A stretch of 54,303 nt of DNA from Cenarchaeum sp. SB0675_bin_21 (GTDB lineage: Archaea; Thermoproteota; Nitrososphaeria; Nitrososphaerales; Nitrosopumilaceae). The DNA lies in assembly GCA_009843815.1 (NCBI GenBank), contig VYCS01000046.1, positions 1 to 54,303 on the forward strand, read 5' to 3'. The notes below the pieces were generated by a model that made no database searches, had not been told where the DNA came from, and was given only the letters and a program-made list of their open reading frames with translations. The translations under genes and the position numbers were made by a program. Shown here one piece after another: positions 1 through 54,303 of this stretch. Position 1 is the first letter of the stretch. Every line of letters begins with the position of its first letter.

Positions 1-305
1 CCGTCAAGGTCTCCTAGAGACGCCACGGATATACCAAAAAAAGCATTGTTGGCCAAGACAGGGCCATTTGGTGTAAGACCGTTGATCTCTATGGCGGCGG
101 TGGGATACACGTCGTCGCTGACATACGCATCACCAAGGCCGGCCTCTCCGGCGCCCAAGGCTGCATTAAACGACAAAAGTAACGTTGCGGCACATACTAC
201 ATACAAGAAGAGGCGCGACGTACTGTAAGATGTGGCACGCGCACCCTGCTTATCGTGTAACTTCACCGGCTCCCCCATGCTAAGGCTCTGTCTAGGCTGC
301 AGCAT
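1..305 (-). CDS. Secreted FG-GAP repeat protein, N-terminal part (truncated by window edge)
   Basis: The reverse strand is open from ATG codons at 308 and 305 to the left edge of the window. About 45 residues in lies a hydrophobic segment (LFLYVVCAATLLLSF) followed by an Ala/Gly-rich stretch, consistent with a signal peptide. Near the edge the translation reads FGISVASLGDLDG, the hallmark of an FG-GAP (integrin-alpha-like beta-propeller) blade that normally continues with Ca-binding Asp residues. A strong Shine-Dalgarno GGAGGTG sits at 315-309, which favours the second ATG (305). FG-GAP proteins are surface or secreted adhesin-like proteins; ligand unknown. The C-terminal bulk is outside the window. 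Confidence 0.75.
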   Translation of the reverse strand, partial: MLQPRQSLSMGEPVKLHDKQGARATSYSTSRLFLYVVCAATLLLSFNAALGAGEAGLGDAYVSDDVYPTAAIEINGLTPNGPVLANNAFFGISVASLGDLD

Positions 306-436
306 CATCACCTCCAAATTTCAACATGCAACCCTTCGCCTCCCCGAAGAGCAGAATCTTGAGTAACTGCGGACAACCAAGACCCGAAGATCTCCGTACG
401 GGTAGACTTGATGTGGTCGTTTACCATGTCCGGCCC

Positions 437-637
437 TCAGACGATATCACCATCCGACCATATGGCTATCGAGGTGTGCCCAATGATGGCCGACACGAAG
501 ATGTCCTTGGTGGTGTCGCGCGATTCAGCCGAAGCGTCACCGGGCAGGCCAGCGGCGAGCAGTACGGCGGCAACAACCACTCCCAGCAGTATTATTCTGG
601 GCCGCTCTAGTTCTCGGTGGGGGGATGTGGTTGTCAT
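437..637 (-). CDS. Short secreted protein with signal peptide; possibly cut by an in-frame TGA
   Basis: The 66-residue product begins MTTTSPHRELERPR followed by a hydrophobic core (IILLGVVVAAVLLAAGL) and an Ala-Ser-Ala site, a clear Sec signal peptide. The mature part is only about 27 residues. The same frame continues past the TGA at 439-437 for about 42 sense codons and ends in a TGATG that overlaps the start region of the FG-GAP gene. This looks like one 109-codon gene carrying a nonsense codon, or two coupled small genes. I do not recognise the family. The start at 637 was chosen because it precedes the signal peptide directly; an earlier in-frame start at 712 adds an implausible N-terminus. 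Confidence 0.45.
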   Translation of the reverse strand: MTTTSPHRELERPRIILLGVVVAAVLLAAGLPGDASAESRDTTKDIFVSAIIGHTSIAIWSDGDIV

Positions 638-682
638 ATGACTGTTTGGCAGAAACGAGTAATGATAAACAGTATGTCTACA

Positions 683-712
683 ATGTGTCCATATGTGTCC
701 ATATGTGTTCAC
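683..712. repeat. 10-bp tandem repeat, three units
   Basis: The unit ATGTGTCCAT occurs twice in direct succession and a third time with three changes (ATGTGTTCAC). It lies in the intergenic space upstream of the reverse-strand signal-peptide gene. Confidence 0.7.
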
Positions 713-715
713 ATA

Positions 716-760
716 GCGGCACGCAAAAGTTTCTGTACAATTGAAAATCGCCTAGGCATG
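716..760. repeat. Dispersed 45-bp repeat, copy A
   Basis: This stretch matches 52900-52944 in 41 of 45 positions, same orientation, and the four differences are all transitions. The shared core includes ACAATTGAAAATCGCCTAGG. Read on the + strand it encodes AARKS..TIENRLG in both copies, which resembles the beginning of a transposon-type helix-turn-helix protein, but neither copy continues into a long frame. The rest of 761-1077 shows no gene I can support. Confidence 0.7.
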
Positions 761-1077
761 CATAGCACTCGCCAAAAAGAATGGAAAACTACGTGACGAA
801 CCGAAACATATAGATCGTCTTGCCGTCCCCAGCCACTTATGCCAAAGGAGATATTGGTAAAGAGAGAAGAGGCCCATCTCTGGGGGAGATGCGGCGCCCA
901 CAGACGAGCGGGCGGCATCCGCGGAGCCCGCCTGAGTCCTGCCGCATCTCCCACACATCCAACCGACCAGAACAACGGCTAGGTCGTTGCCGCATGGCTT
1001 AGTCATGAGCAGATTTGACCTGAACTTGTACGATATAACACCCCATCGCGAAAACCACAGCTTTACATGGGTGGACT

Positions 1078-1499
1078 CTAGTGATCATGCTCATCCCAGT
1101 CTGAACCTAACGGCACCTGAACCGATATGATGTTCTCTTCTATTTCATATCTTACATTTATGTCTGGCACGAATTTGGTAAACATATTGCCCAGTAGCAT
1201 CTTTATGAACATGGACCACTTGACTCCCATCTTGTGGTGGATGACCAAGTAATGTATCTCGCCCTCTATTGCATGAGAAGAGGGGATACTCATAGACTGC
1301 ATATAGTCCCCCAAGATGAATCCAGTCTTCTCCCAAGGCACCAATCGACACTGCCTAAACTTTGGGGTGGCGCCCCCAAAACATCTGCAGAATGGCTGGC
1401 TTTAACGCGTCCCAAAATAGTAGATTTGAAATTTTTCATATCTACTTGTTTGCACTCAATGAAGGTGTACTTATCGACACCTTGTGGTATGTCAAGCAA
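1078..1499 (-). pseudogene. Frameshifted small gene, possible nuclease-like protein
   Basis: Two reverse-strand frames join into one sensible protein of about 140 residues if a single frameshift is allowed in the G/C-rich run near 1363-1380. The first part (from a TTG at 1499) reads ..DKYTFIECKQVDMKNFK.., where F-I-E-C-K resembles the E-x-K half of a PD-(D/E)xK nuclease core. The second part (from about 1344) carries ..GEIHYLVIHHKMGVKW.. and ends EHDH. Each half alone looks protein-like, while the overlapping third frame is interrupted by a stop. It is either a decayed gene or a base-calling error; the nuclease assignment is a guess from one motif. Confidence 0.4.
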
Positions 1500-1613
1500 C
1501 TAACTTCAGCGGAGCTGTAACGTATGGTGTACATGGCTCTATAGTTGATATACTGTTTATACAGTCTTTTTCGATTAATTAATTAAAGCCAAAAAAAAGA
1601 CACCATACAGTAC

Positions 1614-2213
1614 ATGGGCAGAAAAGAGAGACGGGAGCGTGAACAAAAAAGGGCAAGCTATGCATCAAAGCACGCATCTGAAAAGCGTAAACATATGCTG
1701 ATAGCCATAGGTGTGTTAGGCGGTGTAGGAGCCATCGTTGGATGGTCGGCATTTGTGTTTGTAACTTTGGATCCTGCAGACATAGGCGGTGCACCCATGG
1801 GTGCGGGAGCACTAAACAGTGCGCACACACATACAGGAATACTTGTAAAGATATTTGGAGATACATTCCCATTCCATGAAACAGGATATCAGATACAATC
1901 AAATTGGATACACTTTGAGAATCATGATGGCTCTACAATTCACAAGCACGCCACTGGCGTAGACTTGGGATTCTTGTTTGACTCTCTAGATATCGAACTC
2001 ACAGACCAATGCTACCAATTCCCCAGCGGGCAACAGTTCTGCACCAATGATGACTATACACTGCGCTTCTTTATCAACAACGTGGAGGTGGATGACGTTC
2101 GGGACTATGAACCCATGGAGAATGACCGCGTATTGATTATATACGGCAATGAGTCCGAAGAGGAGGTCGCTGCTTATCTGGCCGAGCTGAACAGTATGGA
2201 ACTGGTTAGATGA
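1614..2213 (+). CDS. Conserved membrane-anchored protein upstream of ilvD
   Basis: This 199-residue protein has a very basic cytoplasmic N-terminus ([20 protein letters not shown]), one transmembrane segment at about residues 28-50 ([20 protein letters not shown]) and an exterior domain of about 145 residues. The exterior part contains a histidine-rich loop ([15 protein letters not shown]) and two cysteines (DQCYQF, QFCTND) that could form a disulfide. I recall similar proteins in other Nitrososphaerota but no function. An A/T-rich TTAATTAA element at 1576-1587 is a plausible TATA box. The stop overlaps the ilvD start by four bases, so the two are probably co-transcribed. Confidence 0.75.
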
Positions 2214-3877
2214 TATCGAGTCGTAATGTTGTAGAGGGTGTATCTCGAGCTCCGCATCGCGCCATGTATAAAGCCATGGGGCTGAACGATGAGGATTTAG
2301 CAAAACACATGATTGGTGTATCGCATGCAGGCAACGAAGCAACACCCTGCAACATACACCTACCGTCTCTGGCAAAAGAGGCCAAGCGTGGAGTATCTGA
2401 TGCGGGTGCCACACCCCGCGAGTTTGGCACAATAGCCGTCAGTGACGGAATAGCCATGGGACATGAAGGAATGAAGTCATCACTGATATCCAGAGAGATT
2501 ATAGCTGACTCTATAGAACTTATGGTGCGCGCCCACCAATATGATGCGGTAGTGGGATTGGCCGGCTGTGACAAGAGCCTCCCAGGTACAATGATGGCCA
2601 TGGCTCGCCTGAATGTACCATCGGTCTTTGTGTATGGCGGTACTATTATGCCCGGCATACTAGATGGCCGTGAACTCACTGTGGTGGATGTATACGAGGC
2701 GGTAGGTGCATATAATGCAGGCAATCTGAGCCTGGAGTCACTAAAGAATATCGAAGATACGGCTTGCCCCTCGGCAGGATCCTGCGGTGGCATGTTTACC
2801 GCAAATACGATGGCCTCAATATCCGAAGCCATAGGGCTGGCTCTGCCGGGCAGTGCTAGTCCGCCAGCCGAAGATCCTCGCCGCGAGAAGATTGTATATG
2901 AGAGTGGTGTAGCATGTGTGAAACTATTGAATAGTGGCATACGGCCTTCAGACATACTTACATTTGAGGCATTTGAGAATGCCATTACAATACTAAATGC
3001 ATTGGGCGGCTCTACAAATGGCATACTGCATCTGTTGGCACTGGCCGGCGAGGCCAACATAAAACTGGACTATGGTGATTTTGAGCGTATACGCAAAAAG
3101 ACACCCCACATAGCAGACATGAAGCCTGGCGGTAACTATGTAATGAACTCATTGGACAAGATTGGAGGCATACCTTTAGTGATGAAGAGTCTACTGAATC
3201 ATGGCCTACTGCACGGAGACTGTCTTACTGCTACAACAGGCACCATATCTGACAACCTCAAAGATATGGGTAGTGTGAGCCCGCAACAGAAGATAATCCG
3301 TATGCCAAATGCGCCACTGCACCCTCAAGGCACGGCAAACATACTCTGGGGCAGCCTAGCACCTGAAGGCGCCGTCATAAAGACCGCCGGTGTACAGATG
3401 ACTAACTTTACAGGTAAAGCCAAAGTATTTGATCGTGAAGAGACTGCATTCGAGAGTGCATCCAAGGGAGATATATCTGAAGGTGATGTAGTCGTCATAC
3501 GATATGAGGGACCAAAAGGGGGTCCGGGTATGCGTGAGATGTTATCTACTACTGCAGCATTGGTGGGTCAGGGATTGGGTAAACATGTGGCGATGGTCAC
3601 CGATGGGAGGTTCTCTGGAGGGACCAGAGGATTTATGGTGGGTCATGTGGCACCCGAAGCCTTTGTTGGTGGGCCCATAAGTCTGGTGGAGGATGGCGAT
3701 GTAATATCTATAGATGTGTCCCATAATCGTATAGACTTGGAGGTCTCAAATGAAACATTACAAAACAGAAGGAGTTTGTGGCAACCTCCAAAACCAAACT
3801 ATACTCATGGGGCTCTTGCAAAGTACGCATCCATGGCAGGGTCTGCCTCACGCGGTGCGGTCACACGACCTCTATGA
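2210..3877 (+). CDS. ilvD: Dihydroxy-acid dehydratase
   Basis: Dehydrates 2,3-dihydroxy-isovalerate and 2,3-dihydroxy-3-methylvalerate to the 2-oxo acids, the third common step of valine/isoleucine synthesis. The 555-residue length is typical. Cluster-ligand motifs are present: ATPCN (Cys47), [11 protein letters not shown] (Cys120) and [11 protein letters not shown] (about 186-194), as is the C-terminal [12 protein letters not shown] signature. It starts in an ATGA overlap with the membrane protein upstream and overlaps the end of the convergent HTH gene by six bases. No other ilv gene is in the window. Confidence 0.97.
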
Positions 3878-4216
3878 GTCATCACTGTATGAGTTTGGAT
3901 ATAGCCTTAATTCCGGCTCTGCTCCTGATATGGAGATTTCTACCCTACCGATGCGACTTCGATACATCTTTATCTTCTTTCTATCTTCAATGTAGAACTG
4001 CTCCACAGTAACAAGCGCCAAATCTTCTAGATGCGCTAGTATCTTGTATACAGAGGATATTGAAACTTGAAGTTCTGCAGAGATCTGATTTACTCCTTTG
4101 GCATTATCCTTTATTGAAAAGAGTATGGTTCGAGTGTATACATTACTAAGCGCCTCAATTATCTTTTGAGTTACATCGAACTCTTTTAGCTTTAGTATTG
4201 GTGGCTTCTCTGGCAT
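3872..4216 (-). CDS. Winged-helix transcriptional regulator, second of a tandem pair
   Basis: This 114-residue protein has an ArsR/TrmB-like winged-helix fold: a helix ([22 protein letters not shown]), a helix-turn-helix with recognition helix [17 protein letters not shown], and a basic wing ([14 protein letters not shown]). It is a close paralogue of the gene immediately upstream, sharing the xSSVYKxL recognition helix and the KMYRSRIxxxEI.I wing. One base separates the two genes. Its target is unknown; no metal-binding cysteine cluster is visible. Confidence 0.8.
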
Positions 4217-4217
4217 T

Positions 4218-4556
4218 TTAATTCGGATCTAATTCTAGTATGGTCTCTGGCGTTGATCCTTCAATACGAATCTCTGCCTTTGCTATACGACTCTTGTACA
4301 ACTTGAACTTTTTTCTTCCCCGAGGCTCTACATCTATTCTAGTCACCTCCATGAGCGCCAGATCAACTAATGTAGAGAGTTTCTTGTATACTGAACTGAG
4401 GGGTATGTGTAACTCTTCAGAGAGCTCGGCGGCACTCTTCTCCTCCTTTACTGTTGAGAGTAGTAAAGACCTTGATTCGGCATCGGCCAACTCCACAAGA
4501 ATCTTTTGTGTTGTGTCATACTTTAATAACTGCAAAAGGGAGATAGATCTAGTCAT
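4218..4556 (-). CDS. Winged-helix transcriptional regulator, first of a tandem pair
   Basis: About 112 residues with the same layout as its downstream paralogue: N-terminal helix (YDTTQKILVELADAESRSLL), HTH with AAELSEELHIPLSSVYKKLS, and a basic wing (GRKKFKLYKSRIAKAEIRI). Two in-frame ATGs exist (4562, 4556). A TATA-like GTTTAAATA at 4587-4579 is centred about 26 nt from 4556, which suggests a leaderless transcript starting there. The two paralogues probably form a two-gene operon and may act as a heterodimer (inference). Confidence 0.8.
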   Translation of the reverse strand: MTRSISLLQLLKYDTTQKILVELADAESRSLLLSTVKEEKSAAELSEELHIPLSSVYKKLSTLVDLALMEVTRIDVEPRGRKKFKLYKSRIAKAEIRIEGSTPETILELDPN

Positions 4557-4578
4557 AATCATAAATTATAATGTTGGT

Positions 4579-4587
4579 TATTTAAAC
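4579..4587 (-). promoter_or_regulatory. TATA box of the HTH pair
   Basis: GTTTAAATA on the reverse strand, centred about 26 nt upstream of the ATG at 4556. The 4588-4758 interval holds no gene that I recognise. Confidence 0.45.
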
Positions 4588-4817
4588 AACATTGCATGTT
4601 TTACAAATGTGGAATGGTGTATTTTGTTGTTATTGGTGCCTCCTGCAAGGACGGGTGATTTGGCCACACCCAAACGGAAGGCATCCCGCGGCGTACCACC
4701 ACATCAATATCTCTCCTACGTCGCATGTTGGATGTAGCAGGTATCTTGCAGATGCGGTGTGAAGCCTATTTTTATAAAGTATTTTCCTGTGGGACACATC
4801 CTCCCAGCATTAAGACT

Positions 4818-4826
4818 TTTTATATC
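4818..4826 (+). promoter_or_regulatory. TATA box for the PAS protein
   Basis: TTTTATATC, about 26 nt upstream of the GTG at 4849; a second TATA-like TTTATAAAG lies at 4771-4779. Both lie downstream of the first ATG of the open frame (4759), arguing against that ATG as the start. Confidence 0.45.
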
Positions 4827-4848
4827 ATATGCTACCGCGTTATTCATA

Positions 4849-5553
4849 GTGAGAGTCATACAAGCAACCATACCGATACTGTACCGTTCTGTGGATATGA
4901 ACGGCGTGATTGTAGACTGTAACCAAGCCTATGCGGACAGGCTTGGATATACCGTGGAAGAGATCGTCGGCAAGTCCCTCTTTGAGCATTCTACAAAGGA
5001 TACCCGCGAAGCTCTCAGGAAGGCATTTGTCGACTGGACGGTATCGCAAAAGACGAACATCCCCATAAGGATCAAACTAGAGGCAAGGAATGGTGATGCC
5101 ATCGACGTCGTGCGAACCTTTAGAAATCGATACGACGGTGACGACATAGTCGGAATAGATTCTTCCATAATGGAGTTTTCCCATATCAAGAGACTGCAGG
5201 ATATGTACAACGTCGGCGCCAGAGACGGCTACGAGGATCCCAACATCCTGCGCAGATCCGTCGATTACATTGGCACAGTAATTGACTGCAACCAATCCTA
5301 TCTGGACAACATGGGATACACGAAAGACGAAGTTGTGGGAATCAGCCTGTATGAGCACACAGCATCCAGGAGCAAGGGCAACCTGCACGCAAACATGAAC
5401 AACTGGAGAATTGGGATACGCAACCCGGCAAAAATATGGATGAAGAGGAGAGATGGGAGCGAGTTTCCCGCACACCTTACCTCCGTTGATGAAACTAACA
5501 AAGAGGGCGTAGTGGTGGGTAGAACGGTCTCCCTGAAGATCATGGACGGATAA
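4849..5553 (+). CDS. Tandem PAS-domain sensory protein
   Basis: The product has two similar PAS domains. The first (about residues 8-115) reads LYRSVDMNGVIVDCNQAY..LGYTVEEIVGKSL; the second (about 135-234) reads LRRSVDYIGTVIDCNQSY..MGYTKDEVVGISL. There is no kinase, HTH or other output domain, so it probably acts as a free-standing sensor or partner protein. The frame is open from an ATG at 4759, but TATA boxes at 4771 and 4818 point to the GTG at 4849 as a leaderless start. No cofactor-binding residue can be assigned. Confidence 0.8.
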   Translation: MRVIQATIPILYRSVDMNGVIVDCNQAYADRLGYTVEEIVGKSLFEHSTKDTREALRKAFVDWTVSQKTNIPIRIKLEARNGDAIDVVRTFRNRYDGDDIVGIDSSIMEFSHIKRLQDMYNVGARDGYEDPNILRRSVDYIGTVIDCNQSYLDNMGYTKDEVVGISLYEHTASRSKGNLHANMNNWRIGIRNPAKIWMKRRDGSEFPAHLTSVDETNKEGVVVGRTVSLKIMDG

Positions 5554-5566
5554 CGGGCCAGTGACC

Positions 5567-5578
5567 GTTTTTGTTTTT
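5567..5578 (+). terminator. T-rich terminator after the PAS gene
   Basis: The run TTTTTGTTTTT begins about 15 nt after the stop codon, as expected for an archaeal T-tract terminator. Confidence 0.5.
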
Positions 5579-5885
5579 GGTAGCGCGGATTAAGATGATG
5601 CGCACATCAACTGAAGACATCTACATATGATATAAAATCCGGGACATTTCTCGGAATCATGGTGTCGTATTATATACACAAACTCATGCGCGGCATATAC
5701 TTCGTCTGGCCGTCATCCCAGTTTTGTATAGTTCCGCCTTTCTGTCACTGGTTTGGTTATGAATCTTGAGATCCAATCCCATCCCACTCTTGTTACAATC
5801 CCACCAAACTGCCTCATCCCTCCAAGATGTTACAACTCCCATATCAGGTAACCGTTAAAAAGGACAGTTTACCATATTTTTGGTA
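5579..5885. other. Intergenic region without a recognised gene
   Basis: I see no coding frame here. Towards the right end there is a TATA-like GTTAAAAAG (about 5853-5861) and an inverted repeat TTACCA/TGGTAA (5869-5874 and 5881-5886) that abuts the start codon of the next gene and could be an operator. Confidence 0.4.
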
Positions 5886-6191
5886 ATGGCAAACGATTAT
5901 CTGATTGAATGTGTCACGTATAACAAACATCACCAAATAATCCGTGTTAAATGCCGCATCATATATGCTGGTGGCTCTGAGTCAGCATTCATAGAGACAA
6001 AAACTCGAGACGAGATTCTCGAAGATATTAAAAACAGCAGTGATTTTCGGACAAGAAACAAGGAAGGCGGTCCATGGGAAGACGGCGCCCGAGTGAAACA
6101 CTTCGATCTAAATGGCATAACCTATATCACAACTGAGGGTAACGAAACAAAAGAAGACAATCTTGGCGAGCTAGATGAGTGTGCCGACTGA
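5886..6191 (+). CDS. DUF3892-like small protein
   Basis: A 101-residue protein beginning MANDYLIECVTYNKHHQIIR. The order of a beta strand with V-K, an acidic helix (TRDEILEDIKNSSDFRT), and a C-terminal ..HFDLNGITYITTEGNETKEDNLG.. matches my memory of DUF3892 proteins, whose role is unknown. An in-frame TTG at 5880 would add two residues; the ATG at 5886 sits about 28 nt from a TATA-like element and is preferred. Confidence 0.6.
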   Translation: MANDYLIECVTYNKHHQIIRVKCRIIYAGGSESAFIETKTRDEILEDIKNSSDFRTRNKEGGPWEDGARVKHFDLNGITYITTEGNETKEDNLGELDECAD

Positions 6192-6452
6192 CCTATCTTG
6201 TTCTGGCCAGGTCCTGCGACTTAATGCAACGTCTCATAACTTGTCATATACGGACGCTGCCGTTGTATTGCAACAGGACGCTTTTATATCAACCGTTGAC
6301 GAAAACAACGTGTATAACTGGTGTCGGTCTGCACGTTGGTTGTCACCGCCACGGTAGAGTCGGTCGCCCGGACCCTTTGGTCATGCGCGACATATGCCGA
6401 TCCTGTATTTTATGGCGCAAGATCTATATGTCACGAGTGATATACACGTACC

Positions 6453-6800
6453 ATGGCCGGAAAGAAGCGCCTGAAGAACGGGGCATCTTCCCAAGCGATA
6501 AGGAGGGTGGCCGTCCGGATGGCCGACTCCGACGAGATGATCCGCAGCATCGACAGGAGCCGGTGGGAGGTGGCCAGCGAGTCCTCGCCGGTATTCTGGC
6601 ATATGGTGGCCATCACCGAGGGTGGTATCGTCTGCGACTACCCGTACCATGTCCAGCGAAAGGGCGCCGCCTGCAGGCACACGGCAGCCGTCGAGATCAT
6701 CCTGCTGCGGGAGGCCGGAACGATCCGGGCCGGCGAGCCGCCCGCCAGCCACGGGGATGGCATGCCGCCATACGCGCCGGGGGGTGTGGGATCTGCGTGT
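6453..6800 (+). pseudogene. Remnant of a SWIM-zinc-finger protein
   Basis: The first 90 residues of this frame look coding: MAGKKRLKNGASSQAIRR.., then SRWEVASES.. and CDYPYHVQRKGAACRHTAAV. The last stretch is the SWIM zinc-finger pattern CxC-x(n)-CxH, but the second Cys is Tyr here, so the Zn site is incomplete. SWIM fingers of this type are often fused to transposases. After about residue 95 the frame loses protein character and runs into low-complexity G-rich DNA, overlapping the next gene. I interpret it as the decayed N-terminus of a transposase-like gene in a G+C-rich patch. The gap 6192-6452 upstream holds only a TATA-like TTTATATC near 6283. Confidence 0.45.
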
Positions 6801-6856
6801 ACGGGGGTGCTTTGGTATGTGATGTTATTGTGTGCATTGTGGCGGCCGTATAGGCC

Positions 6857-7660
6857 GTGGAGTCAGGCTTGGTAATAGAGTCGGCCGCCGCGCCGGACTT
6901 GTGGGCACATGCGGGGATGGTGGCCCTGTCGGCGGGCGCATGCGCCGTGGCCTCCATGGTGGGCCTTGCGGGCGGCCTGATCATAACACCCGTACTGATG
7001 CTCATGGGGATACCCCCGCCGGTGGCGGCCTCGGCCGGCCTGGCGGCCACCCTCTCCAGCTCAGCCAGCTCGGCGGCGGCCTACGCGCGCCAAAAGCGCA
7101 TAGATTATCCCATGGCGATCAGGCTGGGAGTACTGGCCACCCCGGGCACCGTACTGGGGGCCATCGTGCTGGCGGACGCGGATTCGGGAATGTTCGGAAT
7201 ACTGTTCGCCGCGGTGCTTGCCGCCTCGGCCGCATACATATTCCTCCGTTCCAAGCTGGGCGGTAACGGCATATCCAACGCGCGCCTCGTCATGGTGCTC
7301 TCCGCCTCTGCCAGCTTTATGGCGGGCATAATATCCTCGTTCTTCGGTATAGGGGGCGGTGTGGTGTTCGTGCCGCTCCTGGTGGCAGTGGTGGGAATGG
7401 GGATGATGCGCGCCGCGCCCACTTCCATGCTGGCCATGTTGATGACGTCGACCGCCGCCATAATCATGCACGCGCTGCTGGGCCACACAGACGCGGTCAT
7501 GAGTCTGTTGTTCGCGGCGGGAGGGCTGGCCGGCGGCTTGGTCGGGGCCCGCATCTCCCTACTGATGAAGGAGGGCCACCTCCGGACGATCGCGGCCGTG
7601 TTCCTCTCGACGATCGCGGCCAACCTGGTCTGGGACTCCCTGTCGACGAACACGCAGTGA
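6857..7660 (+). CDS. TauE/SafE family sulfite/anion exporter-type permease
   Basis: A 267-residue polytopic membrane protein with about eight hydrophobic segments. The paired family motifs are visible: GLAGGLIITPVLMLMGIPPPVAAS in the first half (about residues 37-60) and FFGIGGGVVFVPLLVAVVGM in the second (about 163-182), reflecting the internal duplication of the family. Members move sulfite, sulfoacetate or other small anions; the substrate here is unknown. The gene is markedly richer in G+C than its neighbours and may have been acquired. Confidence 0.85.
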   Translation: MESGLVIESAAAPDLWAHAGMVALSAGACAVASMVGLAGGLIITPVLMLMGIPPPVAASAGLAATLSSSASSAAAYARQKRIDYPMAIRLGVLATPGTVLGAIVLADADSGMFGILFAAVLAASAAYIFLRSKLGGNGISNARLVMVLSASASFMAGIISSFFGIGGGVVFVPLLVAVVGMGMMRAAPTSMLAMLMTSTAAIIMHALLGHTDAVMSLLFAAGGLAGGLVGARISLLMKEGHLRTIAAVFLSTIAANLVWDSLSTNTQ

Positions 7661-7761
7661 GCCGGAGCGCCGCGGCCGCCTGGCCGGGGTGCATAGTCGA
7701 GGTCAGGGATAGTGGATCAGACCTCTGTATGGACGGCCAAGGTATGCGGTCCCCCATGTGC

Positions 7762-7822
7762 GGACTGGAAATGGGGTCAAAATAGTAGGGCGGAAACATA
7801 GGTCAGAGTGGAAATTGAGGTC
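7762..7822 (+). repeat. Three ORB-like 17-18 bp boxes (minor cluster)
   Basis: Three units of the form nnnnTGGAAAnnnnGGTC are present: 7762-7778, 7788-7804 and 7805-7822. The last two are adjacent and contain GGAAACATAGGTC and AGTGGAAATTGAGGTC, nearly identical to units in the larger array at 24275-24388. Their core resembles archaeal origin recognition boxes. They lie in the intergenic region 7661-7975, which otherwise holds a G+C-rich left part and, at 7883-7925, two direct copies of TCCCGACA(A)GTTAACA. Confidence 0.6.
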
Positions 7823-7975
7823 TGTTAAACAATGAGGCTCCGTTTGAAACAGGCGCCATATGTGGAACAGTTCAATGTCAACTCCCGACAGTTAACACGG
7901 GCAAGCAGATCCCGACAAGTTAACAGAACCGGGGAAACAAAATACTATAATACTTGCATATCTAAAAGTACAGTC

Positions 7976-8647
7976 ATGAATACTTGGGTGATTCTGACAA
8001 TTGTAGCAGTGCTTGGTTCTGGATTGACCATATCTGTAGCATCATCACAGTCTGATGCAATACCTGACTGGATAAAGACCGCTGCAGGATGGTGGTCTGA
8101 GGGCGCCATCGGCGATGCAGACTATCTGGCAAATGTACAGTGGCTGGTAGATGAGGGATACATTACATTGGGGGCATCTGAGGACTCGACTTTTGTTGTG
8201 CGCGAATCACTATACCGTATAGAGCAGCCATCTGCATGGGAGCGACAGATTCCCAACATAGATGAGATGGGCGAAAGTATTCGTGACTCCATGGTACACA
8301 CAGACACAATAGAGAATGACATACCTGCCACCATATCTGTAACCATGTCAAGAATAATGGGTGAGAATATAGATGAGCACCGGGAGTGGGGGATGGAACT
8401 CATACAAGAGTACCTTGGAGATGCATTCAATCACACAAGCGTATCCACAGCCATTATAGATGGTAACTCTGGCTACGTTGATGAGTACACTGTGGTTATA
8501 TTCAACTTTGGCATTCAGGGAATATCATACAGCTTTGAACACGAGGGTATGATATACGAAGTAAAGTATGAGAGTGATATCGCCGATTATGACACTCATC
8601 TTGCAGAAGCTGAGCGTATAATAAAGACATTCCAACTGGAAGACTAG
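7976..8647 (+). CDS. Secreted protein with thaumarchaeal W-W module
   Basis: From the ATG at 7976 the 223-residue product starts MNTWVILTIVAVLGSGLTISVASS, a Sec signal peptide. It is followed by the module IPDWIKTAAGWWSEGAIGDADYLANVQWLVDEGYI, common as single or tandem units in exported Nitrososphaerota proteins. The C-terminal 140 residues form an alpha/beta domain (..YTVVIFNFGIQGISYSFEHEGMIYEVKY..) that I cannot assign. The frame is open upstream to 7832, but the signal peptide begins exactly at 7976 and a TATA-like element (ACTATAATAC) is 20-25 nt before it. Confidence 0.75.
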   Translation: MNTWVILTIVAVLGSGLTISVASSQSDAIPDWIKTAAGWWSEGAIGDADYLANVQWLVDEGYITLGASEDSTFVVRESLYRIEQPSAWERQIPNIDEMGESIRDSMVHTDTIENDIPATISVTMSRIMGENIDEHREWGMELIQEYLGDAFNHTSVSTAIIDGNSGYVDEYTVVIFNFGIQGISYSFEHEGMIYEVKYESDIADYDTHLAEAERIIKTFQLED

Positions 8648-8675
8648 ATATATTGATATTCTATACCACAATAGA

Positions 8676-9080
8676 ATGGATTGCGTATTTTGTAGTATAG
8701 TGAATGGCACAAGAAAGGCCTATCCACTATATGATGACGACCATCACATGGCATTTTTGGATAGGTATCCACTGTCGTGGGGCCATACACTGATAATACC
8801 AAAGACGCACTACACAACACTACCTGATATGGATGCTGAATCAATTGGCAGTCTATTCTCACTGGTCTCTGTAATTGCACCAGCAGTACTCAAGTCCACT
8901 GACACAACAGCATTTAACGTTGCGCAGAACAACGGCTCTGCAGCCAAACAATTGGTACCTCACGTACATGTTCATATAATACCACGACATCCGGACAGAC
9001 CAATACAATGGAATTCGCGCCTTGTCATATCAGATGAAAAGTTCTGCAAACTAGCAGACAAGATCAGGCGCCTTCTGTAG
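8676..9080 (+). CDS. HIT family nucleotide hydrolase/transferase
   Basis: A 134-residue histidine-triad protein. It has the N-terminal CVFCSIVNG Zn-type motif typical of HIT hydrolases, the mid-protein GHTLIIPKTHY segment, and the catalytic HVHVHIIPR triad near residue 100. HIT proteins hydrolyse nucleoside phosphoramidates or dinucleoside polyphosphates. It lies 28 nt downstream of the secreted-protein gene and its last 17 bases overlap the convergent trpA. Confidence 0.92.
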   Translation: MDCVFCSIVNGTRKAYPLYDDDHHMAFLDRYPLSWGHTLIIPKTHYTTLPDMDAESIGSLFSLVSVIAPAVLKSTDTTAFNVAQNNGSAAKQLVPHVHVHIIPRHPDRPIQWNSRLVISDEKFCKLADKIRRLL

Positions 9081-9867
9081 TCTCTCTCTTTAGTGTATCG
9101 ACATATCTGGATACAGATGTCTCAATGTCGTGCGGCGCATCCCGTACTACATTCAGTATGGCACTACCAACTATTAGGGCGTCTGCACCATTCTTTACGT
9201 ACAGTTTAATGTCCTCACCGGTCCTTATGCCAAAACCAACCCCTACAGGAAGATCTCTACTCATACCCTTTATTCTAAGCAGGGCATCTATTGCATATCT
9301 TTGAACACCCATCTGTGCACCAGTGGTTCCATATACCGCCACCAGATACAGAAAGCCATCACTGACCTCTATTATACGAGAACACCTTGCATCTGTACTA
9401 TTCGGGGATGCTAAAAATATGGTGTCCATGCCATACTTTGCTGATATGTCTCTGTACTCTTTTGACTCATCTATTGACATGTCTGGCAGTATTATGCCAT
9501 CTATGCCGTGCTTTTGCATATCGTATATGAATCTGTCATATCCGACACTATACGCTACATTGGAGTATGTCATACAGATAATCGGTATATCTGTGATGTC
9601 TCTTATCTCATCTAACATACTGTAATATTTGGATAGTGTCATACCAATATTCAGTGAGGTGGTCGCGGCATTCTGTATGGTTGGCCCATCGGCCAACGGG
9701 TCTGAGAATGGAAACCCCAACTCTATGATATCTGCACCTCCCTTTACCATGCCCCGTACTATCTTTAAGGTACTATCATAATCCGGATATCCGGCCATCG
9801 CATATGGTATCAGCGCCCGATGGTTTTGCTGGCGCAAGTCTGCAAACCTATCATCAATTCTGCTCAT
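9064..9867 (-). CDS. trpA: Tryptophan synthase alpha subunit
   Basis: Cleaves indole-3-glycerol phosphate to indole and glyceraldehyde 3-phosphate and channels indole to TrpB. The 267-residue TIM barrel carries the catalytic Glu in [15 protein letters not shown] (about 47-61) with the second acid in SDP. The phosphate-binding [11 protein letters not shown] and VGSAI motifs are present. It is the last gene of the operon; its start overlaps the end of trpB by 14 bases. Confidence 0.97.
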
Positions 9868-11005
9868 AATATCTCCTTATGATGTCCATATCCTTATCGC
9901 CGCGTCCAGACAGTGTGACTATGATATCCTCGGATGCTTTCATAGTAGGCGCAACCTTTATGGCCTCTGCCAGTGCATGCGCCGACTCCAAAGCAGGTAT
10001 TATACCCTCGGTCTTACACAATGTGGTAAATGCGTCTGCCACCTCTGAATCTGTGGCCACACTATACGTGACACGCCCACTATCCTTGTAGTACGAGTGC
10101 TCGGGCCCTACACCCGGATAGTCCAATCCAGCAGATATGGAGTGTGTCTCAAGTACCTGCCCTGTATCGTCTTGTAGCAGATATGACAACATACCATGTA
10201 GTATTCCTGGCCGCCCCGCCGACAGTGTAGCCGAATGCAACCCACTATCAAGACCACTACCTCCAGCCTCAACACCTATCAGTTTTGTTGATTTATTATA
10301 CAAGGGATGAAATGTGCCAATTGCATTGGATCCGCCCCCCACACAAGCAATGGCCACATCCGGCACTCCCATCTGCTCTAAAATCTCCTCCCCTATAACA
10401 CTCTGAAAGTCCCGTACCATTGTGGGATATGGGTGGGGTCCCACCGCAGATCCTAAAAGATAATACGTGTCATTTACATTGGTTATCCAGTCTCGAATGG
10501 CATCATTGATGGCATCTTTGAGTGTGCGCGAACCTGCCTTGACAGGTATGACATCTGCGCCCAACAACTTCATTCTGTATACGTTCAGTCTTTGTCTCTC
10601 TACATCCTTGCTTCCCATGTATACTTCGGCCTTCATACCTAAAGCTGCGCAGGCCATGGCAGTGGCTACACCGTGTTGGCCAGCTCCGGTCTCGGCTATT
10701 ATGCGCCTCTTTCCCATTCGTTTGGCCAACAATGCCTGGCCCAATGTATTGTTGATCTTGTGGGCGCCACCATGGCAGAGATCCTCTCGCTTCAGATGTA
10801 TCTGGGCTCCGCCTATACGTTTGGATAGATTCTTGGCGTGATATATGGGCGTATATCTACCAGCATAGTCCTTCAAATAAGACTCCAACTCTGACCTAAA
10901 TGAAGACTCTTGCGAGAATCTGGCATACTCTTGCTGTAGCTCCTCCACTGCAGGTACCAGAGTCTCTGGTATGTATGCCCCCCCAAAATCTCCAAATTTA
11001 CTCAT
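9854..11005 (-). CDS. trpB: Tryptophan synthase beta subunit (TrpB1 type)
   Basis: PLP enzyme joining indole and serine to tryptophan. The 383-residue protein shows the PLP lysine motif [29 protein letters not shown], and the phosphate-binding GGGSNAIG. It is followed by [18 protein letters not shown], typical of the TrpB1 class that pairs with TrpA. The canonical NHTGAHK is CHGGAHK here. Start overlaps trpC by four bases. Confidence 0.97.
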
Positions 11006-11778
11006 AGTGCCTTCACTAACCTTTCTACGCCTCTCTTAATATTACCACCCTTCATTATACTGGTTCCCACCAAAAATGCCGAGGCGCCGCACCCGTTTAA
11101 ATATACTATGTCATCAGGCGACTCTATGCCACTCTCGGATATGGCAGGCCGCTCATCTGCATAATCACGCAGCACATGCTCTGTTGTGTTCAGCGATATC
11201 TTTAGAGTGTCCAGATTGCGATTGTTCACTCCTATTATATCACAGTCTGTCTTCAAGGCGGACTCTAGCTCTCCATCACTGTGCACCTCCAATAGTACCT
11301 GCATATTGTAATCATGAGCCTTTGATATGTACTCATCAATGTTCGAGGCGTGGCCGGCATCAAATATGGCCTGTATCAACAAGATACAGTCCGCACCGAT
11401 ATTAAATGCTGCATCAATCTGTGTATGATCTAATATTATGTCCTTCATCAGCATGGGTACTGATACGGACTCCCTTATCTCTGTAAAGTATTCTGGCGAG
11501 CCTCCAAACAGGTACGGCTGTGTCAGTACAGATATTGCTGCCGCCCCCCCAGATACCATCTTTTGAGATATTATAGTATGGTCCGTATACGTCGCAATGG
11601 TGCCCAATGATGGTGATGCAAACTTGACTTCGGATATTATACATGCCCCCTCTCTTTTGGCCTTGATTACTCCTACCATATCATGCCTGATATGATGATG
11701 TGTATTTTGTACATTGTATATGCCATCATCTATGGCTCTGCGTGAATTCTCTGCTAGTCTCTGTAGTGTGCCACTCAA
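11002..11778 (-). CDS. trpC: Indole-3-glycerol phosphate synthase
   Basis: Cyclises 1-(2-carboxyphenylamino)-deoxyribulose 5-phosphate to indole-3-glycerol phosphate. The 258-residue barrel has the expected catalytic elements: [13 protein letters not shown] (Lys), [24 protein letters not shown] and [10 protein letters not shown]. No TrpF domain is fused. Four-base overlaps with both neighbours indicate tight translational coupling. Confidence 0.95.
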
Positions 11779-12749
11779 GTCATACCCTCCAAGACTGCAA
11801 TATCTCCAAACTCCCTTACAAACTCACATAGTGTATGTAGCGCTCGCCCAGACTTTATGGTATCCATGGCAATATCAAACCCTTCCGGTATTGTGTCTAC
11901 CATGCCTGCCACTACCATACCAGCTGCAGCATTTAGCGCCGTTGTATGTACTATGCCATCTGTGGCATTGCCGCTTATGCCGCCCACAAAGTACTGCAAT
12001 GACTCATGTTTTGTATCTGGTATTATATCGCTTAGGGGCGACTCTGATATACCTAGATCATCTACACTCATATTAAATACGGTACTGTGGCCATCCTTGT
12101 ACAGACATATCATACTTGATGATGTGGATGATAGCTCATCAAGACCATTTTTTGATATTACACTCATTACGCGTATGGAGCCACATCTGCTCATTATGCG
12201 GGGTATCCTCTCTAACATTGTATAATCTGATACGCCTACAAGCTGATATCTGACGTTGGCAGGATTGCACAAGGGCCCTAACATGTTGAATATGGTTCGC
12301 CTACTTAGTATGCGTCTGGCTCCCGCCACATGCCGGACGGCCGGATGATATCTCTGCGCAAACAGAAAACAGAGATTATGCCCTTTGAGCATTGCATGAG
12401 GGTTTATGTTATTTATCTGCACACCCAGCATCTCAAATATGTCTGCACTCCCTATGCCGCCAGAGCTGGAACGGTTTCCGTGCTTGGCTATGTGGGCTCC
12501 GGCTGCTGCTGCCACAAAGGTTGCTGCCGTTGATATGTTGAATGTGCCCAACTGATCCCCGCCGGTACCACACATATCAATTACATCATCGTTGTATAGT
12601 TGCACGGGAATCATGCATCCCTTCATCACCATTATCATTGATATGACATCCGAATCATTGGCATCATCCAAAGACTCTATTATTTTGGCGTTGTATTGAT
12701 CAGTATTATCACCAGAGAGTAAAGTCATCATCGCCGAATCTGCATCCAC
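11775..12749 (-). CDS. trpD: Anthranilate phosphoribosyltransferase
   Basis: Transfers the phosphoribosyl group of PRPP to anthranilate. The 324-residue protein has the DMCGTGGDQLGTFNISTA motif, KHGNRSSSGGIGSADIFEMLG, and the FAQRYHPAVRHVAGAR region with the catalytic/anthranilate-binding residues. One base separates it from trpG; unlike in some bacteria it is not fused to TrpG. Confidence 0.95.
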   Translation of the reverse strand: MDADSAMMTLLSGDNTDQYNAKIIESLDDANDSDVISMIMVMKGCMIPVQLYNDDVIDMCGTGGDQLGTFNISTAATFVAAAAGAHIAKHGNRSSSGGIGSADIFEMLGVQINNINPHAMLKGHNLCFLFAQRYHPAVRHVAGARRILSRRTIFNMLGPLCNPANVRYQLVGVSDYTMLERIPRIMSRCGSIRVMSVISKNGLDELSSTSSSMICLYKDGHSTVFNMSVDDLGISESPLSDIIPDTKHESLQYFVGGISGNATDGIVHTTALNAAAGMVVAGMVDTIPEGFDIAMDTIKSGRALHTLCEFVREFGDIAVLEGMT

Positions 12750-12750
12750 A

Positions 12751-13332
12751 CTATATCTCCTCCAAAAAATTCTTGATCATATCTATTCCATATTCGGTCA
12801 TTATGGACTCGGGATGGAACTGTACCCCTATGACTGGGTGGTTCTTGTGACGCACGGCCATGACCTCGCCATCATCCTCGGCCACGGCGGTCACCTTCAG
12901 AGATGCAGGTATTGTTGTCTTTTCTCCCACTAGGCTGTGGTATCGTGTGGCTCGTAGCGGTGAGGGGAGACCTTTGAATATGCCGACACCATCATGTCTG
13001 ATGAGGCTGGTCTTGCCATGCATCACGTTCCCGGCATTGGTGACTCTTCCACCATACGCTTCGATGATCCCCTGATGTCCTAGGCAGACTCCCAGTATGG
13101 GCGTGGTGGAGCTTAAATCCCTTATTATGTCTGAGCAGGCACCAAAGTATCTGCGCTCTGAGGGTGTCCCCGGACCTGGCGATATTATTATGCCATCGTA
13201 TCTGCCATCTATGACTGCCTGTGTGTCTATTGCATCGTTTCGTACAACTTGGCAGTCAACGCCGACACTTCCGACATACTGGGCTATATTATACACAAAA
13301 GAGTCATAGTTGTCTATTATGAGTATCTTCAT
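12751..13332 (-). CDS. trpG: Anthranilate synthase glutamine amidotransferase subunit
   Basis: A 193-residue class I glutaminase that supplies ammonia to TrpE. The nucleophile is in GVCLGHQGI, the oxyanion region is ISPGPGTPSERRYFG, and the His-Glu pair is in GVQFHPESIMTEYG. It overlaps trpE by four bases. A PabA function in folate-type synthesis is possible for such proteins, but the operon context favours TrpG. Confidence 0.95.
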   Translation of the reverse strand: MKILIIDNYDSFVYNIAQYVGSVGVDCQVVRNDAIDTQAVIDGRYDGIIISPGPGTPSERRYFGACSDIIRDLSSTTPILGVCLGHQGIIEAYGGRVTNAGNVMHGKTSLIRHDGVGIFKGLPSPLRATRYHSLVGEKTTIPASLKVTAVAEDDGEVMAVRHKNHPVIGVQFHPESIMTEYGIDMIKNFLEEI

Positions 13333-14678
13333 CTCTTAGAACCATCCATAATTGCCTGAAGCATTGCTCCTGCCTTTCTCTCTGTTTCGGCAAACTCTTG
13401 AGTGGGCGTGGCGTCCGAGACTATGCCAGCACCTGACTGTACTGTTCCATTCCCATCCTGTATGAATATACTTCGTATGGCAATGGCAAAGTCACAGCAT
13501 CCATTATACGAAAAGTACCCCACCGCCCCTGCATAAGGTCCTCTACTTTGAGTCTCCAACTCATCAATTATCTCCATGGCCCGGACTTTGGGGGCTCCGG
13601 TCACTGTTCCTGCCGGAAATACTGCCTTGAAGGCATCAAACATATTATATCTTGAATCCAGCTCGCCCACAATATGAGTTACCAGATGTTGCACATGACT
13701 GAACTCCTTTACAACCATCAGTGAGAGGGGCTTTACTGTTCCATATCTGCACACCCTTCCTATATCATTTCGACCCAAGTCCACCAACATTGTATGTTCG
13801 GCCAACTCCTTTTTGTTGGTCGTAAGCTCCTGCGCCAGTCTGGCGGTCTCCTCTTTTGTATCTCCCATGGGGCGTGTACCAGCTATGGGAAACGTCTCGA
13901 CACTGTCTCCTGTTATGCGAATCAACATCTCTGGTGATGCCCCTATGGTGACTCTGTTGTCTTGCTTTAGGTGGAACATGTACGGCGATGGGTTCAACTT
14001 ACGTAGCTTGGCGTACAGCTCCAAAGGGTCACCGGATATATCAAATGAGAACCTTCTGGACAGTACCACCTGAAATATGTCGCCATCATATATGTAGCGA
14101 TGTGCCTTCTCTATCATTTTAGTAAACTGTTTGATATCTGTCTGGGATATTGGCGTTGTAGTTTCAAACTCCCCACGCGGACATCTATGCATACCATCGA
14201 ATATCTGTGATCTATCTGTATCATACCAAAAGTAGAATGTCTCCCCTGTGTGGTTGTCCACTAGTATGCCATCATCGTACATGCCAAACTCAAAGAGTGG
14301 TTGTGGTATGTCGTGTGAGTGGGGTATATCTTCAGTCAACATTATGGCATCATAATTTACTATGCCCACAGCACCTCCCATGTACCTGTATCTATTATAT
14401 CTGGATGTGCGCATCATGTGTTGTAGCGTACCAAATGGGTCCTGGGTGTGCTGTATCCTTGTATCGTTCCCCCTCTGTATGGTTATGTGATCCTTGTACC
14501 CCCGTATCTTTGCTACCGGCGAGAAACCCATCGCTGTAATCTCGGCCATCCTTCTTGGCCTGTCTAGAGACTCAAATAGAAATGAGTCTCTTTGTTTATA
14601 CGATATGTTTCTGTATATCTCAAATGGTTCTAGATTGGTATCTATGGAAATTATATTAGGTTCTCCAAATATGTCCAC
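13329..14678 (-). CDS. trpE: Anthranilate synthase component I
   Basis: Converts chorismate plus ammonia to anthranilate. The 449-residue chorismate-binding fold includes FQVVLSRRFSF, GASPEMLIRI, PIAGTRPMGDT, LVDLGRNDIGRVC and FPAGTVTGAPKVRAMEIIDELE. It is the first gene of trpEGDCBA. TATA-like elements (TTAAATAA and TATAAAAAA) lie about 25-50 nt upstream on the reverse strand in the 14679-14926 gap. A feedback-inhibition LLES motif is not obvious near the N-terminus. Confidence 0.96.
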   Translation of the reverse strand: MDIFGEPNIISIDTNLEPFEIYRNISYKQRDSFLFESLDRPRRMAEITAMGFSPVAKIRGYKDHITIQRGNDTRIQHTQDPFGTLQHMMRTSRYNRYRYMGGAVGIVNYDAIMLTEDIPHSHDIPQPLFEFGMYDDGILVDNHTGETFYFWYDTDRSQIFDGMHRCPRGEFETTTPISQTDIKQFTKMIEKAHRYIYDGDIFQVVLSRRFSFDISGDPLELYAKLRKLNPSPYMFHLKQDNRVTIGASPEMLIRITGDSVETFPIAGTRPMGDTKEETARLAQELTTNKKELAEHTMLVDLGRNDIGRVCRYGTVKPLSLMVVKEFSHVQHLVTHIVGELDSRYNMFDAFKAVFPAGTVTGAPKVRAMEIIDELETQSRGPYAGAVGYFSYNGCCDFAIAIRSIFIQDGNGTVQSGAGIVSDATPTQEFAETERKAGAMLQAIMDGSKR

Positions 14679-14926
14679 CCATACAAGCCATACAAAGATG
14701 GTTTATTTAATGATTTTTTATATCATGCAGCAGTGCTTTACAGCTCGCCATCTCACCAGCGCATATTACTTATATCGTTAATTATTACCTTTGATGCCCT
14801 CTTTCCAGATTGGGCAATGATCTAAATTATGCCACACTGTATAATCTTGCTCTATAATATAATGTTCTATGTTTGTTCATCCCTCTTACATATGCGCATT
14901 TGTTCTGAATCTTTGTGGTGTTGAAA

Positions 14927-15478
14927 TTATGCCATATTGTGCGTAATATCATATCTGTATATGCCATCCAAGAACACCCTGTGGTCTTTGTTCTTTATGC
15001 GGGTCTTTAACTGAATGTTGGCGGCGGTCTGCGTTACATCTGTTAGTACGTGGCCTGTTATAATGACGTCCTCGCCTTTGGGTTCTACCTTTGTCGAGCC
15101 GACTATGTCTGCTATTCGGGGAGCCCGCTCACCTTGAAAATTTTCTATAAAGACCTTATTCTCTTTTACATTTATCGTGATGGGAAAGTGCGCAAAGACA
15201 ACCTTCATCTTTATGGTATAGCCAGACACTACGCCCTCACATAAGTTACGAATGAGTGAACGGGACGTATTCAATATTGCAAAGTCCTTCTTACGGGAAC
15301 CCGCAGCTTTTAGCAAAACTTTGTCATCTTGCACTGTTAAAGCAACAGGTATCTTGCGAAAGTTTTTGATGGCCCGGCCAAGTGGACCATCAACAATCAA
15401 CATGTGTCGGTTCAGTGACACATTTACATCTGATGGAATCTGAACTACAGTGTTTAGTTTCTCGGCACTAATAGGCAT
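14927..15478 (-). CDS. rpl6: Ribosomal protein uL6
   Basis: Large-subunit protein L6 at the base of the stalk, near the sarcin-ricin loop. 183 residues with duplicated L6 folds: VDGPLGRAIKNFRK in the first half and HFPITINVKENKVFIENFQGERAPR in the second. It is the last gene of the ribosomal operon here; the L32e-L19e-L18-S5-L30-L15 block that often follows in archaea is not present. Its start overlaps the S8 end by 11 bases. Confidence 0.96.
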   Translation of the reverse strand: MPISAEKLNTVVQIPSDVNVSLNRHMLIVDGPLGRAIKNFRKIPVALTVQDDKVLLKAAGSRKKDFAILNTSRSLIRNLCEGVVSGYTIKMKVVFAHFPITINVKENKVFIENFQGERAPRIADIVGSTKVEPKGEDVIITGHVLTDVTQTAANIQLKTRIKNKDHRVFLDGIYRYDITHNMA

Positions 15479-15860
15479 ATCCTACCAAGAGACCTCCTAT
15501 TCCTAGATTAGCAGCTTCATGATGAGACATAACTCCCTGATTGGTGGTGACCAATAGTATGCCCCTATTATATGAGGGTAGATATTGTTGCTCCCAGCGA
15601 GTATACTCGTTTCTTTTTACTTTGAATCGAGGTGATATGGCACCACACTTTGTGATCTTTGAGCTGAGCTTGATGACGAACTTTCCACCCCGTTTATCCT
15701 GTATGTGTTCGTAGTCGTTTATGTAGCCGTACTTTTTTAGCGTCTTTAATACTGCTAGGCCGTGTTGGGATGTCGGCAATATTATGCATTCACGTTTTCG
15801 GCGTACCTCATTGTTGTATATTGTGACAAACAAGTTTGCAATAATATTGGTAGATGGCAT
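15468..15860 (-). CDS. rps8: Ribosomal protein uS8
   Basis: Small-subunit protein that binds the central domain of 16S rRNA. 130 residues, archaeal type: N-terminal MPSTNIIANLFVTIYNNEVR, and the C-terminal signature LVTTNQGVMSHHEAANLGIGG. It is seven bases downstream of S14. Confidence 0.96.
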   Translation of the reverse strand: MPSTNIIANLFVTIYNNEVRRKRECIILPTSQHGLAVLKTLKKYGYINDYEHIQDKRGGKFVIKLSSKITKCGAISPRFKVKRNEYTRWEQQYLPSYNRGILLVTTNQGVMSHHEAANLGIGGLLVGYAY

Positions 15861-15867
15861 TATATGA

Positions 15868-16044
15868 TCACCTGTGTTTGTGGAAACCCAAAGAGTTGGC
15901 CACTTCCCGGAAACATCTCCTACAAATCATTAAATCATACTTTTGAATTACAGCGGTGTAGTCTCCGCATCTCTTACACCATCGTGAACCTCTCCCAAAC
16001 TCGTGTTTCTTTCTCTTGGTAAATTCATATGAACGATCTTTCAT
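15868..16044 (-). CDS. rps14: Ribosomal protein uS14, zinc-binding form
   Basis: A 58-residue protein, MKDRSYEFTKRKKHEFGRG.., with zinc ligands in WCKRCG and MICRRCF (CxxC..CxxC) and the C-terminus ANSLGFHKHR. Its start codon overlaps the L5 stop as ATGA (16044-16041). It is the archaeal short S14 that assembles into the 3' major domain of 16S rRNA. Confidence 0.95.
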   Translation of the reverse strand: MKDRSYEFTKRKKHEFGRGSRWCKRCGDYTAVIQKYDLMICRRCFREVANSLGFHKHR

Positions 16045-16565
16045 TCCAACTCTACTCCAAACTTCTCCATTAAAAAGTTCTTTGCTTCTTGACTTGATAT
16101 TGTGTGTCCTTTGCCAATTCGTGCCTTGCGACGGCTACGAAACCTAATTCCAAAACCTGGTCGTGTCAGTGTGACCGATACGTCTAAACCCAAAATACCT
16201 ATCTTTGGATCGTATTTTACATTGGGTATGTCTATGTGCTCGCGAATTCCAAACGAGTAGTTTCCAAAATTATCAAATGACTTGCTTTTGATGATGTTTC
16301 CCTTGGCCTCAAAGAGGCGCTTGAGTACGCTGACCGCCGTGTCCTGACGCAGTGTTACAGATACTCCAATGGGTTCACCCTTGCGCACACCCCAATCCCT
16401 CTGCGCAGACTTGGCATTACGTGTAGTGGGTTTCTTGCTGGATATCTGCTCTAGTGCCCGCTGTGCTGTCTCAATGGCGGCACCTGACCTGCCTACTCCC
16501 ATGTTTAAGACCACCTTCTCTAACCGAATCACTCTCATGGGGTTTGACTCTGAACTGTTACTCAT
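16041..16565 (-). CDS. rpl5: Ribosomal protein uL5
   Basis: 5S rRNA-binding large-subunit protein in the central protuberance. 174 residues: MRVIRLEKVVLNMGVGRSG, SSKKPTTRNAKSAQRDWGVR, and FGIRFRSRRKARIGKGHTIS near the C-terminus. Shares one base with the S4e stop and the ATGA overlap with S14. Confidence 0.96.
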   Translation of the reverse strand: MSNSSESNPMRVIRLEKVVLNMGVGRSGAAIETAQRALEQISSKKPTTRNAKSAQRDWGVRKGEPIGVSVTLRQDTAVSVLKRLFEAKGNIIKSKSFDNFGNYSFGIREHIDIPNVKYDPKIGILGLDVSVTLTRPGFGIRFRSRRKARIGKGHTISSQEAKNFLMEKFGVELE

Positions 16566-17287
16566 TACTGTCCCTCTCCAATCTCTCCCATATTATTGGG
16601 TATCGCAATGACTGCGTCTATGGGTAGTTCTATGCTGCGCTCGCCCAAGGACAACACGACGCGTCGTGGTAGTATGAATGTGCCTTCTTCGACACTCTGG
16701 ACTGTACCCGACTCGCCAGCATTTGCTCCTTTTATTACAAGAATGCGACAGTCTTTCTGTAGGGGTATGATGTTTAGTATCTTCTGCTTTGGCACCTGCA
16801 GAATACAACTGTCTCCTACATGTATCTCTTTGTCATCTATTATCATGGTACGCCCATCATGAAAGCCCAATGATGTACGACCGCCCTTTATGATGGTCTT
16901 GCTGGTTACCTTGGCTAGTTTCTTACCTACTTCATCATCTGATACCGGTACGGGCTGGAGCAGTTTGCCTTTTACAGGAATCATCTTGTATGCACTGGGC
17001 ATGTTTTTCAGCTGTACGATATCCATTAGGCCGATACCATAATGTATGGACTTTCGTACCACACCATCAATCTTTACGCTGCCATCGTATATGGCCGCCT
17101 TGGCCTCCCGTAGTGTATACACTACACCCAGCATATCCCGGAGAAATACTGCTGATGGTATTGACATGTTATGAGGATGGGGTCCTGGTCTTGGCGCAAT
17201 GATAAATCTTTTATCCTTGCGGGTTATTCCCCAAAAGATCGGAGCCATCTGTCGTTTTAATTTTTTACTGCCAGATATGCTGACCAT
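16565..17287 (-). CDS. rps4e: Ribosomal protein eS4
   Basis: Archaeal/eukaryotic S4e, 240 residues: an S4-like RNA-binding segment (LREAKAAIYDGSVKIDGVVRKSIHYGIGLMDIV), the central S4e domain (GGRTSLGFHDGRTMIIDD) and a C-terminal KOW motif (VIKGANAGESGTVQSVEEGTF). Located between L24 and L5, its usual archaeal position; abuts L24 by one base. Confidence 0.96.
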   Translation of the reverse strand: MVSISGSKKLKRQMAPIFWGITRKDKRFIIAPRPGPHPHNMSIPSAVFLRDMLGVVYTLREAKAAIYDGSVKIDGVVRKSIHYGIGLMDIVQLKNMPSAYKMIPVKGKLLQPVPVSDDEVGKKLAKVTSKTIIKGGRTSLGFHDGRTMIIDDKEIHVGDSCILQVPKQKILNIIPLQKDCRILVIKGANAGESGTVQSVEEGTFILPRRVVLSLGERSIELPIDAVIAIPNNMGEIGEGQ

Positions 17288-17904
17288 TATGATTTATCCT
17301 CCTTGGTATCATCTGATGAACTCTCTGATTTTACATCCTCATCAGCATCTTTTGGCTTTACTTCGACATCCTCTGGTTTTACATCGCTATCATCTGATGA
17401 ACTCTCTGATTTTACATCCTCATCAGCATCTTTTGGCTTTACTTCGACATCCTCAAGAGGTACATCAGCGCCAGATGGCAGGTCGGTGTGCTTTGGGCTC
17501 GCCGGCACACTACCGGATGACAGACTGCTAGTGTCCCCAACAGGTGCTTTATCGATTTTGGTGTCCACCTTTAATTTTTTAGCACGCCACTTATCATCCA
17601 GATTCAAGGATGTGACCAGCAGATTTGACGGATGTATGTAAACGTCAATCTTTTTACCCTCCGCCTTTTGTTTCTGCACGCCGCTGATGACGACACCCAG
17701 GTGCGGCTTTACTTTCTCAACCTTACCGTCTATGTTCTTGTAGACTCCCCGATTTATTGAGACTGAGTCGCCAGGTATTACACGGATGCTACGATGTCCG
17801 TATGTTTTGCGCAACTGCCCGCTGAGATGAGATGACATCGACCTACTGCGCAAAGATAGCGGTGCGTTGTGTATGGTTCGATTTCTAATTTTGGAGGGTT
17901 TCAT
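17287..17904 (-). CDS. rpl24: Ribosomal protein uL24 with long acidic C-terminal extension
   Basis: Residues 1-110 are a standard archaeal L24 with KOW motif (VIPGDSVSINRGVYKNIDGKVEKV). The remaining 95 or so residues are a low-complexity acidic tail rich in Ser, Asp, Glu and Lys. The tail contains two identical blocks with SESSSDD, VEVKPKDADEDVK and related runs. At the DNA level 17308-17373 and 17389-17454 are the same 66-bp sequence with an 81-bp (27-codon) period, so the duplication is recent and in frame. L24 initiates large-subunit assembly; the tail's function is unknown. Confidence 0.95.
   Translation of the reverse strand: MKPSKIRNRTIHNAPLSLRSRSMSSHLSGQLRKTYGHRSIRVIPGDSVSINRGVYKNIDGKVEKVKPHLGVVISGVQKQKAEGKKIDVYIHPSNLLVTSLNLDDKWRAKKLKVDTKIDKAPVGDTSSLSSGSVPASPKHTDLPSGADVPLEDVEVKPKDADEDVKSESSSDDSDVKPEDVEVKPKDADEDVKSESSSDDTKEDKS
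17308..17454. repeat. 81-bp in-frame tandem duplication in rpl24
   Basis: 66 bp at 17308-17373 recur exactly at 17389-17454. The repeat lies in the segment encoding the acidic tail of L24. Confidence 0.85.
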
Positions 17905-17905
17905 C

Positions 17906-18328
17906 TTATATCACCGTGGACGCCACATTGGCTATACGTGGCCATTTCTCTGATGCCTCTGCTGCCACAGGACCTTTTATGCCTGTACCCTTCATCTCTC
18001 CCTCGGCAGATACTATGACTGCAGCATTATCCTCAAAGCATACGCGTATACCATTCAACCTACGGACAGGATATTTTTGTCGTATTATAACGGCTCCGTG
18101 TACTTGCTTGCGAAGCTCGGCAGGCCCTTTCTTAACCACCACATTACAATAGTCGCCTACGGCCGCAGCTGGCAGTCTGGATACACGTGTCTTTGTCTTG
18201 TGTACCATGACTACCTGCAGTATCTTTGCTCCCGAGTTATCGGCACACGTGATATTGGCACCAACCGGTATGGCATGTGTAACGTATGGGCGAAACTCTT
18301 CAACACCCATACCTGCTTGCTTTGCCAA
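17906..18328 (-). CDS. rpl14: Ribosomal protein uL14
   Basis: 140 residues, intersubunit bridge protein of the large subunit: VGANITCADNSGAKILQVVMV, RLPAAAVGDYCNVVVKKG, IRQKYPVRRLNGIRVCFEDNAAVIV. One base separates it from L24 downstream and it abuts S17. Confidence 0.97.
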   Translation of the reverse strand: MAKQAGMGVEEFRPYVTHAIPVGANITCADNSGAKILQVVMVHKTKTRVSRLPAAAVGDYCNVVVKKGPAELRKQVHGAVIIRQKYPVRRLNGIRVCFEDNAAVIVSAEGEMKGTGIKGPVAAEASEKWPRIANVASTVI

Positions 18329-18643
18329 CTATCTTCGAACCTCCACAACTACAAACGATATTGACTTTGAGAGGGGACGACACTCGGCGGTCAGAACTTG
18401 ATCTCCCTCTTCCACATCAATACACTCTGGAACATGTGCATGTATTGTACTCTTACTGCGGGCGTACCGCCTGAACTTGTTTATGTATACGGGGGACTCA
18501 CGCTGCAGTGTTATAGTCTTTTTTGCCTTAATACTGGACACCTTGCCTTCTAAAAGCTTGCCTCGAACCGGCAGACCTCCATGATATGGACAGTTTCTAT
18601 CTGTGCATTCTCGTGTGGGGGGAGTAGTGTTTATGCCAATCAT
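18329..18643 (-). CDS. rps17: Ribosomal protein uS17
   Basis: Archaeal-type S17 with the N-terminal CTDRNCPYHGGLPVRGK segment and the OB-fold RNA-binding core (GKVSSIKAKKTITLQRE, YARSKSTIHAHVPECIDVEEGD). The frame is open to 18721, but the ATG at 18643 (MIGINTTPPTRECTDR) matches family length and lies two bases after the rnp1 stop. Product 104 residues. Confidence 0.94.
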   Translation of the reverse strand: MIGINTTPPTRECTDRNCPYHGGLPVRGKLLEGKVSSIKAKKTITLQRESPVYINKFRRYARSKSTIHAHVPECIDVEEGDQVLTAECRPLSKSISFVVVEVRR

Positions 18644-18645
18644 GC

Positions 18646-18864
18646 CTATGTCAACCTCTGGTGCGGATGTCCGTGTATTGTTTCGCCAGATATTATATCT
18701 CCGTTGATACTCCAGATACAATGAAGCTTGGGGAGCATACGTGTACCCCTCTTGGTATTTATGGTAAGCATGTTTTTACTCTCCAACAGTATTGTGCCGT
18801 TTAATCCTATTGCTGATGGATTTGTAGAGTCCACAACCTCTGCGTGAGAACCTATTATTGTCAT
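18646..18864 (-). CDS. rnp1: RNase P protein component 1 (Rpp29/Pop4 family)
   Basis: A 72-residue protein with the Sm-like Rpp29 core: GSHAEVVDSTNPSAIGLNGTILLESKNMLTINTKRGTR followed by G-x-I-I-S-G-E-T-I-H-G-H-P-H-Q-R-L. It helps the catalytic RNA mature tRNA 5' ends. Its position between L29 and S17 is the archaeal norm. Somewhat short for the family. Four-base overlap with L29. Confidence 0.9.
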   Translation of the reverse strand: MTIIGSHAEVVDSTNPSAIGLNGTILLESKNMLTINTKRGTRMLPKLHCIWSINGDIISGETIHGHPHQRLT

Positions 18865-19064
18865 GCGCGCCTCAACTCCGTCTGTCTAGTTAGCATGCGA
18901 GCGATATCTCGTCGGAGGGGCTTTACTTTACCACTCTCTTTGCGCAATGTACCCTTGGCTAGGTCTACCCGCAGTTTGGACAACTCACTCTGTGAACTCC
19001 GTATCTTATCGTCCAAATCTTCGGCGCTCAGCTCACGAATGGTCTTCATTGAAATGCGACTCAT
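18861..19064 (-). CDS. rpl29: Ribosomal protein uL29
   Basis: 67 residues forming the two-helix L29 hairpin: [16 protein letters not shown].. and ..[31 protein letters not shown], at the polypeptide exit tunnel. Four-base overlaps with S3 and rnp1. Confidence 0.95.
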
Positions 19065-19780
19065 TTTATTCCCACCTCAACATCATCTCCTTCCTCTTTT
19101 ATCTTCATCACTTCCTGTTGTATCAATTCAGATTCTGTCCGTGCCTTTGGTCTATCTTTGGGTTTTATATCTTGTACAGTGTTAGGTCTTTGACCGGTCA
19201 GTGAGAACTCGGGTACGACTTTGTCTTTGTGGGCTATTCGGATGCGAATTCCAATCAGGCCCATGGGGGTCTTGACATGGGCTATGTCTTCATCTACCAC
19301 CACCTTGGCATGGTGTCCCGCCCGGGGCAGTATGCCTTCAGAGTGTTTCTCAAACGATGAGCGATCCCCGCGAAGTTTGCCCGAAACTGTAATCTGTATC
19401 CCCATGGCACCAGCTTCCATCACCTGACGCAGAGTCCACATGGTGGCTCGCCGGAATGCCGTGCCTCGCTCTATGAGTGAGGCCATGCGACTACACATGA
19501 CGCTCGGAGAGAGTTCCGGCTTGACTATCTCCTCAACACGTATCTGTGGATTTTTGTAGTTAAATTTGGACTCTAACTCTTCGGTCAGGGCACGAATTAC
19601 CGCACCCTTGCGCCCTATGACTACACCGGGCCGCACTACATACAGGGACACACGAGTCCCTGTAGGCTGTTTTTGAATGTCAAAGTGGCTAAAGCCAGCT
19701 TCTTTTATCTCTTCCCGGAGATGATCCCTCAGCAACATCATCTTGTAGTTGTCTTGAATCATCTTTTTGGTGGCAGACAT
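19061..19780 (-). CDS. rps3: Ribosomal protein uS3
   Basis: 239 residues with an N-terminal KH domain ([22 protein letters not shown], GxxG = GRKG) and the C-terminal S3 domain ([34 protein letters not shown]). Sits at the mRNA entry. The last 30 residues are charged and Glu/Lys-rich. Shares one base with L22. Confidence 0.97.
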
Positions 19781-20244
19781 TATACCCCTGCCTCCCGAGC
19801 AACAACTTCAACGTGGACAAGTGCATCATTCTTGGGGGTTGCACGCCCCATGGCTCTGGGTGTGAACCTCTTCATTATTGTACCCTTGTGAACAGTCACA
19901 TTCACTATCTGTAATCGGTCAACATCTAGTCCACGGAACTCGGCATTATTCTCTAGACTGTTCAACAGTTTGAGTATGGCATTGGCGGCCTTTTGAGGGT
20001 AACGACCTGCCATTACACCTGAGTCTGACCTATGTCCTACCTGATTTTTGTATCGACCAAATGGTATGGCTCTCTGTTTGTTTACCACATCCGTCAGATA
20101 GTCCCTTGCATTATCCACCAAAAGTCCACTTATGGCCACGCCTATCTCTCGGGCATGCTTGTGAGATATGTCCACCTGACGTATGGAGGCGCGCGCATCA
20201 GTAATGGCGTTGTAATACTGGTATGCGTACTTGAACCTAGCCAT
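19780..20244 (-). CDS. rpl22: Ribosomal protein uL22
   Basis: 154 residues, exit-tunnel protein, archaeal type: [51 protein letters not shown], and the C-terminal [22 protein letters not shown] loop reaching the tunnel. Confidence 0.96.
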
Positions 20245-20250
20245 AACACA

Positions 20251-20658
20251 TCACTTTAATGGCACGTATAGGCTGGAACGGGACGCGCCTACACCTGGTG
20301 AACCATGAGTAACCCTCTTGTTTGTAATAACATATTCGCCTACATAATGACCTATCATTTCGGTTGTTATCTTTACAGGCACAAACTCCTTGCCTGAATA
20401 TACCTCCAATGTAATTCCCACATGGTATGGCAGTATGATCAAATCCCTAAGATGAGTCCTTATTGAGGTATCTTCTTTGTTCGCCTTGACCACCTTGATA
20501 TCCTCAATGAGTTTACGCCGATCATCAGATATGCCATGAGACATATAGCGACGCAGAGTACGACGCTGCCGGGAGTTGAATAGTTTCAGTTGTTGATCCA
20601 ACGACATCCTCTCTAAATCTTCCAGCGGAATGCCCCGATAATCAAATTTTTTAACCAT
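20251..20658 (-). CDS. rps19: Ribosomal protein uS19
   Basis: 135 residues: FDYRGIPLEDLERMS.. then the 16S-binding core GKEFVPVKITTEMIGHYVGEY and the GSPGVGASRSSLYVPLK C-terminus. The frame reaches a GTG at 20667, but a GGTG Shine-Dalgarno overlaps that codon and is correctly spaced from the ATG at 20658. Confidence 0.95.
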   Translation of the reverse strand: MVKKFDYRGIPLEDLERMSLDQQLKLFNSRQRRTLRRYMSHGISDDRRKLIEDIKVVKANKEDTSIRTHLRDLIILPYHVGITLEVYSGKEFVPVKITTEMIGHYVGEYVITNKRVTHGSPGVGASRSSLYVPLK

Positions 20659-20681
20659 AGAATACACCTTTGTAGTCCATA

Positions 20682-20996
20682 TTATAGCATTCCTATATCC
20701 GTTGCCAGATCTCTGGCTTTTTCTGTATTCTCTAATACCACAAACGCCTTTTTACCGTATATGGTACGGGCGGTGTTTATCTTTACTGCTTTTATGTTAT
20801 ATAGTACAGATACCGCTTCACGAATCTCTGGCTTTGAAGCAGATTTGTGGACTATAAAGCAGATACGCGCAAAGCTCTCTACCAAATCAAAGGTTCTTTC
20901 GGTGATGTGAGGCTTTACTATTATTTTAGAGGCCTGACTCGGCGTCATTGTGATCTTTTTCGCCTTGTTATGGTCGTAATACTTTGTCTTGTTCAT
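20682..20996 (-). CDS. rpl23: Ribosomal protein uL23
   Basis: 104 residues: KIIVKPHITERTFDLVE, IREAVSVLYNIKAVKINTARTIYGKKAFVVLEN. Sits at the tunnel exit where SRP docks. It has a 15-residue basic N-terminal extension before MTPSQAS; the ATGA overlap with L4 supports the upstream start. The next gene is S19, not L2. Confidence 0.94.
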   Translation of the reverse strand: MNKTKYYDHNKAKKITMTPSQASKIIVKPHITERTFDLVESFARICFIVHKSASKPEIREAVSVLYNIKAVKINTARTIYGKKAFVVLENTEKARDLATDIGML

Positions 20997-21796
20997 TGTG
21001 CAACCTCCAACTGTTTGCAGCTTAGTTTTGCGAGCTCTTCAAGTGCCCCCTCAGAGTATATCGTCAATCTGGCCGGATTGGAACCGGGAGCCAAGTCCAG
21101 TACGCTTAGATTTTTGGCTTGTACGACATCTATGCCTGGCAGTGACCCGGCCGCATTCTTTAGTGGCGTATTTCCCGATACAACAAAGAGTATGCTTTTT
21201 CCCACTTTCTTGCCTCGACCACGCAGTGCCGACTTGCCTGTACGACTACGACGAGGCCGCAACCTCTCCACATCCTCAAACAAGCCCAATCTTTCTATTA
21301 TGTCAACGAGTCTTTTGGTGGTGTCTACATGTTCTATGTCGTTGTTTAGTATGATGGGGAATATCTCTTGCGAGCCAGTCTTGTGACCGCGCTGGCGTAT
21401 GGCATCTGTACGGGTGGTATAGGCGATGGCCGAACATAATGCTAATAGCTTCTCTTTTTTGTTGATGCGTTTCCAGATTACCTTGTTAGACCTGGGAGGG
21501 TGTGCTTGTCGGCCACCTCGGACCGAAGCGACACCACCAGCTTGTCCCTGACGGCCGCCTCCGCCCCCTAGCATCTTGGCTATACGGGAGACTCCGCGTC
21601 CGGTGGGTGGATCGTTTGAGCGCGCCACCACATCCATACCTGCTGTTGGATGCCTGCCCTGTGGTTGGAACCGGTGTGAATCTAAATTCACATACACCTT
21701 GTGTATGACATCTGAGCGCGTATCCGTCTCAAAGACTCGGGGCAGTTCAACATCGCCCAGCTTACTTCCATCTAAACTATACATGGGCGCTTTCAT
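20993..21796 (-). CDS. rpl4: Ribosomal protein uL4
   Basis: 267 residues with the extended tunnel loop (ARSNDPPTGRGVSRIAKMLGGGGGRQGQAGGVASVRGGRQAHPPRSNKVIWKRINKKE) and the globular C-terminus (ILFVVSGNTPLKNAAGSLPGIDV). Four-base overlaps on both sides. Confidence 0.96.
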   Translation of the reverse strand: MKAPMYSLDGSKLGDVELPRVFETDTRSDVIHKVYVNLDSHRFQPQGRHPTAGMDVVARSNDPPTGRGVSRIAKMLGGGGGRQGQAGGVASVRGGRQAHPPRSNKVIWKRINKKEKLLALCSAIAYTTRTDAIRQRGHKTGSQEIFPIILNNDIEHVDTTKRLVDIIERLGLFEDVERLRPRRSRTGKSALRGRGKKVGKSILFVVSGNTPLKNAAGSLPGIDVVQAKNLSVLDLAPGSNPARLTIYSEGALEELAKLSCKQLEVAQ

Positions 21797-22782
21797 AGTA
21801 CCACTTCTAGTATGCGAGGCTCTACAATCTTTTTGGGTGCGTTTCGTATTGGAGCTCGAATCTTTACAAGGCGTCTATATGCACCTGGAACCGACCCACG
21901 CAGTATGATATAATCACCTTGTACATCTCCAAAGTGCTTGAATCCACCTGGAGGATTTATCTGTCGTGTATCATCACTGGATTCACCCATTATCATTATA
22001 CGTTTGTTGTACTCTACCCTTTGATGAAAGCCCATCTGGCCTGCTCGGGGAACTGTATACATCACATATTGTGGTGATATGGGACCTAGGCTGCCCAATT
22101 CGCGAACAGACTTTCGGGATTTGTGTTGCTTGCGCTTTGCGCCATATCGCTTTATTACGCCCTGCCAACCCTTGCCCTTGGTTATGGCTGCTACATCTAC
22201 TGTGCCGCCAACCTTGAACAAGTCTGACACCTTTACTGTCTTGCCTAAAAGATTCTGTACATATTTGGCCCTGTCGGGTATTGAGCCACCTTCAATGGGA
22301 GCCTCAAATATGTAGGGCCTCTTCTGCTCTAGACCTATATCTTGTGGGACTACAGCTAGGATGGCGCTGATTCGTTGTATGTGATTTAGGTTCTCTGCCC
22401 TCTTCTGTTTGTCCTCACCAGTGGCAAAACTGATCTTTTTTGTTATCTTCTTTGGCAGCGTATCTGCATATATGTCAAAGTCTGCATGATGTCCGTTGGC
22501 ATCCTTGCTGTATCCCCGCCATCCGACGACCGTAACTGGCGGTGTGACCAAGACCGTACCTAGACTCACCAACTGTTTGCCAGCATTGGGAGTCTTTTCA
22601 CGATCATCTATACTGACTACCTGTATGCAACCTGCCTTGAATCCACAGTGTACCAACATCTTGGGTTCGCCCTCATGGCTTCGAGTATATCCCCGAATAC
22701 GCGCCTCCATACTCTTTGCCCTGCCTCGGGGCAGATACGCCAAACTTCCCCGTCGAGGCTGGCTATGTTTTCTGCGTCCCAT
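21793..22782 (-). CDS. rpl3: Ribosomal protein uL3
   Basis: 329 residues, archaeal/eukaryal length: N-terminal GRRKHSQPRRGSLAYLPRGRA, WRGYSKDANGHH, and TKGKGWQGVIKRYGAKRKQHKS near the peptidyl-transferase centre. First gene of the operon. A TATA-like run (ATATTATATAT, 22822-22809 on the reverse strand) lies about 30 nt upstream. Confidence 0.96.
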   Translation of the reverse strand: MGRRKHSQPRRGSLAYLPRGRAKSMEARIRGYTRSHEGEPKMLVHCGFKAGCIQVVSIDDREKTPNAGKQLVSLGTVLVTPPVTVVGWRGYSKDANGHHADFDIYADTLPKKITKKISFATGEDKQKRAENLNHIQRISAILAVVPQDIGLEQKRPYIFEAPIEGGSIPDRAKYVQNLLGKTVKVSDLFKVGGTVDVAAITKGKGWQGVIKRYGAKRKQHKSRKSVRELGSLGPISPQYVMYTVPRAGQMGFHQRVEYNKRIMIMGESSDDTRQINPPGGFKHFGDVQGDYIILRGSVPGAYRRLVKIRAPIRNAPKKIVEPRILEVVL

Positions 22783-22808
22783 GATAAGAGCTTCAAGCCA
22801 TTGTACTA

Positions 22809-22822
22809 CATATATAATATAC
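22809..22822 (-). promoter_or_regulatory. TATA region of the ribosomal operon
   Basis: An A/T-only stretch on the reverse strand centred about 33 nt before the rpl3 ATG. Confidence 0.4.
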
Positions 22823-22940
22823 TATTTTGATACTTACTAAGTAGGTATACTCTTATTTCAGACGTCTATACGTGCAAGTATTGAATGTAGCATCATGGAT
22901 AGTGCACAAAATGTACTGGTGTTTGTGTATATGTATGATG

Positions 22941-22980
22941 TGTATGTGTGTGTATGTGTGTGTATGTGTGTGTATGTGTG
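22941..22980. repeat. Perfect 10-bp tandem repeat, four units
   Basis: The unit TGTATGTGTG occurs four times without a mismatch, in the 22783-23273 intergenic region. I see no gene in the remainder of that region. Confidence 0.85.
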
Positions 22981-23273
22981 ATGTTTTTGTATATGCTCAG
23001 GTCCTTTCCTTTCTATGCCCAATGGTATGTCATTTATCCACACATCTGAAATATTTCTGCATTAGGCGGCTACCGTTACATTACTTGAAATAGTGGCAGA
23101 CTTCCCAAATATGTCCCAGTCCGGACTTTTGGACAATTCCGTGGAGCATTTTAAAAGTGGTAGAGTCAACCAACTGAGATTAGCTGTACGCATCAGTTAG
23201 TTTACTTCCTGCATGGTCGCAGGCGATAAAGCAGTGTTTGTAGCAATGTGATTACTATAGGTACGTACGAGCA

Positions 23274-23951
23274 TCATAATTTATTTAACTTGGTTAGTAT
23301 CCGTGTCAAATCAGGCTGCGTTAGCGTGTCAGGTTTACCCTCTAGAAAACCTACAATCCTGTCCGGATCAGACACCCAAACGGAACGATAGTTGGAATCA
23401 TACCGTATGTTGCCTCGCATGGATAGCAGAATATTGGTCACGCGTACCTCGCCAACGGAGTTTTGAAGCGCTATCCACAAAACTCTGCCGGCCCTCTCCG
23501 TCTGTTCATGCGGGCTCCACCCCGGATTCATGGCATACCTGTCGCTCCAATTCTTTACTTCGATGAGGAATATGCCCTTCAAGCACGCTACCACAAGGTC
23601 CATCTGGGCGGATCTGAGATTCTTTTGCCCATTGTACCGGACAGTATAAGGCAACACTACGTGCAAATCGCAGAATACGTGATACGAGTCATCCAAGACA
23701 GTCAGAATATCCAGCATGTTCTTTTCTCCGTCTGCTCCCGCCCGAAGCGGATCCTTCATTCCGCGGTCTATCTTGTCAATCTGGCGCCGGTAGTTCCAGC
23801 GTTTTAGCCCCGCAAACCATCCTGATGCATTCTTGTGCTTGTGCTTGAAATCCTCCTTGACCTTGTGCATGTCGTCCATGCTGCGCACCTCGTTTGGCAG
23901 CTTGTCAAGCAGTCTTCGTTCGCTGTCCGAGGAACCATGTATGATCACCAT
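23274..23951 (-). CDS. NERD-domain (nuclease-related) protein
   Basis: The product has a basic, charged N-terminal third, then GADGEKNMLDIL (about residue 75) and QMDLVVACLKGIFLIEVKNWSDR (about 118-140). These two parts are the G-x-x-G-E and D..E-V-K elements of the NERD fold, a restriction-endonuclease-like domain. The Asp and the E-x-K give the PD-(D/E)xK catalytic set, so it may be active on DNA. The frame is open from 24011; the ATG at 23951 (MVIIHGSSDSERR) is the best start, since the upstream extension is unusually hydrophobic/basic. No restriction or defence partners are adjacent. Confidence 0.75.
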   Translation of the reverse strand: MVIIHGSSDSERRLLDKLPNEVRSMDDMHKVKEDFKHKHKNASGWFAGLKRWNYRRQIDKIDRGMKDPLRAGADGEKNMLDILTVLDDSYHVFCDLHVVLPYTVRYNGQKNLRSAQMDLVVACLKGIFLIEVKNWSDRYAMNPGWSPHEQTERAGRVLWIALQNSVGEVRVTNILLSMRGNIRYDSNYRSVWVSDPDRIVGFLEGKPDTLTQPDLTRILTKLNKL

Positions 23952-24274
23952 GCGTATCATCCACCGAAGGCGTACAAGTGCTTTACGCAGGAAGATGGCG
24001 CACATCATCACATCGATTGCATAGGTTATGGCATGGCGCGAGTCGGATCTTATAATAAGCGGCTATACATAGAGGTGGGAGTTGTTGCGTAATTCCATCT
24101 GATCTTGTTTTAGCATCCCGCTCGGTCTATCGTAGATGATGAAGATTTTATGAACTAATACATGACTCCCACTAAATCTCCTTGACTTCTATTTTATCTG
24201 TTAAAGAGGTTATTACTCAACTGTCTTTACTACATTTGCATGGCGGTCTGGAAGCTAGGAAGACACGTTGACCT

Positions 24275-24388
24275 GACCACGATTTCCACTGCGACCTATG
24301 TTTCCACTCAACTGTGTAGGCATCATTTCCACTCCACGTACAAGTTTTCACAGATCTACGTTTCCACTATGGGTCACCATTTCTTGCT
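24275..24388 (-). repeat. Degenerate 18-bp repeat array resembling origin recognition boxes
   Basis: Six units are seen (24275-24292, 24293-24310, 24318-24335, 24336-24353, 24354-24370, 24371-24388), most exactly 18 bp, with one 7-bp insertion and one unit of 17 bp. On the reverse strand the consensus is about TGAGTGGAAACGTAGGTC. Its core AGTGGAAAC..AGG resembles the archaeal ORB/mini-ORB sequence bound by Orc1/Cdc6. The array is the main feature of the 24012-24449 intergenic region. An A/T-rich stretch (about 24178-24240) to its left could be an unwinding element. The same unit type occurs at 7762-7822. No cdc6 gene is in the window. Confidence 0.6.
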
Positions 24389-24449
24389 AGTTCCCTTCAG
24401 AACACTATACGTTTGCACAACTATAATACACATACAACATCCCAACTGA

Positions 24450-24551
24450 TCATTTAAGCAGTACCTCCAATGAATTCCATATTACAATACCACCAATGGC
24501 TATGCCGGCCACGCCTGCCATTACACACAGAATCAAAAAGTTGCGGTTCAT
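24450..24551 (-). CDS. 33-residue single-pass membrane peptide
   Basis: MNRNFLILCVMAGVAGIAIG.. followed by GIVIWNSLEVLLK: a short basic N-terminus and one continuous transmembrane helix. The ATG overlaps the stop of the SPOUT gene as ATGA (24551-24548), so it is probably translationally coupled as the last gene of the proteasome/SPOUT operon. I do not know a family for it. Confidence 0.55.
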   Translation of the reverse strand: MNRNFLILCVMAGVAGIAIGGIVIWNSLEVLLK

Positions 24552-25345
24552 GATATGTTTAGTATAGATAGGGTGCCTAATATGGCCTCCTCCAAACGTA
24601 TGGTTCGTGTATTCTGGTGCGGAAAGAAGTTTAGTTGTATCATGTTGTTGGCCTGTAGTCTGCCCCCTGCTATATCTATAACATCCCTCTTGGGAGAGCC
24701 AAAGACAACCAGTGTATTATCTTTGTATACGTTTGATATTCGAGGTTTGGTGGCCACCTTGCCAGATTTGGTGGCTATAATGATGCGGCCCGACCACTCC
24801 CGTAAGAGTGATGCGACTGATGAGCGTTCTCTCACCTTGTACCCCCAGTACTGTGATGTATTCTCTGATGGTATTACATGTGCCGTATTCACAGATACAT
24901 TTGGTGGGAACTGTACTGTGACTCGTCCATCTCGCTTGGTACCCTCCACCGCAAACAGATGATTTACTCCGACATCCACATATTTGCGTCCGCGCAGCGT
25001 AACTGCCAACCCTTCACGTATGTCGCCAGGTTTTATACTCTTGACATCTGATGATAACGAATGACTGGGTATGGCAAGGGGGTGCAGCACACCAGCAAAC
25101 TTGAGCTCGGACATTTTAGGAAACAGGTGCTTTCTCATGAATTGAGGGGTCTCCATATAGTGAAGTATTGTGAGTAGTAGACTTCTATCACCAGAGTTGT
25201 TGCCGTCTTTGTACACTAGTACCTCTTTTACACCAAAGATGGCCATACTGCGGGCCAACTGGGATATCTTGCGGGCTTTGGCCAATTTTGTGCTCTCATC
25301 AGTGAGAGAAGAGTCGGGTATCGCCACAGATAGTCCTTTATACAT
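24548..25345 (-). CDS. SPOUT-family RNA methyltransferase (DUF171 type)
   Basis: 265 residues. The N-terminal part SVAIPDSSLTD..KARKISQLARSMAIFGVKEVLVY and the C-terminal SPOUT knot region VVFGSPKRDVIDIAGG enclose an OB-like insert (KPGDIREGLAVTLRGRKYVDVGV). This matches the archaeal DUF171 proteins related to the eukaryotic SPOUT1 enzymes, which methylate rRNA. It often lies near the L3 operon in archaea, as here. The stop and start overlap those of its neighbours by one to four bases. Confidence 0.85.
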   Translation of the reverse strand: MYKGLSVAIPDSSLTDESTKLAKARKISQLARSMAIFGVKEVLVYKDGNNSGDRSLLLTILHYMETPQFMRKHLFPKMSELKFAGVLHPLAIPSHSLSSDVKSIKPGDIREGLAVTLRGRKYVDVGVNHLFAVEGTKRDGRVTVQFPPNVSVNTAHVIPSENTSQYWGYKVRERSSVASLLREWSGRIIIATKSGKVATKPRISNVYKDNTLVVFGSPKRDVIDIAGGRLQANNMIQLNFFPHQNTRTIRLEEAILGTLSILNIS

Positions 25346-26073
25346 CAGTCTGAGTTTGAGTATTCGGAATCTGACTGCTCTGCATATTTGGCTATATCGT
25401 CAGAATCTATCTCTCTGTATCCATCTTTGTCTATAACCGCTATTCTCATCTGCTCTACAACATTTTTGCTGTCACTGGCCACTTTGACAGATGCCACGGC
25501 CAACGTTACTGCATCATCTTTGGATAGTTCTGTCTTGTAAGACTTTTCCAAGAATGACGTCACTCTGTCTGAACCGGCTCCAATGGCAATGGCATCATAC
25601 TCGATATATGTGCCACTAGGATCCGTCATGTATAGATGCGAGCCGTCCTTGTTTACGCCTCCAAGTATTAATGCGACACCAAATGGCCTAACTCCTGCAT
25701 ACTGAGTGAACTGCTGGCATTGATCCGCCAGATGCTTGGCTACTGTCGCTATATCTACTGGCTCATCATATATCAGCTGATTACTCTGCGAAAAGAATCT
25801 TGCATTGTCTACCTGGCTACGTGCATCGGGTATGTAGCCTGCAGCGGCCACGCCTATGTGATCGTCTATCTTGAATAGTTTCTGTGCCGACTCTGTGATC
25901 TGTAGTTTGCGGGTGCGTTCCTCGCCTGCTATGACTACGCCGTCCTTAAACTTTATTCCCACAGCCACTGAACCTCGCCGTACAGTCTCAATTGCGTACT
26001 CGACCTGATATAGACGGCCGTCTGGTGAGAATACAGTGATTGCCCGGTCATATCCTTGCTGTGCTGGTAACAT
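25345..26073 (-). CDS. psmA: Proteasome alpha subunit
   Basis: 242 residues: the alpha-ring N-terminus GYDRAITVFSPDGRLYQVEYA (gate region), GIKFKDGVVIAGEERTRKL, and GVRPFGVALILGG. No N-terminal catalytic Thr, as expected for alpha subunits. Forms the outer rings of the 20S proteasome; no beta subunit is in the window. First gene of the psmA-SPOUT-peptide operon. Confidence 0.97.
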   Translation of the reverse strand: MLPAQQGYDRAITVFSPDGRLYQVEYAIETVRRGSVAVGIKFKDGVVIAGEERTRKLQITESAQKLFKIDDHIGVAAAGYIPDARSQVDNARFFSQSNQLIYDEPVDIATVAKHLADQCQQFTQYAGVRPFGVALILGGVNKDGSHLYMTDPSGTYIEYDAIAIGAGSDRVTSFLEKSYKTELSKDDAVTLAVASVKVASDSKNVVEQMRIAVIDKDGYREIDSDDIAKYAEQSDSEYSNSD

Positions 26074-26094
26074 TATGATATCCCTATCTTTGAG

Positions 26095-26106
26095 ATTAAT
26101 TTAAGT
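26095..26106 (-). promoter_or_regulatory. TATA box of the psmA operon
   Basis: CTTAAATTAATC on the reverse strand, centred about 27 nt upstream of the psmA start at 26073; the divergent DUF371 gene starts at 26131. Confidence 0.45.
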
Positions 26107-26130
26107 CATGCCCATTGCCATCACTGTGTA

Positions 26131-26559
26131 ATGTGCAATATCACAAGATGTGTTGTACCTTTCTCTGGTCACAAAAACGTTAGGGCCACACACCGCACCA
26201 CAATAGAGATAACCACACATGAATCCCTGACCCCTCGCGGAGACTGTATTGTGGGGGTGGCATCTGATGTGGGATGCTTTGGCCTACCATACAATATACG
26301 AAGAGCGCTACAGAGCGATTCTAGCAAGGTGCGTATTCTGTTTACGGTGGGCGATGATCTATTTGCTGTATATGGCAGAGGCAGCTCGGAGCTGACCTTG
26401 ACGCATCCCCAGGACATTGTATTGCGCAAGAGTGACTTTGTCTGCCCGCGTACATTAGTCATAGGGTGTGATGCAGCCTCAATAGATATGCCCCGACATA
26501 TGGTGCAGTCCCTTCAGGGGGGCATGGGCGGTACTATGGAGATAGCCGTACAGTCGTAA
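26131..26559 (+). CDS. DUF371 family archaeal protein
   Basis: 142 residues with the family core FSGHKNVRATHRTTIEITTHESLTPRGDCIVGVASDVGC and a C-terminal ..HPQDIVLRKSDF..RTLVIGCDAAS. DUF371 proteins are small, archaea-specific and of unknown function. The start at the ATG 26131 is reasonable; the conserved part begins about residue 8. Divergent from psmA with 57 nt between start codons. Confidence 0.8.
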   Translation: MCNITRCVVPFSGHKNVRATHRTTIEITTHESLTPRGDCIVGVASDVGCFGLPYNIRRALQSDSSKVRILFTVGDDLFAVYGRGSSELTLTHPQDIVLRKSDFVCPRTLVIGCDAASIDMPRHMVQSLQGGMGGTMEIAVQS

Positions 26560-26568
26560 AAAAGAGGC

Positions 26569-26577
26569 TTTTATATC
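26569..26577 (+). promoter_or_regulatory. TATA box of the 40-residue peptide gene
   Basis: TTTTATATC centred 26 nt upstream of the ATG at 26599, as for a leaderless mRNA. Confidence 0.5.
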
Positions 26578-26598
26578 GCATATACCACAAACGACACA

Positions 26599-26721
26599 AT
26601 GGGACTTGGAACAAAGATATTTGTGGTATTGCCACTGGCCATCTTTGCCGCAATAATATTTGGTTTTGCCATATACAACACAATATGTAAAAACTCCAGC
26701 GTGGCATTGATTGACTGCTGA
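26599..26721 (+). CDS. 40-residue single-pass membrane peptide
   Basis: MGLGTKIFVVLPLAIFAAII.. continues through FGFAIYNTICKNSSVALIDC to a TGA at 26719-26721: one transmembrane helix with a short cysteine-containing tail. It has its own well-placed TATA box. No family recognised. Confidence 0.6.
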   Translation: MGLGTKIFVVLPLAIFAAIIFGFAIYNTICKNSSVALIDC

Positions 26722-26880
26722 TGTATAGAGATGAGTTTACCAGATGTAAGATACTGTCGCCCCCGGCGCAGAGACTTTGATTCACTGGTATTGCACACTT
26801 TACGAAATTTACAATACCGTATGATGTCAAAATTAGGTAGAGTACAAATATGCTGCTTTTGTATGTGTTAGAGTTTGCAT

Positions 26881-26909
26881 AGGGAATTACATACAAAAGT
26901 ACACAGCCT
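26881..26909 (+). repeat. Left terminal inverted repeat of the tnpB element
   Basis: 29 bp, 28 of which match the inverted copy at 28314-28342. Its bases 26889-26899 also form the right arm of the left-end hairpin. Confidence 0.8.
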
Positions 26910-26983
26910 TGGGGTTCTGAGAGTCAGGTGGGTTTCGTGACTACGTCAATCTTCTTAAATACCAATATACCGTATTACACATC

Positions 26984-28336
26984 ATGATACGGATAATCAA
27001 GGTACCGCTACGAAGAGATGTGTTGTTTGCAGAGTGGGCGCACCACACGAATCATGCGTCAAGATACGTATACAATCGCGCCGTCTCGGAGTATTTGTAT
27101 AGTGAAAAGTACTTCAAGAGGGTTGTGGTGGATATACTACACCCGTTCAAGTTACCCGGTAAGTCGAGTTTCACGACAGGTATGTTGGATGACTACTATC
27201 AGGCGTATGATTTTAGCCCGTCAAAGAGGGCATTGAAGTATGGTATGTTCAAGCAGCTTACGGGGTGGCGCGCTGAACATACATGGCTACGCGAGTGCCC
27301 CATGGTGTTTGGCCGCGGTGCCATACAGGATGCCTCGGTTGCATGTAGGAGGGTTGTAGAGGACAATTCAAACCATACACCGTACCGCCGCAAAGATGGC
27401 CGCATCATACTTAGCTGTATAAATCCGCCTGTACGAAAAGGTGAGCACACCATACATATCCCCGGATATGGTATTGTGGAGACCGCCAAGCCCATTGATG
27501 TATCGTGGGACATGCGGTCATTCAAGATAGTTGATGTCACTAAACGGGTGGACAAGCATACAAAGCCGTCAGACCACATGTTCGAGCTGCATATAGCCGT
27601 GTATACACCGGTAAAACCACACCGTAATACGGGTACAATACGCGGTGTGGACGTTGGCGGCAAGCACCTGGCAGTTACTGTCGACACAAATGGCAACGTT
27701 ACAATACACAACACACGCCATAGAGCAATCCTGCGGGAGATTGACGCGCTCAAGAACCTTCGTGACCATAAGGTACGGCATGGCCGGAAGTGGCATGTAT
27801 TGAACGACCAAATCAAACGATTATACAGGAAGGCTGACGGCATTGCCGTGAATACCATAAACCAGACTGTATCACGTGTTGTACAGGGTACGGATGCCGT
27901 CATAGCCGAGATACTATCCATACAGGACATGACCGCACATGGTGGGAACTACAAAAAACACATGAACCGTTCCATGCGGGAGAATAGGCTTGGCGAGTTC
28001 CTGCGGAAGTTGGCGCAGCGATGCGAAAAAGAAGGCATTCCATTGTGTGGGGTGATGGCCAACTATACAAGCCAGACGTGCCATGTGTGTGGTCATGTAG
28101 ATTCGGAGTCGCGTATATCACGCGACCAGTTCATTTGCACTAATTGTACCAGAATATTTCACGCGGACGTAAATGCCGCCTGGAATATTCTGTATCGGGT
28201 GGCGGGGAACGTCATCCTGAGACGGCCGGAGCATAAGGAGGGTTACAAGCCAACACCCACCATGCTCTATACTATACAACGAGGCCGTCAGAAAAGGCAT
28301 GAGTGTACGGCTGAGGCTGTGTACTTTTGTATATAA
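26984..28336 (+). CDS. tnpB: TnpB RNA-guided endonuclease of an IS605-type element
   Basis: 450 residues. All RuvC-like catalytic positions are present: Asp223 in GVDVGGKHLAV, Glu309 in AVIAEILSIQDM and Asp395 in FHADVNAAWNILYR. The zinc ribbon is Cys366/369 (CHVCGH) and Cys385/388 (CTNC). TnpB proteins are omega-RNA-guided DNA nucleases that favour retention of their element, and are ancestors of Cas12. The frame is intact, so it may be functional. A TATA-like TTAAATACC lies about 30 nt upstream. The guide-RNA scaffold would be expected to overlap the 3' end of the gene. Confidence 0.93.
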   Translation: MIRIIKVPLRRDVLFAEWAHHTNHASRYVYNRAVSEYLYSEKYFKRVVVDILHPFKLPGKSSFTTGMLDDYYQAYDFSPSKRALKYGMFKQLTGWRAEHTWLRECPMVFGRGAIQDASVACRRVVEDNSNHTPYRRKDGRIILSCINPPVRKGEHTIHIPGYGIVETAKPIDVSWDMRSFKIVDVTKRVDKHTKPSDHMFELHIAVYTPVKPHRNTGTIRGVDVGGKHLAVTVDTNGNVTIHNTRHRAILREIDALKNLRDHKVRHGRKWHVLNDQIKRLYRKADGIAVNTINQTVSRVVQGTDAVIAEILSIQDMTAHGGNYKKHMNRSMRENRLGEFLRKLAQRCEKEGIPLCGVMANYTSQTCHVCGHVDSESRISRDQFICTNCTRIFHADVNAAWNILYRVAGNVILRRPEHKEGYKPTPTMLYTIQRGRQKRHECTAEAVYFCI

Positions 28337-28342
28337 TTCCCT
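28314..28342 (-). repeat. Right terminal inverted repeat of the tnpB element
   Basis: Inverted copy of 26881-26909; it covers the last seven codons and stop of tnpB plus six bases. The outer 15 bp (TGTATATAATTCCCT) are also found at the remnant end at 51410-51424. Confidence 0.8.
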
Positions 28343-28372
28343 TCTGGCCAGTACCACTCACATTGAATCTGT

Positions 28373-28383
28373 CTTTATATATT
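28373..28383 (+). promoter_or_regulatory. TATA box of the 60-residue protein gene
   Basis: CTTTATATATT, about 30 nt before the ATG at 28410. Confidence 0.45.
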
Positions 28384-28409
28384 ACATACACAGGGAGGCA
28401 TTATAGAGC

Positions 28410-28592
28410 ATGTCGACATATGAGGAGTGGCTTGATGAGTTAATAGCTGACCGTGATGAGACCGGAGTGCCCATCACTAGACGCGAATACTATGAAAAGT
28501 TCTTCAATAACATAGATACAAAGCGGGTGTATGAGCAGGATGTTGTGGTAACCTCGCGTCTAAAGGAGCGCGGAGTTATAGTTGACAGCTAG
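28410..28592 (+). CDS. Conserved small hypothetical protein
   Basis: A 60-residue acidic, probably helical cytoplasmic protein (MSTYEEWLDELIADRDETGV..) without cysteines or membrane segments. It has its own TATA box and its stop overlaps that of the convergent metH by four bases. I do not recognise a named family. Confidence 0.6.
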   Translation: MSTYEEWLDELIADRDETGVPITRREYYEKFFNNIDTKRVYEQDVVVTSRLKERGVIVDS

Positions 28593-31033
28593 CCACTCCA
28601 CTTTGCGTCGGGGTGGTGTACAACTATGGCCGCCGTTGAAAGGTCAGGTGTCATGTGACCTGTTGTAGTGAGTTTCATACCGATTCTCTCTGGTTTTAAT
28701 ATGTCCCACATCAGCCTGTGTTGTGTGACGTCTGGACAGTCCGGATATCCCAAACTGTACCGGAGACATCCTTTATCAAGGCCCATTGTACGACGTATCA
28801 GTCTGTTGATCCAACTGGCTATGGCCTCCACGAACTCTGTGACAAAACCGTTCAAATAGAATGAGTCTGTGGTCCTTCCAGCCTCGTCCCACTCGGTGAC
28901 CATGCGGTTGGCGGCCTCTCCAGCGGTGCACGCCTGAAATGCCACCACATCATTCTCCCCAAAGTAGTCTGCGATACATAGGTGTCTGGACTTGAGTGAT
29001 CTGGGAAAGTCGAATGTTACTGTACCCGAATCCCCCTCCACATTTAGACTCTCACCATCCGAGTGGCATCTAAAGAAGCCATATATTGCGCGCGGCTCAA
29101 GTATGCCTCGCACCTCCTCGGCCATCTTTTGTAAGAGTTTTTGGTGTTCTGCCTTCCATTTACCGCCTGATCGACCTTGCACGCCCCAGCCCCTGAGAAT
29201 GAGAGCCTTTACGTCCAACTCTTTCAGGACCTCATCATAGTCTATCTCTGATATGATGGTCGTTCCGTACTGCACATTGGGAGGAGTCACTGGTTTTATA
29301 CCACTCCGGGGTATGGGTGTAGTTCTGACTATACGGGGTGCCTGCTTCTCTTTTAGTCCACTTCGCCACTCTGCGAGTAATGCGTCTCTATCGCCCATTA
29401 TCTTATCCATAGTCTTTAGTCCAGCGAACATATCCTTGCAGTAAAAGACACCCGGCTCGTAGACGCCCCCATCGGTCGCTATCCTGTTTATGTAATTGAG
29501 GTTTATGGCGGCACCGCCACACAGTACTGGTATATCCATGCTGTTTGTACGCGCATAATCTACAAAGTGCTTCATCTCGCGGGATGTATTCACAAGAAGC
29601 GCGGACAGTCCTACCGCATCGGCATTCACCTCTTTTATTTTGTCTAGGAATGTCTGCATGGGCACCTGCTTGCCCAGGTCATGTACTGTATATCCGTTGT
29701 TCTGAAATATGGTCTTTACCAGATTCTTTCCTATGTCATGGACATCTCCATAGACGGTCCCTAGCACCAGCTTCCCCTTGCTGACACCCTCCTTCTTTAC
29801 CAGATATTTTTCTACCTCTGAGACTGCAGCCTTCATGCACTCGGCCGACTGAAGCACAAATGGCAGTATGATCTCACCTGACCCAAACTTGTCGCCTACA
29901 GTCTTCATAGCTGGGAGTAGCGAGTCGTTCAGTACGGATATGGCAGCATCATGAGTCTCTGTTGGACTCATGGCTATCGATGAGCCATCTTTTGACATTA
30001 TGGGACTCTCTATGTTGTCTGCTATGGCCAGAACCACATCAACTTCTATGTCTTCCCGTATGCGATTGATTATTCTCTTATTGATACGCTTACTGGCCGG
30101 CCATTGTGCGTCTATGACTGGTGCTGTTGTGGCTCTGCCAACTTGATCTGACGCAACACAGGTACTCAACAATGATGCTAGCGCATCTGGCTTTTTGTTG
30201 AATATCAAATCTTCTGCTGAATCTTTATGGTCAGACTTTAGCATGTGATATGGAATAATATCTTTGGGGTTTAGTATCACACAGTCTAGTCCTGCCTGCA
30301 CGGCATGATACAGAAATACAGAGTTGATCACCTTACGGGGGTATGGGTCAAGACCAAAACTGATGTTGCTTAAACCAACCACAGTATATGAATTGGGGAA
30401 TCGTTCTTTGATCAATCTTATACCCTGTATGGTTTGTATGCCCGCATCTAGGAACTCCTCCTGGCCTGTAGCCAATGTAAATATGAGTGGATCAAATATG
30501 TACTGGCTCTCTTTTATGCCGTACTGTGAGCCTCTCTCTACAATCAACTCGGCCGTCTGCACCTTCTGCTTTGCGGTCTTGGCCATCCCAGCAGGCCCTA
30601 TGCACATTGCTATGGCTGGCACACCATACTGAGCCATTATGGGTGCCATACCAGCAAACCTGCTACCATCACCCTCTAGATTTATCGAGTTTATGATGGG
30701 CTTGCCTGGTATCTGTCTGATGGCCGACTCTGCAACTGATGGACTGGTTGTGTCTATTACAAGGGGCGCCTCCACCTCCAAACTGAGCCTCTTTACCAGA
30801 CGTGTCATGAACTCATTCTCATTGTCCTTCTCGGTGACGGCCACAGAGACATCTAAACAATGAGCGCCGTCCTCGACCTGGTGTCGTGCTATGTCTACTA
30901 GGCCATCGTAGTCGTCGGCCAGTATCAACTTTTTGGCCTTACGTGACCCCTGAGCGTTGACCCTCTCACCGATTATCATGGGTGGCGGGGACTGCTTAAC
31001 GCTAACCACCTTGAGAGCCGAGCTTACATCCAA
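28589..31033 (-). CDS. metH: Cobalamin-dependent methionine synthase lacking the homocysteine domain
   Basis: 814 residues. Domain order: pterin/methyl-THF-binding barrel (about 15-270; IIGERVNAQGSRKAKK, IDTTSPSV), cap (about 285-410), B12-binding domain with the DxHxxG ligand loop DVHDIGKN (430-437, His432) and VGLSALLVNTS, and the AdoMet activation domain (about 590-814; CRYSLGYPDCPD). The N-terminal zinc homocysteine-binding domain of standard MetH is missing, so a separate methyltransferase subunit must complete it. The start is a TTG, supported by GGTGATG a few bases upstream. No B12 riboswitch is seen in 31034-31335, where I find no gene. Confidence 0.93.
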   Translation of the reverse strand: MDVSSALKVVSVKQSPPPMIIGERVNAQGSRKAKKLILADDYDGLVDIARHQVEDGAHCLDVSVAVTEKDNENEFMTRLVKRLSLEVEAPLVIDTTSPSVAESAIRQIPGKPIINSINLEGDGSRFAGMAPIMAQYGVPAIAMCIGPAGMAKTAKQKVQTAELIVERGSQYGIKESQYIFDPLIFTLATGQEEFLDAGIQTIQGIRLIKERFPNSYTVVGLSNISFGLDPYPRKVINSVFLYHAVQAGLDCVILNPKDIIPYHMLKSDHKDSAEDLIFNKKPDALASLLSTCVASDQVGRATTAPVIDAQWPASKRINKRIINRIREDIEVDVVLAIADNIESPIMSKDGSSIAMSPTETHDAAISVLNDSLLPAMKTVGDKFGSGEIILPFVLQSAECMKAAVSEVEKYLVKKEGVSKGKLVLGTVYGDVHDIGKNLVKTIFQNNGYTVHDLGKQVPMQTFLDKIKEVNADAVGLSALLVNTSREMKHFVDYARTNSMDIPVLCGGAAINLNYINRIATDGGVYEPGVFYCKDMFAGLKTMDKIMGDRDALLAEWRSGLKEKQAPRIVRTTPIPRSGIKPVTPPNVQYGTTIISEIDYDEVLKELDVKALILRGWGVQGRSGGKWKAEHQKLLQKMAEEVRGILEPRAIYGFFRCHSDGESLNVEGDSGTVTFDFPRSLKSRHLCIADYFGENDVVAFQACTAGEAANRMVTEWDEAGRTTDSFYLNGFVTEFVEAIASWINRLIRRTMGLDKGCLRYSLGYPDCPDVTQHRLMWDILKPERIGMKLTTTGHMTPDLSTAAIVVHHPDAKWSG

Positions 31034-31335
31034 TTACATCACCTTCCGTGCAATGTTCACATATGGGTATATTTTATCTGTGATGTGCCGCTCTAAAATG
31101 TCACTATACGCAAGCCCCGTACTTGATACGGTAAATAGTATGGGGGCGTTTTTATGTATATGTGGCAGAATAGTCGCATACAACATGTGTGTATATTACC
31201 TCACTGTTATTTATTCGATGGAGATGTTAGTATTTTGCAAAATACGTGGAATGTTCAATCTTTACCCAAATGTATCATCGTCTTGGCACATATTATCATA
31301 GTTGGTTCCTTGAACCACGCTGGTTACATGACACG

Positions 31336-31851
31336 CTATAACGATGCCATGGCCAACCGTTCATAGTAAAACTCCTGACGTTTTAAATCTCGATGTGCAA
31401 TGATTCGGCAGCGCGCCGGCGTTACAAGACGTGATATCTGCTCGTACGTCTCCAATCTGGTATAGTCTGATGTGTACAACACCTGAAAGAGTGGTGACCG
31501 CTCCAAAAATAACGGTCTGGCTTGATCATATCCGGCTATACGGAGTAAATTAAGTCTGAGTATGCCTACCGACTCGCCTTGAGAGACCAGAGGGTCCTCA
31601 TAACAACATACGGCATAATGTTTCTCATCCTCTATTATGGTTAATTTTGTAAATCGATCATTCCACAACTCCATATGCCTTGCCAGTGATACGGCCATCT
31701 TTTTGTCCTCAAAGATTGGCGAGACGACCAACCGTCCGGTTTCATGAGTCCACGCAATTCTGTGAAACCCACTAACCCATCGTATGTAGACCACATGATA
31801 ACATGTGACACATCTGTTAATATGGGCTTTGGTGTTGTATCCAAGAGACAA
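31336..31851 (-). CDS. Hypothetical protein downstream of proS
   Basis: Up to 171 residues; the part from about residue 23 (IRWVSGFHRIAWTHETGRLV) to the end looks coding, with strands and a FEDKKMAVSLARHMELW helix. No membrane segment or recognised motif. The true start is uncertain: the first 20 residues are Cys/His-rich and may be untranslated, with a GTG near residue 20 as an alternative. It is in the same orientation as proS, 82 nt downstream. Confidence 0.55.
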   Translation of the reverse strand: MSLGYNTKAHINRCVTCYHVVYIRWVSGFHRIAWTHETGRLVVSPIFEDKKMAVSLARHMELWNDRFTKLTIIEDEKHYAVCCYEDPLVSQGESVGILRLNLLRIAGYDQARPLFLERSPLFQVLYTSDYTRLETYEQISRLVTPARCRIIAHRDLKRQEFYYERLAMASL

Positions 31852-31932
31852 TACAGTACCATATCTGTAGAAGATACGATCTACTATGCAATCAAGTTTG
31901 AAATTACACGTCCGTACGGGCTGTATACATAA

Positions 31933-33366
31933 TCAGTATCCCCGCGCAAACAATGCCCGGGTACTATTGCCACTCTGACAGACTACACATGTACCTCCGG
32001 TCTTGGGTGATAACAGACGTATGTCGGCTCCAGTCTCCTCTTTTATTGTATCCTCGCATAACTCTTTGCCGCACCAGTCGGCCCACCAGAACCCCCCTGC
32101 TCGTATGCCCTCCTTGAGGGCCATATAGTCGGATGCCTCACCGGTGAGTTTTGATGCCTGCTCTTTGGCCTTCTCTAACATGTCATCCTGCATTGTGCGT
32201 AACATCTGTTGTATCATATCTGGCGCACCATCAATCTGTATCGTATCCTTTGATAAAGTGTCCCGACGTGCCACGACCATTGTGCCTGCCTTTATATCTC
32301 TAGGACCCATCTCGACACGAAGAGGCACCCCCCTCAACTCCCAATCGTTGAACTTGAATCCCGGCGAGACGTTCTCTCGGGCATCTACGTGTACACGCAC
32401 ACCCATACCTGACAATGATTCGGCAAGTGACTGTACAGCCTTCATTACAGTATCGGTATCTGCAAATAATATGGGTACTATTACTACCTGTATGTGCGCC
32501 ATTTTAGGCGGCAGCACCAGACCATGATCATCACCGTGTACCATTATCATTGCGCCCAACAGCCTCCATGAGACTCCCCACGATGTCTGCCAGGCGTAGT
32601 GTTCTACATTGTTACTGTCTGCATACTTTACAGAGAATGGTTTGGCAAAGTTTTGACCCAACATGTGACTGGTGCCCATCTGTAGTGCCCGACCATCAGG
32701 CATTATGGACTCTATTGTAAGCGTATATTCGCCACCAACAAACTGCTCTTTGGCGCTCTTTTTACCATACTGTACTGGTATTGCTAGATACTGCTCTGTC
32801 ACTTCTCTGTATATGTCTAGCATCTTTTCCACCTGAGATTCGGCCTCTTGACGACTCTCATGTACAGTGTGCCCCTCCTGCCATAGGAACTCCGAGGTTC
32901 TCAGGAATGGCTTGGTGGACTTTATCTCTGCGCGTAAAGCTGTATTCCAAAAGTTGAGTTTTAGTGGCAGATCGCGCCAGGACTTGACCCATTTGGAGTA
33001 CATGTGATACAGTACCGTCTCAGAAGTGGGCCGCAGAGCCAATCTGTCGCCGATGGGCGTATCTCCTGAATGCGTGACCCAATATACCTCGGGGTTGAAT
33101 CCTTCAAAGTGTGCCTTTTCACGAACCAGTAGAGACTCTGGTATGAGAACTGGCAGGAACGCATTACTGACACCTTCTTGTGCAAACTTTTTGTCTAATG
33201 CAGCTCTGAGCGTCTCCCATATAGCATAGCCGTCCGGCCGCAGTACGATCATGCCCTTTACGGGGGCATAGTCTGCTAGTCTTGCCTTTAGTACTATCTG
33301 CGTATACCACTCGCTAAAGTTGCCACTCTTGGACTCTGTTATGCCGATGTGCTCTTTTTTTGACAT
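31933..33366 (-). CDS. proS: Prolyl-tRNA synthetase (archaeal/eukaryotic type)
   Basis: Class II synthetase charging tRNA-Pro. From the ATG at 33366 (MSKKEHIGITESKSGNFSEW) it is 477 residues, typical for the archaeal type without an editing insertion. Motif 2/3 regions are visible: RPTSETVLYHMYSKW, RTSEFLWQEGHT, and GASWR-like SWGVSWRLLGAMIMVHGDDHGLVLPP. The C-terminal zinc-binding domain has ADWCGKELCED.. and CVVCQSGN. The frame is open 27 codons further upstream but that overlaps the preceding gene. Confidence 0.96.
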   Translation of the reverse strand: MSKKEHIGITESKSGNFSEWYTQIVLKARLADYAPVKGMIVLRPDGYAIWETLRAALDKKFAQEGVSNAFLPVLIPESLLVREKAHFEGFNPEVYWVTHSGDTPIGDRLALRPTSETVLYHMYSKWVKSWRDLPLKLNFWNTALRAEIKSTKPFLRTSEFLWQEGHTVHESRQEAESQVEKMLDIYREVTEQYLAIPVQYGKKSAKEQFVGGEYTLTIESIMPDGRALQMGTSHMLGQNFAKPFSVKYADSNNVEHYAWQTSWGVSWRLLGAMIMVHGDDHGLVLPPKMAHIQVVIVPILFADTDTVMKAVQSLAESLSGMGVRVHVDARENVSPGFKFNDWELRGVPLRVEMGPRDIKAGTMVVARRDTLSKDTIQIDGAPDMIQQMLRTMQDDMLEKAKEQASKLTGEASDYMALKEGIRAGGFWWADWCGKELCEDTIKEETGADIRLLSPKTGGTCVVCQSGNSTRALFARGY

Positions 33367-33370
33367 TTTA

Positions 33371-33658
33371 TTATAACGAGTCTCCTCTACAAAGGACGAC
33401 ACCGTTTGATCTGCTCTGAAAGTTGGGGCATGCAAAGCACTGTACAAACTGTACTTCCCGCTCCATGATTGGACAGTCTACATACTCTTGTTTCATGGCT
33501 TTGAGCATCTTTGGGCTTACACCATTTATCTTGAACTTGTTCTTCTCGTTTAACATGCCCGCCTCCCGTAGGGCCTGTTTTGTTGACGCATCAAAACGCA
33601 TGGCTTTATCTCGTTTTTGTACTTTTACTTCGTATTTGTGTTCTAGTTCTTTCATCAT
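33371..33658 (-). CDS. Small conserved Cys-containing protein upstream of proS
   Basis: About 95 residues from the ATG at 33658 (MMKELEHKYEVKVQKRDKAM). The N-terminal half is helical and basic; the C-terminal half has four or five cysteines (DCPIMERE, QCFACPNF, LCRGD), suggesting a zinc site. It ends four bases before the proS start, so the two are probably co-transcribed. The frame begins at 33691 but the A/T-rich TATA-like region (33694-33705) makes the later start more likely. Function unknown. Confidence 0.65.
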   Translation of the reverse strand: MMKELEHKYEVKVQKRDKAMRFDASTKQALREAGMLNEKNKFKINGVSPKMLKAMKQEYVDCPIMEREVQFVQCFACPNFQSRSNGVVLCRGDSL

Positions 33659-33727
33659 TACACCTGTTCGTATTATCGAGTAATATTTCAAACTTTAATA
33701 TATTTAGCTTTTTTCATGTGAATTAGA

Positions 33728-34357
33728 TTGCTAGTAATCTTTGATGTGGAAGGAGTGTTGTATGACGCCGAGTATCTGCCCATATTGGCCGAAAAGGTAA
33801 ACAAAGAGAATGAGATATGGGAGATAACAAAGCAGGGTATTCAGGGAGTCATAAATTGGGAGGATGGCCTCCGTACAAGGATACGTGCCCTGCGGGGTTT
33901 GGACTATGCAACATGCCGTGAAGTGGCAGACTCACTACCCATAATGACCGGTGCGCGAAAGGCATGCCGTATACTAAAGAGTAGAGGATATCGTATAATT
34001 GCCGTATCTGGAGGCTTTACCATAATGACGGATCGTTTAAAGAGAGAACTGCAGCTAGATTATGTGGTGTCCAATGAGTTGATATTCACAGATGGCAGAC
34101 TAGATGATGTCCGCATAAATGTGGACTCGGACAAGTCAAAGAGCGCTAAAAACATAATTAAACAGTGGGGAGAGAAGAAGGATGACATTATATGTGTGGT
34201 TGATGGTGCCAACGATTTGAAACTCTTTGATATATCTGGCATGAGCATAGCTTTTAGGGCTCAGGATGTGGTAAAGGATAGGGCGACTGCAATCTTGGAT
34301 GAAAAGAATCTTGTCCGCATAATTCCTCTTATAGATGCCCACATGGGCCATACATGA
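33728..34357 (+). CDS. serB: Phosphoserine phosphatase-like HAD hydrolase
   Basis: 209 residues. HAD motif I is FDVEGVLYD (Asp6 nucleophile, Glu8 in place of the usual second Asp), motif II is AVSGGFT, motif III Lys is in KSKSAKN, and motif IV is VVDGANDLKL. This fits archaeal SerB, the last step of serine synthesis, although the D-x-E motif leaves the exact substrate open. The start is a TTG about 28 nt after a TATA-like TTTAATATATTT (33695-33706), consistent with a leaderless mRNA. It overlaps cofE by four bases. Confidence 0.8.
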   Translation: MLVIFDVEGVLYDAEYLPILAEKVNKENEIWEITKQGIQGVINWEDGLRTRIRALRGLDYATCREVADSLPIMTGARKACRILKSRGYRIIAVSGGFTIMTDRLKRELQLDYVVSNELIFTDGRLDDVRINVDSDKSKSAKNIIKQWGEKKDDIICVVDGANDLKLFDISGMSIAFRAQDVVKDRATAILDEKNLVRIIPLIDAHMGHT

Positions 34358-35088
34358 TGATAAAAGTAATACCCATACATGTGAATCAAGATGTCAAACA
34401 CAGAGACGACATATCTGATATCATAATAGAACATGCAGAACTACAACCAAATGATATCATAGTTGTTGCGCAAAAGGTAGTATCCAAGGCCGAGGGGCAA
34501 CTGATACGACTATCTGATGTATCTCCATCGGAGCTGGCTCGGGGCATAGCTGGCGAATACGGCAAGGATGCCCGAGTTATACAGCTTGTACTGCAGGAGG
34601 CCCGGTTTATAGTTCGCATGGATAATGGTATAATAATTACACAAAGATATGATGGCCATATATGTGCCAACTCGGGCGTGGATACAAGTAATGTGCCCCC
34701 AGATCATGCTTTATTGCTGCCAAAGAGTAGTGATACCAGTGCGCAACACATACGCGATAAGATAAGACATCACATGCAGATGGATGTGGGCGTCATAATA
34801 TCTGATACTTTGGGGAGGCCCTTTAGAGTTGGCCAGACTGATGTATGTGTGGGATGCTCGGGAGTTGCCCCTCTATTGGATCACACCGGGAATCATGATG
34901 TGTATGGGAGGGTGCTGCGCGTCAGTGTGACTGCTGTTGCTGACCAACTGGCGGGCGCTGCTGAGCTGGTAATGGGAAAGACAGACTATGTCCCTATGGC
35001 CATACTGCGGGGTGTTGATGATATGATGGGTGATGGCAGTGTTCAGGATTTGATACGACATAATAATGATCTCTTCAGGCAGATGTAG
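34354..35088 (+). CDS. cofE: Coenzyme F420-0:L-glutamate ligase
   Basis: 244 residues. Adds L-glutamate residues to F420-0 with GTP. Family features: NDIIVVAQKVVSKAEG near the N-terminus, GHICANSGVDTSN, and VIISDTLGRPFRVGQTDVCVGCSG. Only this F420 gene is in the window. Operon with serB through an ATGATG overlap. Confidence 0.92.
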   Translation: MMIKVIPIHVNQDVKHRDDISDIIIEHAELQPNDIIVVAQKVVSKAEGQLIRLSDVSPSELARGIAGEYGKDARVIQLVLQEARFIVRMDNGIIITQRYDGHICANSGVDTSNVPPDHALLLPKSSDTSAQHIRDKIRHHMQMDVGVIISDTLGRPFRVGQTDVCVGCSGVAPLLDHTGNHDVYGRVLRVSVTAVADQLAGAAELVMGKTDYVPMAILRGVDDMMGDGSVQDLIRHNNDLFRQM

Positions 35089-35397
35089 ATGTATAGTTTA
35101 ACTTCAAGTATGATGTAACTATCTGAAATTAATCGTACATTTGAGTTGACCATATGTGTATGACAGCAAAGCATATCCTGTGTACATCAGATACAATCAA
35201 GCCATGCTGTTAACGCTCCAAGTCATGACATTACAAATCATAATACGCGATTCCCCTTGTGATTATCCCTGATAGTATATTGCAGCGAATGTGCTCTGTT
35301 TCTTCTATATTTTACGCTATTGTTCTACAAGTATAATTAATTGACATGATTCAAAGTTTCAGTACCTTTAATTTACCAAAAAATATCGTTGCACAGT
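35089..35397 (+). other. Intergenic region before trxB
   Basis: A/T-rich, no coding frame or RNA gene that I recognise. A TATA-like CTTTAATTTACC near 35367-35378 lies about 25 nt before the trxB ATG at 35398. Confidence 0.4.
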
Positions 35398-36306
35398 ATG
35401 GCAGAACGATATGATGTAATAATTGTGGGAGCGGGACCTGCCGGATATACTGCCGGCATATACTGCTCTAGAGCCGGCCACAACACACTACTACTGTCTG
35501 GAATTCTGCCGGGTGGGCAGCTGGTCAACACGACAGATGTGGAGAACTATCCAGGCTTTCAAGATGGCATAATGGGCCCTGACCTGATGATAAATATGAG
35601 AGCACAGACAGCCAAGATGGGAACTAGGATAATCGATGATGCTGTTCAGCAGGTGGACTTTGGTGGCCCCCTGCGCGTCAAAGGGACAGATGAGTGGTTT
35701 GAGGGCAGAGCAATAATTATAGCCACAGGTGCAGATCCCCGCAAGCTGGGTCTGAAAAGTGAGAGTACCCTGGGCGGCCATGGGGTCTCGTATTGCGCTA
35801 CATGTGATGGGCCATTCTTTAGAGGCCAGGACATCTTTGTAGTTGGCGGAGGTGATACTGCCATGGAGGAGGCTCTATTCCTTACAAAGTTTGGACGACA
35901 GATACACGTGATACACAGACGCGATAAACTGCGCGCTAGTCAGGCGATGCAGAGCCGCGCCTTTGCCAATGAAAAGATACAGTTCCACTGGAACTCAAAA
36001 CTAGTTGACATATCCGGCGAGAATAAAGTAGAGTCTGTAACAATACAGAATATTACATCGGGCCAAGAGACTCGTTTGAGTGCCGGAGCTGTATTTGTGG
36101 CAATAGGACACAACCCCAACACATCACTGTTTAAGGACGTGTTGGAGCTGGACGATGAGGGGTACATTGTGATGAATGGCACACGCACCAGCGTGGAGGG
36201 TGTCTTTGCTGCTGGCGATGTGCATGATAGGCAGTACCGTCAAGCAGTTACTGCTGCAGGTTTTGGCTGTCAGGCAGCCATTGATGTGGACAAGTATCTA
36301 AACTAG
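35398..36306 (+). CDS. trxB: Thioredoxin reductase
   Basis: 302 residues from MAERYDVIIVGAGPAGY; an earlier in-frame ATG at 35389 would add three residues. FAD-binding GAGPAGYTAGIY, redox-active YCATCDGPFF (Cys-Ala-Thr-Cys), NADPH-binding GGGDTAMEEA and the C-terminal FAD motif GVFAAGDVHD. Transfers electrons from NADPH to thioredoxin in the cytoplasm. The stop overlaps the convergent cysteine-synthase gene by four bases. Confidence 0.96.
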   Translation: MAERYDVIIVGAGPAGYTAGIYCSRAGHNTLLLSGILPGGQLVNTTDVENYPGFQDGIMGPDLMINMRAQTAKMGTRIIDDAVQQVDFGGPLRVKGTDEWFEGRAIIIATGADPRKLGLKSESTLGGHGVSYCATCDGPFFRGQDIFVVGGGDTAMEEALFLTKFGRQIHVIHRRDKLRASQAMQSRAFANEKIQFHWNSKLVDISGENKVESVTIQNITSGQETRLSAGAVFVAIGHNPNTSLFKDVLELDDEGYIVMNGTRTSVEGVFAAGDVHDRQYRQAVTAAGFGCQAAIDVDKYLN

Positions 36307-37295
36307 TATGCCAGCTTTGACATATGTGATGAGTCAAGTACTGCCTGCTGGAACTGCTTCTCTGTGAATATATCTCTCTCTTTGTATATGCTGCCGAACT
36401 TGCGCCCATCATCGGCAAATATGCCCACCACTACACCTGATGATACGTCATACTTTTTCATACAGGCGTATACGGCGGCCGATGAAGGACTTACAAGCAG
36501 GTTGTCAGATTTGTATATCTCTTGTACGACACCAAATGCCTCATCATTGGTCACATCGACCCAGTCATCTACTACACCTTCTCTTCTTAAGAATAGGTCC
36601 GGCTTTGCGGACTCTTCAAAGTTGCGCCACCCCTGTATTAGATGGTTCAACTGTGGCTGGCAACCAATTATGCGTATGTCTGGATTCTTCTCTTTGAGGT
36701 ATGTGCCTATACCAGTTATCGTACCTCCTGTACCCACACCCGTAAAGAAGTGTGTTATCTTACCCTGAGTCTGCTTCCATATTTCCGGACCAGTAGCAGT
36801 GTAATGGCCCTTAAAGTTGGCATCATTGCTGTATTGGTTTGGCGAGTAGTATGTGTCTGGTCTTGATGCTGCTATGGATGTGGCAAGCGCAATACTCTGC
36901 TCCGTACCCACTCCTACCTTTGGGCAGAGATCATCAGAAGTCTCATACATCTTGGCACCCAAGTTACGTAGTATCTGTTTGGTCTCTTCGCTGGCCTTTT
37001 CAGGTATCACTATCTCGACCTTATACCCTAGAATTCGGGCTATTCCCATAAGGGCTATCCCCGTATTTCCAGATGTGGGCTCTATTATGACACTCTTGTT
37101 CTTCTTTAGTATGCCTCTTTCTTCTGCATCTCGTATCATGTATAGTGCTGCCCTGTCCTTTACAGAACCAAATGGATTGTGTCCTTCCAGCTTGGCCCAA
37201 TATGAGGTTGTACTGTTTTGTAGTGACTCTAATTGTACAAGTGGCGTGTTCCCTACACGGGATATTGTATCTTGCTTATATACAACACTAGCCAC
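36303..37295 (-). CDS. cysK: Cysteine synthase / PLP-dependent sulfhydrylase family
   Basis: 330 residues, fold-type II PLP enzyme. PLP lysine in HNPFGSVKDRAA, substrate loop TSGNTGIALMG, phosphate-binding GVGTGGTITGIG. Forms cysteine from an activated serine (O-acetyl- or O-phosphoserine) and sulfide; cystathionine beta-synthase activity cannot be excluded. No CBS regulatory domains. Directly adjoins tusA, which starts upstream on the same strand, hinting at linked sulfur handling. Confidence 0.9.
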   Translation of the reverse strand: MASVVYKQDTISRVGNTPLVQLESLQNSTTSYWAKLEGHNPFGSVKDRAALYMIRDAEERGILKKNKSVIIEPTSGNTGIALMGIARILGYKVEIVIPEKASEETKQILRNLGAKMYETSDDLCPKVGVGTEQSIALATSIAASRPDTYYSPNQYSNDANFKGHYTATGPEIWKQTQGKITHFFTGVGTGGTITGIGTYLKEKNPDIRIIGCQPQLNHLIQGWRNFEESAKPDLFLRREGVVDDWVDVTNDEAFGVVQEIYKSDNLLVSPSSAAVYACMKKYDVSSGVVVGIFADDGRKFGSIYKERDIFTEKQFQQAVLDSSHMSKLAY

Positions 37296-37523
37296 TTACT
37301 TCACCTTTTTTATCACAAAGGTTAGTCTTTCCCCGTCCCGTTCTATGTTCAGTAGCTGGTGACCACTGCGGTTGGCCCAACGGGATATGTCCTCCTCAGC
37401 AGCGGGGTCGTCTGCAGACACCTGAATGGTCTGACCTGCCTGCATCTTTTCTATTGCGATCTTTGTGCGAAATACCGGCTCTGGACAGAAGAGTCCTGTG
37501 GCGTCTAGTGTGACATCCGACAT
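37296..37523 (-). CDS. tusA: TusA/SirA family sulfur carrier protein
   Basis: 75 residues with the conserved CPEP motif (LDATGLFCPEPVFRTKIAI) whose Cys carries persulfide sulfur, and the C-terminal strand ERLTFVIKK. TusA-type proteins deliver sulfur for thiolation and cofactor synthesis. Ends immediately before the cysteine-synthase start with no gap. A TATA-like run is visible at about 37540-37552 on the reverse strand. Confidence 0.92.
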   Translation of the reverse strand: MSDVTLDATGLFCPEPVFRTKIAIEKMQAGQTIQVSADDPAAEEDISRWANRSGHQLLNIERDGERLTFVIKKVK

Positions 37524-37771
37524 ATCATACTATACACCATGTATAGTATATTAAAGTCTAATCAAGGTGGAACCCGTACATGCTCAACCACTCTTTTTTC
37601 AGGCGTAAATCGGCGGCATAACGTCATCACCCACACCTAAAACAGGGGAGAAATTGAGTATGTGCCATTGTAATGATGTAAGATACCTGTTGCAGTCATG
37701 CGAACGTATGTGCCCGCATGTACACCTCTGAGGTGTCACGCCATTTGAGCAGACCGTTGGCCCAGATGCGT

Positions 37772-39400
37772 TTAGGGCAAGTATGGCACTATTACATCTG
37801 TATCCTGCACAAAGGTGCCGGTGCGCACCCAGGCCGCATCTCTGACCTCCCATATGCCATAGTTTGTGATGGCCAGATCCCCGTTCTCGTCTAGTCTGTC
37901 GGGAAACACTCCGTGGGTATGGGCAGCTACGTATGGTATGGCCTCCACAAGCCTCTCCGTATCGGTGCTCTGGGTGGACAGTATTGCTTTGCCCAGTATC
38001 AGTATCGCATCATACATGGAGTACAGGAATGTACTGGGCGCCTCGCCAGGCTGCAGGCCTAGCTCTGCAACAAGCCGCGGCTCCAAGTCGTTCCTCAGCG
38101 GACTGGAGGGTGCAGCGACTATCGCCCCGGATAGCGCCACCTTCTCTGAGAAGGCGCCCATGTCGCCATGCGCTACATCCCGATGGTTTACAACCGCCTC
38201 GGAACCATACCACTTGACATCGTCTAGTATGTCATGTTTCATGGCCGATTCAATGAGACTTGCCACCTCCGAGGATGATATCGCCACGATGGCCGCGTTA
38301 GATATGCCGTCGATTTCATCCGCCAAACTCTGCGCCACATCATCAAAGTTTGTGGTGTCTGTGGGGTAGGGGACGCCTGCCGCCACTACGCTACCTCTCT
38401 TCTCCATCTCCACGGCTAATGCGCGATAAAGTCCCTGCCCATAAGGATCATCGCGGTATGCGACAACCACGGAGATTATGCCGTCATCTACCATAATCCT
38501 TGCCAGCGCCTTGGCCTGGTTGGTGTCATCTGGCGTGATTCTAAATATGTGGTCTGGTAATGACAGTGACGGGGCCGTAGAACAACAGGATATTACAAGC
38601 ATGTCGTTGTGATGTATATGTTCCCGGATCGCACTTATCGAGCCGCTGGACGACGGACCCACAATCAAACGTATGTCCTCATCTGTAAACTCCTGTATGC
38701 TTTCTAGCGCCTCGTCTGCCTTCAGTCCAGAGTCCTTTACCACCAACTCCAGCCGCCACTGCTCGCCAATGGACTCTAGATACTGGTTGTAGTCGCTGAC
38801 TGCCATGTTCGCGGCCACTATTCTGTCCATCCCCCTCTCCAAGGACATCCGTACCATCAGACCGATATTCTGGGGTCCGCGAATCTCAGATGTCCGACAT
38901 GTTGTATCGGGGTTTCCCTCGTATGTGATGTCTAGTGTGGCCTTGGCGGGCAATCCCGGCTCGCTGTCAGTTACGCTTATTGGTATTATCAGGGGGCTGT
39001 ACTGCGGAATCAGGAGCGGGTATTTCATGCCATCATGACGACCCAGCAGGTTGACGCTCATATGCTCCTTCTCTGTCGTGTAGGATGCGTGGGCCAAGGT
39101 GGTGGTGCCCAGCCGTATAGAGCCTCCGTCTATCACATAGTGGTCTGATGGATCATTGTGCGGTACAAAAAGATTTAGTCCGTACGCCAGAATCGTGTCT
39201 GTGCAGGTTACGGCCACATTATATGTGGCACTGTAGGCGGCATCACCAATCGTGGTTTTGAGAGATACTGTCTCAATCTCGGACAGGTGTGCCTGAGCCG
39301 TCAGGGGCACCAACACCATGATCAAGCCTATAACACAGATGGCCGATATATACACCACATTACTGGACGATAACTCCAATATCTGCCTCAGCTCCAACAT
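37772..39400 (-). CDS. Secreted/anchored periplasmic-binding-protein-like receptor (Peripla_BP_6)
   Basis: 542 residues. N-terminal hydrophobic segment at about 15-36 (VVYISAICVIGLIMVLVPL) ending AQA: signal peptide or anchor. Residues 40-180 form an extracellular beta-rich domain; from about 180 on there is a type-1 periplasmic binding fold related to branched-chain amino acid receptors: DRIVAANMAVSDYNQYL, IRLIVGPSSSGSISAIREH, ISCCSTAPSLSLPDHIFRITPDD, YRDDPYGQGLYRALAVEMEKRG. No permease or ATPase genes are adjacent, so the ligand and transporter are unknown. Base composition is G+C-rich like the gcv cluster to its right. Confidence 0.85.
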   Translation of the reverse strand: MLELRQILELSSSNVVYISAICVIGLIMVLVPLTAQAHLSEIETVSLKTTIGDAAYSATYNVAVTCTDTILAYGLNLFVPHNDPSDHYVIDGGSIRLGTTTLAHASYTTEKEHMSVNLLGRHDGMKYPLLIPQYSPLIIPISVTDSEPGLPAKATLDITYEGNPDTTCRTSEIRGPQNIGLMVRMSLERGMDRIVAANMAVSDYNQYLESIGEQWRLELVVKDSGLKADEALESIQEFTDEDIRLIVGPSSSGSISAIREHIHHNDMLVISCCSTAPSLSLPDHIFRITPDDTNQAKALARIMVDDGIISVVVAYRDDPYGQGLYRALAVEMEKRGSVVAAGVPYPTDTTNFDDVAQSLADEIDGISNAAIVAISSSEVASLIESAMKHDILDDVKWYGSEAVVNHRDVAHGDMGAFSEKVALSGAIVAAPSSPLRNDLEPRLVAELGLQPGEAPSTFLYSMYDAILILGKAILSTQSTDTERLVEAIPYVAAHTHGVFPDRLDENGDLAITNYGIWEVRDAAWVRTGTFVQDTDVIVPYLP

Positions 39401-39713
39401 ATGTTGTGGCCTGTATAATGCTACTTAAACGTGGAGTAAAAAGTATTCAGGCAAGGGCAAGATGTTTGCCATTAGTACAACCGCGCAGGTATGATGGTAC
39501 GGCTCAAGAGTTCAATGACGATTTTAATGCCATACGGTATTTGGTCAGGTCGTGCCTATTTTTCTAAGTAAAAAACCACTTTTTATGCGTAAACGTTACA
39601 CTTAGCTGACCAAGTACGCCATATGTGTGACATGCGCAAGATGCAGAGATGGAACTTGCCAATTCCTAACAAGGATAAATCCTGGAATATGAGCGAATAG
39701 CTTTTTAAAGAAG
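39401..39713. other. Intergenic region between the binding protein and gcvH
   Basis: Contains the divergent promoters. The only marked elements are GGATAAATCC (39672-39681), a possible gcvH TATA box, and the palindrome CTTTTTAAAG (39701-39710) directly before the start codon. No glycine-riboswitch-like structure is evident. Confidence 0.4.
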
Positions 39714-40109
39714 ATGTCCAAATCTGACCTGTTGGCTAGGAGATACACCAAGGAGCACGAATGGGTGGACACAGCAGACGACGGCATAATCGTGGGAATT
39801 ACGGAATTTGCACAGGATCAGCTCGGAGATGTGGTCTCTGTTGAGCTGCCCGAAGTCGGTATCTCTTACAGGCATAATGATGCCATAGCAATAATAGACT
39901 CCGTAAAGACATCAACGGATGTATACAGTCCGGTGGATGGGCGGGTTACACATGTCAACGAGAATCTGCTATCACAGCCCGAACTGATCAACAAGTCGCC
40001 ATACCAGGACGGGTGGATTGTAAAGATGGCGCCGGAGAATTCGGCCCAGCTGGAATCTTTGCTCACTCGGGATCAGTACGACGAATCGGTTGGGAACGCT
40101 GAGAAATAA
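39714..40109 (+). CDS. gcvH: Glycine cleavage system H protein
   Basis: 131-residue lipoyl carrier that shuttles the aminomethyl group among P, T and L proteins. KEHEWVD and GITEFAQDQLGDVVSVELPEVG are present, with the lipoylated Lys in IDSVKTSTDVYSP. First gene of the cluster; gcvPA starts at the next base after the stop. Confidence 0.97.
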   Translation: MSKSDLLARRYTKEHEWVDTADDGIIVGITEFAQDQLGDVVSVELPEVGISYRHNDAIAIIDSVKTSTDVYSPVDGRVTHVNENLLSQPELINKSPYQDGWIVKMAPENSAQLESLLTRDQYDESVGNAEK

Positions 40110-41366
40110 ATGAACTACATTCCGCACACAGGTAAGCACATATCAAAGATGCTCGCCGCAATAGACTGCCGGACGGTTGATGAGCTTGTACCGGATCAGG
40201 TTCCCCGGGCAGCAAGGCTGGACCTCGGCGAACCAATGAGCGAGATGGATGTGGTATCATATATCGAGTCGCTTGCAGCAAAGAACACACAGACCAAGTG
40301 CTTTGCCGGGGGCGGCTCATACGACCACTACATCCCCTCTGCCATAAGTCACATAGTTCTAAGGGGGGAATTTCTCACCGCATACACCCCGTATCAGGCA
40401 GAGGCAAGCCAAGGGATGCTGCAGGCTCTATATGAATACCAATCATACATATGCCTGCTCACCGGAATGGATGTCTCCAACGCGTCACTGTATGACGGAG
40501 CCTCGGCCCTGGCAGAAGCCGTACTCTTGGCCCACTCATACACAAAAAGAAGAGGAGTTTTCGTGGATGTGGGATTGAATCCAGCATACCTTCAGGTTCT
40601 CAGGACATACTGTGAGGGAGCCGACATCTTCATCTCAGATACCATAAACGACGATGTGGCATGCGTCATACAACAGGTGCCTGCCTTTGATGGTTCTATA
40701 AAGGATCCTACACACATGGCAGAGAAGGCTCACCGGAATGGATCTCTCTTCATAAGCTGCATATCGGATCCCACATCGCTGGCCATCATGCGTCCCCCCG
40801 GAGAGGCAGGGGCGGACATGGTAACGGGCGAGGGGCAGTCGTTCGGAATACCCAAAAGCTTTGGGGGCCCGTGTCTGGGGTTCATGGCAGTCAGGAGTGC
40901 GCTTACCAAGAAACTACCCGGAAGGATAGTGGGCGCGACTCAAGACGGGTCCGGCAGGCGGGGATTTGTCCTTACGCTACAGGCAAGAGAGCAGTTCATC
41001 AGGCGGGAACGCGCCACCAGCAACATAACGACAAACCAGACGCTCTTGGCGCTGTCTGCAACCATATACCTGGCCCTGCTGGGAAGGACCGGCCTTCGGT
41101 CGGTTGCCCATACCTCGTACCGTCGGGCGCACCGGCTGCAGCAGATGCTTCACACAAGGGGATTCCGAACCATAACGCCGGGTCCATTCTACAACGAGTT
41201 TCTTGTAGAGACACCAAGGTCCGCAACGGACATACTAGAACGCCTACAGCGGTGCGGCATACTGGGCGGAATTGCAGTGGACGACCACCAGCTGCTTGTA
41301 TGCTGCACAGAAAAGAATACCGTACCAGACATGGAGACGTATGCGAGGGGTGTATCCATGCAATGA
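40110..41366 (+). CDS. gcvPA: Glycine dehydrogenase (decarboxylating) subunit 1
   Basis: 418 residues, somewhat short for the family. N-terminal half of the split P protein: CFAGGGSYDHYIPSAISHIV, YTPYQAEASQGMLQALYEYQ, NASLYDGASALAEAV and GEGQSFGIPKSFGGPCLGF. Works with GcvPB as an alpha2beta2 PLP enzyme. Stop overlaps gcvPB as ATGA. Confidence 0.96.
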   Translation: MNYIPHTGKHISKMLAAIDCRTVDELVPDQVPRAARLDLGEPMSEMDVVSYIESLAAKNTQTKCFAGGGSYDHYIPSAISHIVLRGEFLTAYTPYQAEASQGMLQALYEYQSYICLLTGMDVSNASLYDGASALAEAVLLAHSYTKRRGVFVDVGLNPAYLQVLRTYCEGADIFISDTINDDVACVIQQVPAFDGSIKDPTHMAEKAHRNGSLFISCISDPTSLAIMRPPGEAGADMVTGEGQSFGIPKSFGGPCLGFMAVRSALTKKLPGRIVGATQDGSGRRGFVLTLQAREQFIRRERATSNITTNQTLLALSATIYLALLGRTGLRSVAHTSYRRAHRLQQMLHTRGFRTITPGPFYNEFLVETPRSATDILERLQRCGILGGIAVDDHQLLVCCTEKNTVPDMETYARGVSMQ

Positions 41367-42808
41367 TTGCGCAAGACCAGAACACACCTGAGAATCTTAT
41401 CTTTGATTACGACCAAGCAAACACCGGACACATCCGCACAGATGAAGATGGCATAAAAGACCAGTTTCCCGAACGGGACTACTTGCCCCTGCCGGATGTA
41501 AGCGAGATGCAGGTGATCCGCCACTATACGGAGCTCTCCAGAAAAAACTATGGAATAGACACCGGCATATACCCGCTGGGCTCGTGTACCATGAAGTACA
41601 ACCCGCGCGTAAACGAGGATCTGGCCAGGCTTCCCGGATTCGCAGGCATGCATCCCCACGCCCCACCGCCCCACGCGCAGGGCGCGCTGGAGGTCATGTG
41701 GGATCTGCAGGAGGCCCTAAAGGAGATCACAGGTATGGATGCATTCAGCCTGCAGCCTGCCGCCGGCTCCCAGGGGGAGCTGCTGGGGGTAATGATCGCC
41801 AAGAGGTACTTTGCAGAGATGGGCGAGAGGCGCACCCGAATAATAATTCCGGACTCGGCGCACGGAACGAATCCCGCCACTGCCGCCACATGCCGGTTCC
41901 AGACAGTAACGGTACGTAGCGACGAGCGCGGTAACATGGATTTAGGTGGGTTCCGGAAGGCCATAGGGGACGACGTGGCCGTGGTGATGATCACAAACCC
42001 CAACACACTGGGATTCTACGAGGAGCACCTTCAGGAGATAACTGAACTATCAAGGAAGCACGGAACGCTTCTGTACTGCGATGGGGCAAACATGAACGCG
42101 ATGCTGGGAATCAGCAAGCCTGCGGAGCAGGGATTTGACATGATGCACTTGAACCTGCACAAGACCTTCTCCACCCCGCACGGTGGCGGCGGTCCCGGTG
42201 GCGGCGCCTTGGGTGTCAGATCATTCCTAGAGGAGTACCTGCCAGTGCCGAGGATTGTGAGGCATGATAGTGATTCCACGTTTGATCTAGACTATAACTA
42301 CGATAAGAGCATCGGCAGGGTCCACTCGTTTTATGGAAACTTTGGAATCATGCTCAGGGCCTTGGCGTATATCAAATCGTGGGGATCCGACATTGTGAAT
42401 GTCTCGGAGGCCGCCCTCCTGAATGCAAACTACCTTCTGGGTCTCATAAGGGATGTATTTGATGTGCCGTATGACCGGCGGTGCGCCCACGAGTTTGTGG
42501 TGTCCACAAGGCGGTTCGGCGAGAAGAGCGCCCTGAACATGGCAAAAAGAATGATCGACTACGGCTTCCACCCACCTACCGTATACTTTCCGCTTATAGT
42601 AAAGGAGGCTCTAATGATAGAGCCCACTGAGACGGAGAGCAAGGAGACGCTGGACCGGCTTGCCGGTGCGCTCGCTGCGATAGCGCGTGAGGCGGAGCAG
42701 AATCCGGACATGCTCGATGGCGCCCCTCACACCACGGCCACCAGACGGTTGGACGAGGTGATGGCCGCGCGGCATCTTGACCTGCGCTGGAGACCACCGG
42801 AGGAATAA
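41363..42808 (+). CDS. gcvPB: Glycine dehydrogenase (decarboxylating) subunit 2
   Basis: 481 residues from the ATG at 41363 (MIAQDQNTPENLIFDY); the long frame upstream is only the third frame of gcvPA. PLP-binding Lys is in MHLNLHKTFSTPHGGGGPG; other motifs are YPLGSCTMKYNPRVNE, PDSAHGTNPATAA and YCDGANMNAMLG. Decarboxylates glycine and passes the aminomethyl group to GcvH. Confidence 0.97.
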   Translation: MIAQDQNTPENLIFDYDQANTGHIRTDEDGIKDQFPERDYLPLPDVSEMQVIRHYTELSRKNYGIDTGIYPLGSCTMKYNPRVNEDLARLPGFAGMHPHAPPPHAQGALEVMWDLQEALKEITGMDAFSLQPAAGSQGELLGVMIAKRYFAEMGERRTRIIIPDSAHGTNPATAATCRFQTVTVRSDERGNMDLGGFRKAIGDDVAVVMITNPNTLGFYEEHLQEITELSRKHGTLLYCDGANMNAMLGISKPAEQGFDMMHLNLHKTFSTPHGGGGPGGGALGVRSFLEEYLPVPRIVRHDSDSTFDLDYNYDKSIGRVHSFYGNFGIMLRALAYIKSWGSDIVNVSEAALLNANYLLGLIRDVFDVPYDRRCAHEFVVSTRRFGEKSALNMAKRMIDYGFHPPTVYFPLIVKEALMIEPTETESKETLDRLAGALAAIAREAEQNPDMLDGAPHTTATRRLDEVMAARHLDLRWRPPEE

Positions 42809-42811
42809 CGC

Positions 42812-43117
42812 ATGGACCCTGACCGGGACAGCACGGTCGTAACCGTACATGTGGCAAAGCTGGAGAAGATGGTGAGAATAAGGCTGGACTATTCCCGCCA
42901 ATCACGTACGATAAGGTACATAAGGATCACAGGAGACTTTTTCATGCATCCGGAGGATTCGATAGATGGCCTAGAGGAGGGGCTACTGGGGACAGAGCTG
43001 GAAAGGGATGCCCTGAGGCAGAGAATCTCCTCGGCCCTTGCCGGTACCAGATGCTTTGGGTTTGATGCCGAATCGCTGACGGGGGCAATACTGGACGCGG
43101 GAGGCGATGCGCCATAA
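42812..43117 (+). CDS. lplB: Lipoate-protein ligase accessory (C-terminal) subunit
   Basis: 101 residues: VTVHVAKLEKMVRIRLDYS.. then ITGDFFMHPEDSIDGLEEGLLG, which is the LplA C-terminal/LplB fold found as a separate subunit in archaeal bipartite lipoate ligases. It is needed for lipoate activation by the catalytic LplA encoded next. Three bases after gcvPB; its TAA overlaps the probable start of lplA. Confidence 0.85.
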   Translation: MDPDRDSTVVTVHVAKLEKMVRIRLDYSRQSRTIRYIRITGDFFMHPEDSIDGLEEGLLGTELERDALRQRISSALAGTRCFGFDAESLTGAILDAGGDAP

Positions 43118-43848
43118 GGTTTGAGCGCATCAAGATACTGGAGACCGGCTTGGGCGCGGGCCCGTGGAACATGGCCGTGGATGAGTGTCTCCTGTATAGG
43201 TATGGCGCCGCCGGGGACACTGTTTTACGGTTATACGGCTGGTCCCGGCCCTGCATAACGATAGGCTACTTTCAGGGAGTGCGCGAAGAGGTCAATCTGG
43301 AGCGGTGCGAGCACAGCCAGGTGGATGTCGTAAGGCGAATCACCGGCGGGGGTGCGGTGTTTCACGACATGGAGGTCACATACTCGCTGGTCACCAAGAG
43401 GTTTCATTCAGATATAATGGCATCATACCGGAGCATATGCGACATGGTGGTATTGGGGCTGGGCCACATGGGCTTGGACGCGTCATTCTCTCCCCTCAAC
43501 GATGTCACCGTAAATGGGAAGAAGGTCTGCGGCAACGCCCAGACAAGAAAGGGTGGTGCTCTGCTGCAGCACGGTACCATACTACTGGATGTGGATGTGG
43601 AAAAGATGTTCTCGCTGCTCAACGTGCCCACTGCAAAGATCCGGGACAAGGCCATTGCGGGCGTGAAGGAGAGGGTGGCGGGCATTGGCCGTACATTCGA
43701 ACAGACCGTTGATGCACTAAAGAGGGGGGCGCAGGATGCGTTTGGCTGTGGGCTGGACACCATGTCGCTGTCCGGAAAGGACATTGCAGAATGCAGGAGG
43801 ATAATGGCTGCAAGATACTCCCAAAGGTCGTGGACGCACAAAAGATGA
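43114..43848 (+). CDS. lplA: Lipoate-protein ligase A, catalytic subunit (bipartite type)
   Basis: Attaches lipoate or octanoate to the lysine of GcvH. RRITGGGAVFHD, the central VNGKKVCGNAQTRKGGALLQHGTIL (catalytic Lys) and TKIRDKAIAGVKERV-type C-terminal elements are present. The first standard start codon in frame is a TTG at 43150, which would delete the N-terminal strand. Upstream residues RFERIKILETGLGAGPWNMA match the family and lead back to an ATA at 43114, overlapping the lplB TAA as ATAA. I therefore place the start there, with reservation. Confidence 0.85.
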   Translation: MRFERIKILETGLGAGPWNMAVDECLLYRYGAAGDTVLRLYGWSRPCITIGYFQGVREEVNLERCEHSQVDVVRRITGGGAVFHDMEVTYSLVTKRFHSDIMASYRSICDMVVLGLGHMGLDASFSPLNDVTVNGKKVCGNAQTRKGGALLQHGTILLDVDVEKMFSLLNVPTAKIRDKAIAGVKERVAGIGRTFEQTVDALKRGAQDAFGCGLDTMSLSGKDIAECRRIMAARYSQRSWTHKR

Positions 43849-44221
43849 TATGGAAGCATAGGTTGCCCTACCCGGCATTGTCGGAAGCCAAAACCCGCAG
43901 GTGCTCCCGCCACGCGGGGGACCATATACGTGATTAAAAATTATCACTGAAACATTGGGGATGGCAAATTTGCCTTAACTTTATGGATAAACTGGAACAT
44001 GCCTGTATGGGCAGATCCCCCGTGCAGTCGGCAGTATGGGCTTGGATGACACACTTGGGTGCGGCGAGGGTTGGCTATACATTAGGTGGCGCAGTGTCTG
44101 ATTCTTGGGGATGTAAAGTTACACCAATCTGACACAACTTTGATCGTCAGATGGATCACTTTGCATTTCCAGCATCCTACAGAAGAGCGATATTTATTGT
44201 GTATAGTACATACTCCCTACC
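43849..44221. other. Intergenic region before lpd
   Basis: No gene recognised. An imperfect inverted repeat with 9 of 10 paired bases lies at 44094-44103 and 44126-44135. A TATA-like ATATTTATT (about 44189-44197) is about 28 nt before the lpd ATG. Confidence 0.4.
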
Positions 44222-45541
44222 ATGTATGATGCCATAGTTGTGGGAGCCGGGCCCGGGGGCTATGCATGCGCCATAAGCCTGGCCAAAGGCGGTGCCAATG
44301 TGTGCATAATAGAACGGAACGGCCTTGGCGGCACCTGCACCCAGAGGGGATGCATACCCACAAAGTATCTTCATGCGATGGGCGACTTGGCCCGGAGAGT
44401 GAGGGCCTCAAAGAGGCACGGCATAGGGGACGGCACCATAAGCATCAATTATGACATGCTGAGCGCCGGCATGAAGAGTACAATATCCAGGATTGCTTCG
44501 GGGATGCGACTCCAGCTCCGACAGCACAATGTGGACACAATATCCGGAGAGGCCAGCGTGATATCGCCAGGTATTGTAGAGGTTGACGGAGCAAGATACG
44601 AGACCCGCAATGTGGTGCTGGCGACAGGGAGCATGCCCAAGACTATAGATTTGCCGGGCTATGAGACGCTTACCACCGACTCTGTGTTTGAGTTGCAGAG
44701 TCTACCCGAATCCATACTGGTCATAGGAGGTGGGTATAGCGGATGCGAGTTTGCATCTATATTGAATGCCTTGGGCTGCAGGGTGTGGCTGGCCGAAGCG
44801 CAAGGGTCCCTACTGCCGGGGCAACCAAAGATTGTAGGAGATACAGTAGAAAAGTACATGAAGCTGGACGGCATATCGGTATTCACCGGCGCCACGGCAA
44901 ACGTACATGACGGCCGCATTGTTGTGGGGAGAGAAGAGATGGACCCCGAGGTCGTACTAGCCAGTGTGGGACGATACCCGGCCTTGGATGCAGACCGGCT
45001 CGATATGCTGGGTGTCAAATATGGCGACAGTGGGATAGTCGTGGATGCAAGAATGCAGACCAGCGCAGACAGTATATACGCGGTGGGCGATGTCACTGGG
45101 GTGTACGAGCTGGCGCATGTGGCCACGCGCCAGGGGGAGGTCGCAGCAGATAACATACTGGGCCGGCACACCCGTATAGACTACACCACAATACCCTACT
45201 GTGTGTTCACGTATCCTGAGGTGGCAATGGTGGGAAGGCTAGATGGTTCGGCGGCTACAGTGCAGATGGTCGCCAACGCAAAGGCAAACTGCATGGGGCA
45301 GACCCGTGGATTCGCTAGTGTGTATACCGGAGACGGTACACTGCAGGGGGCACTTATTGTGGGCGCGCATGCCAGCGAGATCATAGGTGAGGCGGCGTTG
45401 GCCATAAGGCTGGGACTCAGACCCCAGGATGTGGTCAATACCATACATGCACACCCCACCCTGCCGGAAGCCCTTGCCGACGCGGCAGCAGCCGCAGCGC
45501 GCATGCAGGAGGCCAAAAAAGCATGTCCGGGGCCAGAATAG
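44222..45541 (+). CDS. lpd: Dihydrolipoamide dehydrogenase (L protein)
   Basis: 439 residues. FAD motif GAGPGGYACAI, redox disulfide GGTCTQRGCIPTK, NAD motif GGGYSGCEFA, second FAD motif IYAVGDVTGV and the C-terminal catalytic IHAHPTLPEALADA (His-x-x-x-x-Glu). Reoxidises the dihydrolipoyl arm of GcvH with NAD+. Overlaps the following LLM gene by 19 bases. Confidence 0.96.
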   Translation: MYDAIVVGAGPGGYACAISLAKGGANVCIIERNGLGGTCTQRGCIPTKYLHAMGDLARRVRASKRHGIGDGTISINYDMLSAGMKSTISRIASGMRLQLRQHNVDTISGEASVISPGIVEVDGARYETRNVVLATGSMPKTIDLPGYETLTTDSVFELQSLPESILVIGGGYSGCEFASILNALGCRVWLAEAQGSLLPGQPKIVGDTVEKYMKLDGISVFTGATANVHDGRIVVGREEMDPEVVLASVGRYPALDADRLDMLGVKYGDSGIVVDARMQTSADSIYAVGDVTGVYELAHVATRQGEVAADNILGRHTRIDYTTIPYCVFTYPEVAMVGRLDGSAATVQMVANAKANCMGQTRGFASVYTGDGTLQGALIVGAHASEIIGEAALAIRLGLRPQDVVNTIHAHPTLPEALADAAAAAARMQEAKKACPGPE

Positions 45542-46449
45542 GGATAGAGCTGGGCATACGGGCCCCCGCAAAGGCCGTGAGGAGGGCGGCCGAACTGGCA
45601 GGATCTTATGCGGAATACTTTCTAGTTCCAGAGACCCACCCACGCATAATGGGTGTCGACGCGCTGGACATGATACTGGAGGTATCGGCAGGCCTCCCAA
45701 GTCGAGCACGCATGGGCACCGGTGTAATCAACGTGTTTTCTCGCACCCGTGAAGACATGTTATATCAGGCGCTCCGCATCCACCGTACCGTAGGAGAGCG
45801 GTTCATACTGGGAATTGGTACAAGCGCGCCGGTAGTCGTAGAGGGCATGTGGAAGATGGCATTTCGCAGGCCCGTATCACGTCTTGTGTCATATACCAAG
45901 AGCCTCCGCGTACATGGGTATGCGGGGCCGATATATTGGGCCGCAGTGGGCGAGAGGGTGCTGCAGCTCGCCATACAGAATGCCGACGGCATCATCTTCT
46001 TTCTCAAGCCGCGCTCACATATGCCAAAGCACATCAGGGTAATCCGGGAGAGGGCGTCACCGGAATTTGGTATAATGTCCATCATTCCCGTATCCGTGAG
46101 TAGCAGTACGGCGCATGATGCCCGCATGGATGTAAACATGACCGTTGCCGGATATGTGGGCGCAAACGGCTTTTATGGCGAGCCTTTGGCCGCGGCGGGA
46201 TTTGACGTTGCCGGCATACGGGACGCATACAGCAGAGAGGGGGTGCGGGGCGGGGCACGCATGGTATGCGACAGCATGCTGGACGAAGTGCAGGCGGTAT
46301 GGGGCACACCTGGGTCCTGCGCCCGTGTGATACGCGGCATGGCCCGAAAGTCGGAGGCCGACGTACTGGTTCTGGGCTTTGATCTCCCGCCCGACAGGTA
46401 TGATGACGCATTCTTTGAGGATTTGGGCACACTGCTGCGGGGGCTGTAG
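45523..46449 (+). CDS. Luciferase-like (LLM) F420/flavin-dependent oxidoreductase
   Basis: 308 residues in the bacterial-luciferase TIM-barrel family: AELAGSYAEYFLVPETHP, GTGVINVFSRTREDML, GERFILGIGTSAP, and PIYWAAVGERVLQLAIQNADGIIF. Archaeal members usually use F420, e.g. methylene-tetrahydromethanopterin reductase relatives, but the substrate cannot be read from sequence. It is embedded between lpd and the condensing-enzyme gene in a same-strand run, so a role in C1 or acyl metabolism linked to the lipoylation cluster is possible (inference). Confidence 0.8.
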   Translation: MSGARIGIELGIRAPAKAVRRAAELAGSYAEYFLVPETHPRIMGVDALDMILEVSAGLPSRARMGTGVINVFSRTREDMLYQALRIHRTVGERFILGIGTSAPVVVEGMWKMAFRRPVSRLVSYTKSLRVHGYAGPIYWAAVGERVLQLAIQNADGIIFFLKPRSHMPKHIRVIRERASPEFGIMSIIPVSVSSSTAHDARMDVNMTVAGYVGANGFYGEPLAAAGFDVAGIRDAYSREGVRGGARMVCDSMLDEVQAVWGTPGSCARVIRGMARKSEADVLVLGFDLPPDRYDDAFFEDLGTLLRGL

Positions 46450-46453
46450 GCGC

Positions 46454-47530
46454 ATGGTGTGGCTCTCGGGCATTTCGGTAGTCAAGGCCCCATTCCGCTA
46501 TTCCATATCGGAGATTGTGGATGACATGTTGCGGGACAAGATGGACAGGGAGGCAAGGGAGTATGCCAAGAGTCAGCTGGGCATTGAGTATGTTTACAAG
46601 TCATACGATCTATCAAAGGTGGACTTTGGGAGCGACCAGTACGTAGAGCCCCATATTGCGATGGACGAGCTGTACCGGCAGACCGCCAGCGTATCCATGG
46701 GTGGAATGGACCGGTCCGGCATAGGAATGCTGATCACTGTCAACGACAACCCTCAATATTTGGATCCGGCTCCCACCGCGGGTTTGGTGCCGCAGCTCTC
46801 CCTGCGTCAGGATATAAGGGCGCAGAACCTGCAGGGGCTTGCGTGCTCGGCGCTTCCGGAGTCACTTCTGAACTCGGCTGGGCATTTTGCCATGGGTGGC
46901 AAAGGAGATGTGTTGCTAATCATGGGGTCCGGCTATACGGAGTGGTTTTTGGACAGGATAAAGCAGATCAAGAACATCACACGAAAGAGCCGGGGAGACT
47001 TTTACAGCATGATATATTTTCTAATATTCAGCGATGCCGCCGCATCAGCCATAATATCGCCAGAACCGGATGGGGCGCAGGTGCGCATAGACCCACGCCA
47101 CGTGGTTGTGACAAGGAGTGCAAGGCCAGTCCCGGCGGCCACGCTAAAGATGTCACCGGACAATAGATGCAGGGTGATATTTGACATGAGCCTGGACCCG
47201 CGGGGCCTACGGGACGACATTGTGCGTTTGGCCGCCAAGAGCCTCACACGGCTGCAGAGGGTACTCCCAGAAGGAATAGATGTATTTGGCATACACACTG
47301 CGGGAAAAAAATTTGTGGACTCTGTAGCCGAAGGCTGCAGTCTGGATCCCTCAAAGATCCGCATGAGCCATGACATAATGAGCAGCACGGGCAACATGGG
47401 CGCCCTGAGCTCCATACAATTTGTAGATGAATGTATTCGGCAGGATGCAATATACAAGGGCAACATGGGATGCTTCATAGACTACGGCTGGGAGGGTGCG
47501 GGCGCCTTTGCCTTTGAGAGAATATCATGA
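46454..47530 (+). CDS. Type III polyketide synthase / KAS III-like condensing enzyme
   Basis: 358 residues from the ATG at 46454, four bases after the LLM stop. Thiolase-superfamily fold with the Cys-His-Asn triad: Cys131 in LQGLACSALPESLL, His281 in GIHTAGKKFVD and Asn314 in SSTGNMGALSSI. The His-Asn spacing (33) and GNMG.. context resemble chalcone/stilbene-synthase-like enzymes as much as FabH. It could condense acyl-CoA with malonyl-CoA. Archaea lack a standard fatty-acid synthase, so its location among lipoylation genes is suggestive. The N-terminus lacks the usual FabH substrate loop. Confidence 0.75.
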   Translation: MVWLSGISVVKAPFRYSISEIVDDMLRDKMDREAREYAKSQLGIEYVYKSYDLSKVDFGSDQYVEPHIAMDELYRQTASVSMGGMDRSGIGMLITVNDNPQYLDPAPTAGLVPQLSLRQDIRAQNLQGLACSALPESLLNSAGHFAMGGKGDVLLIMGSGYTEWFLDRIKQIKNITRKSRGDFYSMIYFLIFSDAAASAIISPEPDGAQVRIDPRHVVVTRSARPVPAATLKMSPDNRCRVIFDMSLDPRGLRDDIVRLAAKSLTRLQRVLPEGIDVFGIHTAGKKFVDSVAEGCSLDPSKIRMSHDIMSSTGNMGALSSIQFVDECIRQDAIYKGNMGCFIDYGWEGAGAFAFERIS

Positions 47531-47619
47531 TGTGTAGTACTCCAAGGTGAGATCAATATTTTTCTCAAACTAGTCTAGCGCCATACCGCTCCAGAAATAC
47601 TGAATGTCACTATAGGATA

Positions 47620-48516
47620 CTATGTGGTGGGGCGCATGCCCCGGCGGCCCGATACGATATCTGCTATGTCCGAGGCCCGAAAGGAGCTCCGCACAAAGGG
47701 CCCGGCCTTCACATGCAGGAACCCCAAATCACACAGCATGTGTTTTAGCTGATCAAACCTCTCAGGATGTATGTACTCTTTGACCGGAAGGTGTCGTGTT
47801 GAAGGCTGCATGTACTGGCCCAGCGTGACAAAGTCCACCATAGATTCCCGGAGGTCTGTGGCCGCCTCAAGTATCTCGTCTGTGGACTCGCCCAGACCCA
47901 ACATCATGGATGACTTTGTAAATATTCCAGGATGCCTCTCTTTGGTGTGGCGCAGGACCTGCAGCGACTGGGAGTAGCCAGCCCGACGGTCCCGGACCTG
48001 CGGGCTGAGCCGGCGCACGGTCTCTATGTTGTGGCCCACCACATGGGGTCCTGCATCGGCCACCGCATCTATCAGGGTATGGTAGCCTGCAAAATCCGGA
48101 ATCAGAGACTCCACTATGGTGTCGGGACACCGGTGCCGTATGTGCCGTATGGTCTCTGCAAAATGCCCCGCCCCGCCGTCGGGAAGATCGTCCCTGCACA
48201 CCGATGTTATTACAGCGTACCGAAGGCCCAAATCTAGTATTGCCTCTGCCACGGAGCCCGGTTCCCGCACATCCAAAGCTCCGGGCCTGCCTGTATTCAC
48301 GTCACAGAATCCGCAACCCCGGGTGCAGATGTCGCCCATTATCATTATGGTGGCAGTGCCGGCGCCCCAGCACTCGGCTACATTCGGGCATGATGCCTCC
48401 TGGCATACTGTATGCAGGCTGTGCCGCTTGATGGTTCTTCGTACGTTGGCGTATGCCTCGCCTGAGGGTATCTTAGTCTTCAGCCAGCGCGGACGTATGA
48501 GAGCAGGGCCGTCCAT
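47620..48516 (-). CDS. lipA: Lipoyl synthase
   Basis: 298-residue radical-SAM enzyme inserting two sulfurs into protein-bound octanoyl groups. The auxiliary 4Fe-4S cluster ligands are in CQEASCPNVAECW, the radical-SAM triad is in CTRGCGFCDV, and the C-terminal RSSFRASD supplies the Ser ligand. Divergent from gcvT with 49 nt between start codons and an apparently shared TATA box. Confidence 0.97.
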   Translation of the reverse strand: MDGPALIRPRWLKTKIPSGEAYANVRRTIKRHSLHTVCQEASCPNVAECWGAGTATIMIMGDICTRGCGFCDVNTGRPGALDVREPGSVAEAILDLGLRYAVITSVCRDDLPDGGAGHFAETIRHIRHRCPDTIVESLIPDFAGYHTLIDAVADAGPHVVGHNIETVRRLSPQVRDRRAGYSQSLQVLRHTKERHPGIFTKSSMMLGLGESTDEILEAATDLRESMVDFVTLGQYMQPSTRHLPVKEYIHPERFDQLKHMLCDLGFLHVKAGPFVRSSFRASDIADIVSGRRGMRPTT

Positions 48517-48533
48517 ACCAAAAACTTAATCAA

Positions 48534-48546
48534 GATATATTTATAA
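48534..48546. promoter_or_regulatory. Shared bidirectional TATA element for lipA and gcvT
   Basis: GATATATTTATAA is nearly symmetric and its centre (about 48540) is about 24 nt from the lipA ATG on one side and about 26 nt from the gcvT ATG on the other, the distance expected for two leaderless transcripts. Confidence 0.6.
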
Positions 48547-48565
48547 TGGTAACGCTATCTGTGCC

Positions 48566-49627
48566 ATGAGAACTGCATTCTACGAGCGACACCTCGGGCT
48601 GGGTGCAAAGATTGTGGACTTTTACGGTTGGGATATGCCCCTTCAATACTCGGGTATAATTCAGGAACACAAGGGTGTCCGAGAAAGTGCGGGCCTCTTT
48701 GATGTGTCACACATGGGACGTTTCAAGATACGCGGTCCGGGTGCTCAAGATCTGATACAGCGTGTAATAACAAACGACATACGTCAAGTGGCAGACGGCC
48801 AATCACTGTACTCGCCGATGTGCAACCACAGCGGCGGGATAGTGGACGATGTCATAGTAAGTCGGCTGGGTCCCGGCGATTTTGTCATGGTGGTTAACGC
48901 GTCCAACAGGACAAAGGACATGGACTGGATAATGGCCGGTGCAGATATGAGCCGGTGCGAGATAAAAGACGTTACGGCCGAGACATCCCTGCTGGCCCTG
49001 CAAGGCCCGCAGTCGTCCCGCATACTTGAGAAGATGGGTGCAGAGATGGGAGGCGTGAGGCCCTTCCGGCTTGTGCACATGGACCTGGACGGCGCCCCCT
49101 GTATAATATCCCGGACAGGATATACCGGCGAGGACGGCTTTGAGCTGTTCTTTGATGGCGGGCACGACCACCTCTGGGATGTGATATTGGAGAGCGGCGC
49201 CGCATTCGGCATAATGCCTGCAGGTCTGGGGGCGCGCGACACCCTGCGACTGGAGGCGGGGATGATGCTATATGGAAATGATATAGACGAGGACACCACC
49301 CCCTTGGAGGCGCCCTTGGGGTGGACAGTAAAGATGGAGACTGATTTTATCGGCAGAGACGTACTGCTCTCAAGGAAGATAACAAAGAAGCTGCGAGGCT
49401 TTATGGTCGTTGATTCTGGACGCGTAGCAAGAAAAGGTGATACCATATATGACAACGAGAAGCCGGTGGGCACGGTCACCTCCGGCGGCTTCTCTCCCAC
49501 GCTGGGCAGGCCCATCGGATACTGCTATGTTTTGCCGGAGTATAAGGTGGGGGCCCACGTTGCAGTGGGCATTGGCAAAAAGAGATACAAGGCACAACTG
49601 GCATCCACCCGATTCTACAAGCGATAG
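48566..49627 (+). CDS. gcvT: Glycine cleavage system T protein (aminomethyltransferase)
   Basis: 353 residues. Transfers the methylene group from aminomethyl-GcvH to a tetrahydrofolate/tetrahydromethanopterin-type carrier, releasing ammonia. YGWDMPLQYSGIIQEHKGVRESAGLFDVSHMG, NDIRQVADGQSLYSPMCN, SRTGYTGEDGFELFF and LGARDTLRLEAGMMLYGNDI are all present. Starts directly after the shared TATA element. Confidence 0.97.
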   Translation: MRTAFYERHLGLGAKIVDFYGWDMPLQYSGIIQEHKGVRESAGLFDVSHMGRFKIRGPGAQDLIQRVITNDIRQVADGQSLYSPMCNHSGGIVDDVIVSRLGPGDFVMVVNASNRTKDMDWIMAGADMSRCEIKDVTAETSLLALQGPQSSRILEKMGAEMGGVRPFRLVHMDLDGAPCIISRTGYTGEDGFELFFDGGHDHLWDVILESGAAFGIMPAGLGARDTLRLEAGMMLYGNDIDEDTTPLEAPLGWTVKMETDFIGRDVLLSRKITKKLRGFMVVDSGRVARKGDTIYDNEKPVGTVTSGGFSPTLGRPIGYCYVLPEYKVGAHVAVGIGKKRYKAQLASTRFYKR

Positions 49628-49889
49628 TCAACGGAGCCTCTCCGAAAGATGTGATTGGGGTTATTCCCGCAGGAACGGACGACTTGGCCACAACCCGCCT
49701 TGCGGCTTGCACGGCATGATCATACTTGACGGCCATGCACCAGCCAGCGTGTCCTTGTCTCAATATCAAAGCATTGAAGAGCGGACCGGCCCCGTGTACT
49801 GCCGCGGTACCGACTCCCCGTGCAAAATCGGGTGATGATCTAGCAGCTACGCTACTTATTACACAGTAGATATTAATCATTTTTTAATA

Positions 49890-50459
49890 ATGATATTTAC
49901 AGTAATCCTTTTTGTTATAACTGCAGCATACGCAAGTGTAACAGCATATGCAGATGAGGCAGAGCCGCACATACCAGAATGGATACCCGACTTTACACAA
50001 TATTATACAGACGGTCTGTTAACTGCTGATGAGTATACAACGGCGATTCGCTATCTTTTAGATGAAGACATAATATATCTGGGAGAGCCACCACAAACAG
50101 ACAATCCCGAACTTGTGTATGGTACTGTTACAAGAAACGTGGATGGGAACACCATACACATTGATGATGTGATTATACGCATACCATTGGTGGATGTAGA
50201 GGATAGTGGTAATTATACCAAACCACATGCTGTACTAGCCAAACTACTCTGCCCTGTAGGCTCGCCTGCACAGTACGATATAGACGATAAACAGAGACAG
50301 GATAAATACGAACGGACAATTGCTGTTGTATACTGCAATACAGAACTACATCTAGGTGAGATAATGATTGGGTTTGGTCTAGGGTGGATAAACGATTATT
50401 GGTGCGACAGATCAGAGTTTGAGTTTGCAGACTGGACATATGGCAGTTGCCGGCATTAA
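49890..50459 (+). CDS. Secreted thermonuclease-like (SNase) protein with altered active site
   Basis: 189 residues: signal peptide (MIFTVILFVITAAYASVTAYA), a short thaumarchaeal module (IPEWIPDFTQYYTDGLLTADEY..), then an SNase-like OB fold (about 75-189): YGTVTRNVDGNTIHIDDVIIRIPLVDVED, LLCPVGSPAQYD and DKYERTIAVVYC. Against staphylococcal nuclease, Arg35, Asp40 and Arg87 appear kept (Arg97, Asp102, DKYERT) but Asp21 is Asn87 and Glu43 is Asp105. Activity may be reduced or lost. TATA-like A/T-rich DNA precedes the start. Its stop overlaps the convergent PHP gene by four bases. Confidence 0.8.
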   Translation: MIFTVILFVITAAYASVTAYADEAEPHIPEWIPDFTQYYTDGLLTADEYTTAIRYLLDEDIIYLGEPPQTDNPELVYGTVTRNVDGNTIHIDDVIIRIPLVDVEDSGNYTKPHAVLAKLLCPVGSPAQYDIDDKQRQDKYERTIAVVYCNTELHLGEIMIGFGLGWINDYWCDRSEFEFADWTYGSCRH

Positions 50460-51370
50460 ATGGCCATGCGCAACATATTGCACAAATCCCGGTTCTTCAT
50501 AAAAGAGGGATCCGCACCCTTTTGATTCACCTTTGATGAGACTCTACTCATCAAGTACACGCCTAACTTGTATACCTGCGTCCACAGTATGCTGTTTGGG
50601 TTGGAACTATACGTGTGCAACAACAATCGAAGCAACCAACGCGAATTTGAATAGTGCTCTGTTATGTACTCTTCAAAGTACTGGCGCGAGTTACGTATCT
50701 TGTATTGCAGATGATCCAGCGTCTCTGTCCGATTGGCATAGCCGGTCTGCTCTATTGTGATGCGGCCATGTCGCATGGACTCTAGTATCGAGTCTAAATC
50801 ATTTGATGAGTGTATTGTATTGACACAGCGGCCCATGGTATCTGATACATGCGAATCACTACCTGCTACACATGTCATCGAATGTGTAGCAGCAAACTCT
50901 GCTGCGCGGTCATTGGATATTACATCTACATTATTGCTGTTGAACACCTCTATCATGTCGCACTGTATGGCGTCTTGTCGCATGGCATCAAGCAGGCTGA
51001 ATGGGTGCGGCGCCGAAGATATGGCATTCTGTCTGCGTATCTCATCAAGAACCTCGTCTAATGGTAAATTAGGTGGTATCTCATCGTATATTCCATAAGC
51101 CAGTATGTGGGCGCCCGTATCAGTTGTTATTTCTTCTGCGGGATACACCATAATGTTCTGGAATTTAGAATGATCCTTTTTACATTGTAATATGGCATCA
51201 TACCCAGATAATGTATTGTGGTTCGTCACAAATATGGCATCTAAATTTTGTTGTAATGTCCTCTCTAACTGATCCCTCACAGATACGTTACAGTCGTACG
51301 GCGGCTCATCCTCTCCTACATGAAAGTTGGAGAATGAATTATGACAGTGTAACTCGGCTCGTATACTCAA
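50456..51370 (-). CDS. PHP-domain phosphoesterase
   Basis: 304 residues. Metal-binding motifs in order: ELHCHNSFSN (residues 7-16), VTNHNTLSGY, YPAEEITTDTGAHILAYGI, SAPHPFSL, and VAGSDSHVSDTMGR. This is the free-standing PHP family, acting on small phosphate esters or nucleotide-derived substrates; the true substrate is not evident. The last 80 residues are a helical extension (RQYFEEYITEHY..LLRLLLHTYSS). No polymerase or histidinol context. Confidence 0.88.
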   Translation of the reverse strand: MSIRAELHCHNSFSNFHVGEDEPPYDCNVSVRDQLERTLQQNLDAIFVTNHNTLSGYDAILQCKKDHSKFQNIMVYPAEEITTDTGAHILAYGIYDEIPPNLPLDEVLDEIRRQNAISSAPHPFSLLDAMRQDAIQCDMIEVFNSNNVDVISNDRAAEFAATHSMTCVAGSDSHVSDTMGRCVNTIHSSNDLDSILESMRHGRITIEQTGYANRTETLDHLQYKIRNSRQYFEEYITEHYSNSRWLLRLLLHTYSSNPNSILWTQVYKLGVYLMSRVSSKVNQKGADPSFMKNRDLCNMLRMAI

Positions 51371-51409
51371 TGTTATAACCTCGATATTCTGACTATAAGG
51401 TTCTTTTCT

Positions 51410-51634
51410 AGGGAATTATATACATGAGTTACCATGCCTTTTCTGACGGCCCTGTTGTATGGAACGGAGCATGGCGGGTGTTGGTTTGTAGCCCTCTTTA
51501 TGCCCCGGCCGTCTTAGGACGACGTTCCCCGCCGCCCGATACAGGATGTTGGACGCAGCGTTTACATCTGCGTGGAATACCCTGGTGTAATATCTGGCAA
51601 TACTGTGTATCTGCTTGGAGAGTCTGCGCAACAT
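51410..51634 (-). pseudogene. tnpB: 3' remnant of a second tnpB element
   Basis: The reverse frame reads VFHADVNAASNILYRAAGNVV.. RRPGHKEGYKPTPAML.. RQKRHGNSCI, colinear with residues 392-450 of the intact TnpB but diverged, and keeps the RuvC-III Asp. The right-end sequence TGTATATAATTCCCT (51424-51410) is also kept. Everything upstream of the zinc ribbon is missing, although about 60 bp more (to about 51697) contain no other gene. Either a decayed copy or a minimal right-end fragment. Confidence 0.8.
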
Positions 51635-51697
51635 TCAGGAGAGGCTCAAAGTGCAGTTTGACTTCAAACTGTATATCATCTAACGTATCCGCTATAC

Positions 51698-52843
51698 CTA
51701 ACTGAGCGAAGATACATACCCGAGTGCCACATGCAGTTGTTGCACGGTCAGGTGTCCATCACGGTACATATTCCACAGAATGTCGGCTAGGTATTCGTAT
51801 TTGTCGGGTATAGACATGTCAAAGGTCACGCGCAACAACATGTCGTGACCCTCATAAGGCAACCCGCGCCCATCAGTATTGCTGGTTATCACGTATACGG
51901 TTCCGTTGGGATGCTGTATGGGGGCACGTATCCGGCCAATCTCACCATCTAGATATGTGGCGTGGCCAGAACCATCTATATTTACTGTGCCCAAATGCGC
52001 TCCGCGCAGGGCACCATACAGCAGCATCCCCTCCCACTCCAATATACCAGAACCGTTGATAAACTCCAAGCCAGACGGCGCCCAGGTTACCGCACCTGAG
52101 TGTATCAGAGGGGCTATTGTTCCAGACGTAACGCGGTCACCTACAGAATCCGGCCAGCCGTAGTTACCATACGGTATTATTTGGTTTATTTCATCATGCG
52201 CATTCTCAAAGAGCCCCGAAGGACCATGATCCGTAACATACATTGTGTTGTTGGTATCCCATGTTATTCCCTGTGGATTGCGCAGACCGTATGCATATAC
52301 GGGACTTCCCGGTACAGGATTGTCGGCAGGTATGATTCCATCAGGATTGAGTCGAAGTATCTTGCCAGCCAATGAGTTTACATCCTGTGAATGGTTGGGA
52401 TTTCCAGCATCTCCGGTAGTCACGTAAAGCATCGCGTCTGGGCCAAACCGTATGCGGCCACCATTGTGAATTGCCGCAGATGGTATGTCCTGTATGATAT
52501 CTATGTCGTGCTTGAGACCATCTTCAGTATGCGTATATCGAGACACACGATTTCCATTGTTTATATCAGTATAATACACATATATCATTCCCTCATGTGT
52601 GGCAACTCCTAGCATTCCTCCCTCACCACCACTCACACGCATATGCAACAGTGGTGTGACCTCTCCCTCATGTACGCCATACAGTATACCGGGCCGGGTG
52701 GTCACATACATCCATTCATCACCAAACGCCACATCCCAGGGAGTATCCAGATCAGTCAGTACCGGCTCTAGGCTTAACTCACCATACGCACTCCAAACAC
52801 CAAACCCCATACACAGGACGGCTACCGCAACAAAATATGACAT
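51698..52843 (-). CDS. Secreted PQQ-dependent aldose/glucose dehydrogenase-like protein
   Basis: 381 residues with signal peptide (MSYFVAVAVLCMGFGVWSAYG) and a six-bladed beta-propeller of the soluble glucose dehydrogenase/Asd family: LDTPWDVAF, GGEGGMLGVATH, HNGGRIRFGPDAMLYVTTGDAG, GLRNPQGITWD, DHGPSGLFENAHDEINQI and GNYGWP. The catalytic His (IHNGGRI) and the Ca/PQQ-binding loop are present. The tail (DKYEYLADILWNMYRDGHLTVQQLHVALGYV) is a short helical module resembling that of other exported proteins in the window. PQQ synthesis genes are not nearby, so cofactor use is unproven. Confidence 0.88.
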   Translation of the reverse strand: MSYFVAVAVLCMGFGVWSAYGELSLEPVLTDLDTPWDVAFGDEWMYVTTRPGILYGVHEGEVTPLLHMRVSGGEGGMLGVATHEGMIYVYYTDINNGNRVSRYTHTEDGLKHDIDIIQDIPSAAIHNGGRIRFGPDAMLYVTTGDAGNPNHSQDVNSLAGKILRLNPDGIIPADNPVPGSPVYAYGLRNPQGITWDTNNTMYVTDHGPSGLFENAHDEINQIIPYGNYGWPDSVGDRVTSGTIAPLIHSGAVTWAPSGLEFINGSGILEWEGMLLYGALRGAHLGTVNIDGSGHATYLDGEIGRIRAPIQHPNGTVYVITSNTDGRGLPYEGHDMLLRVTFDMSIPDKYEYLADILWNMYRDGHLTVQQLHVALGYVSSLS

Positions 52844-52899
52844 TCGTATATGTTATGTGTGAATTGTATATAATTAAATTCAGTAGATATGCCTCTATG

Positions 52900-52944
52900 G
52901 CGGCACGCAAAAGTTCCTACACAATTGAAAATCGCCTAGGCGTG
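52900..52944. repeat. Dispersed 45-bp repeat, copy B
   Basis: 41 of 45 bases match 716-760 in the same orientation; all four differences are transitions. The region 52891-52899 before it (gcctctatg) differs from that before copy A apart from a few bases. Confidence 0.7.
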
Positions 52945-53300
52945 ATGACCGTTGCTGTAAAGACACTCTTCATATTGAGTAACACTAGCAACATGCCTAA
53001 TCTGCATGCAACGCGTCCTGACTTTTCGGAACTACGGACCTGTTGTAACAATTTGGCATATACCATACTGTATAGTATGGGAAATAAATTTTTGACTTTT
53101 TTGATCGGCATGCTATAAAGATCGTGTAATATTATACAATATGTTTTATCACATATCTTAGAAAAAAATACCATCAACGTAATACAGTGTAACAACCTAA
53201 CATGATTTTCATACCGATAACTCTCATGATGTTGGGGGATGAACTATTTCTATAACCTGTACAGAAGCTTATACATGCTGTTATAATGCGCAGCATAAAT

Positions 53301-53320
53301 ATTAAAAAATTGAAAAAAAT
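53301..53320 (-). terminator. T-tract terminator of the surface protein gene
   Basis: On the reverse strand two T runs (TTTTTTT and TTTTTT) begin about 8 nt after the stop codon at 53327. Confidence 0.55.
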
Positions 53321-53326
53321 GGACTA

Positions 53327-54303
53327 TTATTTAATCGTACAACCCGCGTTGAGTACGCTGTTATAGTCAAGCTGAATTATAAGCGAGCTTCCTGGGAATG
53401 TTCCGCTAATCTTTACATCATGACCACTGACTGTCAGAGGCAGAGTCTTGGGACTGTTATCATCTTCTGATAGTTCCCAGTCATCGCCAAACGTGTACAT
53501 AACATCTGCGGTATCATCATTGTTTCCGTCTAGTATGGTCAAACCTAAAGTACCAAAGTTTGCTAGGTTGTCATCATCACCACTTGCACCGATTATATCG
53601 GTTATCGTAAATGGATTTCCGCCACAGTCCAGAGTGTCCTCGTACGTCTTTAGTATGCCATCACCAGATATCGTTGCACCAAATGTCCTGCTGTATGGTG
53701 TGTCTGCACCTACGGCACTTGCTGCACCGCCAATACTGATTGAACACGTAGTATCACTATATGCATTCCAGTTTACCATTACCGTGTATAGCTCGATCTC
53801 TTCGTTCGCATCAGTCTTTGGGTCGTCCTTTGTAGCATTTTCAATTAAGGCATCTCTAGTAGTAGAATCAGTAATATCAGCACCAAAAGGAGTAGTACCA
53901 TGGAGGTTGTTTAAGTTAGCTGCAGCCGTGACGTTTGCTAAACCAAACTCCCCATCATATAGTTGGGTCTCAAACTGTAGACCCATACCAGCTGTAAGTT
54001 TTCTATTTTCAAATGTCTCAGGCCTATCATACTCAACATAGTCAGCATCATTATTGCCGGAACCAATCACAAAGTTGTTGTTGTATAATGTTCTGCCATC
54101 TACAGTTATGTAGTTTATTTGAGAGTATGTGCGTAGATTATCAGCATTATCAGTACCAGAAACAGCGGGGAACTGTCGAGACAGATACTGTACAGCGTTT
54201 GCATTAGCGCTGTCACCAGTACGATCACTAGGGTTGGATTGGATCATGTCTGCAGTATCCAAGAATACATCACTACTACATGTGAATGTCATGTCTAATT
54301 CAT
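53327..54303 (-). CDS. Acidic surface (S-layer-like) protein, C-terminal part
   Basis: The reverse frame is open from the right edge of the window to a stop at 53327, at least 321 residues. The first in-window ATG (54292) is preceded by open codons, so the protein probably begins outside. It is rich in Asp, Asn, Thr and Gly, predominantly beta-strand, with few lysines (GNNDDTADVMYTFGDDWELSEDDN, SGTFPGSSLIIQLDYNSVL) and scattered cysteines (TCSSD, TTCSIS, LDCGG, GCTIK). There is no transmembrane anchor at the C-terminus. This composition suits an exported cell-surface protein, perhaps the S-layer of this lineage; the family is not certain. Confidence 0.65.
   Translation of the reverse strand, partial: ELDMTFTCSSDVFLDTADMIQSNPSDRTGDSANANAVQYLSRQFPAVSGTDNADNLRTYSQINYITVDGRTLYNNNFVIGSGNNDADYVEYDRPETFENRKLTAGMGLQFETQLYDGEFGLANVTAAANLNNLHGTTPFGADITDSTTRDALIENATKDDPKTDANEEIELYTVMVNWNAYSDTTCSISIGGAASAVGADTPYSRTFGATISGDGILKTYEDTLDCGGNPFTITDIIGASGDDDNLANFGTLGLTILDGNNDDTADVMYTFGDDWELSEDDNSPKTLPLTVSGHDVKISGTFPGSSLIIQLDYNSVLNAGCTIK

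Follow-up and report, generated by a model that had tools for sequence, protein, structure and literature searches.

Archaea assemble lipoate with LplA–LplB together with LipA or LipS1/LipS2, and LplAB needs free octanoate (PMC10332631). The archaeal source of this octanoate is unresolved. According to a survey from 2023, acyl carrier protein (ACP) is generally absent, and CoA or CoM are put forward as mere possibilities (PMC10332631). For another cofactor, the acyl chain can come from BioZ, a FabH-like 3-ketoacyl-ACP synthase that is encoded in bio clusters and makes pimeloyl-ACP (PMC7645780). Glycine cleavage and lipoate genes have already been reported from some sponge and deep-sea Thaumarchaeota (PMC7848895, PMC7265257). 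The locus analysed here has lplA, lplB and lipA in common with the described archaeal lipoate assembly (PMC10332631). It additionally carries a linked condensing enzyme (KS) and luciferase-like reductase (LLM), which are not described for archaeal lipoate assembly in the literature found. A search for a link between an LLM–condensing enzyme pair and lipoate returned nothing relevant, and the association of this pair with glycine cleavage and lipoate genes is absent from the literature found.

The gcv/lip cluster and its KS–LLM pair

The window, i.e. the whole stretch of 54,303 nucleotides that was analysed, derives from a sponge-associated ammonia-oxidizing archaeon with a genome of 1.61 Mb in 48 contigs (99.6% complete). 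Among named relatives, a Cenarchaeum MAG is closest, with 93% identity for KS. The cluster has the order gcvH-gcvPA-gcvPB-lplB-lplA-lpd-LLM-KS, lipA (opposite strand), gcvT:

39714–40109, plus strand: gcvH, likely lipoyl acceptor (TIGR00527 141 bits, cut-off 116)
40110–41366, plus strand: gcvPA (PRK00451 505 bits, cut-off 364)
41363–42808, plus strand: gcvPB (PRK04366 659 bits, cut-off 441; start codon set at 41363)
42812–43117, plus strand: lplB, lipoate-protein ligase small subunit (PF10437 above cut-off; NF053749 46.7 bits, cut-off 65)
43150–43848, plus strand: lplA, lipoate-protein ligase large subunit (PF21948 170 bits, cut-off 27)
44222–45541, plus strand: lpd, dihydrolipoyl dehydrogenase (TIGR01350 366.8 bits, cut-off 408.8)
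45523–46449, plus strand: LLM, luciferase-like, probably F420-dependent oxidoreductase (308 aa; PF00296 66.1 bits, cut-off 27.9)
46454–47530, plus strand: KS, FabH/type III PKS-like condensing enzyme (358 aa, from the ATG at 46454 to the stop at 47530; Cys131-His281-Asn314)
47620–48516, minus strand: lipA, lipoyl synthase, convergent with KS (TIGR00510 386 bits, cut-off 310)
48566–49627, plus strand: gcvT (TIGR00528 353 bits, cut-off 236)

The sequence-only reading had placed KS and LLM between lpd and lipA/gcvT. This was borne out, with the neighbours now assigned by profile. The genes lpd and LLM share 19 bp, and only 4 bp separate LLM from KS; therefore, lpd, LLM and KS look co-transcribed.

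The catalytic triad Cys131-His281-Asn314, also named in that reading, was identical in 15 of 15 aligned KS homologues. Matches to family models were weak. PF08541 gave 25.8 bits on the KS protein, just below its cut-off of 26.6, and the same match scored 28.4 bits, just above it, in a six-frame search. The DpgA model reached 26.5 bits (cut-off 425) and the type III polyketide synthase (PKS) model PF02797 reached 19.6 bits (cut-off 27); PF08392 was likewise sub-threshold. PF08545 (FabH/KAS III) was not matched by the window KS protein, which passed none of the curated full-family cut-offs, and the fabH models of NCBIfam stayed far below cut-off in relatives. By profile, KS matched FabH (4e-18), plant 3-ketoacyl-CoA synthase (KCS; 3.5e-16) and type III PKS (1e-15) about equally well. 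The AlphaFold model of KS (pLDDT 88.8) has a thiolase fold, and 50 of its 50 best PDB fold matches were type III PKS (TM 0.75–0.81), a fold class that uses CoA. Because of the fold prediction and the triad, the assignment as a condensing enzyme is safe despite the weak family matches. As judged from model and alignment, KS belongs to an uncharacterised subfamily of decarboxylating condensing enzymes, and its sequence does not reveal the product.

Type III PKS and plant KCS thus have the closest fold, CoA substrates and the triad in common with KS. Chalcone synthase has a C-terminal loop with the motif GFGPG; at this position KS has DYGWEG or DFGWG. FabH/KAS III shares the triad, the thiolase fold and the best profile E value with KS, but differs with respect to PF08541 and PF08545 and in the lack of ACP in the KS host genome, which is described below. 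In one MAG an in-frame TAG is located near the KS C-terminus (L035:9992-11101 = G247:C12), reflecting a sequencing error or a decaying copy.

The best solved relative of LLM by profile was the F420-dependent Mer (1e-27), followed by a match at 6e-6. Fold neighbours of LLM were KvPepI and Mer, both F420 enzymes, and the TIM-barrel fold was matched. It is likely from these profile and model comparisons that LLM uses F420. A MetH-like methionine synthase of 814 aa is encoded on the minus strand at 28589–31033, 14 kb from LLM (TIGR02082 535 bits, cut-off 1011).

Distribution and history of the pair

KS orthologues, defined by E below 1e-150, were found in 13 of 250 Nitrosopumilaceae genomes. Exactly those 13 carry lplA and 12 of them carry lipA; the one without lipA (G021) is a fragmented assembly, in which the KS contig ends within KS. 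LLM orthologues occurred in the same genomes as KS (201 relatives searched). For the co-occurrence of KS, Fisher's test gave p < 1e-18, a statistic that takes no account of phylogeny or linkage. In five genera (g1, g3, g6, g12, g17) block-bearing and block-less genomes occur side by side, and the genes agree in every listed genome. The block is also present in free-living marine and groundwater archaea. Thus, the co-occurrence with lipoylation genes that the sequence-only reading had proposed as a check was confirmed. The opposite outcome, a pair located mainly away from these genes, was not observed, as all intact orthologous KS/LLM loci adjoin lip/gcv genes. Part of the co-occurrence is linkage, because genes that adjoin each other are acquired and lost jointly whatever their function, and by itself it does not prove a shared function of the pair and the lip genes.

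In one genome (G300) the pair is seemingly located away from lip genes (L034). We read this locus as an assembly chimera. Homology breaks sharply at position 9013 of the contig, on which KS still adjoins rpl12. The rest of the block is found on another contig of this genome (L044), itself ending in an unrelated mutS-like frame. On both contigs homology breaks inside the block, and both are probably chimeras.

Where non-Cenarchaeum loci of family f1 have enough flank, the ten-gene block adjoins rpl10 and/or a convergent rpl12, and this was the case in six genera (L020-L025, L033, L045). The constant site favours an old insertion that was lost many times over repeated transfer. Comparison of L022, L045, L027, L028 and the window revealed three block orders: the usual f1 order, that of the window (39714–49627) and that of family f3. 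In the window lineage a rearrangement has brought lipA-gcvT to the far end of the block, from which the pair has not separated. In f3, LLM-KS is located at the opposite end, next to lipA. Identity between f3 and f1 was 33–37% for KS and LLM, compared with 45–73% for the other eight block proteins. In the KS tree f3 falls outside f1 (support 95/99.8), and the nested alternative had a p-AU of 0.044. In the lipA tree, f1 monophyly was not rejected (p-AU 0.109). A conflict between the lipA and KS histories is moderately supported by these trees. The f1 and f3 cassette LLMs group together in a single clade, separate from a second LLM (LLM2, see below). The pair would either have diverged much faster than the block or have joined it separately. 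The divergence of KS and LLM in f3 indicates that the histories differ and that a single frozen operon does not account for the association. We do not claim that all gene orders are circular permutations of one ring, since this divergence makes separate recruitment or replacement equally possible.

In the other lipA-bearing families of the order no KS orthologue was found; only G130 has a distant homologue, located elsewhere. Within these families, no lplA was found near lipA. In four of the five that were read, lipB lies next to lipA or in its PDH operon, lipB being recognised by sequence and not by profile search. As to the carrier protein, PF00550 had no match in the 99.6% complete genome of the window, and the same search was positive in 11 of 14 control genomes. 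Because no ACP was detected, KS would not have the malonyl-ACP extender typical of FabH/KAS III.

Distant KS homologues have different surroundings. That of G130 (L029:7686-10287) directly follows putative thiG and thiE. Those of families f18, f40 and f50 (L086-L093) adjoin methylmalonyl-CoA-mutase-like, thiolase and DUF35 genes, not lip genes. In G071 and G207 (L030, L047) the homologue is found beside a FabG-like reductase, and the G071 locus looks like a surface-sugar locus.

Proposed octanoate supply and competing explanations

As the leading explanation, with a probability of about 0.5, we propose that KS and LLM are a dedicated module for acyl-CoA elongation that works without ACP and provides octanoate for LplAB and LipA on GcvH. 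The genes, folds, triad, conservation and co-occurrence are observed, and from these we infer the catalytic steps, their order, the substrates, the chain length and the cofactor. KS would load an acyl-CoA onto Cys131 and extend the chain with malonyl-CoA by decarboxylative condensation, assisted by His281/Asn314. Thaumarchaeal enzymes of the 3HP/4HB cycle act on C4 acyl-CoAs (PMC8287830). The 3-hydroxybutyryl-CoA dehydrogenase and the crotonyl-CoA hydratase of this cycle may therefore be recruited for ketoreduction and dehydration. With F420H2, LLM would then reduce the enoyl-CoA or, alternatively, the 3-keto group. After release of the chain as octanoate, LplA–LplB would use ATP to ligate it to GcvH, and sulfur would be inserted into the GcvH-bound octanoyl group by LipA.

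An acyl-chain route feeding LplA and LipA had been suggested in the sequence-only reading, and it is now partly supported. Among 250 genomes, KS and lplA occur in exactly the same ones, including those of the five genera of mixed state, and the pair remains adjacent to the block through rearrangement, with a different placement and divergence in f3. The genome has no detectable ACP and KS belongs to a CoA-using fold class. Furthermore, the lipA families without the pair use lipB where read and have no lplA near lipA. The octanoate role itself is still a candidate. Several points count against elongation. No ketoreductase, dehydratase, thioesterase or acyl-CoA synthetase was found in the ten-gene block, and the literature cited here names no LLM enzyme that acts as an enoyl-CoA reductase. 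KS lies equally far from several families that make different products, and scavenged octanoate or lipoate would serve LplAB too.

The position of KS between FabH, plant KCS and type III PKS in the profiles, and its type III PKS fold, would also fit another acyl-CoA or polyketide-like product. The pair might then make a type III PKS-like metabolite or shorten scavenged fatty acids, useful alongside glycine cleavage and not as a lipoyl precursor. Distant KS homologues near mutase-like/thiolase/DUF35, thiamine or sugar loci point in the same direction. This does not account for KS orthologues never occurring without lplA, nor for the pair rejoining the block in f3 at another position and with a different history, and we regard such a product as possible but doubtful. 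It is unlikely that LLM is a Mer-like methylene-tetrahydropterin reductase, converting the methylene group from glycine cleavage to methyl, with a separate role for KS. Mer (PMC11094777) is by far the best solved relative, its catalytic Glu6 aligns with LLM E9 in every f1 sequence reaching that column, and the MetH-like protein is encoded nearby. However, the pterin-site residues Asp96 and Asn178 are replaced by Ala and Phe, respectively, in all 14 LLM sequences, the Glu6 position is Ala or Val in f3, and the NCBIfam Mer models score only 31 on LLM against a cut-off of 276. The replaced pterin-site residues disfavour LLM as a true Mer. The strict partnership with KS would also have no explanation, and the same reductase would be required in genomes that lack glycine cleavage.

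Free octanoate or lipoate, the substrates of LplAB-type ligases (PMC10332631), could be scavenged from the sponge or from seawater, with the pair as a linked passenger of the glycine-cleavage block. The one rpl10/rpl12 site in six genera is what a single inherited unit would give. A passenger should decay or drop out in some genomes, but KS is kept in 13 of 13 genomes with the triad intact where readable, and the free-living archaea mentioned above keep the block as well. We therefore consider scavenging with a passenger pair unlikely. Apart from KS, the genome has no PF08541 match, which would be in line with a function of KS as the HMG-CoA synthase for isoprenoid lipids. This was rejected, as 237 of the 250 family genomes have no KS orthologue, yet all must make isoprenoid lipids.

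A second LLM operon and comparison with BioZ

The genome of the window also encodes LLM2, after which come genes for a thiolase and a DUF35-like protein (contig C20, L002:332-2376). This operon was found in the sampled ammonia-oxidizing families f1, f3 and f8 (L096-L107). In f3 and f8, no more than about 10 kb separates it from bioD, bioA, bioB and bioF. Co-occurrence of LLM2 with bioB was not clean, some genomes having only one of them at the thresholds used. Pimelate synthesis in these archaea is unresolved, although a thiolase close to the N. gargensis bio genes has already been named (PMC6138646). By analogy, the two arrangements suggest that modules of an LLM and a thiolase-fold enzyme make cofactor acyl chains. 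The LLM2-thiolase-DUF35 operon may encode the missing pimelate step in the biotin synthesis of archaea, and the parallel thus bears on an equally open question. We only tentatively extend this to ammonia-oxidizing archaea in general, which may build ACP-free cofactor chains via pairs of an F420-type LLM and a thiolase-superfamily enzyme: octanoate by LLM-KS and pimelate by LLM2-thiolase-DUF35. If true, cofactor assembly would rely on these paired CoA/F420 modules in place of bacterial fatty acid synthesis.

Octanoate synthesis by KS and LLM is favoured by this parallel together with the BioZ precedent. With two named enzymes that track lplA in 250 genomes, the octanoate question becomes a two-gene test. 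BioZ (PMC7645780) and KS are both Cys-His-Asn condensing enzymes within a cofactor cluster, BioZ being dedicated to the acyl chain of its cluster and KS putatively so. BioZ uses malonyl-ACP, shares about 35% identity with FabH and occurs in bacteria with fatty acid synthesis. In contrast, KS has diverged much further, would have to work without ACP and is encoded beside lipoate genes and an LLM reductase.
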